Shown here: positions 1 through 64,000 of the stretch, in pieces
Layout of the letters: each line of letters begins with the position of its first letter
Numbering within the stretch: the first letter of the stretch is position 1
Source of the DNA: Chamaesiphon minutus PCC 6605
Lineage (GTDB): Bacteria; Cyanobacteriota; Cyanobacteriia; Cyanobacteriales; Chamaesiphonaceae
Length of the DNA stretch: 64,000 nucleotides
Direction: 5' to 3'
Assembly: GCF_000317145.1 (NCBI RefSeq)
Contig: NC_020053.1
Location: forward strand, 62,001 to 126,000
Made by a program: the position numbers and the translations under genes
Notes under the pieces: generated by a model
Databases searched by the model: none
Told to the model about the DNA's origin: nothing
Seen by the model: the letters and a program-made list of their open reading frames with translations, nothing else

Positions 1-967
1 AATCTGCAACCTCTACTTCGGTAAAATGCTCAAACTTGTATTCCCATGCGGCAATCCGGCAAGTAATTACAATCTGGCATTTCCGATATAAATTAGTAAA
101 ATTCTCGATCGCCTTCCGCACTCGATCGTGGTCGATTTCTCGCACTTCATCCAAACCATCCAGCAATACTAATGCTCGACCTGCACTGAGCAGTGTCTTT
201 GCGGTCGCCGTGACCCCACGGTCTACCCATTGACGATCGATATATTCTAGGACACTCGGCTGTGCTGGTGCTTCAGCAAAGTCCTTCAGCGTCACAAAAA
301 TGGGCACTCTTTCCGGTTGAAAGTTACTACCACAACAAAGCATCGCTAACTGCTTCATAAAGGTGGTTTTACCTGCTCCTGGTTTACCCAAGATCATCAG
401 TTTATCGTGCAGATTTACTGCCTCTATCCCTGGTACTCGCGCCTGTGTAACTTTACCTAAAAACGGTCGAAGCTTGCGCGCCGCCTAGCGGCGGTCGAAA
501 TCCTCTCTTTGGCAATGAGCCAACATTTTGTTAATTTCCGAGCGAGTTCTGCCCGCGCTCTTTTCTAGAATATTGACACTGGTGTAGATGTCACCATACT
601 CGATCGGCTGTTCCATATCCAGAATCCGCATCTTACCGCAGCGGTGGAGGATATCATCACTGACTTGTTGACGGATGGTTTGAACGAGGCTATCAATCTC
701 TGAAGTTAATTCTGCGTCTATTTCTTCTATCTCTACATTGGCGATCGATCGCCAATCCAATTTTAAAGCCTTACAGATATTCTGAAAAATTTCACAGTGA
801 ACGGGTTGTCCTGCGAAAAAATTGTTCACTGTGGTGCGGGATACGCCCTCTTTACCACCCACGCCATCTACTACACCAGCTAAATGTGTTTTGGACTTAT
901 TTGGATAAAATTTCAATGCAGCCTTAGCCTTTTTGATGCCCTCTTCACTTGCTCTATAACTTGCCAT
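1..967 (-). pseudogene. NACHT NTPase, cyanobacterial type; reading frame broken by an in-frame TAG, cut by window edge
   Basis: The gene reads leftward from ATG 967. Residues 1-160 form a helical, HTH-like N-terminal domain of the kind that precedes NACHT in many cyanobacterial proteins. A TAG at 485-487 follows. The same frame then continues without other stops to base 1 and encodes a NACHT domain with Walker A (GKPGAGKTT) and Walker B (LVLLDGLDEV). The sensor or repeat C-terminus lies outside the window. The stop sits in a short insertion bounded by direct repeats (see 464..499). An ATG just before Walker A could restart translation but would lose the N-terminal domain. NACHT proteins are STAND ATPases involved in bacterial immunity and signalling. 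I call it a probable pseudogene; readthrough or two separate products are alternatives. Confidence 0.75.
464..499. repeat. Tiny insertion with 8 bp direct repeats and a stop-codon hairpin
   Basis: CGGTCGAA occurs at 464-471 and 492-499, exactly 28 bases apart. Between the copies lies a 6 bp stem (479-484 with 488-493) whose three-base loop is the TAG that breaks the NACHT gene. Removing the extra codons would join DFDR directly to FLGKV, which is how intact relatives read. This looks like a very small mobile repeat insertion. Confidence 0.6.
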
Positions 968-1119
968 TGTGAATTATCGGAAAATACTCGGACAGTACTT
1001 GGACGGTCGAACAAAACTCGAACACATTTGCTGGACAGCGTATTGAGGATTTTATGAGCTAATGGAGATAAGGCGAAATTACCTATGACGCTGAATCAAG
1101 TTATCTCCAAATCACATTT

Positions 1120-1440
1120 ATGCTATCACTCAAAAACTTATCGATACTTCTCAATAATCCTTCCGCTAATACTTTTAGGCACGATCGAGAGATCGATCGA
1201 GAGATCGAACGAGCGATTTGGATAGATCGAGTAAATCAGGCACGGATTAGCTCTTATTGTGCCCTAGTTGTAACGGGAATCTCAAGCGTGGGCGATTTTA
1301 TCGGCATAATTCTAGTGCTAAAGGGACAAATAACCATCGGTGTTCTGACTTCTCTCTGTGGATTCTTAGCTAACAATCGGTTTGAGAAAATTGCCACAGC
1401 AGCGAATCATCGATTAGATCGAATGATGAGGTATGACTGA
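1120..1440 (+). CDS. Small two-helix membrane protein (cyanobacterial TRADD-N-associated type)
   Basis: 106 residues. A charged N-terminus (EIDREIERAIW) is followed by two hydrophobic segments at about 44-68 (SYCALVVTGISSVGDFIGII) and 72-86, then a conserved-looking C-terminal stretch ending AANHRLDRM. The pattern RxxQAxxS, glycine-rich hairpin and ANxRLD resembles the two-transmembrane domain found near TRADD-N and NACHT conflict proteins of cyanobacteria. It is divergent from the NACHT gene, with about 150 bp between the starts. The link to that immune module is inference from context; the family call comes from memory of the pattern only. Confidence 0.55.
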   Translation: MLSLKNLSILLNNPSANTFRHDREIDREIERAIWIDRVNQARISSYCALVVTGISSVGDFIGIILVLKGQITIGVLTSLCGFLANNRFEKIATAANHRLDRMMRYD

Positions 1441-1499
1441 ACTAATCTAAACTTAGAGATCGACCTTGAGATGCAAAATTCTCATCCTCATCGGGCGCA

Positions 1500-2801
1500 T
1501 TACACCACGAACTCTCGATACGCTGCCGTGCCGTAGACCATGTTTTTATCGAATGCCGATAACACCCGATTTTGAGCCGCGTCCGATGCCAGACAACGAC
1601 ATACCAAAGTGGCCACGTCCGATCGTGTAATGCTGCCAGCTACATGAGTATCCAAGGTCAACACCCCATTCCCCGTAGCTGGCTCCGATTTCAAACCACC
1701 GGGACGGACGATCGTGTAATTCAAGCCACTATCCATCAGGTATTGCTCGGCCTTTTCCTTATCAGCTAGTACAGATGCCAAGGCTGCATAGGCAGTCGCT
1801 GGAATGGCATCTTTGGTGGCACCCGCACCGAGGGAGGAAACTAGAATAAACCGACTGACCCCATTCTTCACCGCCGCATCAATTAAGTGTTTATTGCCAA
1901 GGAAATCCGCTCGCTGTCCATCCTGGGGCAGTCCGCCGATGGGGTACGACAACGATTTGTGCAAAACTGTATCATGGCAGGCTTAAAACCTCTGTACAGC
2001 AATGCTTTGGAAGATCGATTTCTCTCATGGGTATGAACCATTTTGCCGCTTTGATCGATGGTTTAATTCAGCGATTCATCTCAAAGTACTGTGGATGGTC
2101 TATTTGAGCGATTCTGTCACTCTACCTATGATGCAATCGCTCAGTTAATTAGCACCATGTAGTATGTACTGGGCTAGGTATCGAACATCTGTAGTTTAAC
2201 AATTCATGAGAAATTGTTATTGATCGACGACGGAACGCTCGTTTCAACAGTTAGCGATCAATTGGGTTGACTTATATCACTTAAGAATCAGCAGTGATCG
2301 GGTTTTGACAAGCAGCCTATACGAGTTGAAACTATTACTCAGAGATAACTTTTACCATCTAGAATGTGATAATGCGGCTCCCTGTTCCAGGATAAATTGT
2401 GTTTCAAATTTGAAATAGATAACTAATTTAAGCAGGTTAAATCTCTCTTATTCGGAAAAATAGTAAAACGGTTCATGACCATTGCAAAAACGGATCTTTG
2501 AAAGTATTGCTATACAAGGATTTTAAGCCTGTCGTGATACAGTTTTACACGAATCGTTGCCATACCCGCCGATCGTACTAACGATCGCACTAATTCGACC
2601 GTTCATGGCATTGATAACATCGCTCAGGTTGAGGGCATCACCCACTATCGTTTCCACGTTCATCGCCTGAAGATCGGATTGGGAAGCAGGCGATCGAATC
2701 AAAGCCAATACAGGCAAATTTTGGGTAGCCAAAATGCGGGCAATTTGATGGCCGACACCACGGCTAGCACCAGCAAGAAAAATTGAGCCGGAAGTTGTCA
2801 T
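1500..2801 (-). pseudogene. NAD(P)-binding SDR/NmrA-like reductase, split by a non-coding element
   Basis: The 5' part (2801 down to 2568) encodes the Rossmann start GSIFLAGASRGVGHQIA and ends at STIGG. The 3' part (1940 down to 1500) resumes at GGLPQDGQRADFLGNKHLI and continues with FILVSSLGAG and YTIVRPGGL to the normal C-terminus VV. Deleting the intervening element plus one copy of the flanking repeat restores a continuous frame STIGGLPQDG, so nothing else is visibly damaged. The start is the ATG at 2801 (MTTSGS); an upstream in-frame extension to 2849 has no support. The intact protein would be a single-domain atypical SDR of about 230 residues with unknown substrate. The gene is inactivated unless the element excises precisely. 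Confidence 0.8.
1941..2567. mobile_element. MITE-like element with ~100 bp imperfect inverted ends
   Basis: The left end from 1942 and the reverse complement of the right end from 2567 align for about 100 bases at roughly 80% identity, starting GGGTAYGRCAACGATTYGTG. Direct repeats CCGCCGAT flank it at 1933-1940 and 2566-2573, so the duplication is 6-8 bp depending on where the end is placed. The ~420 bp interior has no reading frame of note. It is therefore a non-autonomous element needing a transposase in trans. It interrupts the SDR gene. Confidence 0.8.
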
Positions 2802-2989
2802 AAGTTTATGGATGAGCGATCGCTTTAATCCAAATCCTATCACCCACATTCCGCTGTTGGAACGATCTCTTTCTGGAAAGAGGAAGATCGCTGCTTCAAT
2901 TTCCCTGTACCCTGCCAGATCGGGTAGAAACAGCAGGTGTTCCTTGAAAGTACCGTTACCGCATCCATCGATCGGGTAGAAAATTGAAA

Positions 2990-4405
2990 CTATACAATCT
3001 GATTCTGGCTAGACATTTTGCTAGGAGTGGCTTTAATTGGTAGCCGCACTATAAATTTAGTACCTAGATCTAGTTGACTATCAACTTCGATACTGCCATG
3101 ATGTGCCTGGACGATCGCCCGCACGATCGCTAAACCCAATCCCGTTCCGCCTGTATTCCGCGATTCTCCAGAGGAGAGGCTCCGCCAACGATCGGCTTGT
3201 ACTCGATAAAAGCGATCGAAAATATGTGGTAAATCTGCCTCCGCAATGCCAATCCCATTATCTTGGATGGTGACGATCGCGTGACGCTCTGATGATTCTA
3301 AGCGAATCGTGACTACTCCGTCGGTAGGGGTATATTGAATGGCATTATTAATCAAATTGGCGATCGCTCGATACAGCCTGTCGCTATCGCCCATAACATA
3401 GATTGGCTGTTTGACTAGAATTTCTAAGCGGAGATCGATTGGATTAGCGAGTGCTATTGGAGCTAATTCTTCTTCTAAATCGCTGACTAAATCGTTCAAA
3501 CAGCAGGGCTGAAACTGCATGGGTAATTGCTTCGCCTCCAACCGCGATAGCCACAGCAAATCCTCAGCTAGACGAGTGAGGTGGCGAATTTGACGCTGGG
3601 CAATTTCCCAATTATTGCGAGTTTCCGGCTCGATTACTTCGACATCTAAAGCATTTTCTACGGCTATGCTGGTGACAGCTAGCGGCGTTCTCAGTTCGTG
3701 GGCGGCATCGGCGGTAAACTGCTGAATTTGTTGGTACGACTGGTAAATTGGTTCGATTGCCAAACCTGAGAGCCACCAACTAGCCCCGCCAATTAGTAAC
3801 ATTGCTAGTGGAATCCCAAAGATTAGAATTAGATGTAGACTACTCATGTATTCATCTAATCGATCGAAGGATTGGGCAACTTGAAGATAACCCCAGTCGC
3901 GATTGTTGATCGTTTTGAGTGGTATTGTATGAAAGTGATAGCGTTCGCCACGATCGTCAGTAATAGTTTCCCAATCCATAGTTGGGATTTTATTCTCTCT
4001 TGGCAAAGCGACGTTTCCGGTAAACTTGTGTTGCTTCGATCCCAAAGTCGCAATCGTTTGACCTTTTAAGTTCAACAATCGCAGACAGTAGCCTTGTTTT
4101 TTTGTCAGTTCGGCAATTTTAGAATGGGGTTTAACTGGCAAACATTCCTGTCCGACTATACACAGTCCAGGAAGTACATTCATCACAACGGGATTTACTA
4201 TTTCCGGCTGTTGTAAAACAGCTTCCAGCGTATCGTGTACGGTGCCAGCTAAAGTGTTTAATTCTCGATCGACCGTTCGAGCGAATGCTCTAACCATCAC
4301 TAAATGGATCGCTAAGCCACACAGCAAGGCGATCGAACCAATGACGAGCGCATAGGTAATAGTTAGTTGAATGCGAGTACGATTGAATAGGCGATTTTGA
4401 TGCAC
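2990..4405 (-). CDS. Two-component sensor histidine kinase, CopS/RppB-like
   Basis: 471 residues. TM1 is at about 13-35 and TM2 at about 192-215, with a periplasmic domain of ~155 residues between that contains two cysteines (GLCIVGQECLP). HAMP-like linker, then HisKA with the phospho-acceptor His in AAHELRTPL (~238) and HATPase_c with the N box (LINNAIQYTP), G1 (DNGIGI), F box (FDRFYR) and G2 (GGTGLGLAIV). It follows the response regulator by 24 bp in one operon. Position beside a DUF305 gene mirrors the Synechocystis copM-copR-copS arrangement, so copper sensing is the best guess. Between the F and G2 boxes it carries an in-frame insertion (WRSLSSGESRN) made by a dispersed repeat; whether it remains active is unknown. 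Confidence 0.85.
   Translation of the reverse strand: MHQNRLFNRTRIQLTITYALVIGSIALLCGLAIHLVMVRAFARTVDRELNTLAGTVHDTLEAVLQQPEIVNPVVMNVLPGLCIVGQECLPVKPHSKIAELTKKQGYCLRLLNLKGQTIATLGSKQHKFTGNVALPRENKIPTMDWETITDDRGERYHFHTIPLKTINNRDWGYLQVAQSFDRLDEYMSSLHLILIFGIPLAMLLIGGASWWLSGLAIEPIYQSYQQIQQFTADAAHELRTPLAVTSIAVENALDVEVIEPETRNNWEIAQRQIRHLTRLAEDLLWLSRLEAKQLPMQFQPCCLNDLVSDLEEELAPIALANPIDLRLEILVKQPIYVMGDSDRLYRAIANLINNAIQYTPTDGVVTIRLESSERHAIVTIQDNGIGIAEADLPHIFDRFYRVQADRWRSLSSGESRNTGGTGLGLAIVRAIVQAHHGSIEVDSQLDLGTKFIVRLPIKATPSKMSSQNQIV
3161..3192. repeat. Small dispersed repeat inside the histidine kinase gene
   Basis: CGATTCTCCAGAGGAGAGGC followed by TCCGCCAACGAT. It is one of a family in this window whose copies share CTCTCC, GGAGAATCG and GCCAACG blocks in varying arrangement. 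Here it adds about ten residues in frame inside the ATP-lid region. Confidence 0.65.
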
Positions 4406-4429
4406 TGTTAACGATCGATAATTATCTAT

Positions 4430-5152
4430 TTATTTATGAATAGAATTGAGACGGTATCCAAATCCGCGCATAGTCTCAATCGAACTCTCACAGCCTAATT
4501 CAGCTAACTTTTTCCGTAATAGCCGAATTTGGGCGGCGACAACATTACTCGCTGACTCCGAATCGAGCGGCCAAATCCGATTGCGAATTTGGTCGTGGGT
4601 GAGGGTGCGATCGGGATGTTGCATCAGGTATTCTAAGAGTTGAAATTCTTTAGCTGTCAGACTCCCAGACTGTTCGCGTCCCTGGGAATCGATCGTCACG
4701 ACTGCATTATTATCATAGTCTAGTCGCAGATTTCCCACTTGCAATCGCTCTGCTTGAAATACTTGGGCGCGGCGTTGCAGAGCGCGAAGTCTAGCAAGGA
4801 GTTCTTCCATCCTAAAGGGTTTGACTAGATAATCATCAGCTCCTGCATCCAATCCGGTAATTTTATTCTCCATCCGATCTTTGGCAGTCAACATCAGGAT
4901 GGGTAGAGTATATTTTTCTGCTCGTAATCGCTGACAGATCTCGATTCCAGACATTTTGGGCAACATCCAATCGATTATTGCCAACGCATAGGTTGTTTCG
5001 CCAGCGGAGATGCTACGCAAGCGATCGTTGGTTAAATATTCCCAGCCAGTTTTGCCATCTTCCGCCCAATCTACTACATATTGATGGCGAGAAAGGATTT
5101 TCTGGATGATGCTACCCAAGTCTGGTTCGTCTTCGATGAGTAAAATTTTCAT
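4430..5152 (-). CDS. OmpR-family response regulator, CopR/RppA-like
   Basis: 241 residues from ATG 5152 (MKILLIEDEPDLG); the longer in-frame start at 5185 lacks support because the receiver domain begins exactly here. The receiver has acidic pocket EDE, phosphorylated Asp in IIDWMLP (residue 61 rather than the usual ~51), and Lys in DYLVKPF. The C-terminal winged helix carries LTAKEFQLLEYLMQHP and MRGFGYRL. The shift of the Asp is explained by an in-frame insertion (RLRSISAGETT, residues ~44-54) from a dispersed repeat. It is the first gene of the operon with the kinase and is divergent from a DUF305 gene. An upstream TTTCAT direct repeat on its own strand suggests autoregulation. Confidence 0.88.
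   Translation of the reverse strand: MKILLIEDEPDLGSIIQKILSRHQYVVDWAEDGKTGWEYLTNDRLRSISAGETTYALAIIDWMLPKMSGIEICQRLRAEKYTLPILMLTAKDRMENKITGLDAGADDYLVKPFRMEELLARLRALQRRAQVFQAERLQVGNLRLDYDNNAVVTIDSQGREQSGSLTAKEFQLLEYLMQHPDRTLTHDQIRNRIWPLDSESASNVVAAQIRLLRKKLAELGCESSIETMRGFGYRLNSIHK
4996..5026. repeat. Small dispersed repeat inside the response regulator gene
   Basis: TCGCCAGCGGAGATGCTACG and the following bases to the GATCG at 5022-5026 form a repeat of the same family as at 3161. It inserts about eleven codons between helix 2 and strand 3 of the receiver domain without breaking the frame. Confidence 0.55.
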
Positions 5153-5171
5153 ACTTAACCGTAATCGTTCC

Positions 5172-5222
5172 CTAATTAAGGGCACCTGAGTCTGGTTTAT
5201 CTTCGATCTGTAAAATCTTTAT
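5172..5222 (-). repeat. Decayed copy of the response-regulator start in its own leader
   Basis: Read leftward, this segment encodes IKILQIEDKPDSGALN and then TAG. The true start encodes MKILLIEDEPDLGS, so about 14 codons are duplicated with ATA replacing ATG. The copy lies 20-70 bp upstream of the real start, in the untranslated leader, and is out of frame with it. Confidence 0.7.
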
Positions 5223-5245
5223 AACTACGATCGTCGCCTAACTAG

Positions 5246-5262
5246 ATGAAATTGAGATGAAA
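5246..5262 (-). promoter_or_regulatory. OmpR-type direct repeat TTTCAT-N5-TTTCAT before the two-component operon
   Basis: On the minus strand: TTTCATCTCAATTTCAT, two hexamers 11 bp apart, 94 bp upstream of the response-regulator ATG. It is mirrored by the 5281 site facing the other way. A PhoB/OmpR-type regulator binding as a tandem dimer would fit. Confidence 0.7.
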
Positions 5263-5280
5263 TCTTAGCTTAACTGATTA

Positions 5281-5297
5281 TTTCATCTCAATTTCAT
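5281..5297 (+). promoter_or_regulatory. OmpR-type direct repeat TTTCAT-N5-TTTCAT before the DUF305 gene
   Basis: Perfect TTTCATCTCAATTTCAT, 55 bp upstream of the DUF305 start. A possible -10 (TTATGT) follows about 18 bp downstream, which would place the repeat over the -35 region as in activator-dependent promoters. Confidence 0.75.
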
Positions 5298-5351
5298 CTC
5301 ATCTCGCTAGGATCTTATGTAATGTCAACATTATAATTATTTCTAGCACTT

Positions 5352-6029
5352 ATGAATTCTAAAGTTAAATTACTCGCACCGATTGCTCTCATCTTAGGCG
5401 GGATTGGTTTCGGCTCCTTAGCGATTGCTAATTTAACAAATCGGGGGTCAAATTCAACACTTGCCCAAAACTCAGGGGGGATGAACCACGGTGGCATGAA
5501 CCACGGTGGTATGAATCATAATATGGATATCGGGCCTGCTGATGCTAACTACGACCTGCGCTTTATCGATAGTATGATTCCCCATCACCAAGGTGCCTTA
5601 GTTATGGCTCAAGAAGTTCTCCAAAAATCCAAACGACCCGAACTAATTAAGCTAGCTAAAGGTATTATCACCGAACAGAAAAAAGAAATCGCTCAGATGC
5701 AGCAGTGGCGCAAACAATGGTATCCCAAAGCATCGGCAACACCGATGATGTGGCACACTGCTATGAATCATGAAATGGCAATGACAGCCGAACATAAACA
5801 ATCGATGATGATGAGTATGTCATTGGGTAAAGCCGATGCTGGATTCGATCGCAGATTTCTCGATGCGATGATTCCCCATCATCAAGGTGCCGTGACAATG
5901 GGGCAAGATTTATTGAAAAAATCCAAACGTCCAGAGATGCAAAAACTCGCTCGAAATATAATTACATCTCAACAGGCAGAGATCGCTCAGATGACTCAAT
6001 GGCAGAGAGAATGGTCTGCAAGTAGATAG
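5352..6029 (+). CDS. DUF305 copper-binding periplasmic protein, CopM-like
   Basis: 225 residues. An N-terminal hydrophobic segment (residues 6-28, KLLAPIALILGGIGFGSLAI) acts as signal or anchor. Then three GGMNH repeats (Met/His, likely Cu(I) ligands) and two DUF305 repeats, each with FIDSMIPHHQGAL or FLDAMIPHHQGAV, a MAQ/MGQ helix and a KSKRPE...LA..II motif ending in a Trp-rich helix. DUF305 proteins such as Synechocystis CopM bind copper outside the cytoplasm and aid resistance. It is divergent from the two-component operon and carries its own TTTCAT direct repeat, so copper induction is likely. Tandem DUF305 duplication is normal for the family. Confidence 0.88.
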   Translation: MNSKVKLLAPIALILGGIGFGSLAIANLTNRGSNSTLAQNSGGMNHGGMNHGGMNHNMDIGPADANYDLRFIDSMIPHHQGALVMAQEVLQKSKRPELIKLAKGIITEQKKEIAQMQQWRKQWYPKASATPMMWHTAMNHEMAMTAEHKQSMMMSMSLGKADAGFDRRFLDAMIPHHQGAVTMGQDLLKKSKRPEMQKLARNIITSQQAEIAQMTQWQREWSASR

Positions 6030-6063
6030 TTAGTAAAATTTTATCTCATCTGAAGTGTGAATG

Positions 6064-6094
6064 GGGGTGTAAGCAATCGCTTACACCCCTTGTT
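6064..6094 (+). terminator. Terminator after the DUF305 gene
   Basis: An 11 bp perfect stem (GGGGTGTAAGC with GCTTACACCCC, loop AATC) is followed by TTGTTT. It lies 34 bp past the stop codon. Confidence 0.8.
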
Positions 6095-6137
6095 TGAATT
6101 TTGACAGAAGTGTGTCACGCTCCAGGTCGATCCAAGC

Positions 6138-6320
6138 TTGTTTCAGGTTAATCTAGATCGGATTAGTAATCCAGAATACGAATTTTCGTGGGGATTAAGA
6201 GCCGTAAAATTACTTCAATATCGCAGACTGAATTTTGATGATGTTAAGCTATGTTTAGATAGAGAAATAGCTGAATTTAGAAAAAAGTATCGAGCTACGA
6301 TTAGTTGCAAGTTGTATTGA
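6138..6320 (+). CDS. Small hypothetical protein (uncertain)
   Basis: 60 residues from a TTG start, charged and without a signal peptide (NPEYEFSWGLRAVKLLQYRR, then DDVKLCLDREIAEFRKKYRA). The composition looks protein-like, with a possible helix-rich fold, but there is no ATG, no clear ribosome site and no family that I recognise. It could be the tail of a decayed gene. It sits between a terminator and the direct-repeat array of the next gene. Confidence 0.3.
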   Translation: MFQVNLDRISNPEYEFSWGLRAVKLLQYRRLNFDDVKLCLDREIAEFRKKYRATISCKLY

Positions 6321-6340
6321 ATTTTTATTCAAACCTATAA

Positions 6341-6379
6341 ATTCACCTCGATTTCATTGTATTTTCATTAGAATTTCAT
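6341..6379 (+). promoter_or_regulatory. Four-fold array of the OmpR-type hexamer
   Basis: ATTCAC at 6341, then TTTCAT at 6352, 6363 and 6374: four hexamers at an exact 11 bp period. This is the longest array of this operator in the window. It ends 59 bp upstream of the next start codon. Confidence 0.7.
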
Positions 6380-6438
6380 ATCACATTGTTAATCTGTAAA
6401 TAGAGAGGTTATTCGATCCAAAGTAAAAGGTATATTTT

Positions 6439-6813
6439 ATGAAACGTTATCTGTCGATCGGCATAGCAGTTGTTGCCATTTCATTAGCTGCAAATACACC
6501 TGTAGAAGCACGAGGTAAAACTGAAGTAGTGACAAAGCCAGAAGTATCTCAACCATTAATGCTAGCAGCAGATCGCCCTTCTTCAGGATATATTACTCCA
6601 TTTGAATTAGTTACTAGTGCTTATCAGGGTCAATATCGGGATCATTCTATTCCTGGATTTGGCTCGTTTATTTATGAGATCGGTACTGGAAAAATTACTG
6701 CTAAAGATTTAGTTAAAGCCGCAATTGATTCTAAAAGACTACCACCACAGGCAATCTCCGATCTCAGTTATATGAATTATGTCAGTCTTCAGTTGAGATC
6801 GATGCGGTTTTAA
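6439..6813 (+). CDS. Secreted protein of unknown function, copper-operator controlled
   Basis: 124 residues. Signal peptide at 1-24 (MKRYLSIGIAVVAISLAANT...VEA). The mature part contains SAYQGQYRDHSIPGFGSFIYEIGTGKITAKDLVKAAIDSKRLP, a pattern I remember from short cyanobacterial exported proteins of unknown role. It has no Cys and only one His, so it is not an obvious metal ligand. The ATG follows an AAAGG-like ribosome site (AAAAGGTATATTTT). The 11 bp-period array upstream places it in the same regulon as the efflux and oxidase genes. Confidence 0.75.
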   Translation: MKRYLSIGIAVVAISLAANTPVEARGKTEVVTKPEVSQPLMLAADRPSSGYITPFELVTSAYQGQYRDHSIPGFGSFIYEIGTGKITAKDLVKAAIDSKRLPPQAISDLSYMNYVSLQLRSMRF

Positions 6814-6902
6814 ACTAGACGTGTATAGTTCGCTCCCAATGTTACAGAGCTGTCTAACAAATATTTGAAAATCCCAGATCCTGCGTAACAATTGAGCTTC
6901 TT

Positions 6903-6931
6903 ATCACCTCAAGCTTTGAGGTGATTTTTTG
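6903..6931 (+). terminator. Rho-independent terminator
   Basis: A 10 bp stem (ATCACCTCAA with TTGAGGTGAT, loop GCT) is followed by TTTTT, 90 bp after the preceding gene. Confidence 0.85.
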
Positions 6932-7028
6932 TGGCGATCGTCATAGCGAACGCTTATCCAAATTTTAGTCTGACATAATTAGATGCTAAAGTTGTGCTAA
7001 CTAAATTAGATGAATATTGAGTTTAAAA

Positions 7029-7045
7029 TTTCACTTAAATTTCAT
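7029..7045 (+). promoter_or_regulatory. OmpR-type direct repeat TTTCAC-N5-TTTCAT
   Basis: Hexamers at 7029 and 7040, 174 bp upstream of the next start. A TATATA sequence about 17 bp further could be the -10. The stretch 6814-7218 otherwise holds only the terminator at 6903. Confidence 0.55.
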
Positions 7046-7218
7046 ATTAAGCGCGTAAGCTATATATAGCTGGATACAGTATTTTGCATTGCAATAAAAT
7101 ATGTCGGTTGCAATTATACAATTGAACGATGTCCGATCTGCATATAGCGTGAAATTCACGATTTTAATAAATGCTGTAAACGGCTTCACATCTGGAAATC
7201 AATCGAGAGTTACTCCAA

Positions 7219-7455
7219 ATGAAAAAACAAAACATTTTAACGGGTGCTATTGCTAGCATGATGGTTACTCTAGTCTTGAGTCAAGCTAGCTATGCCAATG
7301 AATCTAACAATAATGCTTCTAAATCCAGTCCACTATCGGTTCGCACCCAAACTCATGAAGTAGCTATGTTTAACAAACAAGGAAAACCTCACAAACATCC
7401 TACAGGCAAGAAAATAAATAAACCAAAGAAAGTATCGAAAGCATCGAAAGCCTAA
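7219..7455 (+). CDS. Small secreted basic protein, His-containing
   Basis: 78 residues. Signal peptide 1-26 (MKKQNILTGAIASMMVTLVLSQASYA). The mature peptide is short and ends in a Lys-rich tail with GKPHKHPTGKK, offering two His and possible metal contact. No family recognised. A direct-repeat operator lies upstream and a strong hairpin lies downstream, so it is probably a single-gene unit of the copper regulon. Confidence 0.65.
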   Translation: MKKQNILTGAIASMMVTLVLSQASYANESNNNASKSSPLSVRTQTHEVAMFNKQGKPHKHPTGKKINKPKKVSKASKA

Positions 7456-7508
7456 GTTGGTATTCGTAGCCAAGAAAATTAGACCACATCAAAAACTTAG
7501 TTGAATTT

Positions 7509-7545
7509 TAAGGGAAGTGCGGCAACTGCTGCACTTCCCTTATTG
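7509..7545. terminator. Bidirectional terminator hairpin
   Basis: TAAGGGAAGTGC at 7509 pairs with GCACTTCCCTTA ending at 7542, a 12 bp perfect stem. It lies between two convergent genes (ending 7455 and 7579) and can serve both. Confidence 0.75.
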
Positions 7546-7578
7546 ATTTATAAAACGCTAACGCTCTGCTCGATCGAT

Positions 7579-9189
7579 TTATTCACCTGTAAGTGTTGCG
7601 ACACGCAGACTAGATAAGGCGCGATTGTAATCGATAATCGCCGTGATGCGATTGCCACGAGCGCGAGCCAGAGCAGTCTGGGCTTGAATGACATCAGTTT
7701 GCGTACCCACCCCCGCCTGAAAGCGCAGACGAGCTAGTTTGAGACTTTCCTCAGCTTGTTGGAGAGCTTGAGCAGAAGTCGCGATATTTTTTTGATTGGA
7801 GTTGAGACTGTTGTAGGCTTGTTCGACTTCAAATCGGATTTGATTGCGGGTGGTTGTGAACTGGTTTTCAAAAATCTCTTGATTGACTCGTTCTCTGTTT
7901 GAGCCAGCTCTGGCAAAACCACCATCAAAGAAGTTCCACCTCAACTGTGCGCCGATACTATAATTATCTTGGGCAGAAGTAGAAGCTGTTAGACTTTTGC
8001 CCAAAGTGTAGTTGGCAAAAAGATCGACCTGAGCGGAGTCAGCCGCAGCAGCTACAATTTGTTGTTGTTGGCTGATGGTGCGGCGGGCTAGTTGTTGCTT
8101 AACTTCGGGGCGATTTTTGTATGCTAAAACCACACTATCTTCCAAAGAATAGCCCCAAGCCCCTAACTCACGCACGGTATCGGCAGCTTTAAATTCAGTA
8201 TTGTTATCGACACTCAGTCGCTGGGCGATCCTTTTACGGGCGGTTTGCTGTTGTCCTTGAGCGTTGGTGAGATCTTGATTAGCAGTAGCCAGTTGGACTT
8301 GAGCGCGGAGGATGTCAAATCTCGTACCTACACCAGCTTTTTCTTGGAGTTGAGCCTCGCTCAAACTACGGGTTGCATCCGCGACGGCGGCTTGATTGAT
8401 GATGACGGATGAATCGGCGGCTTGGAGATCGTAGTATGCTGTGATGACCTGATCGCGTACCAATTGTTCGATTCGCACCAGATCGAGCCTGTCGAAGTTA
8501 ACTTGCTCTTGGGCGGCGCGAACGCTACTCTGGTTTCGACCTGCGCTCAGGATACTATAGGTGGCTTGGAGGCTGCCTTGGATGTTCGTACTAGTGCTGT
8601 TGCCAAATTGAGATTGTGTCCCGACAATTAATGGCGATCCTTGATTTTGGACGGCACTTCTCAAACCTACTTGCACTGCTTGAGCGGCTTGCGCTTCAAT
8701 AATTCCGACTTTAGAGCGATTTACTGTCAGCCGAGCGGCTTGAACTTCCCGATTGTTACCAAATGCGATGTCGAGTGCCTGTTGCAGAGTGATAGATTTG
8801 TTGCCAGTAATCCGAACCTCATTACCTGTTTTGGGAAGATTGAGATTATTTTGAAGCTTGATATTATTGTTAGGTGTTGGGGTTGCAGGAGTAGTTTGGG
8901 CGAGAATCTGTGACGATTTATCGATACTTGCAGAATCCAGAGATTTTGCCTGAGTGGATTCGATTCTACCTAATCCGCCCAATCCCAGCACAATAATCGC
9001 CCCAATTGTTGGCAATCCGATCGCTATTTGGCGTTGGGGTAGTCTCTCCTGCGGAGAATCGTTCGGTGAAGATGCTCCAGCTTTAATTGGCAGGCAACTA
9101 ATTTGTAAATCTGTCTGTTGGAGCAAAATCTTTTGTGAATGTTCGCTCTTTCTATTTAATATATGAATCAATTTGATTAGAGTTGGCAT
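7579..9189 (-). CDS. TolC-family outer-membrane efflux protein
   Basis: 536 residues. A hydrophobic segment at about 52-76 (IAIGLPTIGAIIVLGLGGLG) is the likely signal. The rest has two outer-membrane-efflux repeats: ITLQQALDIAFGNNREVQAARLTVNRSKVGI begins the first, and YNRALSSLRVATL ends the second; long helices rich in Ala, Gln and Arg match TolC coiled coils. It is divergent from the adaptor gene at 9412, with a direct-repeat operator on each strand, so together they should supply the outer-membrane and periplasmic parts of one tripartite pump. A dispersed repeat at 9042-9076 adds GASSPNDSPQERLP before the signal, giving an unusually long N-terminus. Confidence 0.85.
   Translation of the reverse strand: MPTLIKLIHILNRKSEHSQKILLQQTDLQISCLPIKAGASSPNDSPQERLPQRQIAIGLPTIGAIIVLGLGGLGRIESTQAKSLDSASIDKSSQILAQTTPATPTPNNNIKLQNNLNLPKTGNEVRITGNKSITLQQALDIAFGNNREVQAARLTVNRSKVGIIEAQAAQAVQVGLRSAVQNQGSPLIVGTQSQFGNSTSTNIQGSLQATYSILSAGRNQSSVRAAQEQVNFDRLDLVRIEQLVRDQVITAYYDLQAADSSVIINQAAVADATRSLSEAQLQEKAGVGTRFDILRAQVQLATANQDLTNAQGQQQTARKRIAQRLSVDNNTEFKAADTVRELGAWGYSLEDSVVLAYKNRPEVKQQLARRTISQQQQIVAAAADSAQVDLFANYTLGKSLTASTSAQDNYSIGAQLRWNFFDGGFARAGSNRERVNQEIFENQFTTTRNQIRFEVEQAYNSLNSNQKNIATSAQALQQAEESLKLARLRFQAGVGTQTDVIQAQTALARARGNRITAIIDYNRALSSLRVATLTGE
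9042..9076. repeat. Small dispersed repeat in the TolC gene N-terminus
   Basis: GTCTCTCCTGCGGAGAATCG and the following bases to 9076 belong to the same small-repeat family. They sit in the codons before the signal peptide, in frame. Confidence 0.6.
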
Positions 9190-9329
9190 GTTTGATTGTC
9201 TAAGAGATCGGGTATTTAGCTCGCGAGCTGCTCTTGCTCCAGCGGCTGTGCCAAAGAATTACTCCCAATATTAGACGCTAGTAACAACTCGCAATTGAAT
9301 CGGTCAAGCACTCAGTTTAAAATCCGTTA

Positions 9330-9346
9330 GTGAAATTTAGATGAAT
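9330..9346 (-). promoter_or_regulatory. OmpR-type direct repeat before the TolC gene
   Basis: Minus strand ATTCATCTAAATTTCAC: two hexamers 11 bp apart, about 140 bp from the TolC start. It is inverted relative to the 9350 site, repeating the back-to-back design seen at 5246/5281. Confidence 0.6.
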
Positions 9347-9349
9347 TTA

Positions 9350-9366
9350 ATTCACCTGAATTTCAT
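9350..9366 (+). promoter_or_regulatory. OmpR-type direct repeat before the RND efflux operon
   Basis: ATTCACCTGAATTTCAT, 46 bp upstream of the adaptor start. It faces the genes at 9412 onward. Confidence 0.7.
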
Positions 9367-9411
9367 CTAGCACTGCAAAACTAGGAACTATCGGCGTTTA
9401 GTTGAGCAACT

Positions 9412-11400
9412 ATGGCTATAAATACCAAATCACACATAGCTTCATCTTCAAATCTCACTCCAGCCGTCCGCGTAGTGGGGTGGTTAAGCTGGCTATTACT
9501 ACCCGTCTGGATCTCGCTAGTATCGCCATCAGTACTCGCTCATGGCGGGCATGGTAATGAATTTGGCTCTCAAGATGGAACGAAAAGTACCAAGGTGCAG
9601 ATCGATGGAGCAACCGCTCAACAGATTGGCGTGCAAACAGTCGCTGCCAAAAAACAAAGTTTGAATGTCGAAATTTCTGCTACCGGACAAATTGAATTAT
9701 TACCTAGTAAAAAGGTCGAAGTCACCGCACCGATTCGGGGTAAACTCGTTCAGCTTTTGGTACAACCTGGGGCTAGAGTCAAAGTAGGGCAAATCCTCGC
9801 GACGCTCTCTAGCCCCGAACTCAATGACTTACGAACCAGTTCTCTCGAAAAGAAATCGACAGCCCTCGCGCTGCTCCAACAAGCTCAAACCGATCGCAAC
9901 CTCGCCCAACAGAGCTACCAAAAAATCGTCGAAATCGCCACCGCTGAAACCAATCAGGCTCGGAGTCAATTAGCTGCGGCTAAATCTAGGCTGGCGCGAG
10001 AGCAACAACTCGTCAAAAGTGGCTCGATCGTCCGAGCGGCAAAAAATAGCTATCAGCGTCAACAACAAATTGCCACCGCCGAAATTAGCTCCGCTCGAAC
10101 CGAACTAGAGTTAGCTCAGGAACGGTACCAAAAGGATGTAGAACTAGTTAAGAGTGGGGCACTGGCACGCCGTCAGATGTTGGAATCTCAGGCTAAACTA
10201 GCCGAGGCGAGAACTGCATTAGTCAAAGCGCAAAGTCAGCCTGGAGTTTTGAGTGCAGAAACAGAATTGCGAAAAGCTGAAACCGATTTGCCCCTGCGAG
10301 AATTGCGGGATGCCGAAAAGCAAGTAGCCGAAGCCACAGGGCAATTGGCTAGAGCGATGAACCAAAAATCGGTAGTCGAAGCCAACGCTCAACTCCAAAG
10401 AGCGAACTCAGCCGTAACCGCCGCCCAAACTCAGCTCAAACTCAGCGATGCTAGTTACCAGGGGCGACTGGCACAATTGGGAAATCGGGCTAATGCTGAG
10501 GGGATCGTCACCGTTACCGCCCCGATCGATGGGACGATCGCCGATCGCGAAATCACGATCGGGCAGTCTGTCGCCGATGCTGGTGCGAGGTTAATGACGA
10601 TTACTGACGATCGACAAGTGTTGGCAACGGCAAATATCTACGAACGGGATTTAGGACGATTAAAAATCGGTCAGCAGGTTAGTGTGAAAGTGCCTGGAGC
10701 AAGCGAGCGAGTGTTTTCAGGTCAAATCTCGCGAATTGGGACGGCAGTAGACTCCCAGAGCCGTGTAGTACCCGTTCAAGCAACCTTGGATAATAGCCAG
10801 GGGCTACTCAAAGCCGGAACTTTCGCCGAAATCAAGCTGGCGACAAGTCAAATTACTATCCCTGTCGTCGTAATTCCGGCTAGTGCGGTAGTAGAAGCAG
10901 ACCAAGAGAAATTAGTATATGTCAAAAGTGGCGACAGCTATCAGCCCACAACCGTCACCCTCGGACAAACTGTTGGCGATCTAGTCGAAGTCAAGACCGG
11001 ACTATTTGCTGGCGATCTGGTCGTCAATAAACGCGCGCCTCAACTCTATGCCCAATCTTTAAAAAAGCAGCCAGCTAGTGAGGAGAAAACAACAACAGCA
11101 GCCAAACCTGAAGCTGTTAGTCAAAACCAAATACCAACTTATCTCATTTGGGGATTAGTACCTGTTGCGGGCATTCTCGGCGGTAGTGCTTGGTGGTTAA
11201 AGAAAAGAAGCGAACGGAACGCCAATAGTTCGACTGATTTTATCGAGCCAGAGGACGAACTGAATTATCTGCCCAATGAGGAAATACCCGCAATTGAGGA
11301 AGATCCCAAACACCATAGTTATCCAAACTCCGCTCGATATCCACAGATCGGTGCTACTTCGCGAGACGTTGGCGAAGCCTCTCGGAACGAGAATCGCTGA
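9412..11400 (+). CDS. RND efflux periplasmic adaptor, CusB/CzcB-like
   Basis: 662 residues, long for the family. TM/signal at about 23-43, followed by HGGHGNEFG. Then a membrane-fusion core: barrel-sandwich (VEVTAPIRGKLVQLLVQPGARVKVGQILATL), a very long Ala/Gln/Arg coiled-coil hairpin (~140-350), second lipoyl half (GIVTVTAPIDGTIADREITIGQSV) and beta-barrel (DLGRLKIGQQVSVKVPG). Unusually, the C-terminus has a second TM helix (~575-597, YLIWGLVPVAGILGGSAWW) and an acidic tail. The last residues (TSRDVGEASRNENR) come from a dispersed repeat at 11357-11397. First gene of the operon with two RND pumps; heavy-metal export, most likely copper, from context. Confidence 0.85.
   Translation: MAINTKSHIASSSNLTPAVRVVGWLSWLLLPVWISLVSPSVLAHGGHGNEFGSQDGTKSTKVQIDGATAQQIGVQTVAAKKQSLNVEISATGQIELLPSKKVEVTAPIRGKLVQLLVQPGARVKVGQILATLSSPELNDLRTSSLEKKSTALALLQQAQTDRNLAQQSYQKIVEIATAETNQARSQLAAAKSRLAREQQLVKSGSIVRAAKNSYQRQQQIATAEISSARTELELAQERYQKDVELVKSGALARRQMLESQAKLAEARTALVKAQSQPGVLSAETELRKAETDLPLRELRDAEKQVAEATGQLARAMNQKSVVEANAQLQRANSAVTAAQTQLKLSDASYQGRLAQLGNRANAEGIVTVTAPIDGTIADREITIGQSVADAGARLMTITDDRQVLATANIYERDLGRLKIGQQVSVKVPGASERVFSGQISRIGTAVDSQSRVVPVQATLDNSQGLLKAGTFAEIKLATSQITIPVVVIPASAVVEADQEKLVYVKSGDSYQPTTVTLGQTVGDLVEVKTGLFAGDLVVNKRAPQLYAQSLKKQPASEEKTTTAAKPEAVSQNQIPTYLIWGLVPVAGILGGSAWWLKKRSERNANSSTDFIEPEDELNYLPNEEIPAIEEDPKHHSYPNSARYPQIGATSRDVGEASRNENR
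11357..11397. repeat. Small dispersed repeat at the adaptor C-terminus
   Basis: CTTCGCGAGACGTTGGCGAA and the following bases to 11397 belong to the repeat family. It supplies the last ~14 codons of the adaptor and may have replaced the original stop. Confidence 0.65.
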
Positions 11401-11522
11401 CTCGCTAGCACAGTATCGATATCGATTGCCCAGTTTTACCCAGACAGGTGCGGTCGAAATTACCTGAAACTTAGCTGGTGGCTGTGGCGAGAGTAACCCA
11501 GCGAACAACCCATCCTGCTGTT

Positions 11523-11783
11523 ATGAATCAAACACTTACTGTCAATCTAATTTGGGGTTTAGTCCTATTCTTGGGCGTTATTATCGGTGGTGCCTTGTGG
11601 CTCGGTAACAAACGCGATCGCATGGCAGCCGCTTCAATAGATTCACAGGCACGAGTGCCAGCTACTGCCGCCGATGAATTATCAATGTCAGAGTCAGATC
11701 CCGATCGAGATCGGGCGATCGTTATCGAGGAGACAGAAGATGATGATGATGCCGAACCTCCCTATATCGGCTGGTTTTATTAA
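11523..11783 (+). CDS. Small single-TM protein resembling the adaptor tail
   Basis: 86 residues from ATG 11523 (a GTG at 11478 would add 15). One TM helix (LIWGLVLFLGVIIGGALWL) followed by a basic stop-transfer (NKRDRM) and an acidic tail (EETEDDDDAEPP). The adaptor just upstream has almost the same TM sequence (LIWGLVPVAGILGGSAWWL) with a similar basic and acidic continuation. So this looks like a partial duplication of the adaptor C-terminus kept as a separate small membrane protein, perhaps an accessory subunit. The role is unknown. Confidence 0.6.
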   Translation: MNQTLTVNLIWGLVLFLGVIIGGALWLGNKRDRMAAASIDSQARVPATAADELSMSESDPDRDRAIVIEETEDDDDAEPPYIGWFY

Positions 11784-11924
11784 GATCGTTGACTATTAAT
11801 TATTTTTACGCTCGGTTCGCTAATTAAATGGTCGATCGCACAGCGGTGACTGGTGGTATTGAGTGCAATTGTCATTATGATTGCAATTTTACGCTGATAC
11901 TTATCCTCATATCTAACACTAAAA

Positions 11925-14900
11925 ATGCTCGGAAATATCGTTCAGTGGGTAATTAACCGTCGTTGGCTGGTCGTAATCGCCACTGTTATCGTCTCATTGT
12001 GGACGGTTTATGTCATTCCCCAGATGCCGCTGGATGTGTTGCCAGCTTTTGCGCCGCCGCAAGTGGAAATCCAAACCGAAGCCCCCGGACTCGCACCAGA
12101 GGAAGTAGAATCGCTAGTAACATTACCGATCGAAAGTGCGATTAATGGTACGCCTGGAGTCACAGCCGTGCGTTCGTCGAGTGCGGCGGGAATTTCAGTA
12201 GTGCGGACGGTCTTTGGTTGGTCAACTGACATTTATCAGGCACGTCAACTGATTACCGAGCGACTGCAACAAGCTGTCAGTAAGCTACCGCCAGGAGTCG
12301 AACCGCCCCAAATGTCCCCCACCACTTCTCCCGTCGGGTTGGTGGTGCAGTATGCTTTTACCGTCGCCGATGGCGAGCAGAGTGCTAGTCCAAATTCCTT
12401 AATGGCAGCTCGGCGGATTGTCGATTGGCAAGTGACAAATCGCCTCCTCGCCGTGCCAGGAGTCAGTCAAGTTTTGGTGTTCGGTGGCGACGAGCGACAG
12501 TTTCAAGTACTAGTCGATCCCGTCAAATTAGCAGCTTTTAATATTACTCTAGACCAAGTTGCCCAAGCGACTAGAAAAGCGAATGTCAATGCCGCAGGTG
12601 GTTTTTTTATTACTCCCGATACTGAGAAATTGATTCGGGGGATCGGGAGGATCGAATCGATCGAAGATCTCCAGAAATCGACAATTGTATCCCGCAATGG
12701 CACCCCTGTTAGATTGCAAGATGTCGCTGATGTCCAAATTGGTGCGGCATTAAAACGGGGCGATGGTAGTTTTAACGGTAAGCCAGCAATTATCGTGATG
12801 GTGAATAAGCAACCCAGCTTTGATACGCCGACTGTCAGCCGTGCGGTGGAAAAAGCGGTCGCCGAAATTAAAGTTGGCTTGCCCAAAGATATTCAAGTTA
12901 AGACCACTTTTCGTCAAGATAGTTATATCGAATCTTCCGTCGATAATGTGCGTTCTTCGTTGATCCAAGGTAGTATTATTGCTGCAATTATCTTGATTCC
13001 ATTTCTGTTGAATTGGCGAATTCTAACGGTGTGTTTATTAGACTTTTTCTTGACATTACTATTTGGGATGTTAGTCCTGTCATGGTTGGGAGTTGGTTTG
13101 AATACCATGACATTAGGCGGCTTGGCGGTAGCAATTGGCACGGCGATCGATGATGCGATCGTCTATGGTGAAAATACTTATCGTCGCTTGCGTGAAAATA
13201 AAGCTGAAGGCGATCCACTCACCCCGCTGGAAATCATTTTTGAAGGTTCTCAAGAAGTGCGCGATTCACTCTTAGGTGCGACGATTATTGGAATTATTGT
13301 CTTCTCACCAATCTTTACATTACCAGGGATTGAAGGGAAGATTTTCACCCCAATGGGGATTGCTTACTTAGCAGTAGTTGTCGTTTCTAGTTTAGAATCT
13401 CTACTTGTTTCTCCAGCTTTGTGTGCGATTTTACTGCCTGCTACTAAGGTATCACAGCGAGAACCGTGGCTGGCGAGATTTTGCAAGGCAATTTATAACG
13501 CGTGTTTGAATTTCTCGATGAAAAATCCCCTGTTAATCATGGGAACTGCTACGGTTTTAACCGTCGCATCAATGATAGTTATTCCCTCTTTTGGCAGAGC
13601 ATTTTTACCAGAGTTTCAGGAGCAAACGATGGTAAATACACTATTGTCCTACCCAACTGTTTCCCTCGAAGTTAGCACCAAAGCGGGTCATGTCGTCGAA
13701 GAGTCATTGAAAAATGATAAGCGGTTTACATTCATTCAAACTCGTGCCGGACGCGCCGCTGGTGACTCTGATGCCGCAGGTGTGAATCTGGCTCACGTTG
13801 ATGTCGAAATCAGTAAACTAGGGATGGAAGATCGGCAAGAATCGCTCAAAGTAATGCGCCAAGCATTCGAGAAAATTCCAGGTGCAGCCGCAAATATCGG
13901 CGGTTTTTTACAACATCGGATGGATGAAGTTTTGTCGGGGGTGCGAAGTTCGATCGCGGTAAAAATTTTCGGTTCTGACTTAGCCGAGTTACGGAAAATT
14001 GGGCAAGAAGTAGAAAAACAAATGGCAACAGTCAATGGTGTTGTCGATTTACAACTCGAACCCCAAATTCCAGTACCGCAGATTCAAATTAAATTCGATC
14101 GTGATGCAGCTAGTCGTTACGGGCATACAGTGGGAGATTTATCTGAGACGATTGAAACTGCCCTCAATGGTAGGGTCGTTTCTAAAGTGCTCGAAAATCA
14201 ACAATCTTTCGATTTAGTTGTCTGGTTGAAACCCGAAGCACGGCAGAGTCTAGAAACCATTCGCAATCTCTTAATCGATACTCCCAACAATCAAAAAATC
14301 CCGTTAGCTAGTATCGCCAAGATCGAGCAAGGGAAGGGGCCAAATACTATCAATCGGGAAAATGTTTCGCGCTTAATCGTCGTATCAGCTAATGCCAAAG
14401 GTCGCGATATTCGCTCGCTCGTTTCTGAGATCGAAGCTAAAGTTAAAAGCAACGTCCAATTGCCGACGGGATATTTTATTCAATATGCAGGTCAGTTTGA
14501 AGCTGAAGAACGTGCCACTAAAAACATTTTAGTTTTTGGCGCGATCGCGTTTGTGGCAATTACTGTCTTGATGTATCTTTCCGTTAAATCTATCCCGTCA
14601 ACGCTAATGATTATGATTAACTTACCAATTGCTTTGGTAGGCGGGGTCATTGCGGTGGCTCTGACGGGTGGCGTAATTTCGATCGCGTCTCTAGTGGGAT
14701 TTGTATCCTTGTTTGGGGTGGCAACTCGGAACGGGTTATTACTAGTAGATAACTACAATACTAAATATGCCGAAGGAATGCCCATGAAGGAAATCATTGT
14801 TAAAGGTTCGATGGAGCGACTAAATGCCATCTTGATGACGGCTTTAACTTCAGGCTTAGGTTTAGCACCGATGGTATTTCAAGGCGGATCGGGACAGGAA

Positions 14901-15059
14901 TTATTACAACCTTTATCGATCGTTGTATTTGGTGGTTTATTTACTTCTACTGCGATTACGTTATTGGTATTACCCGCTCTATATGCCAAGTTTGGGAAGC
15001 ATTTATTTCCGAAAAAAGTGGAAGAACCCAAGGTAGAACAATTTTTCATGCACATATAA
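11925..15059 (+). CDS. Heavy-metal RND efflux pump 1 (CusA/CzcA family)
   Basis: 1044 residues, the usual RND size. N-terminal TM1 (VVIATVIVSLWTVYVIP) is followed by PLDVLPAFAPPQVEIQTEAPG and EEVESLVTLPIE, the HME signature. TM4 region near residue 405 has IGTAIDDAIVYGENTYRRLREN, carrying the acidic proton-relay residues. The second half repeats the fold, with GVATRNGLLLVDNYN and ERLNAILMTALTSGLG. Proton-driven export of metal ions through the adaptor and TolC partner. Identity suggests monovalent Cu/Ag or divalent metals; the neighbourhood favours copper. Its paralogue follows at 15364. Confidence 0.88.
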   Translation: MLGNIVQWVINRRWLVVIATVIVSLWTVYVIPQMPLDVLPAFAPPQVEIQTEAPGLAPEEVESLVTLPIESAINGTPGVTAVRSSSAAGISVVRTVFGWSTDIYQARQLITERLQQAVSKLPPGVEPPQMSPTTSPVGLVVQYAFTVADGEQSASPNSLMAARRIVDWQVTNRLLAVPGVSQVLVFGGDERQFQVLVDPVKLAAFNITLDQVAQATRKANVNAAGGFFITPDTEKLIRGIGRIESIEDLQKSTIVSRNGTPVRLQDVADVQIGAALKRGDGSFNGKPAIIVMVNKQPSFDTPTVSRAVEKAVAEIKVGLPKDIQVKTTFRQDSYIESSVDNVRSSLIQGSIIAAIILIPFLLNWRILTVCLLDFFLTLLFGMLVLSWLGVGLNTMTLGGLAVAIGTAIDDAIVYGENTYRRLRENKAEGDPLTPLEIIFEGSQEVRDSLLGATIIGIIVFSPIFTLPGIEGKIFTPMGIAYLAVVVVSSLESLLVSPALCAILLPATKVSQREPWLARFCKAIYNACLNFSMKNPLLIMGTATVLTVASMIVIPSFGRAFLPEFQEQTMVNTLLSYPTVSLEVSTKAGHVVEESLKNDKRFTFIQTRAGRAAGDSDAAGVNLAHVDVEISKLGMEDRQESLKVMRQAFEKIPGAAANIGGFLQHRMDEVLSGVRSSIAVKIFGSDLAELRKIGQEVEKQMATVNGVVDLQLEPQIPVPQIQIKFDRDAASRYGHTVGDLSETIETALNGRVVSKVLENQQSFDLVVWLKPEARQSLETIRNLLIDTPNNQKIPLASIAKIEQGKGPNTINRENVSRLIVVSANAKGRDIRSLVSEIEAKVKSNVQLPTGYFIQYAGQFEAEERATKNILVFGAIAFVAITVLMYLSVKSIPSTLMIMINLPIALVGGVIAVALTGGVISIASLVGFVSLFGVATRNGLLLVDNYNTKYAEGMPMKEIIVKGSMERLNAILMTALTSGLGLAPMVFQGGSGQELLQPLSIVVFGGLFTSTAITLLVLPALYAKFGKHLFPKKVEEPKVEQFFMHI

Positions 15060-15363
15060 ACTATACCAATCCCAACAACAATATTTGTTAGAATAAACTA
15101 GCTTAAATTCAACACTTGTTTAATTCTTAGATCGATCTTTTATCTAGTTTTTATCATCGAGAATTATATCGATTCAGTAGAGACGAAAAAGTTAGCTCGC
15201 TCTTCGGTTCGCCCCGATCCAGCTAGAAGTAGAAATGCAGAACATAACAGCCGACACATTTCCAGGACTAGAGATAGCTACCAACCATCATTACAGTATT
15301 GTTAGCATCACCTTTGCTCTAGAGAAAATTACGAACATTCAAGATCGGTAACAGGTACTCACG
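15060..15363. other. Intergenic stretch between the two RND pump genes
   Basis: 304 bp with no direct-repeat operator, no strong hairpin and no recognised gene. A 38-codon ORF (15235-15351) is present but has no supporting feature. The second pump may therefore be read from the upstream promoter or from a promoter I cannot see. Confidence 0.4.
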
Positions 15364-18300
15364 ATGCTTAATACAATTGTCAAATGGTCGATCGCCCAAC
15401 GGTGGCTGATAGTTATCGCTTCCCTGCTAATTAGCATCTGGGGGTGGCGCGTATTGGGACAAATGCCCCTTGATGTATTTCCTAGCTTTGCACCGCCGCA
15501 AGTAGAAATCCAAGCCGATGCGCCTGGATTAGCACCTGAAGAAGTAGAATCACTGGTAACACGCCCGATCGAAAGTGCCATCAATGGTACTCCAGGATTA
15601 GAATCACTCCGCTCCTCTTCAGCGGTGGGAATTGCTTCAGTCAAAGCTGTATTTAGCTTGTCAACAGATATTTATCGCGCTCGTCAACTCGTCACCGAAC
15701 GGCTCCAGCGGGTGCAAAGTGTTTTACCCAAAGGTGTCGGACAACCAGAGATTTTACCCGTTAGTTCGCCATTGGGTTGGACGGTGAAATATGCCTTTTC
15801 GGGTAACGACATGATGGAAGTCTGGCGGGCGGTGAATTGGGATGTCCGCAACCGCCTGTTAGCCGTACCAGGGGTAAGTAATGTCTTCCTTTATGGTGGC
15901 GATGAGCGTCAGTACCAGGTGCTAATCGATCCAGATAAACTTAAAGCATTTAATGTCTCTGTTGCTGACGTTACCAAGGCTGTCCAGAATTCTAATGCTA
16001 ACGTTCCTGGCGGATTTTTGATTAGTCCCGATCGCGAGATGTTGGTACGCGGGATTGGTAGAATTCAATCGATCGAACAACTCCAAAAATCGGCGATTAA
16101 AGCGATTAATGGCACACCAGTATTACTCGAACAAGTTGCCGATGTCAAAATCGCTCCCGCACTGCGCCGTGGCGACGGATTATTTCGCGGTAAGCGGGCG
16201 TTAATTTTGACCGTCACTAAACAGCCAGTCGCCGATACCCCTACAGTAGTTAAAGCTGTCGAAGCAGCAATGGCAGAGCTAAAAGCAGGACTACCTAAAG
16301 ATATTACCTTTACTAAAACTTTCGACCAAGATCTATTTATTGAAGCCTCGATTAAAAATGTTGAGGAGGCTTTAAGAGATGGGACGATTATTGTTTCAGT
16401 AATCTTAATTATTTTCTTGATGAATTGGCGGACGGTACTGATTAGTCTGAGTGCTTTACCATTATCGCTATTACTCGGATTAATTATTTTAAATTGGACG
16501 GGACAGGGTTTAAATACGATGACGCTGGGTGGTTTGGTAGTCGCGATCGGATCTGTAGTCGATGATGCGATCGTCGATATGGAGAATGTCTACCGTAGGC
16601 TGCGAGAAAATCAGGTCGCGGCGAACCCACTACCACCGCTCCAAGTGGTATTTAATGGCTCGGTAGAAGTTCGAGTCAGCGTATTATTTTCGACAGTAAT
16701 TATTGCCGTAGTATTTGCTCCGATCTTCGTACTATCAGGAGTAGAAGGACGGATCTTTACGCCGATGGGGATGGCTTATTTACTTTCGATTTTGGCATCT
16801 ACATTAGTCGCCTTGACGCTCACCCCCGCTCTTTGTGCTTTACTTCTAGCCAATCGTAGATTACTTAGCTCCGAAACTTTCGTCGAGAAAATGGCACACC
16901 GTTTTTATCGACCATTGCTGCTATTGGCAATGAAATTCCCGAAGATAGTCTTGGGAATATCCCTAGCTGGATTTGTCGCTGCAATGGTCATTCTCCCTGG
17001 ATTGGGGAAGGTATTTTTACCAGAGTTTCAAGATCGATCGCTAGTTAATGCGCTTACTCTCTATCCTGGGCAATCATTGGAATCGACAGACCAAGCGGCT
17101 CTAGCTGTAATGTCGGCGTTCAAAGATGATAAACGCTTTGACACCATGCAGTTTCGAGCGGGTTTCGCTCAAGGTGATGCGGATGTGGCTGGGGTAAATT
17201 CAGGTGAATTAGATGTCCAAATTAGTGAAGAGGGCGACAAAGATCGTGAAAAAACGATCGCTAGTCTCAGATCGGAACTCGACAAATTACCTGGGGTAGC
17301 CACTAATATTGGGGGCTTTATTTCTCACCGGATGGATGAGATCCTATCGGGAGTCAGAAGTGCGATTGCGGTGAAAATTTATGGCCCCGAATTACCACAA
17401 CTTCGCACGATCGGGCAACAAGTGCAAACTGCAATGGGTGGAGTTGCTGGGATTGTCGATCTCCAGTTGGAACCCCAAATTCCAGTCAAACAAGTAGAGA
17501 TTAAATTCGATCGCGCTGCCGCCGCACGGTATGGTTTGAGTATTGGCGACTTAGCCGAAACGATCGAGACTGGACTAAATGGGCGCACTGTTTCTCAAGT
17601 ATTGGAAAAACAACAAACATTTAATCTAGTGGTATGGCTAGATGAGAAATACCGCAATAATTTGGACGTATTAGGTAATTTACTCGTTGATATTCCAGGC
17701 GGTCAAAAAATTCCCTTAGCGCAAGTTGCCAAAGTCGAATATGGTAGCGGCCCCAGTACGATCAATCGGGAAAATGTATCGCGATTGCTGATTGTCTCCG
17801 CCAATGTTTCTGGGCGAGACTTAGGTTCTGTAATTACTGACGTTCGATCGAAAGTCAAAGAGATCGCTCTACCCAGCGGCTATTACATTCAGTTTGGCGG
17901 TCAGTTTCAAGCTCAAGAGCAAGCCACTCAAACCTTGCTTGTAGCTGGAGCATTTTCGCTCATCGCGATCGCAATTCTCATCTATTTTGCTGTCAATTCC
18001 ATTCCCGCCACATTGATGATTATGATTAATCTGCCACTAGCTCTAATTGGTGGTGTAATTGCTGTTGCTAGCAGTGGGGGGATTATCTCGGTTGCTTCGA
18101 TGGTGGGCTTTATTACCTTGTTTGGCGTTGCTACCCGTAACGGATTGCTACTGGTGGATAACTATAATCATCGGTTGGCACAAGGACTACCCCTGAGAGA
18201 TGTAATCGTCGAAGGTTCGATGGAACGGCTGGTGGCAATTTTGCTCACTGCACTAGCTTCAGCCTTGGGAATGGTACCGCTGGTAATCGGTTCTGGTGCG

Positions 18301-18471
18301 GGTAAAGAGATTTTACAGCCTTTGGCGGTAGTGGTATTAGGCGGATTGTTTACTTCCACTGCGCTCACACTCCTAGTCTTACCTGCTCTGTATTCACTAT
18401 TTGGTCGATTTATTGTGAACAAGAGTAGCGAACGGACTCACGAGCTTAGTCCGATTCCAGAACTGGACTGA
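15364..18471 (+). CDS. Heavy-metal RND efflux pump 2 (CusA/CzcA family)
   Basis: 1035 residues, paralogous along its full length to the preceding pump (for example PLDVFPSFAPPQVEIQADAPG and EEVESLVTRPIE). The TM4 motif near residue 400 is IGSVVDDAIVDMENVYRRLREN: the GEN of pump 1 is MEN here and an extra Asp is present, so metal or proton handling may differ. The C-terminal half has GVATRNGLLLVDNYN and ERLVAILLTALASALGMVP. With one adaptor and one TolC in the cluster, the two pumps either share partners as alternative trimers or form a mixed trimer, as MdtB/MdtC do; the latter is only a possibility. Confidence 0.87.
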   Translation: MLNTIVKWSIAQRWLIVIASLLISIWGWRVLGQMPLDVFPSFAPPQVEIQADAPGLAPEEVESLVTRPIESAINGTPGLESLRSSSAVGIASVKAVFSLSTDIYRARQLVTERLQRVQSVLPKGVGQPEILPVSSPLGWTVKYAFSGNDMMEVWRAVNWDVRNRLLAVPGVSNVFLYGGDERQYQVLIDPDKLKAFNVSVADVTKAVQNSNANVPGGFLISPDREMLVRGIGRIQSIEQLQKSAIKAINGTPVLLEQVADVKIAPALRRGDGLFRGKRALILTVTKQPVADTPTVVKAVEAAMAELKAGLPKDITFTKTFDQDLFIEASIKNVEEALRDGTIIVSVILIIFLMNWRTVLISLSALPLSLLLGLIILNWTGQGLNTMTLGGLVVAIGSVVDDAIVDMENVYRRLRENQVAANPLPPLQVVFNGSVEVRVSVLFSTVIIAVVFAPIFVLSGVEGRIFTPMGMAYLLSILASTLVALTLTPALCALLLANRRLLSSETFVEKMAHRFYRPLLLLAMKFPKIVLGISLAGFVAAMVILPGLGKVFLPEFQDRSLVNALTLYPGQSLESTDQAALAVMSAFKDDKRFDTMQFRAGFAQGDADVAGVNSGELDVQISEEGDKDREKTIASLRSELDKLPGVATNIGGFISHRMDEILSGVRSAIAVKIYGPELPQLRTIGQQVQTAMGGVAGIVDLQLEPQIPVKQVEIKFDRAAAARYGLSIGDLAETIETGLNGRTVSQVLEKQQTFNLVVWLDEKYRNNLDVLGNLLVDIPGGQKIPLAQVAKVEYGSGPSTINRENVSRLLIVSANVSGRDLGSVITDVRSKVKEIALPSGYYIQFGGQFQAQEQATQTLLVAGAFSLIAIAILIYFAVNSIPATLMIMINLPLALIGGVIAVASSGGIISVASMVGFITLFGVATRNGLLLVDNYNHRLAQGLPLRDVIVEGSMERLVAILLTALASALGMVPLVIGSGAGKEILQPLAVVVLGGLFTSTALTLLVLPALYSLFGRFIVNKSSERTHELSPIPELD

Positions 18472-18506
18472 TTTTGTAGCTTAAACTTATTCTTCGTCGA
18501 TTTAAA

Positions 18507-18523
18507 TTTCATCTAAATTTCAT
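18507..18523 (+). promoter_or_regulatory. OmpR-type direct repeat TTTCAT-N5-TTTCAT
   Basis: Perfect TTTCATCTAAATTTCAT, 46 bp upstream of a 57-codon ORF. TTGACA occurs right behind it at 18526, with TAGTAT as a possible -10. Confidence 0.7.
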
Positions 18524-18569
18524 AATTGACATTTATAGTGATTAGTATCCAAATCAGAAGATCGCAATA

Positions 18570-18743
18570 ATGAAAAAAACTTGCACAAAAACAACCTTGA
18601 CTAATGCACTCCTAATTAATAACCTCGCTAAAATTTTAAGATTGTGTTTGGTGACTAAATTAGATAGTCAGCGATCGGTTGTCGAGCGATCGCTAGTTGC
18701 ACAAACCGATCCTATTCCTCCCTATGACGACCCTTTATATTGA
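18570..18743 (+). CDS. 57-residue hypothetical protein with copper-type operator
   Basis: ATG at 18570, stop TGA at 18741. The start MKKTCTKTTLTNALLINNLA is weakly amphipathic; the end is SLVAQTDPIPPYDDPLY, acidic and Pro-rich. A signal peptide is doubtful because the hydrophobic stretch is short, although ALVAQ-like cleavage sites are seen in other proteins here. No family recognised. The main reason to believe it is the well-placed perfect direct-repeat operator and the correct distance to it. Confidence 0.45.
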   Translation: MKKTCTKTTLTNALLINNLAKILRLCLVTKLDSQRSVVERSLVAQTDPIPPYDDPLY

Positions 18744-19093
18744 AATTGAAGTTTTGTCTGTCAAGTGAGTGCGATCTTCTTGAAATAGATGAATTTATTC
18801 GAGCCTCTCTATATCGATCGTGTAGCGAAAGTCGCTACTCAAACCGAGCGGGAAATTCACATTCAAGATGGCTCGATTTGACTAAATATGTTTAATTGAG
18901 TTTGACCGCTTCGTCAATGAGGGGGGTGTATTTATTTTATATACGGGCAGGGTGGTACTAGCACCCCCTCATCCAGGGAGCGAGTTGAATGAATAATTTT
19001 AGATAGATCTACTTTATTAAAATGGATGATTAAATGGTGACAAGCTTAGAAATTTACCGTTTATAGTCAATATAGAGCTAGGGAGCTAAAGTA
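18744..19093. other. Non-coding stretch with a long GC-rich inverted repeat
   Basis: No gene seen. TGAGGGGGGTG at 18918 can pair with GCACCCCCTCA ending at 18971, and GGGTG at 18950-18954 can pair alternatively with the same CACCC. This gives two competing hairpins about 120 bp before the next start. No riboswitch class recognised. A short GTAGCGA/TCGCTAC hairpin lies near 18825. Confidence 0.35.
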
Positions 19094-19621
19094 ATGGGAA
19101 AAATCTGCCAATCTATTAATTATTTAGGTCGATTGACTATCGCCTCTAATAGTTGCGATCGTGCAAACGCCAATGATATTGATCGCCATTCACCGCATGT
19201 AGATGATAAATTCGATGCCAACTCTAGCTGGATAAATGTTTGCTCATCGATTCAGGTACACGTTCCCTGCCATAGTCAAATATTGACAAAATTATGGATT
19301 TATATTCCTGAAAATTTTAAGCCTCAAACTGCCAAAATTGAAATTACCGATTCGGCAGAGCCGACGCTTAGCGAACGAGATTTGACAAATCAGATTTTAC
19401 GCACACGAACGATTGCTGCTCTAATTTCTCGTCAAGGTCAGTGGCTGCAAATAAAATTCGAGCGGTCGATCGCTCCCGACACAAAGTTGTCGATCGCCTT
19501 TAATAGTATCAGCCGAAATATGCTAGTAAGACTGCCGGAATATTTTGTGTATGGCAAATCTGTAAATGGGCAAAGCAGTTTTATAGGTAGAGGCTATTTC
19601 GAGCGAACGGAGCGATTTTAG
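19094..19621 (+). CDS. DUF2808-like protein, copy 1, altered signal region
   Basis: 175 residues. The core (IQVHVPCHSQ...LWIYIPENF...IEITD, then RQGQWLQIKFERSIAPDTKLSIAF and VYGKSVNGQSSFIGRGYF) matches the DUF2808 pattern of cyanobacterial envelope proteins. Compared with its paralogue at 19963, the N-terminus lacks a convincing signal peptide (MGKICQSINYLGRLTIASNS), and about 15 extra residues (AEPTLSERDLTNQILRT) are inserted mid-protein by a dispersed repeat at 19350-19381. It also lacks the direct-repeat operator. I suspect a decaying duplicate. Confidence 0.65.
   Translation: MGKICQSINYLGRLTIASNSCDRANANDIDRHSPHVDDKFDANSSWINVCSSIQVHVPCHSQILTKLWIYIPENFKPQTAKIEITDSAEPTLSERDLTNQILRTRTIAALISRQGQWLQIKFERSIAPDTKLSIAFNSISRNMLVRLPEYFVYGKSVNGQSSFIGRGYFERTERF
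19350..19381. repeat. Small dispersed repeat inside DUF2808 copy 1
   Basis: ATTCGGCAGAGCCGACGCTT followed by AGCGAACGAGAT. The paralogue at 19963 lacks it, so it is visible as an insertion by direct comparison of the two proteins. Confidence 0.6.
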
Positions 19622-19897
19622 TATCCAGCAAAATATCAAGACATAAGTTATCTAAGAATTTTTGATGTGAAATATGTGAATGACTTCACTATCTCTTTTG
19701 TTAAATTTAGTTCGATCGACGGAATTAGTTGTTTGCAGGTATTAAAAATAATGATAAAAGTTAAGGAAATTAAGTGCAATTATTTCTGTTGTTACACATT
19801 AAAAGCTGAGATCTGTTACTATCCATCATCTTAATTTATATATGTTCAGATTTTACAGATCCTAGAAAATAGATCGAATAGTAGCTAGATTTCTTCA

Positions 19898-19914
19898 TTT
19901 CATCTGGATTTCAT
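19898..19914 (+). promoter_or_regulatory. OmpR-type direct repeat TTTCAT-N5-TTTCAT before DUF2808 copy 2
   Basis: Perfect TTTCATCTGGATTTCAT, 48 bp upstream of the start. The rest of the 341 bp gap from 19622 is AT-rich with nothing else I recognise. Confidence 0.7.
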
Positions 19915-19962
19915 CTTAGCTATTTATATTTGATATATAGAGAGATAAGAGAGTCTAAAGCA

Positions 19963-20439
19963 ATGAAAAAAATCTGGCTATTTATCGCTACTTGGGGTTT
20001 AGTAACTACAGCAGTTAATATTGGCAGCTATGCAAGTGCTAATGGTGACGACAGTACTTCACCCCATGTAGATAGTAAATTTGAGTTTCCTAATACTAGG
20101 TGGGCGACTGTCCGCCAGACTATTCAAGTCCATGTGCCCCCAAGCAGTCAAGCATTAACACTGTTATGGATTGATATTCCTAGAAATTTCGAGCTTCAAA
20201 CTATCAAAATTGAAATTACAGATGGAAATAGACTAATCCCAGCCCCAATTTCCCGTCAAGGTCGGTGGCTGCTAATCAATTTCAGTCAACCGATCTCACC
20301 TAATACTAAATTACGGATTGATTTTAATGGTGTAAACCGTAATATGCTGCTCCAATCGTCTGTCTATTCTGTTTATGGCAAGACTATAGATGGGCTAACC
20401 AATTTTATTGGCACAGCGTACTTTCCTCAAGCAGATTAA
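19963..20439 (+). CDS. DUF2808 secreted protein, copy 2
   Basis: 158 residues from ATG 19963 (upstream in-frame codons to 19930 are untranslated leader). Signal peptide 1-27 (MKKIWLFIATWGLVTTAVNIGSYASA). The mature domain reads IQVHVPPSSQALTLLWIDIPRNF, IKIEITD, APISRQGRWLLINFSQPISPNTKLRIDF and VYGKTIDGLTNFIGTAYF, the DUF2808 fold, predicted beta-rich and in the cell envelope. Function in the family is not established. Its operator places it in the copper regulon, and the lipoprotein at 20575 may be co-transcribed. Confidence 0.75.
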   Translation: MKKIWLFIATWGLVTTAVNIGSYASANGDDSTSPHVDSKFEFPNTRWATVRQTIQVHVPPSSQALTLLWIDIPRNFELQTIKIEITDGNRLIPAPISRQGRWLLINFSQPISPNTKLRIDFNGVNRNMLLQSSVYSVYGKTIDGLTNFIGTAYFPQAD

Positions 20440-20574
20440 TTTTGTATTCTAAAGCTAGATATGCAGATACCACTATCTATATATTACATATATGATAAAG
20501 CTGCGGATAGGTCAATCGATTTTATTGCTGAAGTATATTTATCCGAGCAAAATATTTAATTAGGAGTGTGAAAC

Positions 20575-21084
20575 ATGAAACCATTAACTTCAGGAATTAT
20601 TGTGTTAGCTAGTTCTGGACTATTATTACTTGGAGCCTGTAGCAAAGAGGCAAAAAATAGTGATTCGGCGAATCCAAATGCTACTACACCTTCAGCCGAA
20701 ACAGCATCTCCAGTAACAACTACACCTCCAGCTACAACCACAGCTAAAACCCAAAGTAGTGAGGGTGGGAAGAGTAATGGTGGACAAGTAGTAGAATCGG
20801 GGAAATATCACTTAGAGTTCGTTCCAGAGAAGGGAACTAGTGAAACTCACTTAGATTTATACCTTCAAAAAGGTGACAATCATGAAGCTGTTGCTAATGC
20901 AAAAGTCACGGCTGATGTCCAGTTACCAGATGGTAAACTGAAAACTGTTCCACTTAGTTATGATGCCAGTGGTAAACATTATGCAGCAGTATTAAAAGAG
21001 AAAGTCACTGGTCAATATCAAGTCAAAATTACTGCAACGATTGGTAGTGAGAAAGCTGACGGTCGCTTCAATTTCGTTCGATAA
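20575..21084 (+). CDS. Envelope lipoprotein with FixH/YtkA-like domain
   Basis: 169 residues. Signal II peptide with lipobox LLGAC (Cys ~22), then a Thr/Ser/Pro-rich linker (residues ~30-65) and a beta-sandwich domain: SGKYHLEFVPEKG, HLDLYLQKGDNHEAVANAKVTADVQLPDG, YQVKITATIG and GRFNFVR. This arrangement resembles YtkA/FixH-like domains often found next to copper genes. A good ribosome site (TTAGGAGTG) precedes ATG 20575. The 135 bp gap from the DUF2808 gene contains no operator of either type, so co-transcription is likely. Confidence 0.65.
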   Translation: MKPLTSGIIVLASSGLLLLGACSKEAKNSDSANPNATTPSAETASPVTTTPPATTTAKTQSSEGGKSNGGQVVESGKYHLEFVPEKGTSETHLDLYLQKGDNHEAVANAKVTADVQLPDGKLKTVPLSYDASGKHYAAVLKEKVTGQYQVKITATIGSEKADGRFNFVR

Positions 21085-21138
21085 CTAAAATACATTTTTG
21101 AGGAGGAATGTACGAGCGATTCCTCCTCCTTCCGAGAG

Positions 21139-21300
21139 TTACTGGCGAGGTGCAACTTTAGGCATACTACAACCACTGCCACAATCGCAACCACTGGCAC
21201 ATTTACCACAACCACAGTCAGCAGCAAAAGCAGCTCCAGCAGTCACAACGGCAATAGCTACAGCAGTTACTGTTGCTTTTAAAATATTTTTAGCGGTCAT
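21139..21300 (-). CDS. Tiny secreted Cys-rich protein (metallothionein-like)
   Basis: 53 residues from ATG 21300. Signal peptide of ~26 residues ending AGAAFAA. The mature peptide is DCGCGKCASGCDCGSGCSM plus a short tail, with six Cys in CxC and CxxxC spacing plus a Met. This would bind several Cu(I) or similar ions outside the cytoplasm. It is divergent from the MerR gene and carries a MerR-type promoter on its own strand. No named family recognised. Confidence 0.75.
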   Translation of the reverse strand: MTAKNILKATVTAVAIAVVTAGAAFAADCGCGKCASGCDCGSGCSMPKVAPRQ

Positions 21301-21328
21301 AATTTCTATTATCCTTGAGTACCCCCCA

Positions 21329-21360
21329 ATCATAAACCCTCTAGTTGGCTTGAGAGTCAA
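21329..21360 (-). promoter_or_regulatory. MerR-type promoter of the tiny Cys-rich gene
   Basis: Minus strand: TTGACT (21360-21355), a 20 bp spacer with the dyad ACTCT...AGAGGGT, and TATGAT (21334-21329). The over-long spacer with a central dyad is the hallmark of MerR-family activation. It lies between the target and the merR gene, so it may also control merR. Confidence 0.75.
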
Positions 21361-21392
21361 GCAAGATAGGCAAACTATATGCGGTAGAACCA

Positions 21393-21821
21393 ATGCTGAA
21401 AATTGGCGATCTCAAAGAGCGAACGGGAGTGAAAGTTAGTACCCTACGTTACTACGAGAGTTTAGGCTTACTACAACCAGCACTTAGGAGTGATAGCGGC
21501 TATCGCTACTTCCATGACAATGCCGTGCAACGAGTATTGTTCATCAAGAAAGCTCAAACTCTCAATTTTTCTTTAACTGAGATTCAAGAAATTTTCAATT
21601 CTCACAATCGAGGTACAGCCGTCTGCTCGATTGTCAAAGATTTAATCGATCGAAAAATTAGTCATTTAGACATCGAGATTCAAAAGCTGCTCGAATCCAA
21701 ACAAAGATTGGAAAGTCACCGCGAACGATGGTCTACCTATCCTGAAGATCTTCCTAATAGTGAAAGTGTCTGCACTCTAATTGAAGAATTGATATCGCTA
21801 GAAGCTAGTACTGTCAATTAA
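21393..21821 (+). CDS. MerR-family metal-responsive regulator
   Basis: 142 residues. Winged helix at 1-70 (MLKIGDLKERTGVKVSTLRYYESLGLLQP, SGYRYF), dimerisation helix, then metal-type Cys residues: GTAVCSIVKDLIDRKI (Cys ~78) and SVCTLIEE near the C-terminus. Cys near 78 and near the C-terminus occur in several metal-sensing MerR proteins. It is divergent from a tiny Cys-rich gene. Four promoters of MerR geometry within 3 kb (21329, 22151, 22868, 23884) are its probable targets. Cu(I) is the most likely signal by context. Confidence 0.85.
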   Translation: MLKIGDLKERTGVKVSTLRYYESLGLLQPALRSDSGYRYFHDNAVQRVLFIKKAQTLNFSLTEIQEIFNSHNRGTAVCSIVKDLIDRKISHLDIEIQKLLESKQRLESHRERWSTYPEDLPNSESVCTLIEELISLEASTVN

Positions 21822-21870
21822 TTCTGTAGATAAAATATCAATTTCGAGCGTTCGTCTTCATTTTTCTGCC

Positions 21871-21928
21871 AACGATCTTAGTCTTTTAATGAAAGTATTT
21901 TCACTCTCATTAAAAGACTAAGATCGTT
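21871..21928. terminator. Strong bidirectional terminator
   Basis: A perfect 22 bp stem (21871-21892 with 21907-21928) with a 14-base loop, AT-rich on both flanks. It separates the convergent merR gene and the small gene at 21931. Confidence 0.85.
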
Positions 21929-21930
21929 AT

Positions 21931-22110
21931 TTATTTACCTCGGATATAACCTGGTGAATAAGATGAAGATGGCGTGCTAACTGGTGACTGCATTTTCTTA
22001 CAACAACCACCGCAACTGCGCTCTTGAGCAGAAGCCGCCCCAGTTGTTATTAATCCTAATGTGGCTAATGCCAAGATCGATCCGATCGCTAGTTTAATTT
22101 GTTTCGACAT
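21931..22110 (-). CDS. Tiny secreted protein with CGGCC metal motif
   Basis: 59 residues from ATG 22110. Signal peptide 1-28 (MSKQIKLAIGSILALATLGL...ASA). The mature part has ERSCGGCCKKMQ (three Cys plus Met), then a Ser/Pro-rich tail ending YSPGYIRGK. A MerR-type promoter with a consensus TATAAT lies 41 bp upstream. Together with the 21139 gene this makes two different secreted Cys-rich mini-proteins in the same probable MerR regulon. No known family. Confidence 0.7.
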   Translation of the reverse strand: MSKQIKLAIGSILALATLGLITTGAASAQERSCGGCCKKMQSPVSTPSSSYSPGYIRGK

Positions 22111-22150
22111 AATTACCTTTGATAATTTTCTATTCTAAGTTGTTACCTTC

Positions 22151-22182
22151 ATTATAAAGTTTCTACTGGACTGTAGAGTCAA
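22151..22182 (-). promoter_or_regulatory. MerR-type promoter before the CGGCC mini-protein
   Basis: Minus strand TTGACT (22182-22177), 20 bp spacer with the core CTACAGTCCAGTAG, and TATAAT (22156-22151). Same geometry as at 21329. Confidence 0.75.
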
Positions 22183-22301
22183 TAGCTGACTTGAAATAAT
22201 GTTTAGAATAAAAGTCCGTGATGTAAAAAGTGACGTTGGTAATAATTTTTGGTAAAATATAACAAGCTTAATTACTAATATTTATCAATGCAAATATGTG
22301 A

Positions 22302-22318
22302 TTTCACCTTAATTTCAT
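22302..22318 (+). promoter_or_regulatory. OmpR-type direct repeat before the copper storage gene
   Basis: TTTCACCTTAATTTCAT, 164 bp upstream of the csp-like start. Nothing else is recognised in 22183-22481. Confidence 0.6.
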
Positions 22319-22481
22319 CTTGGTGTGTTAGAGCAAAATCCAATGCTTTTAAATGCCTTGAAGATAATAAACAAACTAAATAATCTATGCCAATAGGCTG
22401 ATTTATTTACTACAAATTATTTGTGAAGATTAATACAGCAAACATCAAAATGTTTGTAGACGTTTTTTAAGGAGTAATCTG

Positions 22482-22832
22482 ATGACTACTACTCAATCTC
22501 GTAACTCTCAACTCGAAGCTTGTATTGAAGCCTGCCTAAAATGTCTCCAAGACTGTGAATTTTGCACCACTGCCTGTCTGGATAGTGACATGGTGCAGAT
22601 GATGGCTGCTTGCATCAAAGCCTGCCGCGATTGCGCCGATCTTTGCGCTCTTTGTGCCCGGTTTATGAGTCGCACTTCCGACCTACACGCTCAATTATGC
22701 GCGGTTTGTGCCGATGCTTGCGATCGCTGTGCTGCTGAATGTGCCAAGCACGACCACGAACATTGTCGTCGCTGTGCTGAGTCTTGTCGTCGCTGTGCCG
22801 AATCTTGCCGTCAAATGTCGATGGCACATTAG
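22482..22832 (+). CDS. Four-helix copper storage protein, Csp family (DUF326)
   Basis: 116 residues, no signal peptide, so cytosolic (Csp3-like). It contains 21 Cys, mostly in CxxxC and CxxC spacing along four helices (EACIEACLKCLQDCEFC, AACIKACRDCADLCALC, QLCAVCADACDRCAAEC, HCRRCAESCRRCAESC), the pattern that lines the Csp tube and binds many Cu(I). A clear ribosome site (AAGGAG) precedes the ATG. Its upstream operator is of the OmpR type, while the next gene has the MerR type. Confidence 0.9.
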   Translation: MTTTQSRNSQLEACIEACLKCLQDCEFCTTACLDSDMVQMMAACIKACRDCADLCALCARFMSRTSDLHAQLCAVCADACDRCAAECAKHDHEHCRRCAESCRRCAESCRQMSMAH

Positions 22833-22867
22833 TAATAAATCCCTAATCTAGCGTTTGGCGATTCTGC

Positions 22868-22899
22868 TTGACCCTCTAGTTAGCTAGAGGGTCAAGAAT
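22868..22899 (+). promoter_or_regulatory. MerR-type promoter before the second DUF305 gene
   Basis: TTGACC, 20 bp spacer, then AAGAAT. The dyad TTGACCCTCTAG/CTAGAGGGTCAA is a perfect 12 bp inverted repeat around TTAG. It also could end transcripts of the upstream gene, but lacks a T-tract. Confidence 0.7.
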
Positions 22900-23063
22900 A
22901 GAAAGTAACTAAACCCAAAAGAGCACGATTATCGTTTTGTAATACCCAAGGCTAAGCTCTGCCAAAGAATTCCCATCGGCTCGCAAGAAATTTGCCCATC
23001 GCTATCCAACTAAAATATCTAAAAAATTATGACCGAGCGTAATAACCAAGATCGAGCATTCGT

Positions 23064-23093
23064 CGTTGGCAACGCCTCTTCCGTGGAGAATCA
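23064..23093. repeat. Small dispersed repeat upstream of the DUF305 lipoprotein start
   Basis: CGTTGGCAACGCCTCTTCCG then TGGAGAATCA. It lies between the MerR-type promoter and the preferred start codon, in the leader of this gene. Confidence 0.55.
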
Positions 23094-23100
23094 TAGAAAA

Positions 23101-23862
23101 ATGGCAAATCCAGCAACATTTCCACCAAAAATATGGGTAGGATTTGCGATCGCTGCCATCTTTTTGAGCAGCGGATTGGCGGCATGTTCCAATCGCACAG
23201 CGCAATCGCCATCAACAACAGATACTACGACCACGACCACGACTAGTCCAGCCGTAAGTTCAGCTCCCAGCTCATCGCCATCAACAACAGCGACTACACC
23301 CACGACCGATCCTTCTGTCAGTTCATCTCCAAACTCATCGAGTCAAACTATCTCCGATCGAGATTTTCTGACCATGATGACTGCCCATCACAAGCAAGCA
23401 CTTGAAATGGCGGATTTAGCCCTAACCCGTGCCAAGCGTCCTGAAATCAAACAACTAGCTCGATCGATTATCAAAGACCAAAAGAGCGAGATTCAAACAA
23501 TGGCAGCCCTTTATAAGACATCCTATGGCACAGAAATTCCCGCGATGGCAATGGGTGGTGGAATGATGGGCAAGGATGGCAATTCGATGAATGGCATGAA
23601 TGGCATGAATGGCATGAATGGCATGAAAATGGATATGAATGCTCTCAAAAATGCCGCTGATTTCGATAAAGAATTTTTGCAGCAGATGAGTGTCCATCAC
23701 CGGACAGCAACCGAGATGAGTCAGATGGTGTTACGGACGACCAAATCGCCAGAAATTCAGACATTAGCTCGGTCGATTATTAAGGCTCAAACTGCCGAGA
23801 TCGCTCAGATGCAAAAATGGTACCAAAGTTGGTATAAATCCAACCTACCAAATAACACTTAA
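23101..23862 (+). CDS. DUF305 lipoprotein, CopM-like, second copy
   Basis: 253 residues from ATG 23101; an in-frame ATG at 23029 adds 24 residues drawn partly from a dispersed repeat (23064-23093) and would spoil the signal peptide. The signal ends in lipobox GLAAC. A Ser/Thr linker follows, then two DUF305 repeats (FLTMMTAHHKQALEMADLAL and FLQQMSVHHRTATEMSQMVL), separated by a Met-rich segment with four NGM repeats encoded by a 9 bp tandem repeat at ~23590-23626. Membrane-anchored periplasmic copper binding is expected. Unlike the first DUF305 gene it has a MerR-type promoter. Confidence 0.85.
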   Translation: MANPATFPPKIWVGFAIAAIFLSSGLAACSNRTAQSPSTTDTTTTTTTSPAVSSAPSSSPSTTATTPTTDPSVSSSPNSSSQTISDRDFLTMMTAHHKQALEMADLALTRAKRPEIKQLARSIIKDQKSEIQTMAALYKTSYGTEIPAMAMGGGMMGKDGNSMNGMNGMNGMNGMKMDMNALKNAADFDKEFLQQMSVHHRTATEMSQMVLRTTKSPEIQTLARSIIKAQTAEIAQMQKWYQSWYKSNLPNNT

Positions 23863-23883
23863 ATTTAAAGTTTATCGATCCGC

Positions 23884-23915
23884 TTGACTCTCTAGCGGAC
23901 TAGAGAGTTGAGAAT
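23884..23915 (+). promoter_or_regulatory. MerR-type promoter before the copper chaperone gene
   Basis: TTGACT, 20 bp spacer, GAGAAT. The dyad ACTCTCTAG-CGGA-CTAGAGAGT is perfect. Confidence 0.7.
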
Positions 23916-23961
23916 AAGCATAAGTACATCTAAAACGCGCTCATCAAACTACCAACGAACA

Positions 23962-24179
23962 ATGACTATCCAACTAAACATTCCTAACATGGCTTGCTCT
24001 GCCTGTAGTGAAACGATCTCCAAGGCAGTAATAGCGATTACCTAACGGTAGGCTACGCCAACGATCCGACAGCAACCGTGCAAGCCGATCCCAAAACCAA
24101 GCAAGTCAAGATTGAGACTCAAGCCTCTCAATCAGCGATCGAGAGTGCTATTACAGCGGCTGGCTACCAAGTAAATTAG
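23962..24179 (+). pseudogene. CopZ/Atx1-like copper chaperone broken by a ~23 bp repeat
   Basis: ATG 23962 opens MTIQLNIPNMACSACSETISKAVIAIT and stops at TAA 24043. From 24063 a different frame continues DPTATVQADPKTKQVKIET and ends AAGYQVN at 24179. The two halves together are a complete HMA-domain chaperone with the MxCxxC copper site. About 23 bases (24040-24062, including GGTAGGCTACGCCAAC) are inserted at the join, shifting the frame and adding the stop. The inserted bases match the dispersed-repeat family of this window. The first 27 residues still carry the copper site but not the fold. Confidence 0.8.
24040..24062. repeat. Small dispersed repeat that disrupts the chaperone gene
   Basis: The bases ACCTAACGGTAGGCTACGCC and the following AAC separate the two halves of the HMA domain. 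Length 23 is not a multiple of three, which explains the frameshift. Confidence 0.65.
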
Positions 24180-24336
24180 CATAAATTAGAGTTCCAAACG
24201 GAGAAATCTCCCTGATTGATACCTTGACTTTGCATAAACGATCGCCAGTTTGCTAAATTACCCAAAATTCATCGATCGATTGTGTCAGTAATGGTACTGA
24301 CATTGCCGATTATCAAAGCTAATTGGAGCTATATAT

Positions 24337-24846
24337 ATGTCTAAAATCGGTCTTTTTTATGGTACTCAAACAGGCAAGACAGAATCGATTGCCTTGATGA
24401 TTCAAGAACAACTAGGTAGCGATGTTGTAGATATCCATGAAATAGCAGATGCCACAGGTGCTGATTTTGCTGACTACCAAGATCTAATTATCGGCGCACC
24501 AACATGGAATGTCGGTGAGTTGTCAAGCGACTGGGAAGATTTCTTTTCAGACTTGGATGATATTGATTTTAATAATAAGACCGTAGCTTACTTTGGGGTT
24601 GGCGACCAAACTGGCTATCCTGATAGCTTCATGGACGCGATCGGGATTCTCGAAGAAAAAATTAGCGCGCTAGGTGGTAAGACTGTTGGTGCTTGGCCGA
24701 CTGATGGTTATGACTTTAATGAGTCACGGGGTGTCCGCAACGGTAAATTCATTGGTTTAGCACTAGATGAAGATAACCAAGGAGATTTAACCGAGTCGCG
24801 CATCAAAACTTGGTCGAGTCAGGTCAAACAAGCCTTTGGTGTCTGA
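24337..24846 (+). CDS. isiB: Flavodoxin
   Basis: 169 residues, the usual length for long-chain cyanobacterial flavodoxins. FMN phosphate loop GLFYGTQTGKTE at 5-16, isoalloxazine-stacking regions APTWNVGELSSDW (~55-67) and GVGDQTGYPDSF (~88-99), long-chain insertion around GYDFNESRG. Soluble one-electron carrier that replaces ferredoxin under iron limitation or stress. Its presence inside a copper island suggests use when copper damages iron-sulfur proteins. A decayed second copy lies at 58469. The 24180-24336 upstream gap holds neither operator type. Confidence 0.93.
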   Translation: MSKIGLFYGTQTGKTESIALMIQEQLGSDVVDIHEIADATGADFADYQDLIIGAPTWNVGELSSDWEDFFSDLDDIDFNNKTVAYFGVGDQTGYPDSFMDAIGILEEKISALGGKTVGAWPTDGYDFNESRGVRNGKFIGLALDEDNQGDLTESRIKTWSSQVKQAFGV

Positions 24847-24951
24847 GCATCACTATTGAGGATTGGTATTTCTCAAAATCTATAGTCAAAACTATCTTAA
24901 TAAGGTATTTTCGACTAATTCTTGTAGAAATAGTTTGACAGTCTAAGCTAA

Positions 24952-24968
24952 ATTCATTTGAATTTCAT
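24952..24968 (+). promoter_or_regulatory. OmpR-type direct repeat before the multicopper oxidase operon
   Basis: ATTCATTTGAATTTCAT, 98 bp upstream of the oxidase start. Confidence 0.65.
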
Positions 24969-25065
24969 CTCAGGCTGTCAAACTGGAAGTCAAGTTAGAT
25001 TTACTATCTCAATAACATTCGATCTGTAAGATCTAATCGGACAAAATAACCTTAGTGGTATCTTC

Positions 25066-26808
25066 ATGAATAAGAACGAGCTGCCCCCTACAGGCAGTCA
25101 TCAATACCCCCTCACTCGTCGCAGTTTCATTCGAGGGGGTGGCATTGCCAGCGGACTGATCCTTAGCAGTGGCATTCACAGTCTACTATCGAGTTGTTCG
25201 TCTCCATCTTCTACCACGAAACTACCTGAGAATAATACTGTAGCCCGCACTCCGAATCCGAAATTTACTCCCGATCTAGAAATTAACCTCAAGGCTGCAC
25301 CGAAAACGGTGCAAATCCTCGCTGGACAACCAACCCAAGTTTGGTCTTATGCAGCAGAGCTAGTCAAAGGCGACCCAAACAGCTTACAAGCTGTTCCCGA
25401 TAGTTATTTAGGCCCGATTATTCGCGTTCGGCAAGGTCAGCGCGTCCGAGTCAACTTCCAAAATAACCTACCCCAAGGGCAAAGTAGTATCGTGCATTGG
25501 CATGGCTTAATTTTGCCAGAAGACATGGACGGACATCCTCGTTTTGCAATTCAACCTGGACAAACCTATGTATATGAGTTTGAGGTTGTTAATCGGGCGG
25601 GGATGAACTGGTTTCATCCGCATCCAGATATGCTGACAGGGCAACAAGCTTATGCTGGCTTAGCGGGGCTGTTTATCGTCACAGATCCAGAAGAAGCCGC
25701 TCTCAAACTACCAGCAGGTGCTTATGAAGTGCCGATCGTCCTGCAAGATCGTACCTTAGATGCCAGTAACCAACTCCTTTATTTGGGCAGCAAAATCGGT
25801 ACACCTCGTAACGATGGCATGGAGGGAATGGGCGGCATGGGTAGCATGTCACAGGGCAACTCAAATCAGTCTGGTGGCAGCATGGGTAACATGAGCAGCA
25901 TGATGGGCTTTTTAGGTGAAAAGATTTTTATCAATGGCAAGCCCGACTTTACCCTGGCTGCGGCAACGCGAGTCTACCGCCTCCGCATCCTCAATGGTTC
26001 TAACGCCCGCATCTACAAGCTGGCATGGAGTAATGGCGATCCCTTGACCCTTATCGGCACTGATGGGAGCTTGCTGAGTCAACCTGTCACTCGCAAGTAT
26101 GTGATGCTGGCTCCAGGCGAGCGGCTCGATGTTTGGGCAGACTTTAGCAAGCTGAAAGTTGGAACGCAATTAGCTCTCAATAGTCTGGCTTTCTCTGGAG
26201 CCGAGAATGTCGGTGGGAATAGTATGGGCGGGATGAGTTCTGGTAATGCCCCAGAACTTGGTGCGGCGATGACCCTATTTAACGTCAAGATCGCGCGGAC
26301 GGAAACAGAAACTTTGCAGCTTCCCAACAAACTAGCCGCTCTACCCTTATTGCGTCCAGAAGATGCTACTAATGCTGCCCAACCTCGCCCCGTTGAGCTT
26401 TCGCTCCAAGGGATGAAATGGGTGATGAACGGGCAACCCTTTGAAATGACTACCGCCACACCGCAGGAAACTGTCAAGTTAAATTCGATCGAGCAGTGGG
26501 AGATTATCAACAAACTCAATCCTGGCGCGATGATGGATGCCAAGGGGATGGCGCATCCCATTCATCTACACGGCGTGCAGTTTCAAGTCATCAGTCGCCA
26601 AGTTTTGCCAGAACTTGCCGCCGGATGGCAAACAGTTAAGGATGGCTATGTGGATGAAGGCTTCAAGGACACTGTAATGGTGATGCCAGGTGAGCGAGTC
26701 AAATTGCTAATGAAATTTGATAAATACAGCGGCTTATTTACCTACCATTGCCATAACTTAGAACATGAAGATGCTGGGATGATGCGGAATTATCGAGTCA
26801 ATGCCTGA
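25066..26808 (+). CDS. Multicopper oxidase, CueO/CopA-like
   Basis: 580 residues. Tat signal with RRSFIRGGG at 19-27, followed by LLSSC, so possibly a Tat lipoprotein. Copper ligands are all visible: HWHG (~146), WFHPHPD (~187), HPIHLHGVQF (~500) and YHCHNLEHEDAGMM (~560), covering the trinuclear centre and type 1 site with axial Met. Two Met-rich insertions (GMEGMGGMGSMSQG; GNSMGGMSSGN) are typical of cuprous oxidases. It oxidises Cu(I) in the periplasm to the less harmful Cu(II). It begins a likely operon with the DUF1269, copA and cupredoxin genes. Confidence 0.92.
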   Translation: MNKNELPPTGSHQYPLTRRSFIRGGGIASGLILSSGIHSLLSSCSSPSSTTKLPENNTVARTPNPKFTPDLEINLKAAPKTVQILAGQPTQVWSYAAELVKGDPNSLQAVPDSYLGPIIRVRQGQRVRVNFQNNLPQGQSSIVHWHGLILPEDMDGHPRFAIQPGQTYVYEFEVVNRAGMNWFHPHPDMLTGQQAYAGLAGLFIVTDPEEAALKLPAGAYEVPIVLQDRTLDASNQLLYLGSKIGTPRNDGMEGMGGMGSMSQGNSNQSGGSMGNMSSMMGFLGEKIFINGKPDFTLAAATRVYRLRILNGSNARIYKLAWSNGDPLTLIGTDGSLLSQPVTRKYVMLAPGERLDVWADFSKLKVGTQLALNSLAFSGAENVGGNSMGGMSSGNAPELGAAMTLFNVKIARTETETLQLPNKLAALPLLRPEDATNAAQPRPVELSLQGMKWVMNGQPFEMTTATPQETVKLNSIEQWEIINKLNPGAMMDAKGMAHPIHLHGVQFQVISRQVLPELAAGWQTVKDGYVDEGFKDTVMVMPGERVKLLMKFDKYSGLFTYHCHNLEHEDAGMMRNYRVNA

Positions 26809-26854
26809 GTATTCTATCTATCTCAAATAATCGAGTTTATTTACTGGGAAAATC

Positions 26855-27352
26855 ATGAGCGATCTAATTGTTGTCGGCTTCAAAGATGAGTTCAAAGCAG
26901 ACGAGGTTTTAATCGAGCTGAAGAGACTCGAACTAGAGTATTTAATCGACTTGGAAGATGCGGCTGTTGTGGTCAGAAATCAACAAGGTAAAGTTAAAAT
27001 CAAGCAAGCTCAAGAACTTGTAGCTGATGGTGCCGTAAGTGGAGGCTATTGGGGATTGCTGCTGGGCATCATTTTCTTCCATCCAATCTTGGCTGTCTTA
27101 GGTGCAGCCGCTGGAGCAATTTCAGGAGCATTAACCGATGTCGGGATTGATGACAATTTTATTCACGATATTGGTAGCACGATTGAGCCTGGAACTTCCG
27201 CCATCTTTGTGTTGGTGAGAAAAGCAACACCCGATAAAGTTTTAGCAGCTTTAAGTAAGTTTGATGGCAAAGTTTTACGGACTTCATTATCAAGAGAGGA
27301 TGAAGCAAAATTACAAGCTGCTCTAATAAAGCATGAATTAGTGGTACTTTAA
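26855..27352 (+). CDS. DUF1269 membrane protein
   Basis: 165 residues. N-terminal ferredoxin-like region (MSDLIVVGFKDEFKADEVLIEL), central Gly/Ala-rich hydrophobic hairpin (GGYWGLLLGIIFFHPILAVLGAAAGAISGAL) and C-terminal part with STIEPGTSAIFVLV. This is the DUF1269 pattern. Family function is not known; related proteins accompany stress and metal genes. It is 46 bp after the oxidase and 67 bp before copA, same strand. Confidence 0.8.
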   Translation: MSDLIVVGFKDEFKADEVLIELKRLELEYLIDLEDAAVVVRNQQGKVKIKQAQELVADGAVSGGYWGLLLGIIFFHPILAVLGAAAGAISGALTDVGIDDNFIHDIGSTIEPGTSAIFVLVRKATPDKVLAALSKFDGKVLRTSLSREDEAKLQAALIKHELVVL

Positions 27353-27419
27353 CAAAAAAATAGATAATTTTACAGATTGATAACGCGCTTGGATCGATCG
27401 AATAACTGAGTTGAAATAT

Positions 27420-29684
27420 ATGGAAGATCTAAATCTAAAACTCAAGGGGATGAGTTGTGCCTCCTGTGCCAACAGTATCGAGAAAGCAATCCTGAATGTG
27501 CCAGGGGTAGTAGAAGGTAACGTCAATTTTAGTATCGATCGAGCCAGCGTTCGCTACGATCCCAAGCAGACTAATATTAACATCATCACTAAAGCAGTTG
27601 TTGATATTGGGTATGAGGCGCAAATTATCCCCGCAGATCTCAGCAGTGAAGACGACCTCGGAAATAGTCAACAACAACTAGAAGAGCGAAATCTTCAGCG
27701 CAGAGTTCTAGTCGGGGCAATTCTCAGTGTACTGCTGGTCATCGGCAGTTTGAGCCATTTTAATCTCACACTTCCATCCTTCTTAGTTAAACTGGAAAAT
27801 CCCTGGGTACAGCTAGTACTAGCATCACCCGTACAGTTTTGGGTAGGTAGGGAATTCCAAATATCGGCATGGAAGGCATTTCGCCACCGTACCGCTGATA
27901 TGAATACCCTGATTGCGCTCGGCACGAGTATCGCCTTTTTCTATTCACTCTGGGTAACGATCGATCCTCGTTACTTCACAACACAAGGATTATCCGCAGA
28001 AGTCTACTATGAAGCGACGGCGATGATTATCACCTTGACGCTGTTGGGAAGATGGTTGGAAAATCGTGCCAAAGGAGCCACGTCGTCAGCGATTCAGGCA
28101 TTGATGGGGTTACAGGCAAAAACTGCACGGGTGGTGCGGGATGGTAGAGAACTTGACATTCCGATCGCGGAAGTTGCTCTTACAGATATTGTCGTAGTAC
28201 GTCCTGGTGAGAAAATTCCTGTCGATGGTGAAGTTGTATCGGGATATTCCACTGTGGATGAGTCGATGCTCACTGGCGAAAGTTTTCCAGTAACTAAACA
28301 AGTCGGCGATGAAGTTGTCGGTGCAACTCTCAATAAAATGGGTAGCTTTCAGTTTCGGGCGACTAAAATCGGCAAAGATACCGCCCTAGCTCAGATTGTC
28401 AAATTAGTCCAACAAGCGCAAAATTCTAAAGCCCCAATCCAAAAACTAGCCGATAACATTACTAGCTGGTTCGTTCCGGTAATTCTGGCGATCGCTGTGA
28501 CAACTTTCGTAGTCTGGTTTCTAACGATCGGCAATTTTACTCTATCGATCGTCACAATGGTCGGTGTATTAATTATCGCTTGTCCCTGCGCTTTGGGTTT
28601 AGCAACGCCCACCTCAGTTACCGTCGGTATTGGCAAGGGAGCAGAAAATGGCATTCTGATTAAAGCTGCCGAAAGTCTCGAACTCGCTCGTCAAATCCAG
28701 ACGATCGTGTTGGATAAAACGGGTACCATTACTCAGGGTAAGCCTGTTGTCACCGATACTTCTTCCATGCTAGATCTCGTTCCTACTAGTGCGAATATTC
28801 TAGCTCCACTGGCTTTATGGCGATCGATCGGTGCTTTAGAAAGTAACTCCGAACATCCCCTGGCTGAAGCCTTACTTCAATACGCCCGCGAGCAAAATAA
28901 AGACTTACAATTACCAACTGTCGGTCGATTTGAAGCGATTGCGGGAAGTGGTGTCAAAGGTATTGTCGAACAGCAACAAGTTCTGATTGGTACCCAACGC
29001 TGGTTCGATGAAATGAACATCAATTCAGCCGTATTCCAAACACAGAAAGACGGGTGGGAGGATGCCGGAAAAACTGTGGTATTCGCTGCTGTTAATGGTC
29101 ATTTACAAGCCGCGATCGCTGTTGCTGATACTGTTAAACCCAACTCTGCTAAGGCGATTCAAACCCTACAAAAAATGGGGATCGAGGTCGTGATGTTAAC
29201 TGGTGATAATCAACGCACCGCCAAAGCAATCGCCGATCGAGTCGGGATTACCAGAATCTTAGCCGAAGTTCGCCCCGACCAAAAAGCCCAGACGATTCGG
29301 ACTTTGCAAGTAAAAGAGAAAAAGGTTGTGGCAATGGTTGGAGATGGTATTAATGATGCCCCCGCACTCGCTCAGGCTGATGTTGGGATGGCGATCGGCA
29401 CGGGTACGGATGTCGCGATCGCGGCAAGTGACATCACGCTGATTTCGGGGGACTTACAGGGGATTGTGACGGCAATTCGGCTCAGTCGCGCCACGATGCA
29501 AAATATCCAGCAGAATCTATTCTGGGCACTAGGCTATAACGTACTAGGCATCCCGATCGCGGCGGGGATTCTGTTCCCGATTACGGGCTGGTTGCTCAAT
29601 CCAGCGATCGCGGGTGCGGCGATGGCATTTAGCTCGATTTCAGTCGTCCTCAATGCTTTGAGATTAAAAGGAGTAAAAATATGA
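27420..29684 (+). CDS. copA: Cu(I)-exporting P1B-type ATPase
   Basis: 754 residues from ATG 27420 (an in-frame TTG at 27411 is less likely). One HMA domain with GMSCASC at about 11-17, TM helices, actuator loop [12 protein letters not shown], metal-site [15 protein letters not shown], phosphorylation DKTGTIT, HP motif SEHPLAEA, hinge [16 protein letters not shown]. The last helices carry YNVLGIP and [15 protein letters not shown], the residues typical of Cu(I) P1B-1 pumps. Exports cytosolic Cu(I). It overlaps the cupredoxin gene by 4 bp (ATGA), so the two are translationally coupled. Confidence 0.93.
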
Positions 29685-30202
29685 AACTGGCAGCAATCTC
29701 GATTGGGGCAATGCTCTCGATACTTCAAATGAGCGGCTCCGCCAACGCTCAAATGGGTGGAGGATCGCCAATGCAAATGCAACCCTCAACTTCAGACCGC
29801 ACGTTTCGTCAGATCGAGCAGCCTTTACCCATCAAAGTTGGCGTGGTACTTGGCGGACTAACTCTGATTGGTGCCGAACTCTGGTGGTTTCTGGGACGCA
29901 AACAACAAAAACAACAAGCAATCCAAACTAATGGGGTGCAAGAAGTATTAGTAACAGTTGATGGGGGCTATCGTCCCGATCGAGTTGTTGTTAACAACGG
30001 TGAACCCGTGCGGTTGTCGTTTCATCGGTTAGACAGTAATTCTTGTCTGGATGAAGTATTAATTCCCGATTTTGGAATTAGCACCCGCTTACCTGTCGGG
30101 CAGACAACAACTGTTGAATTTACTCCAAAGCAGGTAGGTGAATATGCTTTTACTTGTGGGATGAGAATGTTTCGTGGCGTTATTGAAGTCACCGCAACAT
30201 AA
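29681..30202 (+). CDS. Membrane-anchored cupredoxin-domain protein
   Basis: 173 residues. Signal-like start ending SANA, a Met-rich patch ([12 protein letters not shown]), one TM helix (~52-72, [20 protein letters not shown]), then a cupredoxin domain: [60 protein letters not shown]. The Cys and Met positions resemble the EfeO/cupredoxin-1 group rather than plastocyanin. It may pass copper to or from CopA or the oxidase; its coupling to copA supports this. Confidence 0.8.
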
Positions 30203-30293
30203 TGTCGCAGTTACTCGATTGGGGAGAACATAATTCACGATCTCTTTTGTCATAAATTCACTCTAGTTTTATCGTTTCTCAACAGCATAAGGT

Positions 30294-30548
30294 ATGACAC
30301 ACAACCACGGCAGCGAACATCCGCACGGGAGCGGAAATTACAATCGCGCTTTTATTACAAGTGTCACTCTAAATACTTTATTTGTCGCGATCGAGGCATT
30401 TTATGGGATTGCGGCCAATTCATTAGCTTTAATTGCAGATGCAGCAGTGTCGTCTAATACACGCGATCGGAGATCCCATAGCGTCGGCTTTGCCGAATCG
30501 CCAGCTAGAAACGGTCACAGTTACACTCCAGCCAAAGAAGTTGCATAA
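30294..30548 (+). pseudogene. Cation diffusion facilitator, truncated
   Basis: Starts normally (MTHNHGSEHPHGSGNYNRAF) with a His-rich N-terminus and first TM helix (TLNTLFVAIEAFYGIAANSLALIADA), as in CzcD-like CDF transporters. After LIADAA, where the family continues with a His/Asp metal site, the sequence turns into a dispersed repeat (30471-30505, SHSVGFAES) and stops at residue 84. The rest of the ~300-residue protein is missing. The integron-type cassette lies directly behind it. Confidence 0.8.
30471..30505. repeat. Small dispersed repeat at the break of the CDF gene
   Basis: GGAGATCCCATAGCGTCGGC then TTTGCCGAATCGCC. It begins right where the CDF homology ends. Confidence 0.5.
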
Positions 30549-30558
30549 TCTTGATTCT

Positions 30559-30646
30559 GCATAACGACCCCGTTCACCCGCCGTCAGTAACCTCTTGGAT
30601 TCACCAACCAACTTGATTCGGTCAGTGTGCAACGGGATTGTTAGAC
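30559..30646 (-). other. Integron attC recombination site
   Basis: Read on the minus strand: R'' box GTCTAAC (30646-30640), arm CCCGTTGCAC (30636-30627), variable middle, arm GTGAACGGG (30577-30569), R' box GTTATGC (30565-30559). The arms pair as CCCGTT/AACGGG and CAC/GTG with one unpaired G, the extra-helical base expected in attC. The stop codon TAA of the ATPase gene lies inside R''. The crossover point is between 30565 and 30564. The cassette's own 5' end carries GTTAGGC, whose complement GCCTAAC matches R'' in 6 of 7 positions, so the circular cassette would have a nearly symmetric site. Confidence 0.75.
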
Positions 30647-32177
30647 CTCGCGCGACGATGTAGTTTCCTCCACTAGTGGTATCTGTAAAGTTAACCAATC
30701 TTTCACATTAGCAACATAGCCGATCCACTCTTGGGTGGAGCTAAAGAGATCGATGATTTTTGATAACCCAACATCTCTATTCCAATCAAGTCTGTTTATT
30801 ATATCGTCTACATACTTATGGCTGTCATCAACAGCTACGATCTGCTTTGCTACCCCAATTATTTCATTGAATTCGTTATTATCAGTGCCTTCTAAGCTAA
30901 TAACTACGCTGTGAATGTACTTTTCGGGTTTAGTATTTTCTGGAAGATTCAAACATTTTATTTTTTCAAGACTAAGCTTCCGAAGTGATTTTGCATGTTC
31001 ATCATTTCCAGTTAAAACAGCTTTTAATCGTGCCTCCTGTTCTTCTTCGGTTCTATAAACATCTCCATCTAGCACAAACATATTATACTCGCAATTTTCA
31101 CCGCGTAGGCGTAATCCAGCTAGGACTGTAAAACAATTGATAGCTGCGCCAAATCTTTGTACGGAAACATGCCTAGAAATACCTAATTGACCTGCCACCT
31201 TTTTGATGATTGTTACGGCAAGATCGTCTTCAACAAAAACCTCAAGTAATCTAGGCTGAGTCCCTGTCAAACGATTTATTGCATCTGGTTTTGTATCGTC
31301 AAAGCATAGGGTTTTTTCTGAGGTGCCAAAGATATGCCTTATATTAATTAAGTCTGACAACTCAATGATTGATTCTCTATGCGTCGTGAATATCACTTGA
31401 AGATTATAGCTTAGTGCTCTTTCAGATACCACTTTTATTAGATTCTTCATTGCTGAATCATGTAAAAGGAGATCGAGTTCATCTATAAGAATAAGGCTAT
31501 TTTTCGCTGCTCTAAAAACTCTTTCTAGTAGTAAAAATATTTTTTGTTCTCCGGCACTCATGCTCAGGGCAGAGTATCTAATCCCGTTAGCTTCAACGCC
31601 AATAAATTTCCTCCCTTTGCCAGGGTCATGAATATTATAAGCCGTATATTGCCTGTTGAGACAATAAGATGCTTTTTCTAGTATCGTAGTAACAATATCT
31701 TCACTTATATTCTTGGTTGAGTAGTTGATTTTTACATTTCGTTTTTCTGCTTCGATGAGTGGAACACAACTATCTACGCCGAAGTAATGTACATTCCTTG
31801 TAGGTCGTCTTTTATATATTGGTTTCCACCGATCGCTACTCTTTCCGTAGATCTGCTCTACATTTTCGTGTAGGTGAGATGACTGCCTGTACGTATGGAC
31901 TAGCTTTAACTCACTACCTTCCCATAACGCATCAGGGCTTGGCAGAAAAAAGTTGCTAAATTTATAGTCTTCTTGTCCTTCAGTTGGTGGTTGAAAGCAG
32001 CAGGCTAGGGCATGAAGAATAGTTGATTTTCCATACCCGTTTGGACCAAGGATACCTGTTATATTTCTACTCTCAAATGAAATGCAAACGTCTTTGACAT
32101 TCTTGAGCTTTTTTATCTCTAGCTTATGCAATCGTTGTTGAGAAATTGACATATTTTCCTGTGGTTTCGCCGCCTAA
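30565..32177 (-). mobile_element. Single integron-type gene cassette carrying an ATPase/TOPRIM gene
   Basis: The 5' boundary is the core site G^TTAGGC at 32178-32172, only 19 bases before the ATG of the only gene. The 3' boundary is the attC core G^TTATGC at 30565-30559. Between them are one gene with a minimal leader and its attC, the standard anatomy of a cassette. Joining the outer flanks gives ...CATAAG^TTATGCAG..., a plausible secondary integration target. No integrase gene and no second attC is present in the window, so it is an isolated cassette. Confidence 0.7.
30641..32152 (-). CDS. ABC-type ATPase fused to a TOPRIM-like nuclease domain; putative phage defence
   Basis: 503 residues. 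N-terminal ATPase: GILGPNGYGKST (Walker A, ~34-45), signature-like LSMSAGEQK (~213), LILIDELDLLL (Walker B, ~240) and a switch His in FTTHRES. The C-terminal third starts LEVFVEDDLAVTIIKKVA and has FVLDGDVYR, the Glu and DxD positions of a TOPRIM fold as in OLD nucleases or PARIS components. The region between ATPase halves is short, without long coiled coils. Base usage is poorer in GATCG motifs than its neighbours. It is the only gene of an integron-type cassette. Defence against phage is inference from architecture and setting. Confidence 0.75.
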   Translation of the reverse strand: MSISQQRLHKLEIKKLKNVKDVCISFESRNITGILGPNGYGKSTILHALACCFQPPTEGQEDYKFSNFFLPSPDALWEGSELKLVHTYRQSSHLHENVEQIYGKSSDRWKPIYKRRPTRNVHYFGVDSCVPLIEAEKRNVKINYSTKNISEDIVTTILEKASYCLNRQYTAYNIHDPGKGRKFIGVEANGIRYSALSMSAGEQKIFLLLERVFRAAKNSLILIDELDLLLHDSAMKNLIKVVSERALSYNLQVIFTTHRESIIELSDLINIRHIFGTSEKTLCFDDTKPDAINRLTGTQPRLLEVFVEDDLAVTIIKKVAGQLGISRHVSVQRFGAAINCFTVLAGLRLRGENCEYNMFVLDGDVYRTEEEQEARLKAVLTGNDEHAKSLRKLSLEKIKCLNLPENTKPEKYIHSVVISLEGTDNNEFNEIIGVAKQIVAVDDSHKYVDDIINRLDWNRDVGLSKIIDLFSSTQEWIGYVANVKDWLTLQIPLVEETTSSREV

Positions 32178-32529
32178 CTTATGAAAAATCTCAAGCCTTC
32201 CTAATTTTAGGCTACCCATGATTATTTGTGATTGTCGTATCTCACCGCTAACCTCCTCTTCTGCGTCCCCACCGATAGCTCAGAGATCTAAATATTATTT
32301 AGACTGACAGCATCAGTCTATTGCACCGATTTGGGGTAGTTAGATGGACATTTATCCACCTGATACACCTTATTGGGGTGTTTAGACCGAACGAATTTAG
32401 TCTAAACACCCAAGAGACTAGTCGCTCGGATTTGACACTATTTGTAATGAGCGTTAATCCATACTAGATGTAGAGGCAGACAATCGTCTAAAAAGCTATC
32501 GAATGAATTTTATAAGGGCTACTTGCCCA
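32178..32529. other. Non-coding stretch with a 12 bp inverted repeat
   Basis: No gene seen. GGGTGTTTAGAC at 32376-32387 pairs perfectly with GTCTAAACACCC at 32400-32411. It may terminate the MFS gene that ends at 32530, though the flank is not T-rich. The left part (32178-~32290) borders the cassette and shows no R''-type box, so no second attC is present. Confidence 0.45.
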
Positions 32530-33867
32530 TTAAGCTTCGGGATGAAAATGTAAGTGATGGTGCGGACTTCGTTTGCTCAGATGTGGGGAATGTTTGTGAA
32601 GATGCTCTTCGTCGTAGCTGTGTTCGTGCTCGTGCCATAGCCCAGCTTGTAAATCAGTTAGGTGACGAGGTTTGAAAGCTACATACACGACGACTAATAA
32701 TCCAGCACCGATTAAGCTAGTGTAGAAAAAATTCCGAGCGGGTAAATTACTGCCCATCCAGCCTGCTAGTGGATAAGCGATCGCCCACCAGAGATGACTC
32801 CAGGCAAAATGGGCACCGTACACTCGTCCTTGAACTTCAACATCAACTCGATCGGCTATTAAAGTTTGAGTGGGCACATTTACTAGCGTTTGTCCGACTC
32901 CAGCGATCGCCCACAATACCAATAATCCGCCCAAATTTACGAGATTTGCAGGTAGTAAAGCCAACGTAATCAGCACAGCCCCGATACTCATCCACAACAT
33001 CGGGCTAACTCTCTGCTGGAAATTACCCAAACCAATCGATGCAAGTGTTGCCCCGATCCCAAATGCTGCCATCACCCAGCCATATTCAATCTTGCCAAAA
33101 TGAAGTACGCCTTGGACGTAACCAACTGTATTGACGAGAATTTCGGCTCCCGCGATTGCCGCAACTAATTGAAGTATCAGTGCGTATCGAATCGGCGGAT
33201 CGGCGAACAGACAAACCGTGCCCATCCGAATATCCTCTAGAGTTCTGTTAACGGTTCTAGCTGTTTGTTGGTGCCGATCGACCATCAGTTGTCCAGGTAA
33301 GGTCACAATCAGGATTGTGGCAATTAAAAAGGTGATGCCATCGAGAAAAAAGACTTGTCTGGTACCCACAAATGCAGCGATACTCGCAGCTAAACCAGGC
33401 CCTAACACGCCGAGAAGCTGATAGGTGGCACTAGATAAGGCGATCGCTTGCGAACGTTCTGCTGCGGTCGTCACCAGCGGAATAGTGGCAGTATAGGTCG
33501 GCGCGAAGAACGCATAAAATACATTGAGAGACAGCACGAGCGCGTAGATTTGCCAGATCTGAGTGACGAAGGGTAACAGACAGACAATGACCATTCGCGC
33601 TAGGTGAGTCACAACCATCAACCATTTACGATCGACTCGATCGGCAATCGCTCCAGCGATGGGCGAAAGCACGACAAATGCCGTTACCCGCAGTGTTAGT
33701 GCTCCTGCCAATACCGTTCCGGCTTGCACTCCAGCTAACTCAAATGCTAATAATGCCAATCCTACCCAAGTTAGCGAGTCTCCCACGAGATTGATCGTCT
33801 GGGCTAGATACAGTCTGGCAAAGTTAGGATTTTCCAATCCTTGAAGCCATCGAGGATACTGTTTCAT
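32530..33867 (-). CDS. MFS exporter with His-rich C-terminal tail
   Basis: 445 residues, about 12 TM helices, EntS/MFS-3 type (RLYLAQTINLVGDSLTWVGLALLAF at the start; loop 2-3 motif GAIADRVDRKW). The last ~35 residues are unusual: HEHEHSYDEEHLHKHSPHL then SKRSPHHHLHFHPEA, with about 13 His, suggesting cytosolic binding of Cu, Ni or Zn. A copper-type direct repeat lies 186 bp upstream on the same strand. A metal or metallophore export role is inferred; substrate unknown. Confidence 0.8.
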   Translation of the reverse strand: MKQYPRWLQGLENPNFARLYLAQTINLVGDSLTWVGLALLAFELAGVQAGTVLAGALTLRVTAFVVLSPIAGAIADRVDRKWLMVVTHLARMVIVCLLPFVTQIWQIYALVLSLNVFYAFFAPTYTATIPLVTTAAERSQAIALSSATYQLLGVLGPGLAASIAAFVGTRQVFFLDGITFLIATILIVTLPGQLMVDRHQQTARTVNRTLEDIRMGTVCLFADPPIRYALILQLVAAIAGAEILVNTVGYVQGVLHFGKIEYGWVMAAFGIGATLASIGLGNFQQRVSPMLWMSIGAVLITLALLPANLVNLGGLLVLWAIAGVGQTLVNVPTQTLIADRVDVEVQGRVYGAHFAWSHLWWAIAYPLAGWMGSNLPARNFFYTSLIGAGLLVVVYVAFKPRHLTDLQAGLWHEHEHSYDEEHLHKHSPHLSKRSPHHHLHFHPEA

Positions 33868-34052
33868 AATTGCTAAGTTGTTCGCCTACTATCTATCTCT
33901 AGCCTAACGATCGATACCACAACTCAAGTAAAAAACTATCGATCGGTCGATTTTTCGGTATTGCCGATCTAAAATTGGTGCAAGATGTGAGTAATGCTAT
34001 TGTTTTTTGGGTATATGTAAATTTGACATTATTATCAGTTTGACAGCCTCAG

Positions 34053-34069
34053 ATGAAATCTAGATGAAA
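34053..34069 (-). promoter_or_regulatory. OmpR-type direct repeat before the MFS gene
   Basis: Minus strand TTTCATCTAGATTTCAT, perfect hexamers 11 bp apart, 186 bp before the MFS start codon. It extends the regulon beyond the main island and across the cassette. Confidence 0.65.
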
Positions 34070-34099
34070 ATCATCAACCGATCTTTGTAAATAATGGAG

Positions 34100-35230
34100 C
34101 TATGTTAATTGTTTCCGAAATTGACGAATGCTGATAGTTAAGAAAAAAGCAGCAAACAGCAATAATGCGAAAACGTTAGGATAGAGCATGTCGATGCCGA
34201 TTCCCTTGAGTAAAATGCCCCGTAAAATGCGGATATAATGCCGTAAAGGATTGAGAATGGACAGGTAACGAAGGAATTCAGGCATACTATCGATCGGCGC
34301 GATCGCCCCTGAAAGTTGAATCAATGGAATATTGGCAAAAAATGCCGTCAAGACGACCTGCTGTTGATTTTTAGAAACCGTTGCTAACAAAATTCCAATC
34401 CCAATCCCCACAAATAAATACAGACCAGATAGCAATAATAGCAGGAATAAATTGCCGCGTAATGGCACCCCAAATACGAGTCGGGCCACTCCCAACGCGA
34501 TCGAAAACGTGCCCATCAGCAATATAAAAAGTGGGACAATTTTCGCGAGTAGAATTTCCCAGATGGCGGCAGGTGTCATCAACAACTGCTCCAAAGTTCC
34601 GACATCTTTCTCGCGAATGACCGTGAGCGCAGAAACAAGGGAACTAACCAGCGTGAGGGTAATCCCAATCACTCCTGGTACAAAAAACCAACCGCTGATT
34701 AAGCCAGGGTTATACAAAAACGTATGTGCTGGACGAATTAAAGGTAGAGCAATATTAGGCAGCAATTGACGACCATGTTCCTGAAGAATACGCAGGAGAT
34801 AGGCACTGGCAATGCCTGCTGTATTTGCATCGACCCCATCGACCAGAATCTGGAGATCTGCGGGTCGATTGCGATCCAACTGTCGCTTAAAATTCGGTGG
34901 AATGACTAACCCAATGGTAATATTACCCTCTCGCACTTGTTCGCCAAGTTTGGCTTGGCTGGGTTGATACTGTTTCAACACAAATACTTTATTTTCAGTT
35001 AATGCAGAAATTAGTTCTCGGCTTTCGGCGACATGGGCGTAGTCTACAACTCCTAAGTTGATTTTGGTGGTATCGGGGTTAAGAGTAAACCCATACAGCA
35101 AAATTTGCAGGATCGGTGCCAGGGTCAATAAGATAACTAGCTCTTTGCTCCTGAGAATTTCTCGAACTTCCTTAACCACTAGTGCCCAGAAAGATCCAGG
35201 GATGACAGAACGCAGGAATTTAACGAACAT
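34100..35230 (-). CDS. ABC-2 exporter permease, YbhR-like
   Basis: 376 residues. TM1 near 30-50, then a large periplasmic domain (~55-175, with TTKINLGVVDYAHVAESREL), then five TM helices with GVIGITLTLVSSLVSALTVIREKDVGTLEQLLMTP, the ABC-2 signature. Last gene of the operon HlyD-permease-permease. It pairs with the 35326 permease as a heterodimer driven by the double ATPase at 38253. Substrates of the E. coli YbhGFSR relatives include drugs and cations. Confidence 0.85.
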   Translation of the reverse strand: MFVKFLRSVIPGSFWALVVKEVREILRSKELVILLTLAPILQILLYGFTLNPDTTKINLGVVDYAHVAESRELISALTENKVFVLKQYQPSQAKLGEQVREGNITIGLVIPPNFKRQLDRNRPADLQILVDGVDANTAGIASAYLLRILQEHGRQLLPNIALPLIRPAHTFLYNPGLISGWFFVPGVIGITLTLVSSLVSALTVIREKDVGTLEQLLMTPAAIWEILLAKIVPLFILLMGTFSIALGVARLVFGVPLRGNLFLLLLLSGLYLFVGIGIGILLATVSKNQQQVVLTAFFANIPLIQLSGAIAPIDSMPEFLRYLSILNPLRHYIRILRGILLKGIGIDMLYPNVFALLLFAAFFLTISIRQFRKQLT

Positions 35231-35325
35231 TGTAGGAGCTTTGAAGTTAGGAGGATGGGGAGCTTGGAGAGTTGAAGCACCAGGGAATTTAGCACTGCGA
35301 TCGTCTAAATTTAGAACTCATCACT

Positions 35326-36435
35326 TCAATCGCTAGATAGCTGCATCTTGCGTAATCCCCAACGGGCAAAGGCAAAGAGCATCAGCCCTAGAATGGCGAT
35401 CGTTAGGATCGCAAACCAAGTCCCGCGCCAGCCTGTGCCACGCACAAACGCATCGCGGCTAATTTGAATGAAATACCGCGCTGGAACGATGTCAGCTAAA
35501 TGGATTAAGGGAAACGGAATATTGCTAATTGGGTAAATAAAACCAGACAGCAATAGCGCGGTCATGAAGCCTGTTAAGGCGACGGCTTGGACGGTAGCCA
35601 TCAGATTTTTTGCGCGTGTACCGATCGCCAGCCCAAACATCACACTGGCTGACAAGTACAGCGGTGTGCCGACTAGCAGGGGAATCGGGTCGCCCGCAAA
35701 GCCAAGTTTGAAAATGAAAGCACCAACTAGCATGAGGATCGCGGCTTCACCCAACGCTACAATCAGATACGCCAATCCTTTACCCAAAATCAACTCAGCA
35801 GCCGTCATATTTGTGGCATAGACTTGGATGATATTCCCTTTCTCTTTTTCACGCACCATTGACATGGCGGCTAACAATGAGGGAAATACCCACAGGAGAA
35901 AGCCAAATACGCCAGGTACGATGTAGAGCGATTCTTTTCGCCCTGGATTGAACCAGATTCGCAAATGAGGTGCGAGCGGATTTCGTCCAGGTTCTATGCC
36001 AGCAGCCGCTAGGAAAGCAGTGGTAGTAGCATGAATGCTGTTTTGGATCACTCTGGCGTTATTGGTGTCTGTGCCGTCTACTAGAATCTGTACGTCGCTA
36101 CCGCGTCCCGATTTAATGTCGCGGCTGAAATTCGGTGGAATCAAGACCACCGCTTTTGCCAGCCCCCGATCGAGGGCATGAATCAATGTATCGCCGCCGT
36201 GGTCGGGCGTTGGTTGAAACTGGTTGGTTGCGAAAAACCGCTCGATATAGCTGCGACTGAGGGGAGTATTGTTGAGATCTTGGATGACGATCGGGATATT
36301 TTTTGCCTCTAGCCGAATGGCAAAACTTAAAATGAATAGCGAAATTAATGGCAGTAGAAACGCCAACGCCACCGTGAGCCGATCGCGCCGAAACTGCGCC
36401 AATTCTTTCACACACTGCACTAGAATTCGTTTCAT
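35326..36435 (-). CDS. ABC-2 exporter permease, YbhS-like
   Basis: 369 residues with the same fold: TM1 (LTVALAFLLPLISLFILSFA), periplasmic domain containing IPIVIQDLNNTPLSRSYIERF, and VFGFLLWVFPSLLAAMSMVREKEKGNIIQVYATNM as ABC-2 signature. It starts 4 bp inside the end of the HlyD gene (ATGA overlap), so the two are coupled. The second permease follows after 95 bp. Confidence 0.85.
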   Translation of the reverse strand: MKRILVQCVKELAQFRRDRLTVALAFLLPLISLFILSFAIRLEAKNIPIVIQDLNNTPLSRSYIERFFATNQFQPTPDHGGDTLIHALDRGLAKAVVLIPPNFSRDIKSGRGSDVQILVDGTDTNNARVIQNSIHATTTAFLAAAGIEPGRNPLAPHLRIWFNPGRKESLYIVPGVFGFLLWVFPSLLAAMSMVREKEKGNIIQVYATNMTAAELILGKGLAYLIVALGEAAILMLVGAFIFKLGFAGDPIPLLVGTPLYLSASVMFGLAIGTRAKNLMATVQAVALTGFMTALLLSGFIYPISNIPFPLIHLADIVPARYFIQISRDAFVRGTGWRGTWFAILTIAILGLMLFAFARWGLRKMQLSSD

Positions 36436-37709
36436 GGCTGTTGCTCGGTGAGCAGAGTCGCATCGGCAGGCATTCCTGGTTTGACAAACCCAGCCGGATT
36501 ATCAATCTTGAGCTTGATGCCAAACACTTGCTTGACTCGATCGTCTTTGAAATAAATATTTTCGGGTGTAAACGAAGCTTGGGGATCGATGGTGGCAACG
36601 GTTGCTGTGAGCGGTTTGCCAGGACTAGAATCGAGATAAATCCTTGCAGCTTGACCGACTCGAACTTTGCCAATGCTGCCTTCTGGAACGTAGCCCCTCA
36701 AATAAACCGTTTTGAGATTGACAATCGATAGTAGCGTTTTGCCACTGACTACGACAGCCCCTGGTTCCACACTTCGCGCTGTCACCACGCCATCGATCGG
36801 GCTAACCACATTCAGATAAGCAATTTGGGCCTGAATTTGCCCAATAGCTGCCTGAGCATTTTTGACATCTGCCTGTGCTGCTTGCAGTTGAGAAGTTGCC
36901 TGTTGTCGTTGTTGCTTTAACCCAGCCAGTCGAGCATTGCGAATGCCAGGGTTAAAGCTAGCGGTGTTTGCCAAACTTAGTCCACCACGCGCAGCATCAA
37001 TTTGTTTCTGACTCGCCTCTACCGTAGATTGCGCTGTTTCTTGGGCGGTTTGTGCTTGGTCGAACCGTTGTCTGGATACGGCTCCAGCTTTGGCTAACCC
37101 CTCAAACCGATCGCGATCGATCCGTGCTAACTTTAACTGAGATTGGGCTTGCTTGAGTTGCGCTTCGGCGACTGCCACGGTAGACTGTGCCTGAAAGACA
37201 CGCCCCTGCCGATCGGCTTGAGATTGTGCTAAGGTGAGTTGAGCTTCCTGGATCTGGGCATCGACCACCTGAATTTGTAAACGAGCCTGCCGCACTTGTT
37301 GTTGGGTTACACTCAGACGCGCCTGTAATCCCCGCCGCTGCGCTTGAATTTCTTCATCATTGAGGCGGACAATTAATTGACCTGCTTTAACCGTATCTCC
37401 TTCTCGGACTGCGATCGCGGCAATCCGACCTGGTACTTTTGCACCGATATCGGTTTCATACCCCTCAATTCGTCCACTGATTTGTAGATCCTTCGGTTTA
37501 GGTCGCGAGAGCAAGTACCAAGTTGAAAGTCCGGCGATCGCAATTACCACACCGATCCCGATGAACAGGTAAGTCTTGCGAGAGCCTTTAGAGGGTGGTT
37601 TAGATTCAGGTGGTTGGGATTCAGGTGGTTTAGATTCAGGTGGTTTAGATTCAGGTGGTTGTGAGGGAGACTGTGCTTCAGCTTCAGGTTTGGGAGGGGA
37701 TTGAGTCAT
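36432..37709 (-). CDS. HlyD-family membrane-fusion protein, YbhG-like
   Basis: 425 residues from ATG 37709, which overlaps the upstream gene's TGA by the ATGA arrangement. Pro-rich cytosolic N-terminus (PPESKPPES repeats), one TM helix (TYLFIGIGVVIAIAGLSTWYL), barrel-sandwich (GAKVPGRIAAIAVREGDTVKAGQLIVRL), a long Ala/Gln hairpin, and the second half (YLNVVSPIDGVVTARSVEPGAVV). It connects the ABC-2 permeases with an outer-membrane channel, perhaps the TolC at 7579. Its first residues MTQSPPKPEAEAQ resemble the start of the GH65 protein (MTQSPSKPQAQ), a sign of local exchange. Confidence 0.87.
   Translation of the reverse strand: MTQSPPKPEAEAQSPSQPPESKPPESKPPESQPPESKPPSKGSRKTYLFIGIGVVIAIAGLSTWYLLSRPKPKDLQISGRIEGYETDIGAKVPGRIAAIAVREGDTVKAGQLIVRLNDEEIQAQRRGLQARLSVTQQQVRQARLQIQVVDAQIQEAQLTLAQSQADRQGRVFQAQSTVAVAEAQLKQAQSQLKLARIDRDRFEGLAKAGAVSRQRFDQAQTAQETAQSTVEASQKQIDAARGGLSLANTASFNPGIRNARLAGLKQQRQQATSQLQAAQADVKNAQAAIGQIQAQIAYLNVVSPIDGVVTARSVEPGAVVVSGKTLLSIVNLKTVYLRGYVPEGSIGKVRVGQAARIYLDSSPGKPLTATVATIDPQASFTPENIYFKDDRVKQVFGIKLKIDNPAGFVKPGMPADATLLTEQQP
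37600..37661. repeat. 15 bp tandem repeat encoding PPESK units
   Basis: Four copies of a 15 bp unit (TTTAGATTCAGGTGG and near variants), giving PPES[KQ] repeats before the HlyD TM helix. Copy number probably varies by slippage. Confidence 0.7.
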
Positions 37710-37987
37710 GACTGATGACCTCTTCGCCGCATCTGTAACCACATCGAAGTTCCAGTAGCAATCAACGCGAGTAAACCGATTGCATTGAGAAATGGGTAAA
37801 TGGTTTCTAACTTTAGCGAGCCAAAGTTACCCTTATGTACCTCCAATAACCATTTCACCTCTTTTCCAGACAGGTCTGTAATTTGGTAAATCGAACCTGT
37901 AATAGCTGAGATTAGCAGTGGTAGTACCATAATTGGTGCGATCGCTCGATGAAATTGGCGGAACTGAAGAGATTTGCGATTGGTCAT
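37706..37987 (-). CDS. Small PepSY-like membrane protein
   Basis: 93 residues. Two TM helices (APIMVLPLLISAITGSIYQI and FLNAIGLLALIATGTSMWL) around a short periplasmic loop with DLSGKEVKWLLEVHKG. The pattern resembles the terminal part of PepSY-associated TM proteins, including the basic end RRRGHQ. First gene of the ABC exporter operon. A 35 bp conserved sequence found three times in the window lies 64 bp upstream. Role unknown. Confidence 0.7.
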   Translation of the reverse strand: MTNRKSLQFRQFHRAIAPIMVLPLLISAITGSIYQITDLSGKEVKWLLEVHKGNFGSLKLETIYPFLNAIGLLALIATGTSMWLQMRRRGHQS

Positions 37988-38050
37988 GTGGGCTACCTCT
38001 AGAGGAGCATGAGCATCTGAAACACTGCCTTGAGCAGGTCGATATCATTC

Positions 38051-38094
38051 AAACTTTAGAGCTAAATTCTGAGAAAGTTATGAGGGTTGTCTCG
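38051..38094 (-). promoter_or_regulatory. Conserved 35 bp upstream sequence, copy 1
   Basis: Minus strand CCCTCATAACTTTCTCAGAA followed by TTTAGCTCTAAAGTT. CTCAT and CTCAG recur 11 bp apart. An AATGAT sequence follows as a possible -10. It lies before the PepSY-HlyD-ABC operon; near-identical copies occur at 45982 and 56998. Confidence 0.65.
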
Positions 38095-38252
38095 ATTGTC
38101 AAGAGGTATTAATCTAAGTCCGAACTGTAACTAGACTCCAACTTCTTACTGTCCGATTGCATCTTCACAACTTCCTCAGATTATTTCTCTACCCTTAGAT
38201 ATAGACTCCAAATATATGACCTCATTTACTGAGGTTCGAGGAAAAGTAGGTG

Positions 38253-40286
38253 ATGCAATCCAATCGTCCTCAAACAGGTTCGATCGCCGTCAATGGCGGT
38301 CTGTTACACGATCATGATGGTCTTGGGCAACAGGTGGCTAGATCGAGCGCACCTTCCCCCCCAGTGGATGATGTGACGATTCGCGTCCAGAAGCTGTACA
38401 AACACTATGGCAAGACGATCGCACTGCGGGGCATCGATCTAGAAGTTCGTCGCGGTGAATTGTTTGGTCTGATCGGCCCTGATGGTGCGGGAAAAACGAC
38501 AGCTTTCCACATTCTCGGAGGTGTGATGGAAGCTACCACAGGTGATGCCCACATCCTGGGATTACCCGCTAGGGATGCCCGTAACTATACTGGATATCTA
38601 ACTCAGCAATTCTCCCTGTATCCAGACCTGAGCGTAGATGAAAATATTCATTACAGTGCTGGACTGCGGTTAGTGCCAGCAGATCGAGTGGAAGTGCTGC
38701 GGACAAAATATCTCAAACTCATGCAATTGGATCGATTTGGCGATCGCCTCGCGGGTCAGCTTTCGGGTGGGATGAAGCAGAAGTTAGCTCTGTGCTGTGC
38801 GTTGATTGCCGAACCGCAAGTGCTGTTGCTAGATGAGCCAACTACTGGGGTGGATACGATCGCCCGCCGTGAGTTTTGGGACATTTTGGCAGGGTTGACG
38901 GCTCAGGGTATCACCGTCGTGGTAGCAACGCCCGATTTGGTTGAAGCGGAACGCTGCGATCGCGTGGCACTGATCCATGAAGGACAAATTCAATTAGTGG
39001 GTACTCCAGCAGCATTGAAAGCGGATTTACACCTCAGTCGGCTGACGATTCTGACCCCCGATCTCGTCAATGTCGAACGAACGCTGCTGCCCTCGATCGA
39101 CCCCGATGGACAAATTGCTAATGTATCAACTTTCGGCGATCGGCTGGAGGTTTTAGTTAAAGATGCCCAGCAGGGCGAATCTCTGGTGCGCGATCTCTTG
39201 ATTCAATATCCGATCGATCGGATTCAATCCGAAGCACCAACCCTAGAAAATGTCTTCATTGCCCTCCTGCGCCATCAGGGATCTGTACCCAAATCGATTC
39301 TATTTCCCCGTTCCCGACAGTTTGCCGCTCCCAGTAACGATCGCCCAACCTCGCAACCTGCTATTTCTGCTCGTCATCTCAATCGTGTATTTGGTTCATT
39401 TCATGCCGTAGTCGATTTCAATCTCGATATTCACTACGGCGAGGTGTATGGACTACTCGGTGCCAATGGAGCCGGAAAAACTACCACCATCAAAATGCTC
39501 TGTGGTCTATTGCCCATCAGTTCCGGTGAGATGTCGCTGGCTGGAGAACGCGGCAATCTCCGCAGTGCGAATCTCAGACGGCGGATTGGCTATATGAGCC
39601 AGAAATTTACGCTCTATGACGACCTAACGATTCTGGAAAATTTACAATTTTACAGCGGAATTTATGGCATTCCACCCCGCCAGCAACGGGACAAGATCCG
39701 GTGGGTGTTGGCGATTTGCGGTTTGGAAGGACAAGAACATCTCCTCACCCGCCAACTTCCTGGTGGCTGGAAACAACGAGTTGCATTTGGAGCATCGGTG
39801 ATGCACGAACCAGAAATTTTATTTTTAGACGAACCCACATCTGGGGTAGACGTACTAGCAAGACAGCAATTTTGGCAGTTGATTAACGATTTTGCCCGCA
39901 ATGGCACGGCAATTCTGGTAACGACACATTACATGAATGAAGCAGAACAATGTAACCGGATGTGCTTTATGGTCGCGGGTCGCAAGGTGGCTGAAGGCTC
40001 CGCTAGTCAAATTAAGGCGAAACAACCTGGTCAGTTATTTGAGTTACAAGTAGGACAGTTACAACCTAGTTACGATCTGCTGCGAGGCGATCTGGAACCT
40101 TGGCGGGTGTCTATTTTTGGAGATCGGCTCCATGTCGTTTTAGATCGTCCCGACACCGAATTACCCTGGGTAAAATCGTTGATGCACCAAGCAAATTTAC
40201 CTATATTTGATACTCAACCGCTCCCGTTTTCGCTGGAAGATGCCTTTATCGGTGAAGTTCAACGGGCAGGAGGTGCGCCGCTATAA
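38253..40286 (+). CDS. Double ABC ATPase, YbhF-like
   Basis: 677 residues from ATG 38253. Two complete ATPase domains: GPDGAGKTT, LSGGMKQKL and LLLDEPTTGVD in the first (~45-270); GANGAGKTT and LFLDEPTSGVD in the second (~370-590). The second domain's signature is degenerate, LPGGWKQR instead of LSGG. Each is followed by a short domain. This fused arrangement belongs to YbhF-type exporters, which drive two ABC-2 permeases, here encoded divergently at 34100-36435. Regulation from the shared 265 bp intergenic region is likely. Confidence 0.88.
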   Translation: MQSNRPQTGSIAVNGGLLHDHDGLGQQVARSSAPSPPVDDVTIRVQKLYKHYGKTIALRGIDLEVRRGELFGLIGPDGAGKTTAFHILGGVMEATTGDAHILGLPARDARNYTGYLTQQFSLYPDLSVDENIHYSAGLRLVPADRVEVLRTKYLKLMQLDRFGDRLAGQLSGGMKQKLALCCALIAEPQVLLLDEPTTGVDTIARREFWDILAGLTAQGITVVVATPDLVEAERCDRVALIHEGQIQLVGTPAALKADLHLSRLTILTPDLVNVERTLLPSIDPDGQIANVSTFGDRLEVLVKDAQQGESLVRDLLIQYPIDRIQSEAPTLENVFIALLRHQGSVPKSILFPRSRQFAAPSNDRPTSQPAISARHLNRVFGSFHAVVDFNLDIHYGEVYGLLGANGAGKTTTIKMLCGLLPISSGEMSLAGERGNLRSANLRRRIGYMSQKFTLYDDLTILENLQFYSGIYGIPPRQQRDKIRWVLAICGLEGQEHLLTRQLPGGWKQRVAFGASVMHEPEILFLDEPTSGVDVLARQQFWQLINDFARNGTAILVTTHYMNEAEQCNRMCFMVAGRKVAEGSASQIKAKQPGQLFELQVGQLQPSYDLLRGDLEPWRVSIFGDRLHVVLDRPDTELPWVKSLMHQANLPIFDTQPLPFSLEDAFIGEVQRAGGAPL

Positions 40287-40323
40287 CAATCCGCTGGATT
40301 CGCAACCAGCAATGCCCGCAAAT

Positions 40324-41604
40324 CTACAATCGTTGCAGCCGATCTTTCTGCCTCCAACCCAGGAGTAAGCCAGTGCCAACCAATAAAACGCCAGTAAAGC
40401 CATAGGGGGCGTTGAACTGCCATGCAAACAGAACGCCCCCTAACATCGCCCCTCCAACTTGTCCGAGGCTATTGGCAGTATTTTGGATGCCTAATACCGT
40501 TCCGGTATGTTGACTGCTTCGTTTAGAAATCAGCGCAATTAGGTTTGGGGTAATTAATGCCATCCCGAATGCCATTATAGCGACCACTCCCAGGACAATT
40601 GGCAGCGATCGCGCCACTAATAGTAAAAAGATGCCACTGCCCATCAGTGTAAACCCCAGCCCAACTTGGGCGATCGAACTCACATACCGAGTCAAGAAGC
40701 TCACGGCAACGATCTGAAAGACTGTCATCACTCCGCCACACATCATGAACACATAGCCTGTTTGGATCGGGCTATATCCCAATTTGTCTTGAGCCTGGAG
40801 TGCAAAAACGACTTCAAACAGCGTGAGTCCAAACTGAGAGATCGTGGTTAGACCCAATAGCAGTAATAGTGGCTTACCAAGCCTTTGCCAATTTAGTGGT
40901 GGTTGTCGATTCTCGTTTCGAGAGGCTTCTCTTCTCTCCGAGACGCTTCGCGAACGAGAGGCTTTGCCAACGCCAACTGTACTCGTCGATCTCGATGACA
41001 ACGATTCTGGTAGCCAGCGGAAAGCGACGAGTAGTGTTAAGAACATCAAAGCCGCAGCGAGAAAAAAGGGCGGAGCATAGTTTTCAATTTTGAGATCGAC
41101 AACACCGAGGGTGAAATGTATGTCTTCACGAGTTGTCAAACCGCCGAAAGCTGGGCCGACAATTGCGCCCAAACTTGACGCTGTACCGACTAAAGCCATG
41201 CCCTTGGCGCGATCGCGATCGGTCGTGATATCAGCAACATAAGCCGTAGCCGCAGGCAACATCGCAGCGGATAGAAACCCACCGAGTGCTCGCACCACGT
41301 ACAGCATTGCCACGGAAGATGCCAGCCCGAACAGGACTTGGGCGACGGCGGAACCAGCGATGCCGAGCAAGATTAACGGTCGTCTGCCGACTCGATCCGA
41401 CCATTGCCCCCAAAAGGGTGAGGCAATTAACTGCACAAAGGCGTAAATACTGGTTAAGAAGGTAGTGTGAATCACGATTGTTTCACGCGGAACTGCTGCT
41501 GAATGTAGATGCCTGAAGAAAAAAGGCAGTACGGGGAGACTCACTCCAAGGCCGATCGTGACTACGAATAGACAAACCAGCAGTAAGGATAGCTTTTTAA
41601 TCAT
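40324..41604 (-). CDS. MFS transporter, TetA/MdtG-like
   Basis: 426 residues, 12 predicted TM helices. Motif A is GQWSDRVGRRPLIL (~67-80) and motif C is GTASSLGAIVGPAFGGL (~145-160), the drug:H+ antiporter-1 pattern. The central cytosolic loop contains a long insertion (STVGVGKASRSRSVSERREA then SRNENRQPP) derived from a dispersed repeat at 40908-40973; the loop tolerates it. It is convergent with the double ATPase gene, 37 bp apart. Substrate unknown. Confidence 0.82.
   Translation of the reverse strand: MIKKLSLLLVCLFVVTIGLGVSLPVLPFFFRHLHSAAVPRETIVIHTTFLTSIYAFVQLIASPFWGQWSDRVGRRPLILLGIAGSAVAQVLFGLASSVAMLYVVRALGGFLSAAMLPAATAYVADITTDRDRAKGMALVGTASSLGAIVGPAFGGLTTREDIHFTLGVVDLKIENYAPPFFLAAALMFLTLLVAFRWLPESLSSRSTSTVGVGKASRSRSVSERREASRNENRQPPLNWQRLGKPLLLLLGLTTISQFGLTLFEVVFALQAQDKLGYSPIQTGYVFMMCGGVMTVFQIVAVSFLTRYVSSIAQVGLGFTLMGSGIFLLLVARSLPIVLGVVAIMAFGMALITPNLIALISKRSSQHTGTVLGIQNTANSLGQVGGAMLGGVLFAWQFNAPYGFTGVLLVGTGLLLGWRQKDRLQRL
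40908..40973. repeat. Compound dispersed repeat in the MFS loop
   Basis: Several repeat blocks in a row (TTCGAGAGGCTTCTCTTCTC, CGAGACGCTTCGCGAACGAG, AGGCTTTGCCAACG). This is the longest in-gene copy of the family here and encodes about 20 Ser/Arg-rich residues. Confidence 0.65.
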
Positions 41605-41848
41605 CTGGTGACTTTGGTGGAGCTACTTGTCTCCAAGTATTTGCCTGAATTGGGTTTGGAGATCGCTTAGTGGGCACTGCCCACCAACTAGGTTGCAGGC
41701 ATTATTATCGAATTGCATCGAACTGAAAATCTTCAGATTCATTGGCAGCAATGACTTCGCTAACTAAAAGATTTAGGTGCGACTTCTATGCTCAATAAAA
41801 TTAAAAAGATCGCAGCGATCGCCTCAGTTGCCGTAACTAAAGGCGTAT

Positions 41849-42118
41849 CTATGTCGCATTGAGTTGCTCAAACGATTGCTGTGGTGTAAGATCGCGATCG
41901 ATCTTTCGTTCTGACCTATCGACCAATTGTTTGAAATGTAAATAAGCTTCTTCTGGCGTGAGTTGCTGTGCAGTTTCATCTGGGATATAAAATTCCCAAC
42001 TATCAGGAAAATGCCGCACGACAAAGCTGCGAACTAAGCCCATCATCAGTGCCACTTCCCCCAATTTTTCGGCTCGTGCTGCGAGGGTGATTTCATCTGT
42101 AAACTCAGCATGATTCAT
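41849..42118 (-). CDS. Conserved small hypothetical protein
   Basis: 89 residues: MNHAEFTDEITLAARAEKLG start, central SFVVRHFPDSWEFYIPDETAQQLTPEEAYLHFKQLVDRSER. A truncated relative lies at 62492-62693 with VHHFPDSWQFYLPNLNPELLTPEEAYLRL, which shows the HFPDSW and LTPEEAY motifs are conserved. No function recognised. No signal or TM helix. It precedes the GH65 gene but a large hairpin separates them. Confidence 0.7.
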   Translation of the reverse strand: MNHAEFTDEITLAARAEKLGEVALMMGLVRSFVVRHFPDSWEFYIPDETAQQLTPEEAYLHFKQLVDRSERKIDRDLTPQQSFEQLNAT

Positions 42119-42237
42119 TTGGATTTTCCTCTGAATAATCTTGATTTTTTAAGGATGTCTGGAAAGTCTACTTTCTACGTTTAGGATACAAGGGCAATTC
42201 ATGAAGCGATTTGCGATCGGGTTCCCCGACGGTTTGC

Positions 42238-42279
42238 GACTGAAATCGCGCTGAGGCTTCCTCAGCGTGCGTTTCAGTC
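42238..42279. terminator. Long inverted repeat between 41849 and 42308 genes
   Basis: GACTGAAATCGCGCTGAGG at 42238 pairs with CCTCAGCGTGCGTTTCAGTC ending 42279, a near-perfect ~19 bp stem with a three-base loop. Both neighbouring genes are on the minus strand, so it probably ends the GH65 transcript, 29 bp past its stop. Confidence 0.6.
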
Positions 42280-42307
42280 AAGACAGCAAATCAAGACATT
42301 GCCCTAC

Positions 42308-45262
42308 CTAAACTGTCGGTTGGATAGTCTTTGCTGGAGCTAGTTTTAATTGAGCTTGGATATCGATGAGGTGAACACCAATCAGGTTTGGTCGCACGAT
42401 ATTGGCAGCTCCGACACGAGTAGCAGGGCCGATCCCAATCGACAACATCCCTCCCGCGATCGCGGCCTCAATACCTACGGTGGCATCTTCCACCACCACA
42501 CAGCGGTCGGGATCGAGTCCAATCTGTTTAGCAGCGAACAAAAATAGGTCTGGGGCTGGCTTGGGAAGTGCGACACTATCACCATCGGCGATCGCATCAA
42601 TCAGATTACCAATTCCTAATTTCTCGATGACGGTGCGGGCATTCTTGCTAGCAGAACCGATCGCGATTTTAATGCCTGCTTGTCTGAGTTCTTGTAACAG
42701 CTCGATGGCTCCTGGAAACAGATTTTTGGGAGTAATGGTTTGGATCGATTCCACGTAGTAGCGATTTTTGCGCGCCATCATCTCCCCAAGTGCAGCTTCC
42801 GAATACTGCCTGTCGCCGACGATGTGCAGTAGCGATTCACGGCGGGATACGCCGCGCAGGGCTTCATTTGCCTGCCTGTTAAATGGTAATCCCTCTTCAT
42901 CAGCCAGTCGTTGCCAAGCCCGATAGTGAAATTCGGCAGTATCCGTCAACACCCCATCGACATCGAAGATGAAGCCCTGAATGTCAGCAGCTTGAGCGAA
43001 TGAGGGCGATAGATCGAAGCTGTGCCAAGTGCCGCGCCAGCTTAGTTTGAATTTGAGCCGAGTCCAAGTGGGCGGGAGGTGGGGAGTCGCGACAGGGCCG
43101 CTGTCCTTCAGTTGAATGCCTGCGAAGCCGAATACCACTGCTTGCCAGACACCGCCTGCTGAAGCTGCATGAATGCCGTCGGCGGTGTTACCGCGAGTAT
43201 CTTCGAGATCGACAGTGGCTGCCTGCATAAAGTCTCGATAAGCATCTGCTGTTTTACCCAAGTGGCTGGCGAGGATCGCATGAATGGCGGGACAAAGTGA
43301 CGATCCATAGGTGCTGTCGGTGCGGGGTGCATAGTAGTCCCAGTTCTTTTGGAGTACGTCACCAGGGAATTCTGGCGTGTCACGCATCAGGTAGAGGAGC
43401 ATCAACACATCGGGCTGTTTGAGTACCTGTCGCTGATTCGTTTCGTCCATGCCCAGCACAGCTTGAATCGATCGATCGCGGGGTTCGTAGTCGCTCAAAT
43501 TGATATCCTTGAGTTGGAAAAACCCATCGAATTGCTCGATCGGCCCGATGTCAGCATCATTAGGGATATAGATCTGAGCGATAATCTCGTGGATGTGTTG
43601 CAGTCGTTCTGGTGTGATTTTCAGCCTTTGTGCCAATTCGTTAGCACGATCTGGAAAAGTATGCTGCAACCACTCATAGACAGCAATTGCCTTTTCTAGA
43701 TGCCACTGCACCAGCCGATTGGTGTAGGCATTATTATTTACCTGCTCGTGGTATTCATCGGCTCCGATGACCCCACACAGTTCGTATCTTTCGTGTTTAG
43801 CATTCCACTCCACCCGACTCATCCAGAAGATGGCAGTGTCCAGGATGATTTCGGCTCCATAGTCGCGCAGCCAGATGTCATCACCTGTTACCTGCCAGTA
43901 CTGCCAGACAGCATAGGCAATGTCCGAGCTGATATGAATCTCCCGATCTCGGCACCAGATCCGTGTAGCTTCTGCATAAGGATCGTTTAAAATCGACCAG
44001 CGGGGGGTCATCTCATCACCAGTGGCGGCACTTTCCCAGGCAAACATGGCTCCTTGATACCCACTGTTGGCTGCTTTGCGCCGCGCTCCATCTAGGGTGT
44101 GATAGCGGTAGGTCAATAAGCTGCGGGCGAGACTGGGTTGCGTCAAAGTGAAAAAGGGCAAGATAAATATTTCGGTATCCCAAAAGACGTGTCCCCGATA
44201 GCCCAAACCTGACAGCGTTTTGGCGGGAACGCTGACTCGACTGTTATCTGTGCATTCACCCATGATGTGCGAACAGGCACCGATCAAGAGTTGAAATAGG
44301 TTGTAGCGCACTGCCAACTGAGCGGTGCTATCTCCCTCAATTTCGATATCGCTGGCTTGCCAAAATTCTTTCCACGCCTGCTGATGCGCGTCAAGCAGTA
44401 TCGGATAGGATGGCAGGCTAGCCAATTTAGCTTGAGCCGCTTGAACTGGTAGTTTCACATCCTGGGATGTAAACAGCGTCACGACCTTTTCTACACCTAC
44501 GGTCTGCCCTGCTGTGGCGATAAATGTAGTCCTCAAGGTGGGATAGTCGAGCGGATTTGTCACCTGCGTTATCGCGTCAGTGCCAACCGCCGTCATTTTA
44601 GCCGCCATGCCGAGTTCGATTTGCGAACTGCGGGTGCGAATTTGGAGCCAAATTGCCTGCCCCATCTTGCCTCGATTTAGTTGCTCCCAGTGATCGAAGC
44701 CTTGATTGTCAGGATAGCCATTGATGGTGGATTGAATCTCAATCGTGCCACTGAAATCGATCGGCGTAATCTGGCAGCGCAGTCCCAATACTTGATGATC
44801 TGACAAACTGGTAAAGCGATCGAACCGTAAGTCTACGGTATTTCCAATCGGGCTGCGCCAGCGGATCGATCGACTCAAAATCCCGTGCTGTAAGTCTAGC
44901 TGCCGCTCATATTGGAGGATTTCGCCTCGGTCGAGTCGAAACCGCTCTCCATTGATGACGATCGTTAATGACAGCCAATCAGGACAGTTTGCCAGCTCGG
45001 TATACACCCCAGGCACATCGTCATACATCCCATGCACTAAAGTAGCTGGTAACGCATCTGGGTAGCCTTCTTCAAAGCTGCCCCGCGTTCCTAAATAACC
45101 GTTGCCGATCGTAAATACGGTTTCTCTCGCCCGCAACTTTGCTGGATCTAATTCAGGTTCGATTAGCGTCCAGTCTGTATAAATCAGATCGCGAGTGGAA
45201 ATGTTCGTTGAAGTTGGGTGTGAGAGCAATTGTGCTTGAGGCTTAGAGGGTGATTGAGTCAT
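42308..45262 (-). CDS. GH65 disaccharide phosphorylase fused to beta-phosphoglucomutase
   Basis: 984 residues. The first ~735 form a GH65 phosphorylase: TVFTIGNGYLGTRGSFEEG (N-terminal domain), GYRGHVFWDTEIFILPFF and GVIGADEYHEQVNNNAYTN (catalytic Glu region of maltose/trehalose phosphorylases). The last ~240 are a HAD beta-phosphoglucomutase: FIFDVDGVLTDTAEFHYRAW (nucleophile Asp), KIAIGSASKN, and VVVEDATVGIEAAIAGG. The fusion turns maltose or trehalose plus phosphate into glucose and beta-G1P, then glucose-6-phosphate, saving ATP. Which disaccharide cannot be told. It connects to the phosphoketolase and glycogen genes nearby. Confidence 0.9.
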   Translation of the reverse strand: MTQSPSKPQAQLLSHPTSTNISTRDLIYTDWTLIEPELDPAKLRARETVFTIGNGYLGTRGSFEEGYPDALPATLVHGMYDDVPGVYTELANCPDWLSLTIVINGERFRLDRGEILQYERQLDLQHGILSRSIRWRSPIGNTVDLRFDRFTSLSDHQVLGLRCQITPIDFSGTIEIQSTINGYPDNQGFDHWEQLNRGKMGQAIWLQIRTRSSQIELGMAAKMTAVGTDAITQVTNPLDYPTLRTTFIATAGQTVGVEKVVTLFTSQDVKLPVQAAQAKLASLPSYPILLDAHQQAWKEFWQASDIEIEGDSTAQLAVRYNLFQLLIGACSHIMGECTDNSRVSVPAKTLSGLGYRGHVFWDTEIFILPFFTLTQPSLARSLLTYRYHTLDGARRKAANSGYQGAMFAWESAATGDEMTPRWSILNDPYAEATRIWCRDREIHISSDIAYAVWQYWQVTGDDIWLRDYGAEIILDTAIFWMSRVEWNAKHERYELCGVIGADEYHEQVNNNAYTNRLVQWHLEKAIAVYEWLQHTFPDRANELAQRLKITPERLQHIHEIIAQIYIPNDADIGPIEQFDGFFQLKDINLSDYEPRDRSIQAVLGMDETNQRQVLKQPDVLMLLYLMRDTPEFPGDVLQKNWDYYAPRTDSTYGSSLCPAIHAILASHLGKTADAYRDFMQAATVDLEDTRGNTADGIHAASAGGVWQAVVFGFAGIQLKDSGPVATPHLPPTWTRLKFKLSWRGTWHSFDLSPSFAQAADIQGFIFDVDGVLTDTAEFHYRAWQRLADEEGLPFNRQANEALRGVSRRESLLHIVGDRQYSEAALGEMMARKNRYYVESIQTITPKNLFPGAIELLQELRQAGIKIAIGSASKNARTVIEKLGIGNLIDAIADGDSVALPKPAPDLFLFAAKQIGLDPDRCVVVEDATVGIEAAIAGGMLSIGIGPATRVGAANIVRPNLIGVHLIDIQAQLKLAPAKTIQPTV

Positions 45263-45318
45263 GGCTGAAGATCCCTATACAGAACAAAAGTAAGAGTGAG
45301 ATCGCAAGACAATACGGG

Positions 45319-45789
45319 TTATTTCAAGTTTCGCTGTTCGGGATAACCCAGCATGTGACGACGAGCCAGGTAAAGGATGAGTGGTGGCAAAACGATCCAC
45401 TGAATGACAGCCAGAGAACTCATCCCTAGCATCGGTACTGCCAGCACTGGTACCCCATAGATTTTAGAAACATTGACTCGATAGGTTTCGATAACGAGGG
45501 TAATTAGTAACCCGATACTAGTAAACAAGAACGTCAGTTTTGGGGTGGGATGAAGCACCCAATTTCGCGAACGAACTAGCGCACTCACAACCCAACTACA
45601 GACTAGAATGATGACTCCATCACCGAAAGAGCAGTGAGTCAAGTCTCTAACCTTGTCAGCCAAAGAGGGACTTCCGTAAAACTCGTAATAGGGAGCCTGC
45701 CAAACTTCGTAAACAAAATTGAGTAAGAAGGCAAACAGAAACAGGTTTGGTTCTGGTGCTCCTAAAATTTGGATGATTCTCTTAGACAT
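45319..45789 (-). CDS. Four-helix membrane protein of unknown function
   Basis: 156 residues with about four TM segments: LFLFAFLLNFVYEVWQAPYY, DGVIILVCSWVVSALV, KLTFLFTSIGLLITLVIETY and MSSLAVIQWIVLPPLILYLA. Charged residues near the membrane (YEVWQAPYYEF; IETYRVNVSKIYG) look conserved-type, but I do not recognise the family. Upstream are a run of dispersed repeats and one copy of the 35 bp conserved sequence. Confidence 0.7.
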   Translation of the reverse strand: MSKRIIQILGAPEPNLFLFAFLLNFVYEVWQAPYYEFYGSPSLADKVRDLTHCSFGDGVIILVCSWVVSALVRSRNWVLHPTPKLTFLFTSIGLLITLVIETYRVNVSKIYGVPVLAVPMLGMSSLAVIQWIVLPPLILYLARRHMLGYPEQRNLK

Positions 45790-45820
45790 AAACCCCTACT
45801 CCGCACACATCATGGTGACG

Positions 45821-45975
45821 CGATTCTCTTCGAGACGGCATAGCCGAACGCGTTGGCGTAAGCCTGCTGTGAGGCGAATTGCTGCCTCGTTGCCAGAGCC
45901 TCTTTTGCGTTGGCAGACGTTTCGCGTTGGCGGAGCCTTGCCCTTGGCATTACTGAACGAGAATCGGGTTGCTAT
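45821..45975. repeat. Cluster of small dispersed repeats
   Basis: At least four repeat blocks are packed here (TTCTCTTCGAGACGGCATAG, CGAACGCGTTGGCG, GTTTCGCGTTGGCGGAGCC, GAACGAGAATCG). It lies in the leader of the 45319 gene and pushes the putative promoter ~190 bp from the start. Confidence 0.65.
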
Positions 45976-45981
45976 CGTATC

Positions 45982-46024
45982 AACTCTAAAACTAAATTCT
46001 GAGAAAGTTATGAGGGCTGCCTCG
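45982..46024 (-). promoter_or_regulatory. Conserved 35 bp upstream sequence, copy 2
   Basis: Minus strand CCCTCATAACTTTCTCAGAA then TTTAGTTTTAGAGTT, followed by TACGAT. It lies between the 46054 gene and the 45319 gene, both leftward. Confidence 0.6.
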
Positions 46025-46053
46025 TTCCCGTGAGCCTCTTTCCTGAAGAATCG

Positions 46054-46203
46054 CTATGGCATCCATCCGAACATATGACAAACTACGATACAAGCACCAA
46101 ACATGAAGACCATGCCGATCGTATTTTTAATAAACTTAGAAATATGATGAGAATTTGCTGAAGTGTCTTCAGTGGCTTGAGTTTCGGTTTCTGGGTGATG
46201 CAT
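46054..46203 (-). CDS. 49-residue single-TM protein
   Basis: ATG 46203, stop TAG at 46054-46056. Hydrophilic start MHHPETETQATEDTSANSHH, then KFIKNTIGMVFMFGACIVVC and HMFGWMP, one TM helix with two Cys and several Met. It is 20 bp downstream of the mgtA-like gene on the same strand, so likely co-transcribed. A truncated duplicate of its C-terminal half stands at 57070-57149. Both copies keep the TM sequence, which argues that it is a real gene. Unknown function. Confidence 0.6.
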   Translation of the reverse strand: MHHPETETQATEDTSANSHHISKFIKNTIGMVFMFGACIVVCHMFGWMP

Positions 46204-46223
46204 TGTGATTTACTCCTGCGAAG

Positions 46224-48755
46224 TCAAAACTTTACGTGTTGATAAAAGATTTTTTTGACGAGATCTGCTGTCACAACGTAAGTTGCAACGATCGCTCCCA
46301 ACGCCAGCACAAAACTCAACGGTAACGGTTGAAATCCGAGCAGGGTAGCTAAAGGTGTCCAGGGAATGATGATGGTCGCTCCGATGGTTGCTAGCGTTGC
46401 TGCTAATAGGTATTTTCCTGGTTTACTATTGAGAATGGATTGACGGGTGCGAACGACTAGTACCACCAATGAAGCGGAGATAACCGACTCCAAAAACCAA
46501 CCCGTTCTAAACTGTTGCGGTTGAGCTTTTAGCAATAATAATAGTGCTCCAAAAGTGAGGTAATCAAATATAGAACTTAGCAACCCGAACACAATCATAA
46601 AATTGCGAATAAACTTGATATCCATGCGACGGGGTTTGGTCACTAATTCTCGATCGACTCGATCGGTCGCGATCGTCAATTCAGGGAAATCGGTGAGTAG
46701 GTTCGTTAGCAAAATCTGACTGGGTAGCAATGGTAGAAAAGGCAGAAACAGCGAAATACCCGCCATGCTGAACATATTGCCAAAATTGGCACTAGTCGCC
46801 ATAAATACATATTTTAAAGTGTTGGCAAAGGTAATGCGTCCTTCCTTTACTCCTGCTACGAGGACATTCAAATCTTTTTCCATCAATACGATATCAGCGG
46901 CTTCCTTGGCGACATCAACCGCACTCTCGACTGAGATTCCCACATCAGCAGCATGAAGTGCAGAGGCATCGTTAATGCCATCTCCCAGATAGCCAACCAC
47001 ATTTCCCGCCTTTTTGAGGGCAATTACGATCCGCTCTTTTTGATTTGGCTCGATCTCCGCAAAAACATTTGTAGATTGGACTCGAAACCTCAAGGCTTCA
47101 TCGCTGAGTTTGCTCAGTTCAGAGCCTGTTAAAACCTGTGGTTCGGGCAATCCAACTTGCTTGATAATACTCATTGCCACTGCTTTGCTGTCTCCAGTAA
47201 TCATCTTTGGGGTGATTCCCAGTTCTTGTAACTCTTTGAGGGTATCAGCAATGCCAGCTTTGGGCGGATCGAACAGAGCCAGGTAGCCCAGAAATGTCAT
47301 GTTCCTCTCATCATCTTTGCTGAATGAATCTCGATCTAAATCCCGATAAGCCACACCCAAAGCTCTAAATCCCTGACTGCCGAGATCTTCAGCCTGTTGG
47401 TGAAGTTTTTGGCGTTGGTCGGTAATATCAATCGTTTTCCCCTCAGCAGTCTCAACAGTCGAGCAAACATCCAGAATGTTTTTAAGTGCGCCTTTAGCGA
47501 TAATTAGCTGCTTACTTTCGTGTTTAAACAAAATACTTAGACGTTTACGGTTAAAGTCATAGGGCACTTCATCTAACTTTTGATAGCTAGAAATACCGAA
47601 CTTTTTATGTGCGCGAATTGCTGTGTCGATCGGATTTACATAACCCGATTCTGCTGCGGCATTTAGATAAGCATAAAGGAGAACTCGGTCGCTGTCTTTG
47701 CCCTCCACATCCACCGCAGCGTGAATTTTCACCTCTCCTTCCGTCAGTGTCCCTGTCTTATCAGTGCAAAACACGTTCATACTGCCAAAGTTTTCGATCG
47801 CAGGTAATCGTTTGACAATTACCCGTTTTTTCGCCATTGTCTGAGCACCACGAGCTAAATTAACACTGACGATCGCAGGTAGCAGTTGGGGAGTCAAACC
47901 GACCGCCAGTGCCAGCGAAAACATAAAAGATTCCAGCACCGGACGGCGGAGGTAGACGTTGGCGGCAAAAATTAGCACCACCAAAATTAAGGTTACTTCC
48001 ATCAAAAAGTAGCCAAATTTGCTCAGTCCCCGTTCAAATTCTGTTTCGGAAGGCTTGAGTTTGAGACGTTCCGATACTTTACCAAATTCAGTTTCTTTGC
48101 CAGTATGCACGACAATTGCTGTCGCCGTGCCACTGATTACGTTGGTGCCCATATAGAGGACATTGGTGCGTTGGCTGAGTCCAGTTTCCGCAGGCAATAC
48201 GCCAGTGAGCTTATCAACTGGATAGGTTTCTCCAGTTAGTGCTGCTTCATTGACTGAGAGATCTTTTGACTCCAGAACTAGACAGTCACCTGGAATATTT
48301 TTACCCGCTGACAGCAATACAATATCCCCAGGTACCACCTCTTGATTAGGGATGTCCTGAGATTGACTATCCCTCAATACCGTGGCTTTAACTTGCACTA
48401 ATGTTAATAACTTTTCTACAGCATTCGAGGCTCCGCGCTCTTGCCAAAATCCTAATAGCCCACTGATAAATACGATCGTCAGAATGATAATCGCATCTAG
48501 GGCATCTTTAAGGAAAATTGATAAGATTGCAGCAAAAATTAGAATCAAGATAATCGGACTCTTGAACTGAGCGAACAATAGCATCAAATCGCTCGATTTG
48601 TGTGTTTGTTTGAGGCTATTTGCCCCGTATTTACTCAGGCGTTGTTGTGCATCTTGACGGTTTAACCCAGCGATCGTAGAGTGCTTCTGCTGAAGCACTC
48701 GATCTGTAGACAAACTCCAAAACGGAAAATTTTGAGGATTTATTATGTTCTCCAT
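46224..48755 (-). CDS. Mg2+-type P-type ATPase, MgtA-like
   Basis: 843 residues. Cation_ATPase N-terminus (GLNRQDAQQRLSKYGANSL), actuator VNEAALTGETYPVD, phosphorylation DKTGTLTEGEVK, hinge GDGINDASALHAADVGISV. The TM4 stretch LAVGLTPQLLPAIVSVNLARGA is the P3B MgtA signature, distinct from Ca2+ pumps. Imports Mg2+ (possibly Ni2+/Co2+). It starts 7 bp after the next-upstream P-type ATPase gene, so one operon. No Mg2+ leader element seen. Confidence 0.88.
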   Translation of the reverse strand: MENIINPQNFPFWSLSTDRVLQQKHSTIAGLNRQDAQQRLSKYGANSLKQTHKSSDLMLLFAQFKSPIILILIFAAILSIFLKDALDAIIILTIVFISGLLGFWQERGASNAVEKLLTLVQVKATVLRDSQSQDIPNQEVVPGDIVLLSAGKNIPGDCLVLESKDLSVNEAALTGETYPVDKLTGVLPAETGLSQRTNVLYMGTNVISGTATAIVVHTGKETEFGKVSERLKLKPSETEFERGLSKFGYFLMEVTLILVVLIFAANVYLRRPVLESFMFSLALAVGLTPQLLPAIVSVNLARGAQTMAKKRVIVKRLPAIENFGSMNVFCTDKTGTLTEGEVKIHAAVDVEGKDSDRVLLYAYLNAAAESGYVNPIDTAIRAHKKFGISSYQKLDEVPYDFNRKRLSILFKHESKQLIIAKGALKNILDVCSTVETAEGKTIDITDQRQKLHQQAEDLGSQGFRALGVAYRDLDRDSFSKDDERNMTFLGYLALFDPPKAGIADTLKELQELGITPKMITGDSKAVAMSIIKQVGLPEPQVLTGSELSKLSDEALRFRVQSTNVFAEIEPNQKERIVIALKKAGNVVGYLGDGINDASALHAADVGISVESAVDVAKEAADIVLMEKDLNVLVAGVKEGRITFANTLKYVFMATSANFGNMFSMAGISLFLPFLPLLPSQILLTNLLTDFPELTIATDRVDRELVTKPRRMDIKFIRNFMIVFGLLSSIFDYLTFGALLLLLKAQPQQFRTGWFLESVISASLVVLVVRTRQSILNSKPGKYLLAATLATIGATIIIPWTPLATLLGFQPLPLSFVLALGAIVATYVVTADLVKKIFYQHVKF

Positions 48756-48762
48756 AATCTTA

Positions 48763-51387
48763 CTACAATCTTGTTTTTGAAGTTTGCTTTAATAGTTCAA
48801 ACCAGAGTAAGCTAATCACTCCACCAAGTAGACTAATAGCCAGATCGATCGGGTGTAAAAAGGAGAAACTAAACAAGTCCCGCACGAATGGAATGTACAG
48901 GACGATCGCCAGAAAGAATACTCCTCCACCAATCACCCACCACAGGGCAGGATTCGGGGATTTTAGTATTTGCAGACTTAGGCGCGAGGTCGAACCTTCA
49001 CTCAGAATTAGTCCGAGATTAGCCAGCATTAATGTCGTAAACGTTAGCGCACGAATATCTAATTCACCTTGCTTGCGGTATGTAGCGATCGCAAATACTG
49101 TCAGAATAATTACGAAGATTCCGCCCCCTTGGAGCAGGGCTAAACCCAAAGTTTTCCTGCCGAATAATGGTTCTTTAGGATTGCGAGGTGGACGCTTCAT
49201 GACATTTGCTTCGGCGGGTTCAGCTTCCAAGACGATCGAGCAAGCTGGATCGATAATCAAATGTAGAAAGGCAACGTGAATCGGTAGTAATACTAATGGC
49301 AATTTAAACAGAACGGGAATCAATGATATCCCTGCAATCGGAATATGAATTGCCAGCAAATATGACATGGCTTTGCGGAGATTATCAAAAATTCTTCGTC
49401 CTAATTTGACGGCTTGAACGATCGATGAAAAATCATCATCCAATAACACTAACGCCGCCGACTCCCGCGCAACATCCGTGCCGCGTTGCCCCATTGCAAT
49501 CCCGATTTGGGCAGCTTTGAGCGCAGGAGCATCATTCACTCCATCGCCAGTCATCGCGACGACTTCACCCTTATCTTTGAGGGCATTCACGATTCGTAAT
49601 TTCTGTTCGGGAACGGCGCGGGCAAAGATACTGGTATTCTCAATCCGCTGCTGGAGTTCGGTTTCACTCATGCCATCCAATTCCGCTCCAGTTATCGTGT
49701 CTCCAGTTTGCAAGCCCACCTGACGAGCGATCGTTTGGGCAGTTTCTGGATAGTCACCCGTAATCATTACCACGCGAATCCCAGCCGTATGGCATTCTTG
49801 AATCGCCGCCGCCACAGTTGGGCGGACTGGATCTGAGAGTCCGACTAAGCCGAGAAATTGAAAAGGGAAATCGTGTTGTTTGTCCGGTAAATGTTCGGGC
49901 GTAAGCACTGGATGCGGTGGCAAAAATGGCTGCGGTGCATCTAGCAGAGACGCTTTGGCAACACCCAATACCCGCAATCCTTGCGTCGCCATTTCACTGA
50001 CTTGTACTGTCAGAATTTTCTGCTGTTGGGGCGTAAAATGACAGAGATTCGCGATCGCTTCTGGTGCGCCTTTGGTGGCAATTTCATACTGCTTGTCATC
50101 TGCCGATCGCCAGACATGCGACATTGCCAGTAAATCTGGTGAAAGCGGATATTCTCTCAATAGCGTCCAATTATTGTGTAAATGTTCGGTATTTGCCAGA
50201 GATCGATCTCCCAATTCTTTAAACGCCTTCTCCATCGGATCGAAGGGATCTCTCTGGCTGGCGAGAATACAGAACTCAACTAATGCGTGAACCGCTTCAG
50301 GGAGTGGCATTTGTGAATGCAATGCTAAATCGTAAGGCTGAGGGTTTTCGGCATGGTTGTAAGCGAATAACTGCTGCACAGCCATCTGATTTAGCGTCAG
50401 CGTCCCCGTTTTATCTACACATAAAACTGTTGCCGAACCGACAGTTTCGACAGCAGAAGTGCGACGTGTTAAGACATGATTTTGAGAAATCCGCCAAGCT
50501 CCCAAGACGAGGAAGATCGTGACGACAACTGGAAATTCATTCGGCAAAATTGCCATCGCTAACGTAATCCCTGCCAGCACTCCTTTGAGCCAATTTCCGG
50601 TGGTGGCTCCATAAATTACCACGATCGCTACACACAGCGATAAAGCGATGCCAAATAAGCGATTCACCAACCGATTCATTTCTCGTTGCAAGGGAGTCAC
50701 TTCTGGCTGCACTTTTTGTAAAGCGTTGCCAATCTTCCCCATCTCTGTCTGAGAACCGATCGATCGCACCTTGACGATCCCCTGTCCCTGCACCACCAAT
50801 GTTCCAGAGTATACAAACGGTAATTCATCGCCCCCTGGACGCGCCATCTCTACATCGCCTACAGCAGCAATTTTGCGAACGGGAAGCGATTCTCCAGTCA
50901 ATAATGATTCATCAGTTGAAAGATTGGTGCAAGATAGAACGATCGCATCCGCAGGTACTCTGTCCCCTTCTGCCAGCACTAAGATATCGTCCCGCACCAC
51001 TTCTCGCCCCGGAATCCGTTTGCGTTGTCCATCTCGAATCACCAAGGCGCGAGGACTGGAAAGATCTCGCAAGGCTTCTAGAGCGTGTTCGGTTTTACCT
51101 TCTTGGTACAGGCTAATCCCCATCATCAAGACGACGAAACCCAATAAAATCAAAGCTTCTTGGAGATCGCCTAAAATCCAATAGATGATACCACCGCCGA
51201 CGAGCAATAGAAAGATCGGATCTCGAACCATGCTCCAAGCCATCAATACAAGATTGTGAGACGGAGCTGAGGGGAGTTCATTGTAGCCGTCGCGATCGAT
51301 CTTAGCGATTGCATCTCGCTCGGATAAGCCAGCCACGGGATCGATCTCATGCTGTGTAGATTCTCGCCGAACGATTGGAGAAACCAT
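48763..51387 (-). CDS. P2-type cation-transporting ATPase
   Basis: 874 residues from ATG 51387; a GTG at 51402 would add five. N-terminal GLSERDAIAKIDRDGYNELP, actuator TDESLLTGESLPV, TM4 AMAILPNEFPVVVTIFLVLGAWR, phosphorylation CVDKTGTLTLNQM, hinge MTGDGVNDAPALKAAQIGIAMG. The PNEFP in TM4 replaces the PEGLP of classical Ca2+ pumps, so cation specificity is uncertain; related bacterial pumps are annotated as Ca2+ or H+/K+-like. First gene of the two-pump operon. Confidence 0.85.
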   Translation of the reverse strand: MVSPIVRRESTQHEIDPVAGLSERDAIAKIDRDGYNELPSAPSHNLVLMAWSMVRDPIFLLLVGGGIIYWILGDLQEALILLGFVVLMMGISLYQEGKTEHALEALRDLSSPRALVIRDGQRKRIPGREVVRDDILVLAEGDRVPADAIVLSCTNLSTDESLLTGESLPVRKIAAVGDVEMARPGGDELPFVYSGTLVVQGQGIVKVRSIGSQTEMGKIGNALQKVQPEVTPLQREMNRLVNRLFGIALSLCVAIVVIYGATTGNWLKGVLAGITLAMAILPNEFPVVVTIFLVLGAWRISQNHVLTRRTSAVETVGSATVLCVDKTGTLTLNQMAVQQLFAYNHAENPQPYDLALHSQMPLPEAVHALVEFCILASQRDPFDPMEKAFKELGDRSLANTEHLHNNWTLLREYPLSPDLLAMSHVWRSADDKQYEIATKGAPEAIANLCHFTPQQQKILTVQVSEMATQGLRVLGVAKASLLDAPQPFLPPHPVLTPEHLPDKQHDFPFQFLGLVGLSDPVRPTVAAAIQECHTAGIRVVMITGDYPETAQTIARQVGLQTGDTITGAELDGMSETELQQRIENTSIFARAVPEQKLRIVNALKDKGEVVAMTGDGVNDAPALKAAQIGIAMGQRGTDVARESAALVLLDDDFSSIVQAVKLGRRIFDNLRKAMSYLLAIHIPIAGISLIPVLFKLPLVLLPIHVAFLHLIIDPACSIVLEAEPAEANVMKRPPRNPKEPLFGRKTLGLALLQGGGIFVIILTVFAIATYRKQGELDIRALTFTTLMLANLGLILSEGSTSRLSLQILKSPNPALWWVIGGGVFFLAIVLYIPFVRDLFSFSFLHPIDLAISLLGGVISLLWFELLKQTSKTRL

Positions 51388-51422
51388 AAAGTCTGTTACC
51401 ACAACTAAATTAGTCAGTTCGT

Positions 51423-51453
51423 AACCGAGAGCTTCTCATTCTGAGAATCGCTC
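51423..51453. repeat. Small dispersed repeat upstream of the P-type ATPase operon
   Basis: AACCGAGAGCTTCTCATTCT then GAGAATCGCTC, in the gap between two minus-strand genes. It partly resembles the 35 bp upstream sequence (TTCTCAGAAT) on the minus strand. Confidence 0.45.
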
Positions 51454-51471
51454 GACAACGATTTGATTTAT

Positions 51472-51936
51472 TTATCCAACCATCATCCGGCTGCTGACAC
51501 CATCAGTCGTGCGTCCGCTCATTTCGCTCGGATAAACACGATAGATGGAAATTACTTCTGCCCGTCCCCACGAGTCGATCCAAGTGCGATTAATTGCGGG
51601 AGAAAGTGTAGGGTTAATCTCTTTGATTAATTTTTGTACCCGTGCGATCTCTGCTTTCTCGGTCAATCGTTTGGCTTCTCCCATCACAATTACACTCCGC
51701 CAGTGGAGCGGATCGTTAACTATCTCTTCGACTTGGAGGCAGATTTCTGGGCTGGCATCGATGTCATGAGTCTTCATTCCCTCAGTGGTAAACAGATAAA
51801 TATTTTCATCTTCAATGTAATAATGCATCGGCATTACATAGGGTTTTCCTTCATGAATGAAACCAAGATGTCCATAGCCAACTTTGCGTAACAGTTCGTA
51901 GATTTCTGTGGAACTCATTTCGTCGATATCTAACAT
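51472..51936 (-). CDS. Pyridoxamine 5'-phosphate oxidase-like flavoprotein, copy 1
   Basis: 154 residues from ATG 51936 (MLDIDEMSSTEIYELL), preceded by AGGAGAAT as ribosome site. Split-barrel pattern: GHLGFIHEGKPYVMPMHYYIEDENIYLFTTEGMK, EICLQVEEI and HWRSVIVMGEAKRLTE. These proteins bind FMN or F420/heme-like cofactors; the natural substrate is unknown. It is ~65% identical by eye to the copy at 52211. A DUF1816 gene lies between the two copies. Confidence 0.8.
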   Translation of the reverse strand: MLDIDEMSSTEIYELLRKVGYGHLGFIHEGKPYVMPMHYYIEDENIYLFTTEGMKTHDIDASPEICLQVEEIVNDPLHWRSVIVMGEAKRLTEKAEIARVQKLIKEINPTLSPAINRTWIDSWGRAEVISIYRVYPSEMSGRTTDGVSSRMMVG

Positions 51937-51953
51937 AATTATTCTCCTAATGA

Positions 51954-52184
51954 TTAGAGCGAATCGTGTTCGATTGTCAGTAGATCGGGCTGACAATGCC
52001 TGTCGATTTTGATTTTGATACCTTGAGCAAATTCACCTTCAAGATCTTCCACAAAGCCTTTGCTGGCTACCTCCGCTTCCCAGGCACCCGCAAATGGGCC
52101 GAAATAATAGGTACATTTGGGCTGTGCGGTAAAAATTTCGATCCACCAAGCTTGACGGCAAGCATTTAGAGTGTCAATCATCAC
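51954..52184 (-). CDS. DUF1816 protein
   Basis: 76 residues: WWIEIFTAQPKCTYYFGPFAGAWEAEVASKGFVEDLEGEFAQGI. This matches the cyanobacterial DUF1816 pattern (WWVEI.T..P.CTYYFGPF..A.EA). Soluble, function unknown. Start at the first of two adjacent ATG codons. Enclosed by two PNPOx-like genes on the same strand, spacing ~17-26 bp, so one operon. Confidence 0.82.
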   Translation of the reverse strand: MMIDTLNACRQAWWIEIFTAQPKCTYYFGPFAGAWEAEVASKGFVEDLEGEFAQGIKIKIDRHCQPDLLTIEHDSL

Positions 52185-52210
52185 ACTATTTTTATTCTTG
52201 AAGATCGATA

Positions 52211-52702
52211 TTAGGTTGAAGATGTGTGGATCTCGCGAGGTATTTTTATTGCCTGCTGAGAGTTGACTCCATCAGTCATCCTTCCGCTCATCTCATAGTG
52301 GGAGATCCGATAGATGACCACTACGTCTGCACGTCCCCAAGTATCGATCCAAGTTCGATTGATAGCAGGAGTAAGTGTCGGATTTTGCTCTTTAATTAAT
52401 TTCGTAACCCGTTCGATATCTTGCCGATCTGTCAGACGTTCAGCTCGACCATTCACCATTACACTGCGCCAATGCAGCGATCCGTGTACTTCTTCAACCT
52501 GTAAGCAAATTTCTGGATTTGCGTCCATGCCATAAGTTTTGATACCTTCAGTGGTAAATAAATAAATATCTGAATCTTCGAGATAATAATGCATTGGCAT
52601 CGCGTAAGGTTTGCCTTCATAGATGAAGGCAAGATGTCCGTAGCCTACTTGATGGAGTAATTTGCGGCTATCTTTTAAACTCATTTCATCGATATTTAGC
52701 AT
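52211..52702 (-). CDS. Pyridoxamine 5'-phosphate oxidase-like flavoprotein, copy 2
   Basis: 163 residues starting MLNIDEMSLKDSRKLLHQVG. Same domain as copy 1 (GHLAFIYEGKPYAMPMHYYLEDSDIYLFTTEG; HWRSVMVNGRAERLTD). A C-terminal extension of ~15 residues (QQAIKIPREIHTSST) is added. Its leader and start codon (CATAATTATTCTCTCT upstream on the plus strand) recur almost exactly at 58938-58975 in front of a flavodoxin remnant, so this leader has been duplicated. First gene of the PNPOx-DUF1816-PNPOx operon. Confidence 0.8.
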   Translation of the reverse strand: MLNIDEMSLKDSRKLLHQVGYGHLAFIYEGKPYAMPMHYYLEDSDIYLFTTEGIKTYGMDANPEICLQVEEVHGSLHWRSVMVNGRAERLTDRQDIERVTKLIKEQNPTLTPAINRTWIDTWGRADVVVIYRISHYEMSGRMTDGVNSQQAIKIPREIHTSST

Positions 52703-52847
52703 AATTATTCTCTCTCAAGATTCAGTTGTCGATCCAGCCTCTGAAGCAAGAAAATCACCAATAAGTCGCATACATTTTAGGGAAATGAACTGCATATATT
52801 GTGAAAGTGAGAAGGTAGTAAAAAAAATGAAGCATTTACGGCAAAAC

Positions 52848-54416
52848 TCATTTAAACGCTTTAACTAAAGCCTCAAACTGCACTCGCAGTGACTTATCAT
52901 GAGGCGTTACGGGTGGGATCTGACGATCGATCCCCAAAAATTGATAAACTGCCATCTGCGCCACCCGCACGGAATATTCGACGGTAAACACAACATCATC
53001 AGGAATCTCGACAAACTGACTGATAAATGCGAGGTTCTTGGAGTGATGCGGGATTGGTACAGGTCGATCCGTGTGTAAACGCGGCATAAACATACTTGTG
53101 ATATACGGCATTCGGCACGGAATACAGTTTGCTGATGCTACAGTGTCGAAATCAAAGCGGAGATGACCGCAGAGTTCTTGGAGAATTTCAGCACCATTGC
53201 ACTCAGCCATCGGTTTGGGCACGAAATTACCCACTCGATCTGGAAATAGAGCATATCCCCAGAACACCTGCACGTCGGTAGGCTGATCGATAAAGTGGGG
53301 TTGATGGGCGATGACGATCGACATCAACCAGTTAGAATCTTTAAACGTCACCAGTCCGCCAGTTCCGGCTTCATTGCCGCTAAATTTGCACATCTTGTCA
53401 AAAAATGCCGGATTTTTGAGCGTGACGGTAAAAGATTCCCAACACGACTCAGCGATACTGCTATTGAAAGCAGCCGGATTTCCAAAATCTGAGTTTTCCG
53501 CAGCCAGCTTTTCCCACAGTGTCCAACTGGTGCAGTCCTGTTTAGTTAATTGTTTGGGGGCACTTGTCATCGAACCCAAACTTGAAGCATCAGTCATCGA
53601 GCCGTTTTGGAGAAAGACTAGATCGCCATTTTTAACGGCAATGGTTTTACTTTCACCGCCTTGCTGATAATGAATACCTGTGACTACTAACTTATTCGTG
53701 GCGATGTGTCGCTCCAGATCCGTCACCTTGCAATCTACATAAAAATGGACATTTTGCTTCGCCAGCCAACTCTGTAACGGACGCACCAATGAATCATACT
53801 GATTGTAGATAGTTCGCTTCACCCCTCCCAAGGTTTCAATTCGCGTGAACTCAAGCATAAAGCGATGTAAATACCGCTTAAATTCGATCGCACTATGCCA
53901 CGGCTGAAAGGCAAAGGTAGTCGCCCACATATACCAGAATTCAGTCTCGAAAAATTCTGGGGATAACCAATCGGTAATGCAACTAGCACCCAACTCGGCT
54001 TCACTAGCCAGACTAAGTTCCAGTAATTCCTTACGATTTGGCATCGAAAAGCCCATCGAACTGACTGGGACTTTCGCCCGCCGAGTATCCACTAATCGTG
54101 CCATTGAATGAGACTTATGCAGCTCGTTAAACTCGATCGTTTCATCGAATACCGTTTTCCCTGCCAGAGTCAGGGAAGGAATCGACTTAAACAGATCCCA
54201 AGTACATTCGTAATTATCGGTCGTCAACATCCGTCCCCCCCGCAGCGAATAACCGTCTATGGGGTTCCCCGCTCCATCCAAACTTCCACCCACGATCGGA
54301 TTGGTTTCGAGGATAAAAATATTTTCGCCAGGAAGTCCGCCGTCGCGAATCATGAAGGCAGCGGCAGATAGAGAACCAATTCCACCACCCAGTAAATATG
54401 CTTTAGATTCAGTCAT
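52848..54416 (-). CDS. ohyA: Oleate hydratase
   Basis: 522 residues, within the family's range. FAD-binding start AYLLGGGIGSLSAAAFMIRDG, then GSLDGAGNPIDGYSLRGGRML, DTRRAKVPVSSMGFSM, FEETEFWYMWATTFAFQPWHSAIEFKRYLHRF and the C-terminal FVEIPDDVVFTVEYSVRVAQ. Flavoprotein that adds water to cis-9 unsaturated fatty acids to give 10-hydroxy acids. This may detoxify free fatty acids released from damaged membranes. Monocistronic; no regulatory site recognised in front. Confidence 0.92.
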   Translation of the reverse strand: MTESKAYLLGGGIGSLSAAAFMIRDGGLPGENIFILETNPIVGGSLDGAGNPIDGYSLRGGRMLTTDNYECTWDLFKSIPSLTLAGKTVFDETIEFNELHKSHSMARLVDTRRAKVPVSSMGFSMPNRKELLELSLASEAELGASCITDWLSPEFFETEFWYMWATTFAFQPWHSAIEFKRYLHRFMLEFTRIETLGGVKRTIYNQYDSLVRPLQSWLAKQNVHFYVDCKVTDLERHIATNKLVVTGIHYQQGGESKTIAVKNGDLVFLQNGSMTDASSLGSMTSAPKQLTKQDCTSWTLWEKLAAENSDFGNPAAFNSSIAESCWESFTVTLKNPAFFDKMCKFSGNEAGTGGLVTFKDSNWLMSIVIAHQPHFIDQPTDVQVFWGYALFPDRVGNFVPKPMAECNGAEILQELCGHLRFDFDTVASANCIPCRMPYITSMFMPRLHTDRPVPIPHHSKNLAFISQFVEIPDDVVFTVEYSVRVAQMAVYQFLGIDRQIPPVTPHDKSLRVQFEALVKAFK

Positions 54417-54557
54417 GTCAATTAACTCTCCAAAAAGCTTGATTTAATCGTGTCTTAAATTTCACAACGGCTTCTATCTCGCTCGCTCTGAATTGTTGTC
54501 GCTCGATCTACGATTGAATCGGCTGAATATGAGGTGAATCATCTTCAGCGATGCCAA

Positions 54558-56939
54558 TTAGTACGACCACTGCCAATTCAGAATCTCAGGCATATCTTCT
54601 CCATGTTTGATAATGTAATGCCTGTGTTCGATCAGTTTGTCGCGGAGAAGCTGTTGGGCGTGGGCACCGATCGATTGGAGCTGTGGGAGTCGAGCGATAA
54701 CGTCCTGCGCGAGATGAAAGCGATCGAGATCGTTGAGCACCACCATATCGAAGGCTGTTGTTGTAGTTCCTTCTTCCTTGTACCCGTGTACATGCAGATT
54801 ATGATGATTGGTGCGGTGACAGGTGAGGCGATGAATCAACCCAGGATAGCCATGATAGGCAAACACGATCGGCTTATCGCGGGTAAAGATGCTATCAAAA
54901 TTTCGATCGCTCAAACCGTGGGGATTTACGCTCGAAGGCTGAAGCGTCATTAAGTCAACGACATTGACCACGCGAATTTTCAAATCGGGAAAGTGTTGAC
55001 GCAAGAAATCAACCGCTGCTAAGGTTTCAAGCGTTGGCACGTCTCCAGCACAGGCCATTACCACATCGGGTTCGCTGCCTTTGTCATTACTCGCCCAGTC
55101 CCAAATTCCAATTCCAGCAGTACAGTGCTCGATGGCAGCATCCATGTCGAGCCACTGTAATTCTGGCTGCTTGCCAGCAATAATCAGATTCACATAATTA
55201 CGACTCCGCAAACAGTGGTTAGTTACCGAGAGCAACGTATTGGCATCGGGTGGCAGATAAACGCGAATTACGCTTGCTTTCTTATTGACGATGTGATCGA
55301 TAAAACCTGGATCTTGATGGGAAAAACCATTGTGATCCTGCCGCCAGACATGAGAAGTGAGTAGGTAGTTAAAAGAAGCGATCGATCGCCGCCAAGGAAT
55401 GTCATGAGTGACTTTCAACCATTTAGCATGTTGATTGAACATCGAGTCGATGATGTGAATGAATGCTTCGTAACAGGAGAAGAAGCCGTGGCGACCCGTT
55501 AACAGATATCCCTCTAGCCAGCCCTGACACATGTGTTCGCTCAAAACTTCCATTACCCGACCATCTACTGCAATATGGTCGTCCGTCGGCAGGATTTCGG
55601 CAGTTGAGACGCGATTGGTCACTTCCAAAATCGCATTCCACCGATTTGAGTTATTTTCATCAGGACTCATCACTCGAAAATTGCGACTGTCCAGGTTTAG
55701 CTTCATCACATCCCGTAAGAACTCCCCCATGACGCGGGTTGGCTCTGCGGTAATCGTGCCTGGTTTGGGAACTTCAACCGCATAGTCCTGGAAGTTAGGG
55801 AGCTTCAGATCTTTGAGCAATAACCCGCCATTGGCATGAGGATTTGCCCCCATCCGGCGATCGCCCTTCGGCGCGAGTTCTGCCAAATCTTCCAGCAATT
55901 TCCCGCTGTCATCAAACAGTTCTTCTGGCTGGTAACTCTTCATCCAGTCTTCCAGCAGTTTGATATGCTCTGGCTTGCTAGCGAATTCGGTTAAAGGCAC
56001 CTGATGAGCGCGAAACGTATTTTCAATCGGAATTCCATCCACAAATTTAGGCCCCGTCCATCCCTTGGGAGTTTTCAGTACAATCATCGGATGTCGGGGA
56101 CGCTTTGAGCAGCCATTGATGCGGGCATCGTGTTGGATCGCGCGGATCTCATCAATGACGAGATCCAGCGTTGCTGCCATCTGTTGGTGCAAGATTTCGG
56201 GGTCGTCTCCCTCGATAAAATAAGGCTTGTAGCCATAGCCCATCAGTAGGCTTTCTAGTTCCTCTGGGTCGATCCGCGCCAATACCGTCGGATTGGCAAT
56301 TTTATAGCCATTCAAATGCAGAATTGGCAGAACTGCACCATCGCGGGCTGGATTCAGAAACTTGTTGGAGTGCCAACTGGTTGCCAACGCTCCAGTTTCA
56401 GCTTCGCCATCGCCAACAACGCAGCAAACTAACAGATCGGGGTTGTCGAAGGCGGCACCATAGGCATGAAGTAGTGAGTAGCCTAGCTCCCCGCCCTCGT
56501 GGATCGAACCAGGTGTTTCAGGGGCAACGTGGCTGGGAATTCCGCCTGGAAATGAGAACTGTTTGAACAGCCGCTGCATCCCCTCGGTATCCTGAGAGAT
56601 ATTTGGATAAACCTCGCTGTAAGTCCCTTCCAGATAGGTGTTGGCAACGATCCCTGGCCCGCCATGACCTGGGCCGATGACATACATCACGTTCAAATCC
56701 CGCGCTTTAATGACCCGATTGAAATGAGCGTAGATAAAGTTAAGACCTGGAGTTGTGCCCCAATGTCCGAGCAGTCGCGGTTTGATGTGTTCGAGTTTGA
56801 GCGGTTCATGCAGAAGTGGATTGTCGAGGAGATAAATCTGACCGACTGAAAGATAGTTCGCAGCTCGCCAGTAAGCATGAATCTTTCGCAGTTCTTCTGT
56901 TGTTAAGGTTTTGGGCATGATGCGAGTGGCAATTGTCAT
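54558..56939 (-). CDS. xfp: Xylulose-5-P/fructose-6-P phosphoketolase
   Basis: 793 residues, typical length. ThDP-dependent pattern: [57 protein letters not shown] (GDG...N-type ThDP motif), [14 protein letters not shown] and [12 protein letters not shown]. Splits xylulose-5-P or fructose-6-P with phosphate into acetyl-phosphate and a smaller sugar phosphate, a carbon-saving route in cyanobacteria. Copy 3 of the 35 bp conserved sequence lies ~60 bp upstream. An internally deleted ghost copy stands at 60004-60228. Confidence 0.94.
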
Positions 56940-56997
56940 GTTAGGTAAATGGTAGAAGTTTACAACTGGAAATTTTGAGAGCGATCGCCATCATTTA

Positions 56998-57040
56998 AAC
57001 TCTAGAGCTGAATTCTGAGAAAGTTATGAGGGTTGCTTCG
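56998..57040 (-). promoter_or_regulatory. Conserved 35 bp upstream sequence, copy 3
   Basis: Minus strand CCCTCATAACTTTCTCAGAA then TTCAGCTCTAGAGTT and AATGAT, about 60 bp before the phosphoketolase start, the same distance as at copy 1. A dispersed-repeat block (57039-57071) adjoins it. Confidence 0.65.
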
Positions 57041-57069
57041 TAACCGAGAGCCTCTCTCCTGGAGAATTG

Positions 57070-57149
57070 TTAGGGCATCCATCCGAACACATGACAAACC
57101 ACGAGACAGGCACCAAACATGATGACCATGCCGATCGTATTTTTAATAA
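57070..57149 (-). pseudogene. C-terminal remnant of the 49-residue TM protein
   Basis: Read leftward it encodes FIKNTIGMVIMFGACLVVCH then VFGWMP and a TAA stop, matching residues ~24-49 of the 46054 gene with a few conservative changes. The N-terminal half is gone. Together with the adjoining 35 bp sequence and repeat block, it shows that a block of at least 150 bp is shared between 45982-46135 and 56998-57149. Confidence 0.75.
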
Positions 57150-57158
57150 ACGCTGTCT

Positions 57159-58091
57159 TCAGCTATCGCTCTCAAGCATTGCCTTTGCTTGCAAAAGTTC
57201 CTGGTGCTTTTCTTCGCTGACCGTGGGATAGTGGAGATTGAGTTCCTTCAATTGGGCATAAATAATGCCTGCTACAGCAAGGCGAGTAAACCATTTGTGG
57301 TCGGCTGAGATGATGTGCCAAGGTGCCGCCTCGGTGCTGGTGTGATTGAACATATCTTCGTAAACAGTCATGTAGTCATCCCAAAAAGCGCGCTCCTTCG
57401 CATCATTAGTGGAAAATTTCCAGTTTTTTTCAGGGCGATCGATTCGTTCTAAAAAGCGTTTCTTTTGTTCTTCTTTGGAGACATTCAGGAAAAATTTCAG
57501 GATTACTGTGCCGTTCTTGACAAGATACTTCTCGAAGTGATTGATCTCCTCAAACCGCTGCTGCCACAGGTGTTTGTCGATGAGGCTAGGCGGCAGGTGC
57601 CGTTGCTCGATAATTTCTGGATGGACTCGGGTGATTAAGATTTCCTCGTAATAAGAGCGATTAAAAATGCCAATTTTTCCGCGTTCTGGTAGTGCTTTGG
57701 AACATCGCCAGAGATAGTCGTGATTCAACTCTTCTGTGGACGGAGCTTTTAAGCTATGCACTTGACATCCCTGGGGATTGATACCGGACATTACATGCTT
57801 GATAGTGCTATCTTTACCCGCCGCATCCATCGCTTGAAAAATAATCAGCAACGAGTAAGTATTTTGGGCATACAGCAGATCTTGGTAATGTGCTAAAGCC
57901 TCAATGACTTCCTGTAAGTCACTTTCAGAGTCTGACTTCTTCAGATAATGGGCTTTGTAATCTGGGTCATAGTCTTTGGCAAGGGAAATTTTCTGCCCTG
58001 GCGGAACCATAAAGGAACGCATAAATTCGGTATGACTTTTGGTGTCAAATAGTTTCAATGCCGAATCAGGGTTGCTGTGATGTTTTGTCAT
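57159..58091 (-). CDS. ppk2: Polyphosphate kinase 2
   Basis: 310 residues. PPK2 motifs: LLIIFQAMDAAGKDSTIKHVMSG (Walker A, ~82-104), GRIGIFNRSYYEE-like (GKIGIFNRSYYEEILITRVHP; Walker B/lid region) and WKFSTNDAKERAFWDDYMTVYEDMF. Transfers phosphate between polyphosphate and ADP/AMP or GDP; the class I subgroup cannot be resolved further by eye. Fits with the acetyl-phosphate and phosphorolytic genes as an ATP-sparing energy set. Start ATG 58091 has AGGAGATT upstream. Confidence 0.92.
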   Translation of the reverse strand: MTKHHSNPDSALKLFDTKSHTEFMRSFMVPPGQKISLAKDYDPDYKAHYLKKSDSESDLQEVIEALAHYQDLLYAQNTYSLLIIFQAMDAAGKDSTIKHVMSGINPQGCQVHSLKAPSTEELNHDYLWRCSKALPERGKIGIFNRSYYEEILITRVHPEIIEQRHLPPSLIDKHLWQQRFEEINHFEKYLVKNGTVILKFFLNVSKEEQKKRFLERIDRPEKNWKFSTNDAKERAFWDDYMTVYEDMFNHTSTEAAPWHIISADHKWFTRLAVAGIIYAQLKELNLHYPTVSEEKHQELLQAKAMLESDS

Positions 58092-58153
58092 ACTTTTAAA
58101 TCTCCTGTCAATATAATGTGTTGAGATCTGCGAACTGACAGAATTAACAATTG

Positions 58154-58363
58154 CTACTTTTGAGGTTGGGAAGAATTAATTGGTGAACTGACTGGTTGAG
58201 GACGAGAACGACCCCACCACCAACCTAAACCTCCTCCTGCAAATAAGGAAAAAGCAAACACCGCAAGACAACAAGCTACCATCATGCCCATCATCATATT
58301 CATCCCAGACATCCCAGATGTTTGCGGACGATTTTCCAATTCTCCTTGCTCTTTCTTATTCAT
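58154..58363 (-). CDS. Small Met-rich single-TM protein
   Basis: 69 residues: MNKKEQGELENRPQTSGMSG, then a Met-rich TM helix (MNMMMGMMVACCLAVFAFSLF) and a GGGLGWWWGR turn with a Pro/Ser tail. Composition is like DUF2933-type metal-associated small membrane proteins, but I cannot name it. Good ribosome site (GGAGAATT) before the ATG. It sits 62 bp upstream of ppk2 on the same strand. Confidence 0.65.
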   Translation of the reverse strand: MNKKEQGELENRPQTSGMSGMNMMMGMMVACCLAVFAFSLFAGGGLGWWWGRSRPQPVSSPINSSQPQK

Positions 58364-58468
58364 TTTTTAATTCTCCGTATTTATTTGGTTGATTTGATAT
58401 GTGGGGTAACGATCGAGATAACTACTCCTGGCAATCGAGCAGATTTTTATACATTATAAATTCTGATT

Positions 58469-58921
58469 TTAAATGCCAAATTCTTGCTTGAGTTGAGCCA
58501 CCCAGTTTTCAATCCGTTTATCGGTCAATTCAGACTGGTTATCTTCATCCAATGCCAGACCGACAAACTTACCATCCCTGACCCCTTTAGACTCATTAAA
58601 TTCGTAGCCTTCAGTAGACCAGTAGCCGACGGTCATACCACCTCGCTCGGAAATTTTTTCCTCTAATATGCCGATCGCATCTTGAAAGCTGTCGGCATAG
58701 TTAACCTGATCTCCGAGTCCAAAATAGGCTACCTTTTTGCCAGTGAAATCAATGTTGTCAAGTTCCTCATAAAAGACATCCCAGTCTGCTTGTAATTCAC
58801 CAACGTTCCAGGTGGGGCAGCCAATAATAATATTTTCACGATCGAAATCACTCGCTGCTGCCTTGGAAATATCTATGATTTCAACGACAGTATCCCCGCC
58901 AAACTCTGTTTGAATTGTCTC
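58469..58921 (-). pseudogene. Flavodoxin remnant fused to a foreign leader
   Basis: Frame read leftward from 58921: ETIQTEFGGDTVVEIIDISK, then CPTWNVGELQADW, GLGDQVNYADSF, GYEFNESKGVRDG and LKQEFGI at the end. This is residues ~17-169 of a flavodoxin, well conserved with the isiB at 24337. The FMN phosphate loop (GTQTGxT) is missing. Instead, 58922-58975 matches the leader and first codons (MLNID) of the PNPOx copy at 52702, out of frame with the flavodoxin. It cannot make a functional flavodoxin. Confidence 0.85.
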
Positions 58922-58978
58922 TGAGATCGATATTTAGCATCATTATTCTCTCTGAAGATTCAGTTTTGGTACAGCCTC

Positions 58979-60007
58979 TCAAGCTTCTATCCTTTCTATT
59001 GCGGACTTGTATTCGCCTTGACGCGCTGCCCAATTGCATTTTGCTTGATGCAGCAGAGCTTGTTGTGCCGCCAACACATTAGCTTCCTTGCCTTGCCAAA
59101 GCTCTAGAGCAGGTTGCTGGATGGCACGTCCAAAGGAAAACGACAAAGCCCAAGGCAATCGTGACTTGAATCGGAGATTCATGGCGTTCAAACGAGCCGA
59201 AGCGAGTTCGCCAGATTGACCGCCCGACAAGAATGCAATCCCCGAAACAGCCGCAGGGACAGATCGCAAAAGACAGTTAACCGTAGCATCAGCCACCTCA
59301 TCCAATGATGCTTGCTTAGAACAAGTTAATCCCGAAAGCACCATGTTGGGCTTCAGAATCATGCCCTCCAACATTACCCGTTGTGTGTAGAGTTGGTTAA
59401 AAACGGTTCGCAGAATTTCCTCAGTGACTTCGACACAACGCTCTAAAGTATTCTCACCGTCCATCAGCAATTCTGGCTCGACAATGGGAACCAGTCCGAC
59501 CTCTTGGCACAATGCAGCATAGCGAGCTAGTGAATGGGCATTGGCTTCGATACAACCTCGACTGGGAATGCGATCGCCTAAGACAATTACTGCACGCCAC
59601 TTCGCAAAACGAGCACCCATTTGCAAATATTCCTTGAGGCGATCGCGCAATCCGTCCAGACCTTCGGTAATCTTCTCTCCAGAATGACCTGCCATGTCCG
59701 TGGCTCCGATGTCAACTTTGATTCCAGGAATAATTCCCGCGTCAATAATGACTTGAATAAAGGAAGTGCCGTCTTGCTTTTGCTGGCGGATTGTCTCATC
59801 GTAGAGAATCACGCCACTAATATACTCACCAAGACTGGGAGTAGTAATAATCAATTCCCGATAGGCGCGGCGAAAATCTATCGTCTGGGGAATGTCTAGC
59901 TTCGCGAATCGTTTGTTGCAGGTTGGATTACTTTCATCCATCGCCAGCAGACCTTTGGAGTCAGCAACCATCTTCCTTGCCGTGTCTATCAGCTCATCTA
60001 CATTCAT
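58979..60007 (-). CDS. Class I fructose-bisphosphate aldolase
   Basis: 342 residues, class I (Schiff-base) type: GLLAMDESNPTCNKRFAKL, GVILYDETIRQQ, WRAVIVLGDRIPSRGCIEANAHSLARYAALCQEVGLVPIVEPELL, MLEGMILKPNMVLSG (catalytic Lys) and FLSGGQSGELASARLNAM. Cleaves or forms fructose-1,6-bisphosphate. Cyanobacteria normally use class II; class I is the accessory form. Its start overlaps the end of the phosphoketolase ghost. Confidence 0.92.
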   Translation of the reverse strand: MNVDELIDTARKMVADSKGLLAMDESNPTCNKRFAKLDIPQTIDFRRAYRELIITTPSLGEYISGVILYDETIRQQKQDGTSFIQVIIDAGIIPGIKVDIGATDMAGHSGEKITEGLDGLRDRLKEYLQMGARFAKWRAVIVLGDRIPSRGCIEANAHSLARYAALCQEVGLVPIVEPELLMDGENTLERCVEVTEEILRTVFNQLYTQRVMLEGMILKPNMVLSGLTCSKQASLDEVADATVNCLLRSVPAAVSGIAFLSGGQSGELASARLNAMNLRFKSRLPWALSFSFGRAIQQPALELWQGKEANVLAAQQALLHQAKCNWAARQGEYKSAIERIEA

Positions 60008-60228
60008 TTGGGGTTACTCCACTGCCAATTCAGAATCTCAGGCATATCCTCTCCATGTTTGATAATGTAATGTCTGTGTTCGATCGGTTTGTCGCGCAGA
60101 AGCTGTTGTGCGTGAGCACCGATCGATTGGATCTGTGGGAGTCGATCGATAACATCTTGAGCCAGATGAAAGCGATCGAGTTCCTGACTGGTTAGGGCTT
60201 TTAGCACGGTTCGAGCAGCGATTGTCAT
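60004..60228 (-). pseudogene. Internally deleted phosphoketolase ghost
   Basis: The frame gives MTIAARTVLKALTSQE, matching the xfp start [16 protein letters not shown], then jumps directly to [20 protein letters not shown] and continues to [12 protein letters not shown], matching the last ~55 residues of xfp. About 720 central residues are gone but the frame is intact (74 residues). It overlaps the aldolase start by 4 bp, so it may now act as a translated leader. The catalytic parts are absent. Confidence 0.88.
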
Positions 60229-60354
60229 CGGTTTTATCCTCGTTAGTAAGAAAGTTATCGGAAGTATCGATTGCCGTCTGTCTTGTCGCGCTGTCTTGTC
60301 TCCCTGCTTTGCCCTACGCGCTGTATGCGAGCGAATCGAGATGTAACTATTGGC

Positions 60355-62454
60355 TCAAAGAATAAGCCTCGATTTAGAAATGAGAACTTGAATACTATGA
60401 CTTTTAACAAGCCGGATCTGAGTTGAAATCAGCCGTTCTGTTCCAGGCTCCACAATGTCTTCTGGAGCAGGTAGAGCAGTATCGATCGCTCCATACCAGT
60501 CTCGATCGCTAATTTGTGGGATCTCGAAGTCGAGATCGATCCTGTCCATATTGAGCATGACGTGGATATCTGCATCCCCTGACACTCCCCCCAGCGTAAA
60601 CGCGAGGACATGGGAAGCAGCATCTAACCAACCAGGGCTGAACAATCGACAGCCATGCCAAGCAATGTCGGCTAAACCGCGCTCATTCAGTTCGGCACTG
60701 AAGAAGCGTCCGCGCTGCAACATCGGATGCCGCTGCCGAAATGCGATCGTCTGCTGAAAGAATCGGAATAGATGATGGTTTTTCTCTAGCAGATGCCAAT
60801 CGAACCAACCGATCTCATTATCCTGACAGTAGGCATTGTTGTTCCCTTGTTGAGTGCGTCTAATTTCATCACCTGCCAGCAGCATTGGTACTCCCTGGGA
60901 AAGCAGGAGAATGGTGATAAAATTCTCGATTTGGCGTTGACGTAACTCCTCAATCTCCCGATTGGTTGTTTCTCCTTCAATGCCACTGTTCCAACTAAAG
61001 TTCTCATTATTGCCATCTCGATTTCCTTCCCCATTCGCCTCGTTGTGCTTGGAGTTATACGAAACCAGGTCGTTGAGAGTGAAGCCATCGTGGCAGGTAA
61101 TAAAATTAATGCTGTCGATCGGTAAGTGTCCACTTGACTGGTAGAGATCGGCACTACCTGCAATGCGTGCCGCAACTGCACCGATTAGCCCTGGATCTCC
61201 TCGGACAAAACGCCGGATGTCATCTCGGTAACGTCCGTTCCATTCCGCCCAGCGATAACCTGGAAAGTTGCCAACCTGATAGAGTCCAGCAGCATCCCAT
61301 GCCTCAGCGATGATTTTGGTATCAGCTAGAGCTTCGGACAACTCAATCGACCACAATGCGGACGGGTAGAGCATCGGCACTCCATTCTCACCGCGAGATA
61401 GGATTGACCCCTCATCAAAGCGGAAGCCATCGACATGCATTTCTCTGACCCAGAACTCTAAAGATTCTAAAATCATCTTCGTCACCATCGGATGGTTGCA
61501 ATTGAGGGTATTGCCGCAACCTGAGTAGTCGGTATAATATTGCCGATCGTCAGGGTTGAGGTAGTAGTAGATGCTATTATCCAGCCCTCTGAAGCTGATG
61601 GTAGGGCCTAAATGGTTGCCCTCACCAGTGTGATTGAAGACGACATCAAGGATCGCTTCAATCCCCGCCTTGTGCAGTGCCTTTACTATGTCTCGAAATT
61701 CTCGAATATGATGACCTTCCGATGGGTGAGTGCAACACATACTCTGAGGTGCAAAGAAACCGATCGGGTTGTATCCCCAATAATTTCTCAACGGTTTGCC
61801 ATCTAGAGGAGCGATTTGGAGAATTTCGGTTTCGTCAAAGTCGAAAATTGGTAATAGTTCGATCGCCGTGATTCCCAAATCTTGAAGATAGGGAATTTTC
61901 TCAATCAGTCCGGCAAAAGCTCCAGGATACTTACAGCCTGACGAAGGAGATCGGGTGAATCCGCGCAGATGCAGTTCGTAAACGATCGTCTCGTTCATCG
62001 GACGGTTGAGGGGGCGATCTCCTTCCCAATCGTAATCGGACAGATCGATGACGACGCTACGCATTGAGGTTGCGAGATTATCCCCTGGTTCGCAGGCAGC
62101 TAGACGGTTCCAGAGGACTTTAGTGTTTCCCTTGGCATAGGGATCGAGCAGAATTTTATCTTTGTCGAAGCGATCGCCTTTGGCATGAAGATCGTGAGAG
62201 CCATCGACACGATAGGCGTAGCCAGCCCCAGGTTTTAGCCCTTTCAGGTAGACATGCCAAAAATGGAAGGTCTTGTGAATCTTGGGATCTAACTGAATCG
62301 TCTGTTGCGGCAACCGATCTTCATCTTTTTCAAATAACAGCAGTTCCACGGCGGTGGCGTGCTGCGAAAAAACTGAAAAGTTTACTCCATCTGCTTCTGC
62401 TACTGCACCTAAAGGATGGCTGCGTCCTGGTTCTATCGAGTATTCAAAAGTCAT
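60355..62454 (-). CDS. glgX: Glycogen debranching enzyme, GlgX-type
   Basis: 699 residues. N-terminal CBM48 (HPLGAVAEADGVNFSVFSQHATAVELLLF), GH13 catalytic motifs GIEAILDVVFNHTGEGN, MHVDGFRFDEGSIL (nucleophile Asp), IAEAWDAAGLY (acid/base Glu) and NFITCHDGFTLNDL. Hydrolyses alpha-1,6 branches of glycogen. It would feed malto-oligosaccharides and, with the GH65 enzyme, phosphorolytic glucose release. Single gene with 126 bp before the ghost at 60004. Confidence 0.93.
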   Translation of the reverse strand: MTFEYSIEPGRSHPLGAVAEADGVNFSVFSQHATAVELLLFEKDEDRLPQQTIQLDPKIHKTFHFWHVYLKGLKPGAGYAYRVDGSHDLHAKGDRFDKDKILLDPYAKGNTKVLWNRLAACEPGDNLATSMRSVVIDLSDYDWEGDRPLNRPMNETIVYELHLRGFTRSPSSGCKYPGAFAGLIEKIPYLQDLGITAIELLPIFDFDETEILQIAPLDGKPLRNYWGYNPIGFFAPQSMCCTHPSEGHHIREFRDIVKALHKAGIEAILDVVFNHTGEGNHLGPTISFRGLDNSIYYYLNPDDRQYYTDYSGCGNTLNCNHPMVTKMILESLEFWVREMHVDGFRFDEGSILSRGENGVPMLYPSALWSIELSEALADTKIIAEAWDAAGLYQVGNFPGYRWAEWNGRYRDDIRRFVRGDPGLIGAVAARIAGSADLYQSSGHLPIDSINFITCHDGFTLNDLVSYNSKHNEANGEGNRDGNNENFSWNSGIEGETTNREIEELRQRQIENFITILLLSQGVPMLLAGDEIRRTQQGNNNAYCQDNEIGWFDWHLLEKNHHLFRFFQQTIAFRQRHPMLQRGRFFSAELNERGLADIAWHGCRLFSPGWLDAASHVLAFTLGGVSGDADIHVMLNMDRIDLDFEIPQISDRDWYGAIDTALPAPEDIVEPGTERLISTQIRLVKSHSIQVLISKSRLIL

Positions 62455-62491
62455 CGATTTACTATTAGGTAAAAGTCAGAGTTGACAATTG

Positions 62492-62692
62492 TTAGAGGAT
62501 CGATCGAGCAGTTGAATTCCTGGATTCAATCAGCCGTTGCAATCGCAGATAAGCTTCTTCCGGCGTAAGTAGTTCGGGATTAAGATTGGGGAGATAAAAC
62601 TGCCAACTGTCTGGAAAATGATGAACGGTGAAGCTCGGAATCAGTCCTAGCTGCATTGCCTGTTTTGCTAACCCTTCTGGGTTCTCCAGTAC
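62492..62692 (-). pseudogene. Truncated relative of the 41849 protein
   Basis: Read leftward: VLENPEGLAKQAMQLGLIPS, then FTVHHFPDSWQFYLPNLNPE and LLTPEEAYLRLQRLIESRN to a TAA stop. It matches the 41849 protein from about residue 14 onward but has no start codon. The break at ~62692 coincides with the left side of the insertion sequence, so the IS probably cut it. Confidence 0.75.
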
Positions 62693-62832
62693 CTAATGTG
62701 CTAATTAAATGAGAATCGAGGCAGTACAAGAGAAAGAAAATAAAATAAATATGTCAAAACTGCTGACGAGGAGAGGAAAAGCAAGATAATGAAGAGAGGA
62801 AGAAATAGTAAGAAGAGCGGCGGGCAGGGCAA

Positions 62833-64000
62833 GTGGCAACAAAAAAGGAACTCAAGCTACTAACGGAGCTATTAGGAATAGAAGGAATGCGAGTAGAGTC
62901 GCAGCGACAATATGAAGGAATAGGCATCATCTTACAGGTAGAAGCAATAAAGAAAGAAAGCAAATGCCATAGATGCGGAACGAAGAGTAGTAGCTTACAT
63001 CAGAATAATAGATACATAGTAAAAGATTTGCCGTGGGGAGAGCAGCAAGTTCACCTAGAAATAAACAGAAGACAATTTAAATGTAAAAAATGTCAAAAAC
63101 CATTTAGCGAACAACTAGAATTTGTTAAAGGCAGAAGAACATATACTTCAAGACTAGCTAAAAAAATCCTAGCAGAAGCACTAGAAGGAGATATTCAGAG
63201 CGTAGCTAGAACAGGAGTAATGACGACAGCAGAAATAGAGAGAATAATTGAAGACGCAGCAGCAGAGCTAAACGGAGAAAAGCCAACGGATTTAAGAAAA
63301 CTGGGAATAGATGAAATAGCAATGGTAAAAGGACAAGGAAAATATTGTGCAGTATTAGTAGATATAGAGCGAGGAAAATTATTAGCAATAATCGAAAGCA
63401 GAAAGAGTGAAGAAATAGAGAAAATCCTGAAAGGATGGGGGACAGAGGTACTGGAAAGGATCGAAGAAGTCAGCATAGACTTATGGAAAGGGTATAAAAG
63501 CTTAGCGATAGAAGTGATGCCTAATGCTCAAGTAGTAGCAGACAGATTTCATGTAACAGCGCAAATAAATAGTGAGTTAGATAAGCTGAGAAAACAAGAA
63601 AAAAGAGCGATAGAGGCTAAACTTAAATCCGCAAAGACATTAGAGCAAAAGAATGAATACACTCGGCAATTGGCAGTAATAAAATCGAGTAAATATGCGC
63701 TGCTAAAAAATGAAAAAGAGTTAAGAGAGGAGAAAGAACAAGAGAAGCTCAAGCAGGTTAGAGAAGAATTTGCCAACATTAGGGCAGCACATCTACTCAA
63801 AGAAAAATGGAGAGAGATAATGGAAAAAACAACATCGTGGATGAGAGGACTATTGAAAATTAGACATTGGCTGGTAAGAGCCAAGCAGCATTTGCCAAAT
63901 AGTTGTGGCACAATCTCGCGATGGTTAACAGAGATAGTTGCTTACTTTGATGAGCGAACTACTAGTGGTGTAGTTGAGGGAATTAATAATAAGATTAAGC
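62833..64000 (+). CDS. ISL3-family transposase, runs off the window
   Basis: Open from GTG 62833 for 389 codons to the window end. N-terminal zinc finger (CHRCGTKSSSLHQNN...FKCKKCQKPF), HTH region, then the DDE domain: LGIDEIAMVKGQGKY (first Asp), SIDLWKGYKSLA, and VVADRFHVTAQIN (second Asp), with the Glu region in SGVVEGINNKIK at the end. This is the ISL3 pattern. The codons are A-rich, unlike the neighbours. The left IS end should be near 62693; its inverted repeat cannot be confirmed because the right end is outside. Confidence 0.88.
   Translation, partial: MATKKELKLLTELLGIEGMRVESQRQYEGIGIILQVEAIKKESKCHRCGTKSSSLHQNNRYIVKDLPWGEQQVHLEINRRQFKCKKCQKPFSEQLEFVKGRRTYTSRLAKKILAEALEGDIQSVARTGVMTTAEIERIIEDAAAELNGEKPTDLRKLGIDEIAMVKGQGKYCAVLVDIERGKLLAIIESRKSEEIEKILKGWGTEVLERIEEVSIDLWKGYKSLAIEVMPNAQVVADRFHVTAQINSELDKLRKQEKRAIEAKLKSAKTLEQKNEYTRQLAVIKSSKYALLKNEKELREEKEQEKLKQVREEFANIRAAHLLKEKWREIMEKTTSWMRGLLKIRHWLVRAKQHLPNSCGTISRWLTEIVAYFDERTTSGVVEGINNKIK

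Follow-up and report, generated by a model that had tools for sequence, protein, structure and literature searches.

The bacterial metallothioneins SmtA/BmtA and MymT are cytosolic proteins. Metallothioneins are described as rare in bacteria, and MymT, which is needed for copper resistance, as at first an unannotated small ORF (PMC7558416). Csp1 and Csp3 (DUF326) are described as storing Cu(I) on cysteine residues (PMC7558416), and CopM of Synechocystis as periplasmic and extracellular (PMC4284471), with CopM, CusF and PcoE under the control of two-component systems (PMC4284471, PMC7558416). Work on copper resistance in cyanobacteria has centred on CopMRS/CopBAC of Synechocystis (PMC4284471). 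Searches of titles and abstract openings in the open literature gave no description of exported peptides such as those reported here; subscription journals lie mostly outside that scope, so this absence is not proof.

Here we describe two mini-proteins of 53 and 59 residues encoded beside a merR gene in a 64-kb stretch of DNA (the window; G000:C3:62001-126000) from a 6.76-Mb genome of three contigs. Like SmtA/BmtA and MymT, they are very small and rich in cysteine; unlike them, they carry signal peptides (judged by eye), have mature parts of about 27–31 residues and lie behind a MerR promoter. The merR gene (21393-21821, +) is divergent from the 53-residue gene and convergent with the 59-residue gene, and all three sit between two RND-type efflux genes (11925-18471; labelled by eye) and a copper-type ATPase (27411-29684). 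The features are as follows.

21139-21300 (−): gene for the 53-residue secreted Cys-rich mini-protein; mature part of about 27 residues with six cysteines, predicted from the sequence
21329-21360 (−): MerR-type promoter/operator of the 53-residue gene, TTGACT-20 bp-TATGAT (21360 down to 21329) with an inner dyad, in the merR intergenic region
21393-21821 (+): merR, 142 residues, from Pfam/NCBIfam profiles and alignment with relatives
21870-21929 (no strand): terminator-like 28-bp hairpin (z −12.2) between the convergent merR and 59-residue genes
21931-22110 (−): gene for the 59-residue secreted peptide; mature part of about 31 residues containing SCGGCCKKM, with three cysteines, predicted from the sequence
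22151-22182 (−): MerR-type promoter/operator of the 59-residue gene, TTGACT-20 bp-TATAAT (22182 down to 22151) with an inner dyad
22482-22832 (+): Csp-like four-helix copper storage protein (DUF326), from Pfam/NCBIfam profiles
22868-22899 (+): palindromic site of the same kind as the peptide operators, before the DUF305 gene; poorer −10, missed by the one-mismatch operator pattern
23029-23862 (+): CopM-like DUF305 protein, from Pfam/NCBIfam profiles
23884-23915 (+): operator of the same kind before a broken CopZ-like frame, from the operator pattern
25066-26808 (+): multicopper oxidase-like gene, from an NCBIfam profile
27411-29684 (+): copper-type P-type ATPase (CopA-like), from an NCBIfam profile

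The CopZ-like frame (23960-24180) is broken by a frameshift; its copies at L026 and L027 are open, and those at L025 and in G005 (L062) look broken. At 19094-21084 lie tandem DUF2808-like secreted proteins (weak matches, below the cut-off) and a 169-residue lipoprotein-like gene, which recur beside other islands.

An earlier note on this DNA had proposed two secreted Cys-rich mini-proteins, each behind a MerR-type promoter, and at the level of sequence these points are borne out. Both ORFs are present, with signal-like N-termini by eye, and each is preceded by a promoter with a 20-bp spacer and a dyad, placing the two in one regulon. The 53-residue protein reads MTAKNILKATVTAVAIAVVTAGAAFA followed by ADCGCGKCASGCDCGSGCSMPKVAPRQ, and the 59-residue protein MSKQIKLAIGSILALATLGLITTGAASA followed by QERSCGGCCKKMQSPVSTPSSSYSPGYIRGK. 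A longer in-frame TTG start of the 53-residue gene is also present; we chose the ATG because in the other copies the upstream frame is shifted relative to the gene. We placed signal peptides and cleavage sites by eye, supplemented by a crude ORF filter (40–70 residues, ATG start, signal-like N terminus, at least three mature cysteines). This filter, written after the two peptides had been seen, returned exactly these two from the 64-kb window and nothing from 100 dinucleotide-block shuffles of it. Searching Pfam at E 1 gave no match for the 53-residue protein and one unrelated match below the cut-off for the other, and NCBIfam gave none for either; a metallothionein profile was matched in neither database. 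A profile comparison of the two families gave a probability of 57%, with the alignment mainly covering the signal-peptide ends; it neither supports nor contradicts the earlier note's description of the two as unrelated.

The merR/peptide module, whole or damaged, occurs in four islands of the same genome (C3:83k, C3:381k, C1:2003k and C1:1741-1746k) and in a congener, G003. In the island at C1:1741-1746k, merR is more distant and the 53-residue gene is 5′-truncated. Four islands of this type in one genome could be a gene-dosage adaptation. The 53-residue gene is found in four complete copies, three in its own genome and one in G003, all of which keep CGCGKCASGCDCGxGC with its six cysteines unchanged. 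Across the six pairs of complete copies, the whole-gene pN/pS (NG86) was 0.12–0.47, from few substitutions; restricted to the mature part, the comparison has too few changes to give a clear signal, and nonsynonymous changes exceed synonymous ones in some pairs. Two further copies (L025 5549-5668 and L029 near 6459) are truncated, lacking the 5′ part in one and the 3′ part in the other, a pattern as for a dispensable gene.

The family appears, from these searches, to be confined to the genus. Matches were found in 2 of 60 relatives' genomes, including its own, and at E 0.05 in 7 of 291 genomes of the order, where those in G000 and G003 are real. We rejected the other five: two are one kind of frame that lacks an ATG and overlaps other genes, one lies within a 119-residue protein of another kind and two have internal stops. 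Viral contigs contained no match to the 53-residue protein. Genome contigs contained none either, which is weak evidence, as only two signal-peptide stretches served as patterns. Neither mini-protein was found in plasmids.

Relatives of the 59-residue gene were found in 3 of 60 genomes, its own included. The Cys motif of this gene is intact in four full-length genes (the window gene and its orthologues L027, L028 and L025). In a further copy, L026, one cysteine is replaced by serine and the end has been replaced beside a transposase-like ORF (labelled by eye). In the congener G002, promoter, signal and C-terminal end are kept, the motif is gone and one cysteine is left. A paralogue in the own genome, behind a promoter of the same kind, has GGCACCKKMGSMSMPMPMPMPNKK, with CACC where the window motif is CGGCC. 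The Cys pattern is kept in all complete copies of the 53-residue gene; the motif of the 59-residue protein is less well conserved and not universal. At 13 merR loci outside the genus, a rough screen for adjacent secreted ORFs carrying at least three cysteines turned up nothing convincing, so the divergent merR–peptide pair is not general.

To characterize the regulon, we searched for the operator found upstream of both peptides (a TTGACYCT dyad with a 20-bp spacer). The exact pattern occurs at seven sites in the own genome, all inside the four islands, and in 5 of 386 genomes of the phylum (own included); the reversed control gave 0 in both searches. With one mismatch and a slightly altered pattern, 58 of the 195 Cyanobacteriales genomes scanned contained it, own and congeners included (reversed control, 0). 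We read 83 distinct sites, a list that omits the own-genome sites and a congener copy (L060), and assigned to each the longest ORF whose start lay no more than 320 bases from the operator; because the longest ORF was taken, some sites show CopA behind a first gene, CopZ. Three sites had no ORF of 40 residues; in two of these, L062 and L069, a broken CopZ-like frame can be made out by eye. The ORFs picked at L098, L100 and L121 look spurious, and at some sites no gene is convincing. L061, where the picked ORF was the second gene, was omitted from the Pfam scan (80 reduced to 79). In overlapping classes, the 79 downstream proteins included 27 with HMA, 24 with E1-E2 ATPase (for the most part the proteins that also have HMA), 14 with DUF411, 12 with MerR, 8 with glutaredoxin and 6 with DUF305 domains, as well as 1 multicopper oxidase and 1 DUF326 protein. 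Most of what follows the operator is copper genes (CopA/HMA, DUF411 and DUF305) or merR itself, which makes this, by gene content, very probably a copper regulon. This sharpens the earlier note, which placed the peptides in a MerR regulon. The island neighbours of the window peptides and the genes that share their type of promoter are likewise copper genes.

The MerR encoded in the window matches the NCBIfam models for CadR-PbrR, ZntR, MerR and CueR, all below their cut-offs (77 bits for CueR against a cut-off of 147.4), with CadR-PbrR and ZntR scoring best. Among PDB entries it matches 4ua1 and CadR better than CueR, and its C78 aligns with a cysteine of CadR. These similarities would fit a regulon that answers zinc, cadmium or lead, in which case the peptides would be divalent-metal metallothioneins. 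We consider this unlikely, as the genes downstream of the operator across the order are largely copper genes and Csp, CopM-like, multicopper oxidase and CopA-like genes lie within the island itself. At E 1e-30, 14 of 148 genomes of the order, the own genome among them, encode MerR relatives, and in an alignment of 19 cyanobacterial proteins (the window MerR and 18 relatives) only two cysteines, C78 and C127, are invariant. We take this arrangement to be unlike the CueR loop; it possibly forms a different Cu(I) site. The aligned proteins probably represent a copper-sensing MerR clade in which no other cysteine is invariant.

Other Cys- and Met-containing peptides, predicted to be exported, lie behind the same promoter. 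In G487, merR and the gene for a 44-residue secreted peptide ending in DTCNCC diverge from a single palindromic operator that serves both. Secreted proteins of 107 and 111 residues behind the operator contain GCSCCKNMM and GCPCCQSMM, respectively, and have Met-rich tails. A 108-residue secreted Met-rich protein with a single cysteine (L090 575-901, −) also lies behind an operator of this kind. Relatives of the 111-residue protein occur in 11 of 291 genomes of the order, including its source, and none was found in the own genome at E 0.001. A genome-wide scan for this C-x-C-C-[KQ]-x-M family yielded 26 loci, 25 in records titled as cyanobacteria and one in a MAG titled Tatlockia; some of these are the same genomes as among the 11. 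The motif is present in all 25 readable members. Among the 25 loci with upstream DNA (all but L167), 24 have the operator with at most three mismatches, the exception being L186; the distance from operator to start is 47–54 bp in 23 of them and 133 bp in the remaining locus. Single control windows taken downstream gave 9 to 11 mismatches; of 1,040 windows of 265 bases drawn at random from these loci, true sites included in the draw, 44 matched with at most three. An alignment of 24 rows (L165, with a broken frame, and the partial L167 and L186 left out, L086 added) has five invariant columns, three of which are cysteines, and the median pN/pS was 0.4 (128 of 276 pairs used).

A MerR gene is present at 19 of the 26 C-x-C-C loci. 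In Tolypothrix sp. PCC 7712, the peptide gene is accompanied by DUF305, four-helix copper protein, heavy-metal ATPase and cupredoxin genes and two regulator genes, and in Nostoc sp. C052 by RND efflux genes, with arsenic genes beyond. Six plasmid records carry the gene, annotated as 'hypothetical protein'; all six were typed as conjugative, which makes it a testable resistance trait. At seven Nostoc-group loci (L168, L170, L171, L174, L177, L181 and L185), a co-directional gene of the F510_1955 kind, without an operator of its own, follows the peptide gene after 262–268 nt, a gap that could hold regulatory structure. Profile comparison by hhalign does not join the C-x-C-C and 59-residue families (probability 3%, nine columns), so their likeness in motif may be convergent.

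The arrangement of merR and mini-protein genes is real and conserved, and makes better sense within a copper regulon that includes putatively exported Cys/Met peptides than as a pair of unconnected curiosities. We propose, with a probability of roughly two in three, that both mini-proteins belong to a copper-responsive MerR regulon and, once exported, bind Cu(I) through their thiolates. The genes, promoters, regulon content and conserved cysteines are observed; the steps that follow are predicted. Under this proposal, Cu(I) in the cytoplasm would load MerR, probably on C78 and C127, and Cu(I)-MerR would activate the promoters with 20-bp spacers. These would switch on the peptides, CopZ and CopM/DUF305, and CopA in other cyanobacteria. 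The Sec pathway would carry the peptides into the periplasm or the thylakoid lumen, where they would buffer Cu(I) at their cysteines (and methionines) and might pass it on to CopM, to the multicopper oxidase or to the efflux system. Against this proposal stand the single cysteine of the 59-residue relative in G002, the truncated 53-residue copies, the lack of a profile link between the 59-residue and C-x-C-C families and the negative screen at 13 merR loci outside the genus. The 'metallothionein-like' label of the earlier note is an inference.

Another explanation is that these are disulphide-rich secreted peptides with a different role (envelope, antimicrobial or signal) that merely share the promoter. 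Cysteines in the periplasm often form disulphides, so that in an oxidising setting the thiols may do so instead of binding Cu(I), and Pfam and NCBIfam assign the peptides no function. Their placement in copper islands behind a copper-type operator, repeated for several peptide sequences, makes this explanation quite improbable.

We also considered whether the peptides are nascent-chain copper sensors, exported leaders whose translation controls a downstream gene. They are small, with a Sec-type signal, a Cys motif and a place in a copper island, as described for CutF (PMC9973294) and CruR (PMC9426467), and the seven Nostoc-group C-x-C-C loci have a co-directional gene with no second operator in the gap. 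The window peptides, however, have no co-directional downstream gene, as both face convergent genes, one of them across the 28-bp hairpin. Neither has PP in its last 15 residues, nor does any of the 25 C-x-C-C members read, and DUF2946 was not matched at E 1. We rejected a CutF-type leader for the window peptides because they lack a co-directional target and a C-terminal PP, and regard a sensor role as very unlikely; the case against it is weaker for the Nostoc-group members. That both mini-proteins are chance ORFs, as their shortness and lack of family matches might suggest, is scarcely credible given that frame, start, promoter and cysteines are conserved in paralogues and a congener and that the shuffled copies gave none.

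Returning to Cu(I)-thiolate peptides, a wider generalization, about as likely as not, would be that cyanobacteria have extracytoplasmic mini-metallothioneins: several exported families (CGCGKCASGCDCGxGC; C-G-x-C-C-K-K-M; C-x-C-C-[KQ]-x-M with a Met-rich tail; and CNCC) separately recruited to one copper MerR promoter as an extracytoplasmic copper buffer, one of them also on conjugative plasmids. If so, cyanobacterial copper handling would gain a further layer, a class of exported copper peptides behind a single recognisable promoter. The combination of operator, signal peptide and C-x-C-C offers a sequence handle for finding small unnamed genes.

The window locus shares elements with several described systems. 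CutF and CruR (DUF2946) are also small Cys-motif proteins of copper loci, and CutF is Sec-exported; the window peptides differ in having no PP motif, co-directional downstream gene or DUF2946 match. CopM (DUF305), CusF and PcoE are exported copper binders of copper resistance loci, whereas the window peptides lie behind MerR-type promoters and match no profile. The regulator resembles CueR, ZntR and CadR in belonging to the MerR family and acting, by prediction, at a long-spacer dyad promoter, but its clade has only two invariant cysteines and it falls below the cut-off of every listed NCBIfam subfamily. Csp1 and Csp3 are four-helix bundles, for which the window peptides, without a DUF326 match, are too short; both kinds are Cys-based, and a Csp-like protein is encoded next to the window peptides (22482-22832).
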